IMG/VR virus record: IMGVR_UViG_3300042397_002455
Coordinates: 1-26,095 of that record
DNA length: 26,095 nucleotides
Reading direction: 5' to 3' (one strand)
DNA from: a virus
Shown here in pieces: positions 1 to 26,095 of this stretch. The notes below the pieces were generated by a model. It saw only the letters and a program-made list of their open reading frames with translations, searched no databases and was not told the DNA's origin. The position numbers and the translations under genes are program-made. The number at the start of each line of letters is the position of its first letter. The first letter of the stretch is position 1.

Positions 1-225
1 ACTTACATCAATATACGAACTACTTAAAATCAAAAGATTAGTAACTTTTTCAGCCGCTATTGGATCACTTCTTAACGCTTTATGAAACTCTACCGCTAGG
101 TCAATATCAAGTGATAAATTAGGATCATCTACAAAAGGGCAAAGATCAGTATTCTCTCTTAAGAATTCTTTACTATACGCAAATCCAAAAAGTTTTTCTG
201 CTAAGTTGTGTTTATATATTACCAT
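1..225 (-). CDS. Unknown protein, 3' part cut off by window edge
   Basis: An open frame of 75 codons starts at ATG 225-223 on the minus strand and runs off the left edge without a stop. The visible product begins MVIYKHNLAEKLFGFAYSKE and continues as a soluble, mixed-charge sequence with no signal peptide or membrane segment. It lies 9 bp after the stop of the hub-like gene, in the same direction, so it probably belongs to the same late tail or baseplate block. The region before its start (TTAAACTA, 5 bp, ATG) resembles a degenerate copy of the octamer-plus-5-bp arrangement seen before other genes here. I do not recognise the family. A structural or baseplate role is inferred from position only. 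Confidence 0.65.
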   Translation of the reverse strand, partial: MVIYKHNLAEKLFGFAYSKEFLRENTDLCPFVDDPNLSLDIDLAVEFHKALRSDPIAAEKVTNLLILSSSYIDVS

Positions 226-234
226 ATAATTAGT

Positions 235-2085
235 TTAATTTCTTAGAGGTGGTAGTAAACTCGGGTCAGGATCAAGTACTGGATCGGTGAAAGGTACTCT
301 GACAGGCTTAGTCGATGGAACATCAGTATAGTCTGGAACATCGTATGGGTTAAGTATGTTTCTTTTTGCGGGAACTTTAAAGGGATTTGCATCAGTAGCC
401 TGAAGATCAGACGAAATACCTCCTGGTCCATAAAAGGTTAAGTTTTTTAAATCCTCCGCAAGGTGATCTAAATCACTGTAATTATTAGGAGCAGTACCTG
501 ATCCTGACCTGGGTGTACTACCACCTCCACCGGCACCGCTTGATCCTCCTAAAGGAAGATTTGATGCTCCTGTACCAGAACCGTTAATTGCAGATGAAGT
601 AGGTATCTCAGATAATGCTCCTGTGTTATTATAGACCTTTACACACACATAATCATTAAAATATATATCATTTTCAAATACGTGCTTTACAGATATAATA
701 TACCAATACCCGTTAAGCTCATTAGTATTATTTGACGATCTACTTGATGTAGAGGACGAACTTCCATCAGCTTCAATCTGTATAAACTTACCAGCCGATC
801 TATATGGCTGTCCCTTTACTCTAAATGTTAAGGCAACATTATCAAATATAAAGCTCTTAAATAGAGCATTAGTGCCAAAGCCTATTGCTAGTCGATCCGG
901 TATATTAGGTAAGCTATAGGCATTTGTATTTACACTTTCTTTTGCAGCCTCATCACTTCTTTTTGGAATGTTGGTAGCAAATGGAGCTGTAAACATATTT
1001 TCAAATACCACTCTTAATTCCTCATACGGTATTAAGGGATTAAGGGTACAATCAACAGTACCGCATCTTATATCTAAATTACACCATTTATTTTCATAAA
1101 CGTCCTCGTAATTTACCCTTATTAAATCGTACTTAGGTATAAAGTTATCTCTATATGTTGTAGGATCGTTTGAAAGTGATATAACAAACTTTTCTGTTAG
1201 GTAATTAGCTATATTTTCACTAGATTTGTCATTTTTAATTAATTTTAAAAAATCACGTATCTCACCCACTAAGCTCTTTATTACTATCTCTCTTTCCTTA
1301 TAATCAGAAGTATTTTCAATTTTTATAATACCAGGTGCTACATAATCCTTAAATATACCTGGAAAATCATCTGGAAGAGTAAATGCTAAAAAGTTAGATA
1401 GTTTTTGTAAAACTTCAAATACAGAATATTTGTTTTGGTTAATATCTAAGTCTCCCGCTTCACCTTTATCGTCAGTAGGTGTACCAACAACCTTTACATT
1501 AGTAGTAATATTAGCTAGCTTTAAGCCCACCCTTATAAAACTTTGCGCAAATCTAACTGGGGTAAGATATCCGTCAGATATGTTTGTTGAAGGTTTAGTA
1601 TTAGTTGAGGTTCCTTGTTGGAAAAAGGCATTATCAATAGTTTCCTCTTGTAAAACAGCTTGTACTGTAACTCTTTTTAATTTTGCTACTGTATATTCTT
1701 CAAATTCAAATGTAGCGTGTTTATCTATTACGTTCGAACTAGTCTCGTAGTTTTTACCCAACGAGCCAATAAAGTAAACGGGAGGAGCAACTTTTTTAGC
1801 TTCTTCAAAATCTAGATTTTTGAAACGAATTGATATAAGCGGAGCCTCATCTTGAATATCATACATTCCGAACTTTTGTAATAGTCCAAAATAATTAGAA
1901 AAGGTAATGGTTCCGGTATAGCCAAAATTAACCAAATCATCCTTTATTTCGAGGAACTTAATACTGCTTTTAGTAATTGGTACTGCCTTGTATTCTGCTT
2001 CTCTAGAGTCTGAATTTATTACTCTCTTAATAAGAAGTATCTCAAATTCATACTTGCTATTTTCTATGTTAACTACTTCTGCCAT
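235..2085 (-). CDS. Putative baseplate hub protein (gp27/gpD-like)
   Basis: A 616-residue protein starting MAEVVNIENSKYEFEI. The first ~170 residues are beta-rich, with a GYTGTITFSN segment of the kind found in hub-type barrel domains. Around residues 400-490 there is a segment resembling the C-terminal part of late-control-D/gp27 hubs: LTFRVKGQPYRSAGKF followed by GYWYIISVKHVF. After about residue 495 comes a Ser/Gly/Pro-rich linker (about 495-535), then a tail with many Pro and Asp that ends near PDPSLLPPLRN. The hub would form the central ring under the tube. The gene starts 1 bp after the stop of the gp53-like gene and lacks the late-promoter octamer, so translation is probably coupled. 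The hub call is inference from pattern and location among baseplate genes; a different baseplate component is possible. Confidence 0.5.
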   Translation of the reverse strand: MAEVVNIENSKYEFEILLIKRVINSDSREAEYKAVPITKSSIKFLEIKDDLVNFGYTGTITFSNYFGLLQKFGMYDIQDEAPLISIRFKNLDFEEAKKVAPPVYFIGSLGKNYETSSNVIDKHATFEFEEYTVAKLKRVTVQAVLQEETIDNAFFQQGTSTNTKPSTNISDGYLTPVRFAQSFIRVGLKLANITTNVKVVGTPTDDKGEAGDLDINQNKYSVFEVLQKLSNFLAFTLPDDFPGIFKDYVAPGIIKIENTSDYKEREIVIKSLVGEIRDFLKLIKNDKSSENIANYLTEKFVISLSNDPTTYRDNFIPKYDLIRVNYEDVYENKWCNLDIRCGTVDCTLNPLIPYEELRVVFENMFTAPFATNIPKRSDEAAKESVNTNAYSLPNIPDRLAIGFGTNALFKSFIFDNVALTFRVKGQPYRSAGKFIQIEADGSSSSTSSRSSNNTNELNGYWYIISVKHVFENDIYFNDYVCVKVYNNTGALSEIPTSSAINGSGTGASNLPLGGSSGAGGGGSTPRSGSGTAPNNYSDLDHLAEDLKNLTFYGPGGISSDLQATDANPFKVPAKRNILNPYDVPDYTDVPSTKPVRVPFTDPVLDPDPSLLPPLRN

Positions 2086-2086
2086 A

Positions 2087-2458
2087 CTAAGATATCTGAG
2101 ACTGTATGTTATCTAGAACCAGATTTAGATAGTCTGGCAAGACATATTTATATTCAACTCCAGCTTCTGCATAAAATATATTGTCAGGTTTATTTATTAA
2201 AAATATCAACCACCACAAGAACTGTGTATTGTATTTTTGATAAGATAAAGTTGTCCATGGAAGCCGTGTGTTTAACCTTATAGTGCCTAGAAGTTCTTCG
2301 TTAAGCTGTTTTGGAATATTTATTTTATTTAAAATATTGTAATAGTAGTATCTGTCTTTACCTTTATCTACAGTAAAGGTCTTGAATATATTTTCATATC
2401 TTTCAAGGTCAATTGAAGGTAGATCAACTATTTTATTTTGAAATTCACCTATGTTCAT
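2087..2458 (-). CDS. Putative gp53-like baseplate wedge protein
   Basis: A 123-residue protein. Its C-terminal half has the features of the gp53/LysM-type wedge family: a tyrosine-rich start (RYYYYN, about residue 37-42), then TRLPWTTLSYQKYNTQFLWW, then an asparagine in INKPDN, and a terminal segment with YVLPDYLNLVLDNIQ. In T4, gp53 is a small wedge protein that helps wedges join around the hub. The T4 protein is larger (about 196 residues), so this would be a short version. The start at ATG 2458 is preceded by GCTAAATA and a 5-bp spacer, and the octamer contains the stop codon of the upstream gene. Its position between the tube-initiator-like and hub-like genes supports a baseplate role. 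The family call rests on visual pattern matching. Confidence 0.5.
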   Translation of the reverse strand: MNIGEFQNKIVDLPSIDLERYENIFKTFTVDKGKDRYYYYNILNKINIPKQLNEELLGTIRLNTRLPWTTLSYQKYNTQFLWWLIFLINKPDNIFYAEAGVEYKYVLPDYLNLVLDNIQSQIS

Positions 2459-2463
2459 AAAGA

Positions 2464-2471
2464 TATTTAGC
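2464..2471 (-). promoter_or_regulatory. Variant late promoter octamer before the gp53-like gene
   Basis: GCTAAATA on the minus strand, then 5 bp (TCTTT) and ATG 2458. The upstream stop codon (2467-2469) is contained in it. It differs from NATAAATA at one conserved position, so promoter function is less certain. Confidence 0.45.
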
Positions 2472-3573
2472 TAGCTGTTTCAACTATAACTTTAGATCTG
2501 AAACCTTCAGATATCATTAAGTTTCCTGTATCTGCTAACAAGCTTGTAAAAGTAATGTTTAGCATATACGCTTCTGGTATAGAGGTAGTAGCCGCCCCTA
2601 CGGGTGTATTTACCTCTAACTGTCTACGAGTACCTAGAAAATCTACAGTCATATTGCTAATATAAGCATAAGGAAAATATTTCATACCTGGTATGGATAC
2701 TGTGTAAAGTTTAGGAGGTAGTATTCTAGAAAAAGATGTTCTATAGGGTTTGTTTTGATATGCTAAAATCCAAATAAGCTCGTAATTTTGCTGATATGGC
2801 AACTTATTCCCCTTTTGAATAGTGTTAATTAACGGTAAACTGAATGATATTGATTCACCCTCAGTAGGGTAGTGGAAATATCTAGGCTTTTCTATATATG
2901 TGCCTGGCTGCATTATGTTTAGTGTAGCTGCAGCTGCATCAACATCTTGCATTCCTGCAGGTATATAACTCCCTAAAAGACCAGGTGCTATTTGTTGCGA
3001 ATCTTGCCAGCTATTTTTTATATCATAAGGCTTACCACTAAAAAATGGAAAAGCATATTTGAACTTAGTAGGTTTAGTTAAATACATTCCTAAATAAGAC
3101 TGTAAATATGTAGATAGTATAGATTGATCTGCTCCTGAACTTATAAGAGAATTTACACCGCTTTTAAATGTTTCAAGAGCTCCTGAAACCGAACCACCAG
3201 CACCACTACCTAAAAATTTTGTTAGTAGATTTACTGAGTCAGTTGTAATAGAGCTATTAGTTATAGAATTTAAATAATACAATGCAGAAGAAATTAGAGA
3301 ATTTTGCTCTTGTCTTAATTCTGTTGCATATAGATATGGTATTTTAAGCTTAGTTTTTGTTGTAGGAGAAGCTGTCCAGGCAAAATCGTTTATTACATCA
3401 ATAATAGAATTAGATCCAGGTTTAAGTCGAACTTCAGCATCTGTATTAGTTACTTTGTAGTTAGCTGCACCGGTTAACCCTAACGAATTTAAAATACTGC
3501 TACCAGTACTACCTGCTAGAGTAGCGGTGTTTTGTTGAACGTCAAAAGTTGCGTAGTAAGGTCCTTCTGCCAT
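2467..3573 (-). CDS. Putative tail tube initiator / baseplate tube cap (gp48/gp54-like)
   Basis: A 368-residue protein, close in length to T4 gp48 (about 364). The N-terminal ~190 residues are Ser/Ala/Gly/Thr-rich. The C-terminal ~90 residues carry the tube-fold pattern of gp48/gp54-type initiators: PPKLYTVSIPGMKYFPYAYI, then a strand with a GTRRQLEV turn, then SIPEAYMLNITFTSLL. Such proteins sit on the hub and nucleate polymerisation of the tail tube. The gene lies 3 bp after the tape-measure stop and lacks the clear octamer-plus-5-bp arrangement, so translational coupling to the tape-measure gene is likely. Which of the two T4 proteins it matches better cannot be decided by eye. A general baseplate tube-like protein is the fallback call. 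Confidence 0.6.
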   Translation of the reverse strand: MAEGPYYATFDVQQNTATLAGSTGSSILNSLGLTGAANYKVTNTDAEVRLKPGSNSIIDVINDFAWTASPTTKTKLKIPYLYATELRQEQNSLISSALYYLNSITNSSITTDSVNLLTKFLGSGAGGSVSGALETFKSGVNSLISSGADQSILSTYLQSYLGMYLTKPTKFKYAFPFFSGKPYDIKNSWQDSQQIAPGLLGSYIPAGMQDVDAAAATLNIMQPGTYIEKPRYFHYPTEGESISFSLPLINTIQKGNKLPYQQNYELIWILAYQNKPYRTSFSRILPPKLYTVSIPGMKYFPYAYISNMTVDFLGTRRQLEVNTPVGAATTSIPEAYMLNITFTSLLADTGNLMISEGFRSKVIVETAS

Positions 3574-3576
3574 ATT

Positions 3577-5766
3577 TTATTGTGTTACTAAGTTACTTGG
3601 TAAAAGCGTATAAGGATTAAACTGGTCTCTTATATCGAAGGTTTTATTAGGAATTTGTTGCATAGGTGCATTATTATTATTTATTGACATGCTAGATGAA
3701 GGCTTTTTAATGAGCTCTCTCATTAAAAACACTAGTTCTTCTAACTTGTCCACTTGTCTTATAGAAGCATCTTTTATTGTAGCATTGTCCTTAACTAGTC
3801 CCTGAGTTATACCTGTCATTAAATTATCTATAGCTCCTCCTGTTTTCATCCCAAGGACCTCATCTTTTGTATTAAAACGGTAAACGTTATTACCTTTTAA
3901 TAGGAAATCTTGTAATTCCTCTCCAACTATATTAGTATTTGTATAATTAGCTCCTATAATTTTAGCATTTTCGTCACTAATGATGATGTCAGCCATTTTT
4001 CTACCTAAAAAATCACCAGCAGCTGTACCTACTATACTTGCCATAAATCCAAGATATGGTGATAAAGGCGCTAACACCCCCGTTAAAAGGGAAGCTCCCC
4101 CAACTAGCCCTCCTAGAAGTGCGCCGCCTCCTAAAGATCCTAAAGCACCGCCCCATGAATCAGCAATTTTATTACCCACTCTTAACTGATACTCATCCAA
4201 AGAGATCTTCTTTTCGTTATACAGATTTTCTTGTTCTTTGTTGTATAAATACGCACTCCCTGCTTCTATTAGTTGAGCAAGAAAAGGAATCTTACCTACA
4301 AACTTAACTAACGCGGAAATACCTCGGCCTGTAGCAGTTATAGCTTTGAAAACTTTTCCTAGCTTTGATAATTGCTCTGTTATTCCTAACGCTTTAGTTT
4401 TTGTAGTTTTTAATAAATCAGCACCCCAATCTAATACTTTACTACCTGAGGATGGATTAGACAGGTTTTTAATAACACTCTTAGGTACGTCCTTCTCACC
4501 TATAAAAGTACTACCTTTTTTATACCATCTTGTACCATCTTTTTTTACACCGGATGTAAACTCTTTTTGCTTTGCTATGGTTCTTGCTTCACCTCTATTA
4601 ACTGTAGGTGCTGCTTTTGAAGAAGGTGGTGGCTTTGGCTTGGCGTCTGGCAATACCTTTGCTGCAACTTTAGTAAGTTTTTGTGCTATTGCTACATCAC
4701 CCGCTACTCCACTAGCTTCAAAAGATTTAGCTATAACATCTATTGATCCTTGAATCACCCTACCCAGAGCAAAAGCAACTTTTTGAGCTAAATTAAGCTG
4801 AGTACCTTCGTCTATATTAAATATATTGTCCCAAAAAGTAAGAAATTTATCTTTTGTTTTTCCGTCTTTATCTAATGCAGAATTCCATAAATTATCAAAC
4901 CAAGAATTAAATTTACCTGCGGACCTTGACTTAGACTCCTCATCAGTTAAGAATGACCCTATCATATCATCCCACCATTTTGCTATAATTCCTTTATTAT
5001 CCTTATCTCTACTAAATAAAGAATTCCATAAACCATCCCACATATTATAAAGTTTTTGCTTACCTTCATCGCCGAAAAGGTAGGTTAATGTATCACTCCA
5101 CCAGTTTTTTACCTTATCTTTCCATTCTTCAGGTAATAGTTTCCATAATAACGCTCCAAGACCTGCAACGCCTGCAATCTTCTTTAAAGTGTCTATCAGG
5201 CTTCCTTCAGCATCTTTTTTTATAGAGACTTTATCTTTTATTGCTCCACTCACTTTAAAGGGTTCGGTCGTTGTTTTAATAGGCGTTAAATCTTTCAATC
5301 TCTTAGCTTCAGGACCTTCCTTAAATGCTCCTACCTGTAAAACCTTCCCTATAATAGTCGCTATCTCTTTAAATCTATTTTTTTCTGATGGAGATAATTC
5401 GCTAAATATACTACGCTTTTCTTTTTCTTTCGTTAATGATTTTTCATCAACCGGTTGATTTTTCACGTTCTTTCTACTACTAAAGGATGTCACTCCCTCT
5501 TTCGTTTTAGTTTCTTTTACCTCTTCTTTTTTATATTCTCTTTTTGCTTCTTTACTATCGCTAAAACTCCCTACTTTTAAAGTCCTGCCAATAATAGTAG
5601 CAGATTCTATTAATTTTTTTTGTTCAGATGTTGATAGAGTATCTACTTCTCTATTTTCATCCTTAATTACAGATTGCGATACTCCTTTAGGATCGGTCAT
5701 TGCTCTCAAAGAGCTCATGACACGTGTTACGATCCCAAGGGGTTCTAATGCTTCTTTATCTGCCAC
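3577..5766 (-). CDS. Putative tail tape measure protein
   Basis: A 729-residue protein starting with GTG at 5766-5764. Residues 1-190 are highly charged and contain an internal duplication: 44-76 and 124-156 share 18 of 33 residues, including ATIIG and EAKR. Residues 223-316 contain five aromatic-led units of 20-25 residues, e.g. WDGLWNSLF at 243 and FDNLWNSAL at 290. Residues 539-588 are a glycine-rich hydrophobic stretch typical of tape measures, which are ejected and interact with membranes. It is the longest gene of the minus-strand tail block outside the sheath and lies just after two gp26/gp51-like genes. AATAAATA plus 5 bp precedes the GTG and contains the stop codon of the upstream gene. 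The role would be to set tail length inside the tube. T4 gp29 is 590 residues, so a somewhat longer tail would be expected. Sequence identity to gp29 is not evident to me. Confidence 0.72.
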   Translation of the reverse strand: MADKEALEPLGIVTRVMSSLRAMTDPKGVSQSVIKDENREVDTLSTSEQKKLIESATIIGRTLKVGSFSDSKEAKREYKKEEVKETKTKEGVTSFSSRKNVKNQPVDEKSLTKEKEKRSIFSELSPSEKNRFKEIATIIGKVLQVGAFKEGPEAKRLKDLTPIKTTTEPFKVSGAIKDKVSIKKDAEGSLIDTLKKIAGVAGLGALLWKLLPEEWKDKVKNWWSDTLTYLFGDEGKQKLYNMWDGLWNSLFSRDKDNKGIIAKWWDDMIGSFLTDEESKSRSAGKFNSWFDNLWNSALDKDGKTKDKFLTFWDNIFNIDEGTQLNLAQKVAFALGRVIQGSIDVIAKSFEASGVAGDVAIAQKLTKVAAKVLPDAKPKPPPSSKAAPTVNRGEARTIAKQKEFTSGVKKDGTRWYKKGSTFIGEKDVPKSVIKNLSNPSSGSKVLDWGADLLKTTKTKALGITEQLSKLGKVFKAITATGRGISALVKFVGKIPFLAQLIEAGSAYLYNKEQENLYNEKKISLDEYQLRVGNKIADSWGGALGSLGGGALLGGLVGGASLLTGVLAPLSPYLGFMASIVGTAAGDFLGRKMADIIISDENAKIIGANYTNTNIVGEELQDFLLKGNNVYRFNTKDEVLGMKTGGAIDNLMTGITQGLVKDNATIKDASIRQVDKLEELVFLMRELIKKPSSSMSINNNNAPMQQIPNKTFDIRDQFNPYTLLPSNLVTQ

Positions 5767-5771
5767 TAATA

Positions 5772-5779
5772 TATTTATT
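5772..5779 (-). promoter_or_regulatory. T4-type late promoter octamer before the tape measure gene
   Basis: AATAAATA on the minus strand, then 5 bp (TATTA) and the GTG start at 5766. The stop codon of the upstream gene (5775-5777) lies inside the octamer. The arrangement selects this GTG as the start codon. Confidence 0.55.
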
Positions 5780-6509
5780 CAGCAGACAAAAAACTCGCGT
5801 CTATGGAGAGCTTCGTACCGTCAGGAAAGGTAAACAATCCCTGTTCGTATTCCTTATACCGGGCTATGTACTCTAAAATATCGTTGTTGAGCTTAAGAGG
5901 TAAGTTTTCAATAATATTTTTTCTGTCATAGATTCCTAATTGATTCATTTTTAGTAAACTATCATCAATTTCGACTGCATCTATAAATTTAATAAGCTCG
6001 TATGTCAATAAAATATTGAGTGAGTTGCCTATCTTCTTATCATCTACGCTAGATTTATTGAACTCTAATATACTCTTTTCTGTTACCTTTAAATCTTCTT
6101 CGAGTGAAGGTATTGCCGCAGTTATAGTTATGTTTTTATATTTGAATTTCTTTGTTAACTCAAAATCAAAGATAAACTCTGGCAAACTATTTAAATTATA
6201 TTCTGCATCGTTAACCTTAATTAACGGTGATATACTCTGCTTTCTTAAATCTACTAAAATTTTATTTCTATCATATAAAGTAAAGTCTACAGGTTCAGAA
6301 CTATTCTCTAAGATTATATCACTAAACACTTTATACATGCTTATACCTCCCTCAACGCCATCTAGTAACGACTTAACAACATCTTTATGCTGCTTAACGG
6401 AAAAGGCTTTAAATCTAATACTTTTATTTAAAGATGGTATATGTACTGCGAAGCAGTCTTTTTCATTAAGTTGTTTTAACTCATCAATAAAAGATTTAAT
6501 ATCACTCAT
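5775..6509 (-). CDS. Putative gp26/gp51-like baseplate hub or tail assembly protein
   Basis: A 244-residue protein. The N-terminus has the pattern of the T4 gp26-type family: AVHIPSLNKSIRFKAFSVKQ followed by helices and a RNKILVDLRKQSI segment. The C-terminal third includes LGIYDRKNIIENLPLKL, matched in the upstream neighbour by LGIDDRELILSNIPNAV, so the two genes look like distant paralogs. In T4, gp26 and gp51 act in hub assembly, and family members sit next to the tape measure. This gene lies directly before the tape-measure gene, fitting that role. The start at ATG 6509 is preceded by AGTAAATA plus 5 bp, overlapping the stop codon of the neighbour. I see no slippery sequence suggesting a frameshifted chaperone pair. 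The exact role (hub subunit or assembly helper) is inference. Confidence 0.55.
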   Translation of the reverse strand: MSDIKSFIDELKQLNEKDCFAVHIPSLNKSIRFKAFSVKQHKDVVKSLLDGVEGGISMYKVFSDIILENSSEPVDFTLYDRNKILVDLRKQSISPLIKVNDAEYNLNSLPEFIFDFELTKKFKYKNITITAAIPSLEEDLKVTEKSILEFNKSSVDDKKIGNSLNILLTYELIKFIDAVEIDDSLLKMNQLGIYDRKNIIENLPLKLNNDILEYIARYKEYEQGLFTFPDGTKLSIDASFLSAE

Positions 6510-6514
6510 TATGA

Positions 6515-6522
6515 TATTTACT
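6515..6522 (-). promoter_or_regulatory. Variant late promoter octamer before the 244-residue gene
   Basis: AGTAAATA on the minus strand, then 5 bp (TCATA) and ATG 6509. The TAA stop of the upstream gene is inside it. It departs from the NATAAATA consensus at one conserved position. Confidence 0.45.
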
Positions 6523-7339
6523 CAATGTTTTTACTTTTCAACTTATCTTCTTTTCTTGACGTTTCTTTTTTATATATATTTAAAATTACTCTAGAATCTC
6601 TAGGTGTTAGGTTAAAAAAGTCTTTGGCGGTAAATCCAAGCGAGCCTGTAAAAATATACAACATATCAAAAAAATTAGATAGTCCTGATGAATATATGCT
6701 AAGAATAAAAGAAATTATACCGTTAGATAATACATTAAGATTTATTTCCTCTATATTAAAACTATCATTTCTTTCTATAACAATTAAATTGTTTAATTTA
6801 ATAGATAGCTCGTTAATATAATCTTTTATTAACGTAAATACAGCATTGGGTATATTAGATAATATTAATTCTCTATCATCTATGCCTAAGGTGTTAAATT
6901 TTACTGATTGACCAGATACCTTAATACTTTTAATTACACTTAAATATATATCATTTAAATTTTCAAAGTATAATAAATTAGGTAACCCTAACTTTATTTC
7001 AAAATTATTAAAATTGTAAGTTTTGTCATAATCACTTTCGTGTAGATCAATTTTTTCTAAAATATTCTCTATGCTAAAATTTATAGATCGGCCGCTTTCA
7101 TCGTTAAAGAAGATCTCCGGTTCAATATATACCATTCTCGTTAACAAAAGAGCATAAAATTTATCTAAAATACTTAATTCTTTAAACCCTTTTAAAATAG
7201 TAGACTCAAAAAAAGCATTCAACCCTTCAAGATCGCTGTTTTCGCAAAATTTTAAAATAGTAAAAAAATCTTTGTTTTTTAATTCTGGCAATCTTATATA
7301 GGAACCGCTTGGTAACCTTGTCTTTATACTAAACTCCAT
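6518..7339 (-). CDS. Putative gp26/gp51-like baseplate assembly protein (paralog of neighbour)
   Basis: A 273-residue protein starting MEFSIKTRLPSGSYIRLPEL, followed by NKDFFTILKFCEN and, near residues 58-70, LDKFYALLLTRMV. This order (LPSG, LPEL, then a short acidic helix and an LxxLL-R segment) resembles the T4 base plate protein family to which gp26/gp51 belong. The C-terminus is Ile/Leu/Phe-rich, then strongly basic (KKETSRKEDKLKSKNIE). Its start lies inside the end of the tube-like gene (11-bp overlap), so translation is probably coupled and no separate promoter octamer is present. The shared LGI-DR-NIP segment with the next gene suggests an old duplication. It probably helps assemble the hub or chaperones the tape measure. 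It is very AT-rich and divergent, so the call is tentative. Confidence 0.5.
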   Translation of the reverse strand: MEFSIKTRLPSGSYIRLPELKNKDFFTILKFCENSDLEGLNAFFESTILKGFKELSILDKFYALLLTRMVYIEPEIFFNDESGRSINFSIENILEKIDLHESDYDKTYNFNNFEIKLGLPNLLYFENLNDIYLSVIKSIKVSGQSVKFNTLGIDDRELILSNIPNAVFTLIKDYINELSIKLNNLIVIERNDSFNIEEINLNVLSNGIISFILSIYSSGLSNFFDMLYIFTGSLGFTAKDFFNLTPRDSRVILNIYKKETSRKEDKLKSKNIE

Positions 7340-8075
7340 TGTTAATAGGTATGTTGTTCTTATCTATGGTAATATACTTCGTAAATGCAAATGAAACTGT
7401 CTTATTCATATCATTATATCCAAGATCACCATAGCTTAAAGAATCACCCTCTAGCTGAAAAGGTACTACATCATAAAATTCGTATATTTTTCTTATACGA
7501 GGCTGTGGCATGCCTTTACTAAAAACATCTCTATAAGTAGAATAATCTCTACTATATAAAACAAGCTGTATATTACACTTTAAATCCTCTGGATCATTAG
7601 GCCCTAACTCTATTAAACCTTTGTATGAATTAGCAATAATCCAGGGTCTAAAAAAGTAATCAAAAATATCGATATTAGTCTCGAGGAAGGTTATATCTAA
7701 TTTGTTAGACCCACCATAACCTCCTCTGTTACCAGCATAAGGTACTGATAGAAATCCACCCGCTCCTTCTATTTCTGTATTGTTAATATTAAATGTATCA
7801 CTTGGCAGTGCGACATTTTGTGCTAAAAAACAACCAAAATTACCGTATGGATCTGTTACCTCGTCTAAGCATTTTGTATTGACAGGCCAATGGCTATTAG
7901 ATACTGTTTCATAATCATGAATTACCTTATCAATATTTTTGCCAATCTGAGTTAAAGAACCTTGATTTCTTGGATATATAAAAATACTCCATAAAAATTT
8001 AAGCGGTATATCATAACGCCAATCGTTATGAAGCTTTAACCTGCGGTAAAACGGTCCGTTATCAAACTCTGCCAC
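7329..8075 (-). CDS. Tail tube-like protein (gp19-family paralog)
   Basis: A 248-residue protein with a GTG start at 8075-8073. Tube-fold features are concentrated in the C-terminal two thirds: LDITFLETNIDIFDYFFRPW, a strand NIQLVLYSRDYSTYRD, then the RKIYEFYDVVPFQLEGDSL segment and a final strand VSFAFTKYITID. The same order (strand, aromatic helix, strand, IYEF/GAS segment, final strand ending in Y) is seen in tube proteins. It follows the major tube gene by 11 bp, with AATAAATA and a 5-bp spacer before the GTG. It may form a specialised ring at the baseplate or tail end. The alternative is a baseplate protein with a tube fold such as a gp54-like one. The family is moderately supported; the specific role is unknown. 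Confidence 0.6.
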   Translation of the reverse strand: MAEFDNGPFYRRLKLHNDWRYDIPLKFLWSIFIYPRNQGSLTQIGKNIDKVIHDYETVSNSHWPVNTKCLDEVTDPYGNFGCFLAQNVALPSDTFNINNTEIEGAGGFLSVPYAGNRGGYGGSNKLDITFLETNIDIFDYFFRPWIIANSYKGLIELGPNDPEDLKCNIQLVLYSRDYSTYRDVFSKGMPQPRIRKIYEFYDVVPFQLEGDSLSYGDLGYNDMNKTVSFAFTKYITIDKNNIPINNGV

Positions 8076-8080
8076 TTAAT

Positions 8081-8088
8081 TATTTATT
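8081..8088 (-). promoter_or_regulatory. T4-type late promoter octamer before the second tube-like gene
   Basis: AATAAATA on the minus strand, then 5 bp (ATTAA) and the GTG start at 8075. It overlaps the stop codon of the tube gene (8087-8089), shifted by two bases from the usual phase. Confidence 0.55.
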
Positions 8089-8638
8089 AAGCTGTACGTG
8101 GATCAATATAGTAGTGGTAGGCAATAGTTGCAGTAACCTCTACTGTTTGACCAGTACCAGAAGCAATTGAATAGGCAATATCATTTATATTTCTTACTGA
8201 AGCACCTATTAACTTAAAGGTGCCGTTTTCAATTGGGTCTAGAGACTTGTTTAGTTGAACAAGAGTAATAAAATAATCATCATCTGGTGTGCCGTAGCCG
8301 CCTATTGAAGTGCTATCATCAAACAATCCTCTTGATGCAGTTTCAAAATAAGTACGAATTCTACTAGCAGCATCAAGGTAGAATGTTAAGCTGTAACCCT
8401 CTGAGCCTGGGTAAGTTGCATTACCCGGAACGTTAAAGTTAAGACCCATATAAGGTACAGGAACGTTTGTAATAGCTCTTCCAGGTAAGTTAGCAGCTTT
8501 TGCATATACTAACTCAGACTCAGGCATAGAACCCGCGCCTGGGAGATTCATACTTTGCACTCTGAAGAGGAAGTCTCTTGAGAAGTCTCTATCAGCTGCG
8601 GTTCTATAAAAACTTTGAATTGTTTGATTTACTGCCAT
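8087..8638 (-). CDS. 19: Major tail tube protein
   Basis: A 183-residue protein if started at ATG 8638 (MAVNQTIQSFYRTAADRDFS), close to the 163 residues of T4 gp19. Characteristic segments are RDFLFRVQSM near the start, then AANLPGRAITNVPVPYMGLN, then YSLTFYLDAASRIRTYFET, then DPIENGTFKLIGASVRNIND, and a last strand VEVTATIAYHYYID. These match the order expected of gp19-type tube proteins, which stack as hexameric rings under the sheath and carry DNA. An in-frame upstream start at 8659 would add seven residues but would lie in the promoter/terminator gap. AATAAATA ends exactly 5 bp before ATG 8638, favouring that start. A strong terminator separates it from the sheath gene, so it is likely transcribed from its own late promoter at high level. 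Confidence 0.85.
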   Translation of the reverse strand: MAVNQTIQSFYRTAADRDFSRDFLFRVQSMNLPGAGSMPESELVYAKAANLPGRAITNVPVPYMGLNFNVPGNATYPGSEGYSLTFYLDAASRIRTYFETASRGLFDDSTSIGGYGTPDDDYFITLVQLNKSLDPIENGTFKLIGASVRNINDIAYSIASGTGQTVEVTATIAYHYYIDPRTA

Positions 8639-8643
8639 ATTAT

Positions 8644-8651
8644 TATTTATT
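8644..8651 (-). promoter_or_regulatory. T4-type late promoter octamer before the tube gene
   Basis: On the minus strand AATAAATA is followed by 5 bp (ATAAT) and the ATG of the tube gene at 8638. It lies just downstream of a strong terminator, so it is the only obvious source of tube mRNA. With T4 geometry the transcript would begin at or next to the start codon. Confidence 0.65.
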
Positions 8652-8658
8652 CTTTTCA

Positions 8659-8694
8659 AGCAAAAACCGCGGTATTTTGTACCGCGGTTTTGCT
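8659..8694 (-). terminator. Rho-independent terminator after the sheath gene
   Basis: An inverted repeat has arms around 8663-8674 and 8680-8691, 12 uninterrupted pairs with a GC-rich CCGCGG core and a 5-base loop. Three more pairs follow after one bulged A. On the minus strand the 3' arm runs into GGTTTTTG, giving a U tract. It sits 22 bp beyond the sheath stop codon and just upstream of the tube promoter, so it should end or weaken sheath transcripts. Confidence 0.85.
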
Positions 8695-8715
8695 AGGTTT
8701 ATTTTATCTGCTTAA

Positions 8716-11493
8716 TTAGCCTCCAACTAGTTCTTGGAAGTTAGTATCTGTTCTAGTTGCATAGAAGTTAACTAGAATAAATTCAGCAGTTCTAACTGGC
8801 TTGAGATATATATCAATTACAAGCTCGTTATTATCAATAACTTCTGGAGTATTGTTACGCTCGTCGCAAACGATAAGGTAATCATATAGACCATCATCAC
8901 CCTTAACTCTTTCGAAGAAAGGTGTAAGTGTGTTGAGTACTCTCGTTCTTGTGAATAGTGTATTGTTCTCGAATAAGAAGAACTTCATCACTTGCTTAGT
9001 TACCTTTTCAAGATATAAGAATGTTCTTCTTACATTAATTCTATCAAACGCGCTCGGCTTCTTAAGTAGGGTCTTTTGACCGAATAGTACTAGTCCTTGA
9101 TCAGGGAATCTAGTAATAGGGTTAAGATTTACTTTGTATAGCTCATCACGCTGTCTTTGGTTAGGAGCGAACGCTATGTCGATAGCATCTGTTACAATAC
9201 CCCTGTTAAACCCTGCAGGCGCGCCCCAAGGACCAACATCTGAATCAGTTGATGCAATCTTAGCTGCTACAAAGCCCGAAGAAGGTACATATACATAAAG
9301 ACCGCTATAATCATCGTACATTTTGAAGTAGTTAGCAAACACTGTAGCGTATGATGTATTAATACCCTCGAACTGATGTCTAAGCGCCCAGTAAACATCT
9401 AATGAGAAATTCTTAGTAGGGTTATCAAGGACTTTCGAATCCTTACCGACTACTAAAATCTGTCTGATTGGATCTGCTACAAAGAGTACATCACCTCTAC
9501 CACCATCCTTAAGAGGGCCGCAGAATGTTACGAATTGACTTGCAATCGTTGTATAGTAGTCTCTTGCTTTTGTTGCATCACCTGTTAGCTCGTTAGAAGT
9601 TCTAAGAGCATCTATTACAGAGCTGGTCTTAGTATCGTCAAAGTAGTTTGAATTAGTTGCACAAACTGTAGTCCAGATTGTACCTAAACCACCTTCTGCA
9701 ATTACATCAATATCAAATACTTCGTCATTGCGAATTCTATCAAGAGCTCTTGTTAACTTAGCTGGTAAGTTACCGATGTCTTTCTGCGTTAATTTAGCTT
9801 CACCATATGCACCTAGTGGGTATAGTGAATCTGCTTTAGTAGCTTGAGCTGTTATAGTTTGATACTCTGTGTAAGTACAACCTACGATATATGGAGCTGT
9901 ATTAGCATTTGCTGATAGGTAGTTAGCTAGTTGTGTAGTTATAACTCTTACTTTCTTCTTAGGTGTACCATCAGCATTAAGCTGAATACCGGTAAATTGA
10001 TCCGAGACATATGGATTAACTAAGATATCAACATTTCTTGAAGTATTTTCTACGTTTTCTAAGAAGAAGCTAATAGCTTGACCGCCGTTTTCGTTGTTAA
10101 TTTGTCTGCTATATCCAATAGATCCGTTATAACCCTCTTCAAGAAGATAATCTAATTGATTTACATCAGTGCCGAAAACAGACTGTCTTAGTTTAAATAC
10201 ACCTACGTTTAATGCATCATCAAATCCTCTTGTTGATGTATCATAACCTGTAATCTTCTCTTCCATTACCTGTGATACTGAGTTAACAGCAGGGTTATTT
10301 CCATATGCTGGAGTAGCTGTTAGAGCAAAGCCAAATCTGCTTGATGGTACGGTAACATAGTTAGTAAGACCTGTAGAAGCGGCTGATTGAGTTACTGTTT
10401 TAACATCTAGGATAGCGTCGTAGTTGCTAGCAGGGTTAATATTAGTGTTATCTGATATACCTACATAGTAGCCATTAAACTTACCATCAATTACTGTTTG
10501 ACCTTTATTAATAATGACAAGAGCTGCACCAGCGGTTGATTCTAAGCTGTTAAATGATGATAAAGCAGTAGATGACCACGCACTAAATGTAGTACCACTT
10601 ATATATTTGAGATATTGTTCTTCGGTAATGTTAAACTGTGTTGGTTGACCTAAGAAGTAAGTACCTTCATCAATATTGAGCTTATTAGTCACTCCTGATG
10701 TACCAGCTGGTGTCTGTCTTGTATTTGTATCAGCTACAAAAACTACTGGGGTTGTGTAACCTACTACAGCAGATCCGGTAACCGCGCTAGTAAATGTACT
10801 ACCTACACCTGTACCATATACCATTGAAATAGTATCACCTGTAGAAGTTATAGTTATATCAAAACCTAACGCACTCTGTGCTAAAGTGTTGGAGATAAGC
10901 TTAGCGAGATTTTCTACTGTCATTACTGACGATGAAACTGGCACCGTGTATGTAGAAGAGCTGCTTGACGATAGAAGAGCGTTAGCACCATATAGCGGAG
11001 CATTTTCGTTAATTGAGAAGTTAACTGTTTTCTGTGCAAGGTTTGGAAGCATGAAGCTAAATGCTGCACCAGAAAGTTGATTACTGAATCCCGATCCACT
11101 ATCACCGAAATTTAACTGAATGTCAAAACCATCAACTGTTGTTTGTGATGAAAGAGCTCCTACAACTACCGCTGGGTAGGCTAGTAATGAGTATGTGGAT
11201 CCGAATCCCTGACCAGAACCACCACCGTATGGAATTCTATTAACTTTAAGTCTTGCTGTAGAGTTAAGAGTTGATTTTACTGTGTGATAGAAATATCTTT
11301 CTGCTGCAGATTTAGGAGTTCCATATATAAGTTCAAATTCTGTAAGAGAAGAAATATCTACTACTTCGTCGATAGGTCCTTGATCAGCGTAACCGGTTAC
11401 ATAAACATTTGTACCGGCTGCGGATGGTACTCTTAAAGATAGATCTCTCTCTCTAATTTCAACACCTGGTGAATTAATTGTTCGCTTTGCCAT
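8716..11493 (-). CDS. 18: Tail sheath protein
   Basis: A 925-residue protein starting MAKRTINSPGVEIRERDLSL, the typical opening of gp18-type sheaths. The C-terminal ~160 residues carry the conserved sheath domain: GLVLFGQKTLLKKPSAFDRI, NVRRTFLYLEKVTKQV, a DYLIVCDERNNTP segment, and IDIYLKPVRTAEFILVNF, near the very end. The sheath surrounds the tube and contracts on infection. T4 gp18 has 659 residues; the extra length here lies mainly in a Ser/Thr/Ala-rich part at about residues 80-420, probably surface-exposed domains. An in-frame start at 11520 (MFRKAINKYMAKRT) exists, but the octamer CATAAATA lies 5 bp before ATG 11493 and within that extension, so the shorter start is preferred. A terminator follows the gene. 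Confidence 0.93.
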   Translation of the reverse strand: MAKRTINSPGVEIRERDLSLRVPSAAGTNVYVTGYADQGPIDEVVDISSLTEFELIYGTPKSAAERYFYHTVKSTLNSTARLKVNRIPYGGGSGQGFGSTYSLLAYPAVVVGALSSQTTVDGFDIQLNFGDSGSGFSNQLSGAAFSFMLPNLAQKTVNFSINENAPLYGANALLSSSSSSTYTVPVSSSVMTVENLAKLISNTLAQSALGFDITITSTGDTISMVYGTGVGSTFTSAVTGSAVVGYTTPVVFVADTNTRQTPAGTSGVTNKLNIDEGTYFLGQPTQFNITEEQYLKYISGTTFSAWSSTALSSFNSLESTAGAALVIINKGQTVIDGKFNGYYVGISDNTNINPASNYDAILDVKTVTQSAASTGLTNYVTVPSSRFGFALTATPAYGNNPAVNSVSQVMEEKITGYDTSTRGFDDALNVGVFKLRQSVFGTDVNQLDYLLEEGYNGSIGYSRQINNENGGQAISFFLENVENTSRNVDILVNPYVSDQFTGIQLNADGTPKKKVRVITTQLANYLSANANTAPYIVGCTYTEYQTITAQATKADSLYPLGAYGEAKLTQKDIGNLPAKLTRALDRIRNDEVFDIDVIAEGGLGTIWTTVCATNSNYFDDTKTSSVIDALRTSNELTGDATKARDYYTTIASQFVTFCGPLKDGGRGDVLFVADPIRQILVVGKDSKVLDNPTKNFSLDVYWALRHQFEGINTSYATVFANYFKMYDDYSGLYVYVPSSGFVAAKIASTDSDVGPWGAPAGFNRGIVTDAIDIAFAPNQRQRDELYKVNLNPITRFPDQGLVLFGQKTLLKKPSAFDRINVRRTFLYLEKVTKQVMKFFLFENNTLFTRTRVLNTLTPFFERVKGDDGLYDYLIVCDERNNTPEVIDNNELVIDIYLKPVRTAEFILVNFYATRTDTNFQELVGG

Positions 11494-11498
11494 GTATT

Positions 11499-11506
11499 TA
11501 TTTATG
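11499..11506 (-). promoter_or_regulatory. T4-type late promoter octamer before the sheath gene
   Basis: CATAAATA on the minus strand, a 5-bp spacer AATAC, then the sheath ATG at 11493. It lies in the 30-bp gap after the tube-like gene at 11524 and decides the sheath start, because the longer in-frame start would place the promoter inside the coding region. Confidence 0.65.
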
Positions 11507-11523
11507 GCTTTTCGGAACACTTT

Positions 11524-12096
11524 TTAACTTAAAAGATCAGCGTGAAGCTGAGAATATACAAAAGTAAAAGAAGACTCTATTTCTCCGGACTCTCTATAAT
11601 TAAAATTTAGACCTCCTAAGTCAGTAGGAAAAGCTTTTGTATAGGTAAATTTAATACGCTCATTATCAAATTCATCTAAACCGTATATTGTTATATCAGT
11701 TTGATAGTCTTTAAATATATCGTTACTTATTAGATTGTCAGCATCAAACACACCCTCGTATTCATCGTGAAGTAGGTTTATCCATTTATATATAACCCAA
11801 TAGTTATTATACTCGTTATCAATAGTAAAGTTTACTGTTACAGGAGGGTAGGAATTTTTGCTATGAGTAGAATTATATAGGGTACTTCCAGAATATCTAA
11901 TTTCTAGAGCTGGTACAGTTATTGTAGGTACAACAACTCCATAAATAGAAAACTGCATTGTTTCTTGAATAATAGTAGAGCTAGCTCTTCCACTTTGCTT
12001 GTTTATTTTTTTAAGTGCCGTCGGCACTTGAAAAACAAGCTTAAACTTATCTACTCTAGATTTGTTTAGTATTGATTGTTGGTAGTGATTAGCCAT
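11524..12096 (-). CDS. Tail tube-like protein between terminase and sheath genes
   Basis: A 190-residue protein starting MANHYQQSILNKSRVDKFKL. Visible tube-fold features: FKLVFQVPTAL near the start, a VVVPTITVPALEIRYSGSTL segment, the pair VNFTIDNEYNNYWVIYKWIN, then DYQTDITIYGLDEFDNERIK, and a final strand SSFTFVYSQLH. The order of strands and the aromatic helix match those of the two tube-type genes downstream. Its ATG lies 8 bp inside the end of the terminase gene (ATGGCTAA), so the two are translationally coupled, and no late octamer precedes it. It could be a tail completion or neck-proximal tube-like ring protein, or a baseplate protein encoded away from its partners. Family membership is inferred by eye. 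Confidence 0.55.
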   Translation of the reverse strand: MANHYQQSILNKSRVDKFKLVFQVPTALKKINKQSGRASSTIIQETMQFSIYGVVVPTITVPALEIRYSGSTLYNSTHSKNSYPPVTVNFTIDNEYNNYWVIYKWINLLHDEYEGVFDADNLISNDIFKDYQTDITIYGLDEFDNERIKFTYTKAFPTDLGGLNFNYRESGEIESSFTFVYSQLHADLLS

Positions 12097-13792
12097 ATGG
12101 TGTCCAGCCTTCTTGTTGTAAATATTCTATTTCTGCTACTTGTTCTGAATCACCCATACCGAATACTACGGGTGTCATGTATGTATTATTTAATCCTACT
12201 ACATCGAAATCATTATATATAGAAGTAGGATCTTCAAACATAGCAACGCCAAAATCCATAGGTTCTATAAAACTAGGCTTTCCGTGATCATCGAGCTCTA
12301 CTATTTCAAAATATCTTTCCGTTAACTCTTTTTCTAAAATAAACAATGCATAGAGTAACGACATTACTCTATCATCATGATATCCTCCTTTAGCTTTCCA
12401 GGTACCGTTAGGATACCTTACAAAATCTTTAAGCTCTTTAAGGGTGTCTATATCTCTTATAGTTACAGATCTCATTTCATTTATAAAATAACGCATATTC
12501 ATAACTCCTTTATATTTGGTGTTTGTATGTGCTATCATACCCATTTGAGGTTTTGCTCTATTTGCAACTTTTGCACCATACGAAACTACTTTTTCGTATC
12601 CCATATCAAAAGCCAATCTATCTACTACCTGCGCTCCGCAATTATTTCTTTCTATTAAGGCTAAAGGTGATCCCCAGTTCTTAAGTATAGTGTATACTTT
12701 ATTAGCAAACTCCAGAGGTGGTATATGTCTATTATGATAGGTTGCTACTTGTTTTATATCTTTTAGATCTGTTATATCTAAAATCTGCATAACTGAAGCG
12801 TCGACACCAACCCCTTCAGATATATCAACTCCCGCAACATAAACTCTAGAGGAATCAGGCTCCTCCCATATTTTATAATTACCTTCGTCTAATAGTATTT
12901 TAGGTTCCGTACATTGCTGTGACATCTCTAAGAAAAGAGCTTCATCAATAGACGATTCACCTGAAGATAAGAATTGACATTCAAATTCCTGAAGCCAAGC
13001 TTCTATAGAACCAATTGCCTGTCTAGTGTTAGCAGCCCATTTTTCATCTCTACCTGGTACCTCATCCCATTTAATCTTATCATAAGCCCATCCGTTCTCT
13101 CCTTTTTCTGCACCATCATATAACTTATAAAATAAGTTATCTGTACCATTAGAAGTAGAACAAACAAACACTTTAGATTTTTTAGATGAAGTAATAATAG
13201 GAAAAACAGATTTCCAGAACTCTTCAACTAAATGGGGTTCGATGAAGGCCATCTCATCAATTACTAAGCAATTTACGGATTGACCACGAGCAGCTGTACC
13301 GGTTGTAGTTGTAATACCTATTCTACTACCATTATCTAGTGTCATTGAAGTCTTGCCATACTCCTTAACACCAGGCTTTAACCATACTGGAAGCTCTTCG
13401 AACGCTAGCCGTACTCTTTGGAAGATTTCAATAGCTGTTGCTTCTTTGTTAGCTACTAGAAGGATTCTTTGATCATCCATGAAACAAGCCTGCCATAAAA
13501 TATAAATTGTCATCATAGTAGACTTGCCGATCTGTCTAGATGCTAACAAAATAAAGAATCTATTATCTCTCATCTTACGAATAGCTCGTTTTTGACAAGA
13601 GTGCATTTTAATCTTTTCTCTACCTCTATCTAGGTTAATAATATAGAAGAAATTTTCTGCAAAATATAATATATTATCTTTAGCTTTTTGAAGCTCCTTT
13701 ATCATCCATGGCTCGTAAGCTATTACTGCACCAGCTGCTGGAAGATTAGGATTTCCTAAATAAAACTCAGTTTTGTCGGACTTTTTGGACAT
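12089..13792 (-). CDS. terL: Terminase large subunit (gp17-like)
   Basis: A 567-residue DNA-packaging motor with all key motifs. The ATPase domain has Walker A ASRQIGKST (residues 84-92), Walker B CLVIDEMAF (Asp179, Glu180) and the coupling motif CSTSNG (211-216). The nuclease domain has three acidic sites: Asp323 in GVDISEG, Glu381 in LIERNNCG, and Asp473/Asp474 in YHDDRVMSLLYAL. These correspond to the RNase-H-like catalytic triad of T4 gp17 (610 residues). The enzyme cuts concatemeric DNA and pumps it into the prohead through the portal. The gene is divergent from the acidic protein gene, with only 17 bp between start codons; the late octamer there reads toward the other gene. No small terminase gene is seen in the window. 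Confidence 0.96.
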   Translation of the reverse strand: MSKKSDKTEFYLGNPNLPAAGAVIAYEPWMIKELQKAKDNILYFAENFFYIINLDRGREKIKMHSCQKRAIRKMRDNRFFILLASRQIGKSTMMTIYILWQACFMDDQRILLVANKEATAIEIFQRVRLAFEELPVWLKPGVKEYGKTSMTLDNGSRIGITTTTGTAARGQSVNCLVIDEMAFIEPHLVEEFWKSVFPIITSSKKSKVFVCSTSNGTDNLFYKLYDGAEKGENGWAYDKIKWDEVPGRDEKWAANTRQAIGSIEAWLQEFECQFLSSGESSIDEALFLEMSQQCTEPKILLDEGNYKIWEEPDSSRVYVAGVDISEGVGVDASVMQILDITDLKDIKQVATYHNRHIPPLEFANKVYTILKNWGSPLALIERNNCGAQVVDRLAFDMGYEKVVSYGAKVANRAKPQMGMIAHTNTKYKGVMNMRYFINEMRSVTIRDIDTLKELKDFVRYPNGTWKAKGGYHDDRVMSLLYALFILEKELTERYFEIVELDDHGKPSFIEPMDFGVAMFEDPTSIYNDFDVVGLNNTYMTPVVFGMGDSEQVAEIEYLQQEGWTPYG

Positions 13793-13796
13793 AATC

Positions 13797-13804
13797 TATA
13801 AATA
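13797..13804 (+). promoter_or_regulatory. T4-type late promoter octamer in the divergent gap
   Basis: A perfect TATAAATA, then 5 bp (TATAT) and the ATG at 13810. The whole intergenic region between the divergent starts is 17 bp. With T4 spacing the transcript of the acidic protein would begin on or beside its start codon. No comparable octamer faces the terminase gene. Confidence 0.7.
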
Positions 13805-13809
13805 TATAT

Positions 13810-14778
13810 ATGTCAAAACAAAACGACTTCTCGAGTATTGGGCAAGTTTATGGAAGTATGTTAAACAGCATGAAACATAAGCTAGTATCTGAAGGTAAAA
13901 TTGGAACTACGGTTAAGCCAGGTGAAATTGGTGAATCTCCGCTTATTAAAGGAGGTCCATTAGAAACAGCCGGTTATGTACCTTCTAAAATAGACCGTCA
14001 GAAGATGTCAGATAAAGATCTAAAAGATAACCTCTACAATATTAAAAATTTATCACAACCTGATAATCTTGAAGAAGATGAAGAAAGTGAAAAAACAGAC
14101 AAGCCTAAAAAAGGAATGTTTACTAAGGGTAAGAAACCAGTTAAAAAGGATAAAGATAAAGAAAGTGAAGAAACTATTAAAGAAAGTAGAAAAATTGTCA
14201 AGGCTAGCATAAATAATTTTATGAGAAAGAAATCAATCTTTGATAAATTATATGAAAACGTCATGGGTCAGCCAGAAGGTGGTATGCCTATGGGCTCCGA
14301 AATGGATGATGCAAACGAGCTAGACGCTCTTGGCATTGAAGGTGAAGGTGAAGGAATGGAAGAGACTGGTGAAGAAGTTACTTTCACTCTTGACCGTGAC
14401 ACTGCACAAAAACTTATCGATGTTCTTCAAGCTGCTATTGGTGGTGAAGAAGAAGGCGGTTTCGGTGATGAAGAAGGTGACACTGAGTTAGAAGACGACA
14501 TGGAAGAAGGCGAGCCAGAAGAAGCTGAAGAAGGATTCTGGGATGAGGACGAAGAAGACCTCGGTGCGGACAATCTTTCCAAAGAAATTAACTACGGCAA
14601 GAATAACAAAGTTGGTAATCTCAAAACACAATCAGGCAGCGCTACTTCAGCTTATACAGATAAAGTAGGTTCAGATGGCGATCACGGCCACGCTCTTGTA
14701 AATGCTAAGCAACCTAACATGGGTAAGAGCAACAAGGTTGGTTCGCTTAAGACAGGCAAATCAATGTTTGAGCAATAA
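13810..14778 (+). CDS. Acidic, low-complexity protein, possible head/scaffold or virion component
   Basis: A 322-residue protein of unrecognised family. Residues 1-80 are mixed. Residues 80-135 are Lys/Glu-rich, with a helix-like basic stretch including RKIVKASINNFMRKKS at about 126-141. Residues 150-255 are extremely acidic, with GEGE, EEGE and DEDEED runs around one ordered segment, EVTFTLDRDTAQKLIDVLQA. The C-terminus holds two similar segments, NKVGNLKT and NKVGSLKT, about 45 residues apart. Strings such as IGE, IKE and LEE fit the cleavage preference of T4 prohead protease gp21, which would suit a core or internal head protein, but this is weak evidence. It has its own late promoter and terminator, so it is likely expressed strongly as a single gene. 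Other structural roles are equally possible. Confidence 0.75.
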   Translation: MSKQNDFSSIGQVYGSMLNSMKHKLVSEGKIGTTVKPGEIGESPLIKGGPLETAGYVPSKIDRQKMSDKDLKDNLYNIKNLSQPDNLEEDEESEKTDKPKKGMFTKGKKPVKKDKDKESEETIKESRKIVKASINNFMRKKSIFDKLYENVMGQPEGGMPMGSEMDDANELDALGIEGEGEGMEETGEEVTFTLDRDTAQKLIDVLQAAIGGEEEGGFGDEEGDTELEDDMEEGEPEEAEEGFWDEDEEDLGADNLSKEINYGKNNKVGNLKTQSGSATSAYTDKVGSDGDHGHALVNAKQPNMGKSNKVGSLKTGKSMFEQ

Positions 14779-14796
14779 TTAAAACTTAACTATAAT

Positions 14797-14830
14797 AAGC
14801 CCGGTAGTTTAATGACTACCGGGCTTTTTT
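14797..14830 (+). terminator. Rho-independent terminator after the acidic protein gene
   Basis: A 12-bp uninterrupted stem (arms 14797-14808 and 14815-14826, AAGCCCGGTAGT with its complement), a 6-base loop and a following T run. It lies 18 bp after the stop codon at 14778 and ends just before the next promoter at 14832. Confidence 0.93.
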
Positions 14831-14831
14831 G

Positions 14832-14839
14832 TATAAATA
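14832..14839 (+). promoter_or_regulatory. T4-type late promoter octamer
   Basis: TATAAATA immediately downstream of the terminator T run, then 5 bp (ATAGT) and ATG at 14845. Terminator followed directly by octamer shows that this is a real promoter position. It drives the small gene and the gp14-like neck gene. Confidence 0.75.
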
Positions 14840-14844
14840 ATAGT

Positions 14845-15216
14845 ATGATTACTTTTAGAGAGTATTTGGTTGAGTATGCTACAAAGCAAAATAGCCAACT
14901 ATTCGGCATAGCTAAGCTAAGATCAGGTACTAACGGTAAGTTGCTGGATGATCCACACAACAGAAAGCATAAAAATGCCTTTAAGAAAGAATATTCTCAC
15001 AAACATCCGGTTATTGATAGTATATGTAATGGAAAGTCTAACAATGTTCAGATAGCAGGCCAGCCATTACTATCTATTCTATCTCTCTACGGTACTCAGT
15101 TTGAACCCGGTATCAAAACACTAGGAAATTCTGATGTAGAAGTAGAAATGTACGAAGATGAAGAAGGTTTACAGAGAGGAATTTTAAGAAATAGAAAGAA
15201 AAACAATGGCTTGTAG
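14845..15216 (+). CDS. Small protein of unknown function, MITFREYL N-terminus
   Basis: A 123-residue protein starting MITFREYLVEYATKQNSQ. An in-frame ATG at 14812 exists but lies within the terminator hairpin and upstream of the promoter; the octamer at 14832-14839 with its 5-bp spacer points to ATG 14845. The body is basic in the middle (DDPHNRKHKNAFKKEYSHKH), followed by a Leu/Ile-rich segment and an acidic patch VEVEMYEDEEG, and ends in a basic tail. No membrane segment is seen. The last 11 bp overlap the gp14-like gene, indicating coupled translation and a likely shared virion or assembly context. I do not recognise the family. A short N-terminal motif of this kind may be a targeting or assembly signal, but that is speculation. 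Confidence 0.7.
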   Translation: MITFREYLVEYATKQNSQLFGIAKLRSGTNGKLLDDPHNRKHKNAFKKEYSHKHPVIDSICNGKSNNVQIAGQPLLSILSLYGTQFEPGIKTLGNSDVEVEMYEDEEGLQRGILRNRKKNNGL

Positions 15217-16153
15217 TTCTAGTAAATCTCAATGTACTGCTGAAGGTGTATTTGCTGCTGTTGCAAATCCAGGATGTGGTCAGTTTCTCAACCCTGGCAA
15301 TTTTCAAGCTGAGCAAATTATATATGATACTTCATTTGGTGATCTAATTAATAATTTTGGTATACCTGTTGACTACTATGTAAATACTTTTAATTTATCT
15401 GCAGCAGATACTCTGTATGGTGAGCATCCTACTGCAGTGTTTTACGGGCCTATTACAATAATGATGTATATAGAGTTAAGTGAAAACGCTATCAATCTTT
15501 CTAAGTTTGGCTTTGCGTCCGATGATGAATTAACAGGTTATGTTCACATTAAAACTTTTGAAGATACCATAGCTGGAAGAGATTTCTTCATTCGCACACA
15601 GCAAGGGGATATACTTTTGTATGAAGATTATATTACATACATACAAACACAATCTTCTGAAAATATCATAACAGATATGCTGTTTGATATCGTTACGGAA
15701 AACTCTGAAACAGGTGGCTTTGACCTAATCGGCGGAGATTACGAAGCAATTAATAGGTATATTAAAAACGGTCAAGCTGTTGAACCTAAGTCAGGAGATC
15801 TCATTCAGGTATCGCCTCTTGGTTGTGATAGACCAAACGGTCGCGGAGCTAAGATCTTTGAAGTTACTGAGAGAGTAGATCAAGATGTATCCTCTATAAA
15901 TCCTCTATTAGGTCACTATGTTTATAGATTAAGAGCCAAGAGATACGAATACTCGTTCGAGCCTGGTGCACCAAAAGAACCGCAAAATCAACAAGTATTC
16001 GAGAATTCATTCTCTGGTATACTTTCATCTAATATACCTGGCGTTACACCGTCAGATGCTAAATCGTACCCTGGTGATATTGATACAGATTCTAAGACAA
16101 AAGTATTAGATATGTCAGTAAATAATACAGATATATACGGTAGTTATTATTAA
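15206..16153 (+). CDS. Putative neck protein (gp14-like)
   Basis: A 315-residue protein starting MACSSSKSQC. It matches the plan of T4 gp14 (256 residues): an early asparagine/aromatic region, VDYYVNTFNLSAADTLYGE (residues 55-73), which resembles the gp14 segment with YYV then a few residues to FGE, a KFGF segment near 100, then EPKSGDLIQVSPLG (193-206) and KIFEVTERVDQ (216-226), resembling the EPKEGDLI...LFEI part of gp14. The protein would form part of the head-tail connector that closes the filled head. It begins 11 bp inside the preceding gene, with no late octamer directly upstream, so it depends on the promoter at 14832. It converges with the fibre gene at 16163, with 9 bp between stop codons. 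Confidence 0.68.
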   Translation: MACSSSKSQCTAEGVFAAVANPGCGQFLNPGNFQAEQIIYDTSFGDLINNFGIPVDYYVNTFNLSAADTLYGEHPTAVFYGPITIMMYIELSENAINLSKFGFASDDELTGYVHIKTFEDTIAGRDFFIRTQQGDILLYEDYITYIQTQSSENIITDMLFDIVTENSETGGFDLIGGDYEAINRYIKNGQAVEPKSGDLIQVSPLGCDRPNGRGAKIFEVTERVDQDVSSINPLLGHYVYRLRAKRYEYSFEPGAPKEPQNQQVFENSFSGILSSNIPGVTPSDAKSYPGDIDTDSKTKVLDMSVNNTDIYGSYY

Positions 16154-16162
16154 TAGATTGCA

Positions 16163-18613
16163 CTATAATGGCTGCAATTTAAGACCATACATAGGTCCAT
16201 TGTCTCGCTTTATCTTTAAAAACGTATCTACACCGTTAGTACTCAACATAGCTGGAGATATAGATAGACTGCTTAGACCTACTCTTAATACACTCTCATC
16301 AATACCTATAGCTATTTCTTGGGCTGAGAGTGTTTCAACTCTATGTCCTATAGCCATGCTTCTATAATGATAAGCTGTAGATCCAAATCCTACAACCGCG
16401 GTATCTCTATCAAACCCTTCACAACTTGGTCCTAGAGCAAATCTTGAAACTACACCTCCGGATTCTTTTAATTCTGACTGTGTGGTAGGATAACGCTCAT
16501 ATGAGAAAAGCTGCAAACCAGCTACTGGTCTATGTACAGGGTCTTTGTTTCCAGCATAAACATACAGCTGTAAATCAGAAGAAGAAATAGGAGCAAATGA
16601 AGCAAATTCCAATCCGCTTTTCATAATTGGCGGCAGCGTATAATTAACACCATTACTTGACCAAATACCGAACTTATTATTACGGAATGCTGGACTAATG
16701 TTGTTTACTATATATCCATTTAGATCCACAGAAGATAGTCCATTAGGTGGTGTTGTTAAACTGAAAGTACCATTCGTTATTCCCGGTCTATCCAAGAAAA
16801 ATTCTATGTTTGGGGTTGCGAATTTCTGGAGTCGAGATTCTTCTGTTCCTCTTTGTTGGCCTAACCGTATTATAACTTCAGTTGGCGAAGATCTGTATAT
16901 ATACCCGTCATATGATTGTTGTGAGTAATTTCGCGTTGAAGGTATGATTTCCCCGTTTGCTCCTCGTACCATACCATACTGTCTTTTTTCACTATCTGGC
17001 GTTAGTCCATTATAGTTAATAGCACTTAAGTCTCTAGAATCAGACAACAACACAATAACAGGAAGACTCTCGTAAAGAAACGGTAGTTTTGCTGATAACA
17101 AGGGAGTATTAGCTGTATTAAACACTAACTCACAACTATTACGCATAGATACGGTATTATAACCTCCTTTTGAACTTAAAGAAATAATTTGCGAGTCAGG
17201 AACTAATAGCGGATCTCCTGGTAGTCTTATAACCTCTGCTGTGTTTATTACACTGTTTGTAAAGGCTGGTACAAGACTTGCGCGTGTTGTAGTAGCTCCC
17301 AGCCAGTTATCTATTGAGAGATTAAACGGCTGTAATCTAAAATGCTTCGTTGCAGTTGCGGGTAGAGCTTGACCTGCAGGTATATCTGCATTAGATTGTG
17401 CTGTGCCCGTATCGTTTACTGAAATAATTTTTGCAGGAAACGATGCAGCTGTAAATCCTATCTTTCTTAAGGACTCGTTATCTATACCAGTAGGGGAGAC
17501 AGAAAAATATATTATTTTACCAACAGTTAGACTTGTATTGTAGCTACTTGTCCAAACTGCTAGGTAATTGCTATCACTTACTGGGTCGACTGTATAAGGC
17601 GGTGCTATCTGGTTTGCAGTTAAAGATGCTCCGTATGCAGCAACAATAGGCGCTGTTACTTCAGGTCCTCTAAATGCTTGTGTATGTTGTGTGATGCGCT
17701 GCGGCGTGTAAGTATAACCTCCGTTAATTGTTTGATATCCACCACCAGCGCCGTTTTGAATTAAGTGAAAGTGATCTGATCCATTAGTAAACTTAGGATG
17801 ACCGCCCTGTAGCGTTAATCCATGCACAAAGGAGCCTCTACCTACTGTAGTGAAGGGTGTACCAGGATCTTGTGGTTGAATTGATTCGATTTTTAACTCT
17901 GCAGCTACTCCTGAAATATTATGATCTGCTAATGGCTTCGTAACGAAGGTATTATTTATAAACTCCAAAGAGATACTTCCAGAGTTATACCCGCCGCCTC
18001 CTATAAACGATGTAATTGAAATTGGAGAGCCTCCAAAAGGCGTATAAGTAACACTAAGTCTATTAGTACTTGTACTCCAAATTCCTACAGCATCACCTTC
18101 TAAGAAACTGTTAGTTTGCGTTGCAGATAAATTTAAGACGCAATTAGTTCCTGGTGTAACAGCAACCATCGTCATTCGTCCTTCTCTTTGTAGATTAGCA
18201 GTTAGGCTGTTACCTATAGTAACAGATAGAACCTTACCTTGGTAAATTGTTTGTGGCTTAACCGTATTTAGGGTAGTAGCGAATACATTAGCTCCAGTAA
18301 GATTACTAACTACTGCTGAGCTCAATAATACATTATTTGTAGAAAGATAGTTAGTAACTGTAGCTAAATTAGTACCACCTGCAGCCCAAGATGCACTAGT
18401 AGCGCATACAGTCGTATAGACACTACTCCAATTAGCGCTATTAGAATTAGTTGTCGTGTAATTACTACTCCAATTAGCACTAGAAGCTTGAACGGTAGAG
18501 CAGAGCGATTGAAAATCAGATGTTCTCGGTACCTCTAAAGAAGTTCTAGCGCTGGCTAGTGTATCAGTTTTAAGAAATGTATCTATATGCGACTTAACTA
18601 TATAATCAGGCAT
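16163..18613 (-). CDS. Tail fibre protein with shared NW/YTT N-terminal module
   Basis: An 816-residue fibre protein starting MPDYIVKSHIDTFLKTDTLA. Residues about 35-80 carry the repeat motif SANWSS-YTT (14-residue units with Trp and Tyr in fixed positions). Residues about 45-99 are encoded by DNA nearly identical to part of the edge fibre gene at 24708-26095. The middle is beta-rich, Gly/Thr/Asn-rich and without catalytic motifs I recognise. Toward the C-terminus, SMAIGHRVETLSAQEIAIGI resembles a trimeric beta-roll repeat as found in other fibres, and the protein ends in KIKRDNGPMYGLKLQPL. It is the last gene of the fibre cassette and is convergent with the neck gene. The start is preceded by TATAAATA plus 5 bp. 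Receptor binding is inferred from composition and context; attachment through the N-terminal module is likely. Confidence 0.75.
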   Translation of the reverse strand: MPDYIVKSHIDTFLKTDTLASARTSLEVPRTSDFQSLCSTVQASSANWSSNYTTTNSNSANWSSVYTTVCATSASWAAGGTNLATVTNYLSTNNVLLSSAVVSNLTGANVFATTLNTVKPQTIYQGKVLSVTIGNSLTANLQREGRMTMVAVTPGTNCVLNLSATQTNSFLEGDAVGIWSTSTNRLSVTYTPFGGSPISITSFIGGGGYNSGSISLEFINNTFVTKPLADHNISGVAAELKIESIQPQDPGTPFTTVGRGSFVHGLTLQGGHPKFTNGSDHFHLIQNGAGGGYQTINGGYTYTPQRITQHTQAFRGPEVTAPIVAAYGASLTANQIAPPYTVDPVSDSNYLAVWTSSYNTSLTVGKIIYFSVSPTGIDNESLRKIGFTAASFPAKIISVNDTGTAQSNADIPAGQALPATATKHFRLQPFNLSIDNWLGATTTRASLVPAFTNSVINTAEVIRLPGDPLLVPDSQIISLSSKGGYNTVSMRNSCELVFNTANTPLLSAKLPFLYESLPVIVLLSDSRDLSAINYNGLTPDSEKRQYGMVRGANGEIIPSTRNYSQQSYDGYIYRSSPTEVIIRLGQQRGTEESRLQKFATPNIEFFLDRPGITNGTFSLTTPPNGLSSVDLNGYIVNNISPAFRNNKFGIWSSNGVNYTLPPIMKSGLEFASFAPISSSDLQLYVYAGNKDPVHRPVAGLQLFSYERYPTTQSELKESGGVVSRFALGPSCEGFDRDTAVVGFGSTAYHYRSMAIGHRVETLSAQEIAIGIDESVLRVGLSSLSISPAMLSTNGVDTFLKIKRDNGPMYGLKLQPL
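18315..18480 (-). repeat. 166-bp module shared with the edge fibre gene (copy 1)
   Basis: This stretch matches 25762-25927 with three mismatches by my reading, in the same orientation. It encodes residues of about 45-99 of the 816-residue fibre, including the NWSS/YTT motif and LSTNNVLLSSA. Here the 14-residue unit occurs only once or twice, compared with five or more copies in the other gene. Confidence 0.9.
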
Positions 18614-18618
18614 ATATT

Positions 18619-18626
18619 TATTTATA
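18619..18626 (-). promoter_or_regulatory. T4-type late promoter octamer before the 816-residue fibre gene
   Basis: TATAAATA on the minus strand, then 5 bp (AATAT) and the ATG at 18613. The stop codon of the upstream spike gene (18622-18624) is inside the octamer. Confidence 0.65.
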
Positions 18627-21600
18627 TCAAATAGTATAAACTACTACCATCTGGCTGGAGGTATAGAGAGCTATCAGGTTGTACTAACTTTGGCAAACCA
18701 GCTACTTGTCTTACCCATCTACCTGACGTAGATGCTGATGTCTGGATACCATTACGTAAATAAGAATTAGGTTGAATAATATTAATACCATCAGCAGTAG
18801 CTGTTAATGATATATTAAAGTTAAATATACCACTTATACCTTGAACAGTGCTACTAATAATAGCAACAGTTGTTTTGCCTATAATCCAGGGGGTGAGTGT
18901 TTTTAAATCGTTTAGCTCATTTAATGTAGGATTATTATCTGTATAGTATTCTACATTGGGATTGTAGGGGTACGGTATAGCTTCAAAATCTGCCCAGTTT
19001 GTATTACCAAATATAACCGGTTGCGGTATTAAGTTATTAGCAAGCTCAACCCAGTCAGTATCAGCATCAGTGTTATATACACCTATATTAGATGTATTAA
19101 TGTCTTGGAATCCTACGTCGTAAGCAGGTGAGTTTAAATCTAGACTAAAATCTAGATTTTCTGGATCTATAAATAACGGATCAGCTAATTTAGAATTTAT
19201 ATCAATAGGTTTAATATAGCTAGCAAATATATCCGGTCTTGAACTATCATCAGAATATGTAGAGCTTATTGAACTTAAAGTTGAATAAAAAAAGCGATTT
19301 TCAAAAGTCTTTCCAGCAATATTAAAAAATATAGAATCGGATTCTGGATGCGTACTAGAAAGCATTAATGACCAGAATAAATTATTATCGCCTGAAATAG
19401 CCGGTGTAGTAATACCGTATGTGCTATTCGATCTTAAGATACATTTAAAGTTTTTAAAGTACCATTGATTTTTTAGGTAGCCTGTAGATGATAAATTTAC
19501 CCATGAAGCTACAGGAATATCCCACGGGTTATCATAAATACTCGTATTAATTGAAGATACATAAGGAAATAGAGCGGTAGTACCGTTATAATCAGCAACA
19601 ACCCAATTATCACCATTAAAAAATAATATAGGACTACTCTGTATAGAGCCGGTACCACCACCAGCGAATGTAACATATTTTAGTTTACCTTTCCAGGAAA
19701 ATGCTGGGTACATGGTATACTGGTTACCGTCAGTACCGCTAAGTACGGCTATATATGTAGGTGATTGTATTCTATTTACATGCGAGCTCGCATGACTGAC
19801 ATAGTATCCTACGAGAGGTGAATACACACGACCATCAATATAATTTGAATCCTTATATACACCTGGTACAATAATATTATTCTGTACGTAAGATGATTTT
19901 GTTAACGTCACGCCCTGAAAAAATGCTATCTGCTTTGTATCATATACAATATTATTAACTATTCTTCCTCGACTAGCATTAGAATACTCGATACCGGTAT
20001 GCACTTTTGAAATAATATTATTTTCAATCTGCATATTATTACTACCACCATCTATATAAATACCTGATGCTAAGAAGTTACCATCATTTCTTGAATTATA
20101 TATTAAATTATTTTTAAGATAATTAAGCTTATCAGATGGTGGGAAGCTAAATCCGCTATATACACACGCCATGTCGGAGTTAGTACCAAATCCACTATTA
20201 TATACTCTATTATTATATGCAGATATGTCTTGGCCGACTGAGGCTATTAAATTAGTACCTGCGAAGCTAAAATCGTTATTAGATATCTGAACACCGGTTA
20301 AACTTCTCGAGTGATGGCCGCCATAGAAACTACCATCTATTTGTATATTACCAGGTGCGCCTCTACCATCTCCATTTAACCGTGTATCAATCTGTTGCGA
20401 GCTTTTAATAATATTATTTGTGATAATAACATCATGTCCTCCAGCTCTATATGCTATACCTGCAGCTTCTGTACTGTATATTAGGTTCTTTACAATCTTC
20501 GATTTACTCGTACTATTTAACTGAATACCAACACTATAAGTATTATATAACTTACAACCTGAAATAGTGAGATTGGTAGAATATTGTCTAATTGCATCAG
20601 ACTGTTGATTAAATGCACTCGCGTTAGAATCAGTAGATATGAGTGTTACAAGTGTTAGCGGAGCGACGCAGTAATTAAACGTCAAATCTTCAAAAGTTAT
20701 GTAGTTGGGATTAACAATACAGAATCCAGATGAGTAAGCAGAATATTTATCTGGTATAATACCATACTGTATACCACTTGAATTTTTAGAAACATTATTT
20801 ATACCAAAACGACCATACCATGTTTCACTTGAACCAATATTATATGTCTTAAGTATGCAATTGCTTATACCTGCTAGTTGATCGTCTTGCGTTGGCTTAT
20901 AATAAAAATAATACTTACCGTTTTCAGAAATAACAGTATTCTCACCCTCTACACTACATACTATATAAGGATCTAGATTAGAAGGCTCGTATTGGTAAGC
21001 AGGTCGTAGAGGTTGTGTAGAACCTGAACCACCATCTGGGTACCACCAATTCAAACCGGATAATATAGTTACAGCAGGTAGATAAACAAATTGACTTGAT
21101 AGACTTGTATCTCTATAATAATTATCATAACTATATTCATCCACTCGAGTATAATCTAAAGCAGGATTATATTTAGACAAAAAGATATCTGTTGTGTAGT
21201 ATGGTGATACAATATATTGTTGAATTGTAAGCGCGAAATAATCGTATACAAGAAGAGGGCAAGCTGATATCATTTGATATGTAATATCGACTATAGGTCC
21301 GTAATACGGACCATCAACATAATTACTATTCTGAATACGTGGTGTTATGATTGTAGATTGATTTGCGAATACTTGTAAATTTGGAGTCGAACTATATTCA
21401 ATATAAAAAACATTAGGCTGCTTCTTATATCCTGGTAATGATGCAGTTAGTGGCGGTAAGCTCCCCTGACGGAACGCTCGATAATCTAAAACTCCCATAG
21501 TACCAATCTTACTCATATCATTACCAGCGGTTTGATATGAGAAAATAGATTGTAAGAATCCTGTGCTATCTATAGCTCTTCTATAGACCTTACTATTAAC

Positions 21601-22116
21601 GGTAAACGTACTGTCAATACTAACACCATATTTAGGCCATCTTGCCGGTATAGTACGTACATCATTAACAAAACCGAACATATTAAGCTTACGCATATCA
21701 AATGGATCTATCTCCATTTTCCATAAACTACCTGCACTTATAAATCCTGTATAAGTAATTGAATTGTCGAAAACGACATTATTATTATTGTAGGGTCTAA
21801 AAGTTAAATTATATATACTATTACCACCTTCTGTATCCTTTATAAATTCAAGCTTATTATTATCATTAAAAAAGAACTCCTCTGCCTTGTAATTACCAGT
21901 TTTAAATTCAACTTTAATATTTTTGGCATCGCCTTGCTTTAATTTTGAAATCAACCCCTTTACACCTGCTAGTGTCTTAACAGGTAAGTTTGGTGTAGCG
22001 CCGAGATATCCATCCTTACCGGTAGGCGATACATATATGGTATTCCTTTCTGCAAACTTTCTCGCATCAGGTCCATTGATATCTACTATCGAAGCAAGTA
22101 TTCCTGGTGAGATCAT
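18622..22116 (-). CDS. Large beta-helix tailspike, possible depolymerase
   Basis: A 1164-residue protein starting MISPGILASIVDINGPDA. After a short N-terminal region comes IYVSPTGKDG (27-36) followed by KTLAGVKG, the typical opening of right-handed beta-helix proteins. FVNDVRTIPARWP (149-161) resembles the conserved VNG...ARxP segment of beta-helix glycoside hydrolases. Many Asn/Ile/Gly rungs follow at about 485-750, such as NLTISGCKLYNTYSVGIQLN, IVKNLIYSTEAAGIAY, and ITNNIIKSS. The C-terminus is beta-rich and ends SLYLQPDGSSLYYLI. Such spikes bind and often cleave capsular or lipopolysaccharide glycans; the substrate and catalytic residues cannot be read here. Its ATG overlaps the stop of the small fibre gene (ATGA), so the two are translationally coupled and perhaps form one assembly. 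Confidence 0.75.
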   Translation of the reverse strand: MISPGILASIVDINGPDARKFAERNTIYVSPTGKDGYLGATPNLPVKTLAGVKGLISKLKQGDAKNIKVEFKTGNYKAEEFFFNDNNKLEFIKDTEGGNSIYNLTFRPYNNNNVVFDNSITYTGFISAGSLWKMEIDPFDMRKLNMFGFVNDVRTIPARWPKYGVSIDSTFTVNSKVYRRAIDSTGFLQSIFSYQTAGNDMSKIGTMGVLDYRAFRQGSLPPLTASLPGYKKQPNVFYIEYSSTPNLQVFANQSTIITPRIQNSNYVDGPYYGPIVDITYQMISACPLLVYDYFALTIQQYIVSPYYTTDIFLSKYNPALDYTRVDEYSYDNYYRDTSLSSQFVYLPAVTILSGLNWWYPDGGSGSTQPLRPAYQYEPSNLDPYIVCSVEGENTVISENGKYYFYYKPTQDDQLAGISNCILKTYNIGSSETWYGRFGINNVSKNSSGIQYGIIPDKYSAYSSGFCIVNPNYITFEDLTFNYCVAPLTLVTLISTDSNASAFNQQSDAIRQYSTNLTISGCKLYNTYSVGIQLNSTSKSKIVKNLIYSTEAAGIAYRAGGHDVIITNNIIKSSQQIDTRLNGDGRGAPGNIQIDGSFYGGHHSRSLTGVQISNNDFSFAGTNLIASVGQDISAYNNRVYNSGFGTNSDMACVYSGFSFPPSDKLNYLKNNLIYNSRNDGNFLASGIYIDGGSNNMQIENNIISKVHTGIEYSNASRGRIVNNIVYDTKQIAFFQGVTLTKSSYVQNNIIVPGVYKDSNYIDGRVYSPLVGYYVSHASSHVNRIQSPTYIAVLSGTDGNQYTMYPAFSWKGKLKYVTFAGGGTGSIQSSPILFFNGDNWVVADYNGTTALFPYVSSINTSIYDNPWDIPVASWVNLSSTGYLKNQWYFKNFKCILRSNSTYGITTPAISGDNNLFWSLMLSSTHPESDSIFFNIAGKTFENRFFYSTLSSISSTYSDDSSRPDIFASYIKPIDINSKLADPLFIDPENLDFSLDLNSPAYDVGFQDINTSNIGVYNTDADTDWVELANNLIPQPVIFGNTNWADFEAIPYPYNPNVEYYTDNNPTLNELNDLKTLTPWIIGKTTVAIISSTVQGISGIFNFNISLTATADGINIIQPNSYLRNGIQTSASTSGRWVRQVAGLPKLVQPDSSLYLQPDGSSLYYLI

Positions 22117-22610
22117 TGCAATAGTCCGGATATTAAGAATGTATCGTTACTTGTTCTAATTACTGATGCTACAGCTCCTTTACCTGCTGTTGTGTATAGA
22201 TCGCCATAAGAGATAAGACTACCGCTATAGTTATTTGCAGGTACGACTGTTATAGTACCTGAACTTAACTGTGAAAAAGTCGTAGTAAATCCCGTCGTGT
22301 TTATGTCACTGGTTACGGTCAATGTAATATTTTGAGTTCCAGTATATGTTATTATTCCACCAGCATCAGACGGTTGAATATTATAATCTTCTATAATGTT
22401 ATTTACTTTTAAGTAACCTGCCCAATTACCAGAGAGCGTTTCTATACCATTTTTTAATTCGTTAAACTCCTGTTTATTAGTCAAGGAATATACAGTAGAA
22501 AGCGAATTAATAGTAGTTCTCCTGGTAACCTCTGTATTATCAACTATAAGATACTCTGTACCATCTATAGAAGGCGATATTACAAGCTGTGCTATTTTAG
22601 TCTCAGTCAT
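22113..22610 (-). CDS. Small fibre or spike-associated protein
   Basis: A 165-residue protein starting MTETKIAQLVISPSIDGTEY. Residues 1-75 have ITV-type short strands and a helix around NKQEFNELKNGIETLSGNWA. The C-terminal ~90 residues resemble a beta-sandwich repeat common at the ends of phage fibre proteins: a SDAGGIITYTGTQNITLTV start, a GFTTTFSQLSSGTITVV core, and FLISGLLQ at the end. It precedes the large spike gene, with which it overlaps by 4 bp (ATGA). It may be an adaptor or a chaperone-like partner of the spike, or a short independent fibre tip. TATAAATA lies 7 bp before its ATG, rather than the usual 5. The fibre family is inferred; the role is open. Confidence 0.65.
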   Translation of the reverse strand: MTETKIAQLVISPSIDGTEYLIVDNTEVTRRTTINSLSTVYSLTNKQEFNELKNGIETLSGNWAGYLKVNNIIEDYNIQPSDAGGIITYTGTQNITLTVTSDINTTGFTTTFSQLSSGTITVVPANNYSGSLISYGDLYTTAGKGAVASVIRTSNDTFLISGLLQ

Positions 22611-22617
22611 GTACCAT

Positions 22618-22625
22618 TATTTATA
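22618..22625 (-). promoter_or_regulatory. T4-type late promoter octamer before the small fibre gene
   Basis: A perfect TATAAATA on the minus strand, but with a 7-bp spacer (ATGGTAC) to ATG 22610. The ATG within the spacer is in another frame and meets a stop after four codons, so it is not a usable start. It is the only clear octamer with a spacing other than 5. Confidence 0.65.
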
Positions 22626-22636
22626 CAAAACCCTGA

Positions 22637-22653
22637 TATAACACTAGGTTATA
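22637..22653 (-). terminator. Weak terminator-like hairpin after the S74 fibre gene
   Basis: On the minus strand TATAAC and GTTATA pair around a CTAGT loop (6 bp), followed a few bases later by GGGTTTT. It lies 5 bp after the fibre stop codon and before the octamer at 22618. The stem is AT-rich, so termination, if any, is weak. Confidence 0.3.
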
Positions 22654-22658
22654 GCCAG

Positions 22659-24692
22659 TTAAGAATTCTCTAACTCTTCTATTCGAGCTTTTAATTCTTG
22701 TATTGCTTTAATCATTGGAGCAATAAGTTCTGTGTAGCCAATAGAACGTACATCATCACCACCGTTAATGGTATGGTCTTGATATCCACCAAAATCAATT
22801 CCTTGTTGATCTAGTACAGTCTTTACCTCTTGTGCAATTAACCCGTGGTGGTAGCGGTTACGCTTTTTACTACCGTCATGGGTAATATTAGCAAGCTTAG
22901 ACGATTCTAACCACTGATCTAATTCAACGGTATATGCGTTGTATTCAGCAAGTTTCGTATTATAGTTACTTATCTCTTCTTCAGACGCGTTATCACCAAG
23001 TTTTGAAGGTTTATCTACACGTGTAGGAGCTTCTACGCGATAAGCCTCACGCATATCCCACTTATAGTCAACTGGGCGGAGAGAGTTTATGAAGTCTAGA
23101 CCTAACACTGTATCACGAATATCGGCTTTATCTCGCTCATCAGAGCGATCTTGTACAGCGCCATGTGCATATGTAGTTGTACCGAAACCGCCTAACTGTA
23201 CTTGTTTTGATCCGGTAACTTGAGCGTTGTATCCTAATCCAGTGCTTTCATCAGTAGATACAGAATTACTGCCTTGCAATGCTTGATCTCCAAGTGCAGT
23301 ATTTTTTGTACCAGATGTATTAAAATACAAAGAATTGCGGCCTACTCCAACATTATTACTACCGGTATTAAAATACAACGATTGGCCTCCAAGTGCAACA
23401 TTACTAATACCAGTTAGATTAGAATACAATGATCGAAATCCTACTGAAGTATTACTGCCACCAGATGTATTTCTATACAACGATTGAAATCCTAATGCAA
23501 CATTAGTAAAACCAGCTACATTATTAAACAATGAATTGACTCCTAATGCTACATTTTGATACCCAGTTGTATTATAGGGCAACACACCTGTTCCTAATGC
23601 AACATTTTGATACCCTGTTGTATTATTATATAACGCTTGGTCTCCAAGTGCAGTATTACTATAACCAGATGTATTACTAAACAACGATTGATATCCTAAT
23701 GCAACATTATTATTACCAGTTGTGTTAGCACTTAATGCATCGTTACCAACTGCAACATTATTATTACCAGTTGTATTATTACGTAACGCTTGACTTCCTA
23801 TCGCAACATTTTCAGCACCATTATTTCTAAACAACGATTGATATCCTAATGCAACATTATTAAAACCAGTTGTGTTAGCACTTAATGCATCGCTACCAAC
23901 TGCAACATTATTATAACCAATGTCATTATTACGTAACGCTTGACTTCCTAATGCAACATTACTAGAACCACCTGAGTTATTATACAATGCTTGATTTCCT
24001 AATGCAACATTACTAAAACCAACTATGTTACTAAACAACGATTGATATCCTAATGCAACATTACTAGAACCAGCTATGTTATTATACAATGATTGTAATC
24101 CTAATGCAACATTACTAGAACCAACTGAGTTATTATACAATGATTGTAATCCTAATGCAACATTATTAATACCAGTTGTGTTAGCTCTTAATGCATCGTT
24201 ACCAACTGCAACATTACTATCACCAGTTGTGTTAGCTCTTAATGCATCGTTACCAACTGCAACATTACTATCACCAGTTGTATTACTATACAACGATTGA
24301 TATCCTATCGCAACATTTTCAAAACCAGTTGTGTTACTACTCAATGCATCATTACCTACTGCAACATTATTAGTACCAGTTGTATTCGATAGCAATGCTT
24401 GGCTTCCTATCGCAACATTTTCATACCCAGATGTATTACTAAACAACGATTGAAATCCTAATGCAACATTATTAATACCAGTTGCATTATTACGTAACGA
24501 TTGATATCCTAATGCAACATTACTAGAACCAGATGTATTTCTAAACAACGATTGATATCCTAATGCAACATTATTATTACCAATTGTATTAGAAGCTAAG
24601 GCACTAAGGCCAATACTTAAATTGCTTGTAGTTCTGCCAAAGCTAAGGTTGCCGTTGACTACTAAGTCGTTATATAATGTATGTTGTCCCAT
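22659..24692 (-). CDS. Repetitive tail fibre with C-terminal S74 self-cleaving chaperone domain
   Basis: A 677-residue protein starting MGQHTLYNDLVVNGNL. About residues 23-475 consist of about 27 units of 17 residues with the consensus NVALGYQSL-xNTTGxx, as in trimeric YadA-head-like beta-rolls. The last ~160 residues are a Peptidase_S74 intramolecular chaperone: SDERDKADI (Ser517), FINSLRPVDYKWD, HHGLIAQEV, then a coiled-coil end IKAIQELKARIEELENS. In this family, three chaperone domains help trimer folding and are then cut off, with cleavage just before the conserved serine, here DR|SDERDK. The mature fibre would be about 516 residues. The gene starts 5 bp after GATAAATA and follows the edge fibre gene by 15 bp. 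Receptor binding would lie in the repeat shaft or its tip. Confidence 0.9.
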   Translation of the reverse strand: MGQHTLYNDLVVNGNLSFGRTTSNLSIGLSALASNTIGNNNVALGYQSLFRNTSGSSNVALGYQSLRNNATGINNVALGFQSLFSNTSGYENVAIGSQALLSNTTGTNNVAVGNDALSSNTTGFENVAIGYQSLYSNTTGDSNVAVGNDALRANTTGDSNVAVGNDALRANTTGINNVALGLQSLYNNSVGSSNVALGLQSLYNNIAGSSNVALGYQSLFSNIVGFSNVALGNQALYNNSGGSSNVALGSQALRNNDIGYNNVAVGSDALSANTTGFNNVALGYQSLFRNNGAENVAIGSQALRNNTTGNNNVAVGNDALSANTTGNNNVALGYQSLFSNTSGYSNTALGDQALYNNTTGYQNVALGTGVLPYNTTGYQNVALGVNSLFNNVAGFTNVALGFQSLYRNTSGGSNTSVGFRSLYSNLTGISNVALGGQSLYFNTGSNNVGVGRNSLYFNTSGTKNTALGDQALQGSNSVSTDESTGLGYNAQVTGSKQVQLGGFGTTTYAHGAVQDRSDERDKADIRDTVLGLDFINSLRPVDYKWDMREAYRVEAPTRVDKPSKLGDNASEEEISNYNTKLAEYNAYTVELDQWLESSKLANITHDGSKKRNRYHHGLIAQEVKTVLDQQGIDFGGYQDHTINGGDDVRSIGYTELIAPMIKAIQELKARIEELENS
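23270..24626 (-). repeat. About 27 tandem 51-bp repeats in the S74 fibre gene
   Basis: The coding repeat unit is 51 bp (17 residues; two units have 48 bp). Most copies have diverged at the DNA level, but 24172-24222 and 24223-24273 are identical, showing recent duplication. Sub-groups of copies with similar words (QSLF, QSLY, NDAL) alternate along the array, suggesting expansion by blocks. Confidence 0.9.
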
Positions 24693-24697
24693 GTGTT

Positions 24698-24705
24698 TAT
24701 TTATC
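24698..24705 (-). promoter_or_regulatory. T4-type late promoter octamer before the S74 fibre gene
   Basis: GATAAATA on the minus strand, then 5 bp (AACAC) and ATG 24692. It occupies the 15-bp gap after the stop codon of the edge fibre gene. Confidence 0.65.
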
Positions 24706-24707
24706 TA

Positions 24708-26095
24708 TTAGTAAGCGTTTACGTCTGCATCTACTGTGAATGAACCAATCTTAAATGTAACGTTTGAAGTTGCTGGCACTGCTGCAAACGTATCATATGT
24801 AGCTACATTTATAGGCACATTAGAGCTTAAACTGTTTGTCGTTGCGTATCGCATTATATTTGTTTGGTCTAATCTAATAAGTTTTGAAGTTGTTGAACCA
24901 GCAGAAGAGTTAAATGTTATATTAGGTTGACCAAGATTACTATTCCAAGTAATTCCTTGGAAACCATGAGCTTCTCCTGTTGTATTTTCTGACCAATTAT
25001 ATGCAACACCAACGCCATTATGAAGATAATTCACCATTCTAAAATTTGTTGCAATTGAGGATATAGCTATACCAGCTGTTGTATTATATGCTATTAATGT
25101 CCAAATATCTGTATTAATTTGAGCACCAGTAGCACCCCCTGGATTAGCAGCACCTGCACCATTTAAAAATACTCCACAATATACATATGGAATTCTTGAT
25201 GTAACCTTTCCAGTACCTGTAATGTTAAACACCGGAGCTGCTACTGCTTGTATTAATCTTGAATCAATACCCAACACACCAGCTGCACAATTAAAGATTG
25301 TACCACTGGAATCATTTGTTAGATTAACAATAGAGCTACATTCAAAATTAACAATTGTTGTAGTATTACCACTAGGCATTGTCAATACACCTGTTGCACC
25401 TGTAGCCAATATGAAATCTGCATATCCTCTAATAGTAATCGGAACAGAATTTTGACTATATGAAAATGCTACAATACCTGATGCGATATTAACAGTTGTT
25501 CCATTTTCAAAATATAAATTACCTTTAAGGTTTAAATTAATCTGAGAAGAAATTGCATATGTTCCTGCTCTTACATAAACTAAATCACCAGTTGCTACAG
25601 AAGAATCAGCTATAGCAGCACTAAGTGTGCGATATGGTTTGAATGAATCATACTTACTAAATCCATTTCGCGTGTCGTTACCAACGCTTGCATCTACATA
25701 AATAGTCTTACCAGTAGGGTTATTTACATAAGATCTAGCAGAGAGTGTATTTAATATAGTAGCTGAGCTCAATAATACATTATTTGTAGAAAGATAGTTG
25801 GTTACTGTAGCTAAATTAGTACCACCTGCAGCCCAAGATGCACTAGTAGCGCATACAGTCGTATAGACACTACTCCAATTAGCGCTATTAGAATTAGTTG
25901 TCGTGTAATTATTACTCCAATTAGCACTATTAGAATTAGTTGTCGTGTAATTATTACTCCAATTAGCACTATTAGAATTAGTTGTCGTGTAATTATTACT
26001 CCAATTAGCACTATTAGAATTAGTTGTCGTGTAATTATTACTCCAATTAGCACTATTAGAATTAGTTGTCGTGTAATTATTACTCCAATTAGCAC
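24708..26095 (-). CDS. Tail fibre or spike with 14-residue NWSNNYTTT repeats, 5' end off the window
   Basis: The frame ending at stop 24708-24710 stays open to the right edge, so at least 461 codons are present and the true start lies outside. A TTG at 25772 could be taken as a start but is inside the continuous frame. From the edge the product has five or more 14-residue units (NWSNNYTTTNSNSA), then VYTTVCATSASWAAGGTNLA, LSTNNVLLSSA, and next KTIYVDASVGNDTRNG and PYRTLSAAIADSSVATGD, typical of the start of a right-handed beta-helix region. It ends in TFKIGSFTVDADVNAY. The shared module with the 816-residue fibre suggests a common attachment or shaft part with different receptor-binding parts. 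The catalytic state is unknown. Confidence 0.8.
   Translation of the reverse strand, partial: ANWSNNYTTTNSNSANWSNNYTTTNSNSANWSNNYTTTNSNSANWSNNYTTTNSNSANWSNNYTTTNSNSANWSSVYTTVCATSASWAAGGTNLATVTNYLSTNNVLLSSATILNTLSARSYVNNPTGKTIYVDASVGNDTRNGFSKYDSFKPYRTLSAAIADSSVATGDLVYVRAGTYAISSQINLNLKGNLYFENGTTVNIASGIVAFSYSQNSVPITIRGYADFILATGATGVLTMPSGNTTTIVNFECSSIVNLTNDSSGTIFNCAAGVLGIDSRLIQAVAAPVFNITGTGKVTSRIPYVYCGVFLNGAGAANPGGATGAQINTDIWTLIAYNTTAGIAISSIATNFRMVNYLHNGVGVAYNWSENTTGEAHGFQGITWNSNLGQPNITFNSSAGSTTSKLIRLDQTNIMRYATTNSLSSNVPINVATYDTFAAVPATSNVTFKIGSFTVDADVNAY
25762..25927 (-). repeat. 166-bp module shared with the 816-residue fibre gene (copy 2)
   Basis: Same orientation and nearly identical to 18315-18480 (three mismatches by my reading). 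It includes the first part of the 42-bp array and the segment coding for VYTTVCATSASWAAGGTNLA. After LLSSA the two genes diverge completely. Confidence 0.9.
25886..26095 (-). repeat. 42-bp tandem repeats, at least five copies, continuing past the edge
   Basis: The word TTGTCGTGT on the plus strand recurs at 25898, 25940, 25982, 26024 and 26066, exactly 42 bp apart. The copies are identical except at one site in the first one. Each encodes 14 residues (NWSNNYTTTNSNSA), so the array keeps the fibre reading frame. Confidence 0.95.

Follow-up and report, generated by a model that had tools for sequence, protein, structure and literature searches.

An N-terminal module, single in most relatives, is duplicated in tandem in the tape-measure-like protein of an uncultured phage

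The tape-measure-like protein encoded on a 26,095-base virus fragment (IMG/VR record IMGVR_UViG_3300042397_002455, a single metagenome contig; this whole stretch of DNA is referred to below as the window) contains a rare, old tandem duplication of an N-terminal module that is normally present once. Judged from the sequence, a module of approximately 80 residues is duplicated in tandem in this protein, and each copy contains a short, well-matched element. The features concerned, all on the minus strand, are the following:

3577..5766, minus strand: tape-measure-like protein, 729 aa, GTG start (open reading frame downstream of a tube-like gene and two gp26/gp51-like genes)
5536..5745, minus strand: module copy 1 (outer), residues 8–77 (relatives' profile, 54.0 bits, i-E 5e-18)
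5155..5493, minus strand: module copy 2 (inner), residues 92–204, which keeps the PEAxRLxDLTP...AIKDK tail (same type of profile match, 78.5 bits, i-E 1.3e-25)
5539..5637, minus strand: element of copy 1, residues 44–76, LSTSEQKKLIESATIIGRTLKVGSFSDSKEAKR (self-comparison; predicted helix 46–63)
5299..5397, minus strand: element of copy 2, residues 124–156, LSPSEKNRFKEIATIIGKVLQVGAFKEGPEAKR (self-comparison; predicted helix 126–143)
5398..5538, minus strand: charged linker between the elements, residues 77–123 (low confidence or disordered in the model), which holds the head part of copy 2

A first-pass annotation of the window had reported that residues 44–76 and 124–156 match at 18 of 33 positions at an offset of exactly 80 residues, and our self-comparison reproduces this repeat, without gaps. 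Its location likewise holds, but its start lies at 5299 rather than one base away at 5298, and its extent had been understated: The two matches of a profile built from single-copy relatives (residues 8–77 and 92–204) imply that the duplicated unit also includes sequence ahead of the motif. This profile represents the first 125 residues of 18 relatives, with five of 23 proteins left out (the window protein itself, L041, which looks chimeric, L002, L033, and L030). The two elements have a BLOSUM62 score of 86 over 33 residues, and the best gapless segment (35–86 vs 115–166) scores 90; the best segments in 150 full shuffles had a mean score of 38.0 (sd 4.8, maximum 56), and those in 150 local shuffles, which keep the regional composition, a mean of 40.5 (maximum 61). 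At the DNA level, 65 of the 99 bases agree between the two elements and 34 differ. The next best internal repeat of the protein, a tryptophan-rich pair (residues 238–268 vs 285–315, score 58), belongs to a separate feature:

4822..5055, minus strand: Trp-rich repeat region, residues 238–315 (self-comparison)

We call the product of 3577..5766 a tape-measure protein on the basis of its position. The 729-residue protein is preceded by two tube-like proteins (phrog_45 matches) and two phrog_150 proteins, it is, as expected for a tape measure, long, apparently largely helical (as judged with residues 1–240 folded), and encoded beside tube and chaperone genes, and it ends in a domain that is common to its relatives at the same gene position. 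The window protein matched no tape-measure family in Pfam, PHROG, or NCBIfam, nor anything among 50,697 phage records, and the IMG/VR scans returned no near-identical tape measure; one of 15 relatives' N-termini does match phrog_1535, a tape-measure family (E 0.0067). Matches of the window protein to DUF6922 (E 0.009) and phrog_5247 (E 0.0002) were set aside as chance, with no single stretch passing and none of the 15 relatives' N-termini matching either family. Among isolated phages, no related tape measure was found for the window, L002, or L143, and L044, L130, and L081 gave low-identity matches only (24–38% among the matches listed), which need not be homology; a search for sheath relatives in genome contigs gave 17 pattern matches, none of which was confirmed. 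The neighboring features are:

3580..4368, minus strand: conserved domain at the C-terminus of the tape measure, residues 467–729 (alignment of 11 sequences)
5775..6509, minus strand: gp26/gp51-like protein, 244 aa, T4_baseplate/phrog_150 (PHROG E 3.8e-5; PF12322 E 2.5e-4, below the family cut-off)
6518..7339, minus strand: gp26/gp51-like protein, 273 aa (phrog_150 E 9.5e-7; PF12322 E 2.4e-5, 24.5 bits, at the family cut-off)

Both of the latter proteins have profile similarity to the gp26/gp51 family (PF12322) and are putative chaperones. In hhalign comparisons the 273-residue protein reaches 92% to T4 gp26 and 70% to gp51, and the 244-residue protein 17% to T4 gp26. The tape measure itself falls outside the gp29 family by the same approach (0.9% probability against the T4 gp29 profile).

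Several further observations concern the surrounding genes. Three genes around the sheath resemble tail-tube type proteins (7329–8075, 8087–8659, and 11524–12096); two match phrog_45, and the third aligns with T4 gp54 at 82%. Neck genes were not identified in the window. Counting the first start in each open reading frame, 36 of 45 distinct tape-measure genes begin with GTG (ATG in 8, TTG in 1), vs 5 of 88 starts for the two genes upstream; a weak start may limit synthesis of the tape measure, which is needed in few copies. The window tape measure has its GTG at 5764–5766, and no Shine-Dalgarno-like sequence was seen before it. Three copies of the sequence ATAAATATAT are present in the window, where 0.73 would be expected; they lie at 5769–5778 (minus), 13798–13807 (plus), and 18612–18621 (minus), each directly at a gene start. 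A fibre-like gene (22659–24692) contains a 51-base tandem array of approximately 24 copies with 72% match, and the part of its product C-terminal to the array looks like an intramolecular chaperone domain. Finally, a 42-base tandem repeat (5.4 copies, 99% match) occupies 25871–26095 and runs off the right end of the contig.

Scans of IMG/VR that used the tape measure, sheath proteins, and alignments as queries yielded 181 loci, many of which overlap on shared contigs. Sixteen N-termini from the more distant clade supplied a second profile, and in many of these N-termini the first profile finds the same place. By either profile, the module is present in 105 open reading frames, corresponding to 45 distinct proteins as judged by their first 110 residues; absence of the motif from relatives, one of the two outcomes that the first-pass annotation had named together as fatal to its proposal, therefore does not hold. 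Two copies as a general design, on the other hand, are not supported: Of these 45 N-termini, 41 have one copy, at or near the N-terminus, and only 4, including that of the window, have two. In all four two-copy proteins the inner copy is the better fit to the family (bits for outer/inner copy: window 54.0/78.5, L002 24/25, L088 27/34, L172 21/54). Direct comparisons of the paired elements, using test segments picked by eye, gave no shuffle reaching the observed score in 2000 for L002 and for L088 or in 5000 for L172. Support is weakest for the outer copy of L172, at 21 bits including the head, and one shuffle of that pair scored 51 vs 56 observed.

Two simple accounts of copy number could be rejected. 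One is that there is a copy for each of two chaperones; it fails in that two chaperone-like genes also stand ahead of the tape measure at loci with a single copy (e.g., L044, L013, and L004). Nor is the module a unit of tail length, as proteins with more copies are not correspondingly longer: With fragments at contig ends left out, one-copy proteins span 505–1591 aa and two-copy proteins 628–729 aa. Two of the relatives encode very long tape measures with one module each (L168, 13595–18232, 1545 aa; L182, 13573–18348, 1591 aa), and they would be expected to have tails of two to three times the length of those of the other relatives. In the other two-copy proteins, the linkers between modules hold short repeats of their own, of approximately 47 residues in L002 (91–190), 24 in L088 (80–130), and 5 in L172 (65–130), and judging by these repeats the leashes seem to grow by slippage. 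One open reading frame at the tape-measure position, L041 9415–9873, starts like a tape measure and runs, as seen by eye, into aminotransferase-like sequence; it is likely a chimeric contig end.

Across 15 aligned rows, the module has the consensus L-[ST]-S-x-E-x-x-R-L-K-x-x-A-x-I-x-G-K-x-L-x-I-G-x-[FY], followed by P-E-A-x-R-L-x-D-L-T-P. At the 17 strongly conserved positions (read off by hand), the conserved residue is retained 16 times in the inner copy of the window and 10 times in the outer copy, there as L, E, A, G, L, G, F, E, A, and R; the outer copy keeps the helix and G-x-F part, and has lost the tail residues P, L, D, T, and P. The earlier description of short helical segments, present twice per chain, agrees with our AlphaFold model of window residues 1–240, which places helices at 46–63 and 126–143. 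Each element is predicted to be one isolated 18-residue helix between disordered linkers, and neither this model nor that of the single-copy relative L044 gives any sign of a globular domain. For L044, the helix (47–64) has a pLDDT in the 80s within a whole-model value of 61.0; for the window, the whole model stands at 54.0, with linkers below 50. The relatives in the fold alignment covered the head and copy 2, and copy 1 was folded without aligned relatives; the predicted helix of copy 1 therefore comes from its own sequence alone. Conservation along one face of the helix was not significant (P 0.39), nor was its hydrophobic moment (P 0.09, 0.15, and 0.31).

By its codon use, the window duplication is old. 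The 18 identical residues use the same codon at 8 positions, vs 7.4 expected under independent draws of codons from window usage, so that silent sites look randomized while the shared residues have been retained. Consistent with this, NG86 estimates for the window copies are dN 0.34 and dS 1.18, from a small sample; those for L002 (dN 0.89, dS 1.70) and L088 (dN 0.57, dS 0.39) come from segments too short to use. In a tree with few columns that includes 35 of the 41 single-copy modules (L011, L080, L102, L114, L128, and L130 left out), copy 1 of the window falls with L018, L019, and L013, and copy 2 lies outside that group, both placements being weak. As the tree does not join the window copies as sisters, a related phage may have been the source of copy 1; a sister placement is nevertheless compatible with the data (p-AU 0.26). 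With test groups chosen after seeing the data, a single clade of the four outer copies was rejected (p 0.0009), as was one that takes in both modules of every two-copy protein, eight in all (p 4e-5). On this basis we count at least two independent duplication events; we do not claim four, because L002 and L088 could share one duplication.

Indirect evidence on the partner of the module comes from a comparison of the window with its close relative L004, which differs from it in one block:

3690..7221, minus strand: block differing from L004 (DNA and protein identity; edges approximate, 60-base steps)

The block contains most of the gp51-like gene, the gp26-like gene, and the tape measure minus its last approximately 35 codons, and its counterpart in L004 lies at 5057–10536. 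Outside it, the two phages are nearly the same (TerL 99%, both tube-like proteins 95%, sheath 91%, and, downstream, the protein at the cap position 99% over the 207 residues compared). DNA identity drops at approximately 7221, where the gp51-like gene has run for some 40 codons, and is back to 85–100% at approximately 3690, in the last approximately 35 codons of the tape measure. Inside the block, the gp51-like proteins are 51% and the gp26-like proteins 54% identical, and the L004 tape measure is foreign except for its end. The affinities of the two versions also differ: The chaperone-like proteins of the window are 65–70% identical to those of L044 and L013 (68–70% for L044), and those of L004 are 61–63% identical to those of L036 and L022. 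Foreign blocks with different affinities between flanks of 90–99% identity suggest that the two chaperone-like genes were swapped between phages as one block with almost the entire tape measure, while the tail end of the tape measure stayed with the baseplate side; such a pair was clear once among the 22 loci compared.

This apparent exchange fits an arrangement in which the C-terminus meets the baseplate and the body and N-terminus work with the chaperones, and it favors docking to chaperones or during assembly over binding to the hub. The hub, which the first-pass annotation had proposed alongside the chaperones as a possible partner of the repeat, is argued against in that only the last approximately 35 codons stay with the baseplate-side gene and the N-terminal part is exchanged. 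Binding of chaperones by the motif gains indirect support from the joint exchange, and the motif may be regarded as a candidate contact; the block holds nearly the whole tape measure, so the N-terminus is not singled out. We rank the chaperone pair as the likeliest partner, the neck second, and the hub as unlikely.

The reading that we tentatively prefer, at slightly less than even confidence, is that the module is a docking helix on a disordered leash, most likely held by the gp26/gp51-like pair, and that the second copy adds sites or reach. That the module docks, that the chaperones are its partner, and what the second copy contributes are inferred rather than observed. The module is laid out as a short head, a flexible stretch, the predicted 18-residue helix, and then G-x-F and P-E-A-x-R-L-x-D-L-T-P, and was duplicated in tandem within the lineage of the window phage. 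The inner copy (92–204) retains the standard form and leads directly into the remainder of the chain, and the outer copy (8–77) has kept the helix and G-x-F with the tail residues gone. The docking helix would be used during tail assembly, held on its disordered leash by the gp26/gp51-like chaperone pair before tube growth, with the second copy adding binding sites or reach; copy 2 could also be the sole working copy. Chaperone or hub-assembly activity of gp26 and gp51 is described for T4 only (PMC3004832), and binding to the tape measure is reported for lambda gpG (PMC4493119). T4 resembles the window in having the gp26/gp51-like genes ahead of the tape measure. The module, however, is absent from T4 gp29 (best 3.0 bits, residues 405–484), which is disordered in the T4 tail map (PMC3004832), and a match in cyanophages S-SM2 and S-SKS1 was rejected, with nothing above 3.0 bits.

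Docking at the neck is possible, if on balance unlikely. The module would then be the head-proximal end of the tape measure and contact the tail terminator or completion protein, and the duplication would extend that end. In 80alpha, three tape-measure chains have their N-termini bound to the tail completion protein and their C-termini at the baseplate (PMC11661146), and for T4, gp29 is named as a possible binding partner of the capping protein gp3 (PMC3004832); the position of the module at or near the N-terminus of single-copy relatives points the same way. The likeness to 80alpha lies in a defined N-terminal docking segment, a role that would be shared by the window; the 80alpha segment, however, is a neck-bound beta-strand and helix at residues 1–37 (PMC11661146), whereas the predicted helix of the window lies at approximately 46–63. 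In addition, if the N-terminus is exchanged with the chaperone-like genes against a backbone that is 90–99% identical, the neck must tolerate a foreign end, although this is not decisive, the core motif being conserved in both the window and L004.

A neutral change in length, in which the disordered leash tolerates the duplication, with copy 2 as the working copy and copy 1 as a tail-lengthening spacer, strikes us as improbable. Duplications within tape measures are certainly known. Belcaid et al. 2011 (PMC3271669) describe tape measures with internal repeats of 11-aa Trp/Phe units, and relatives of the window likewise have Trp-marked repeats in the middle of the protein; those units are short, numerous, and tied to tail length, whereas the window doubles one N-terminal module of approximately 80 residues whose copy number does not follow protein length. 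A TP901-1 mutant with a duplicated N-terminal tape-measure region kept its titre with tails approximately 30% longer, and deletions within residues 31–154 abolish infectivity (PMC5099701). That mutant shares with the window an extra N-terminal copy, but it is engineered, in a siphophage with no sequence relation shown, whereas the window duplication is natural and old. Internal duplication in tape measures is already known, and what we describe, the natural doubling of one N-terminal module, is fairly ordinary; among the titles and abstract openings listed in searches of open-licence papers, none concerned a duplicated N-terminal tape-measure module for T4-related phages. A neutral change would also suit the poorer fit of the outer copy in all four two-copy proteins and the linker repeats of three of them. 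The window outer copy, however, keeps its 10 of 17 conserved positions despite saturated synonymous sites, which is not free drift, and length is independent of copy number.

Far less credible is escape from a host factor or defence that recognizes the tape measure by its N-terminal region. Binding to tape measures is reported for SNIPE, and escape mutants of phage Bas14 map to residues 100–150 of its tape measure, including a duplication of 144–150 (PMC13190303), but that work concerns siphophages, no link between such a defence and the window phage or its host is apparent, and a conserved duplicated motif would be an odd route out of recognition. An equally long shot is that the duplication turns the threefold end of the tape measure pseudo-sixfold: Three chains (reported for T4 and 80alpha) with two modules each would give six docking helices, where one module each would give three, one per chain; the six would match one per subunit of a hexameric tube, terminator, or chaperone ring, and, if so, at least two lineages would have solved the three-to-six mismatch alike, each with its own linker length. 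Chance resemblance or an assembly artefact, for which one could cite the single metagenome contig and the lack of a near-identical tape measure, is close to negligible, being already refuted by the shuffle and profile statistics, with an intact reading frame through the repeat and more base differences between the copies (34 of 99) than assembly error would be expected to leave.

Returning to chaperone docking as the preferred reading, the places along the tape measure at which chaperones and end-caps bind are poorly known, above all in T4-related phages, and an N-terminal motif that is conserved in 45 distinct uncultured-phage proteins, belongs to no database family, and is doubled in 4 of them offers a small candidate docking site. 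As a lead, the exchanged block may be of more use than the duplication: It suggests that the gp26/gp51-like pair belongs with the tape measure, of which just the final approximately 35 residues match the baseplate side.
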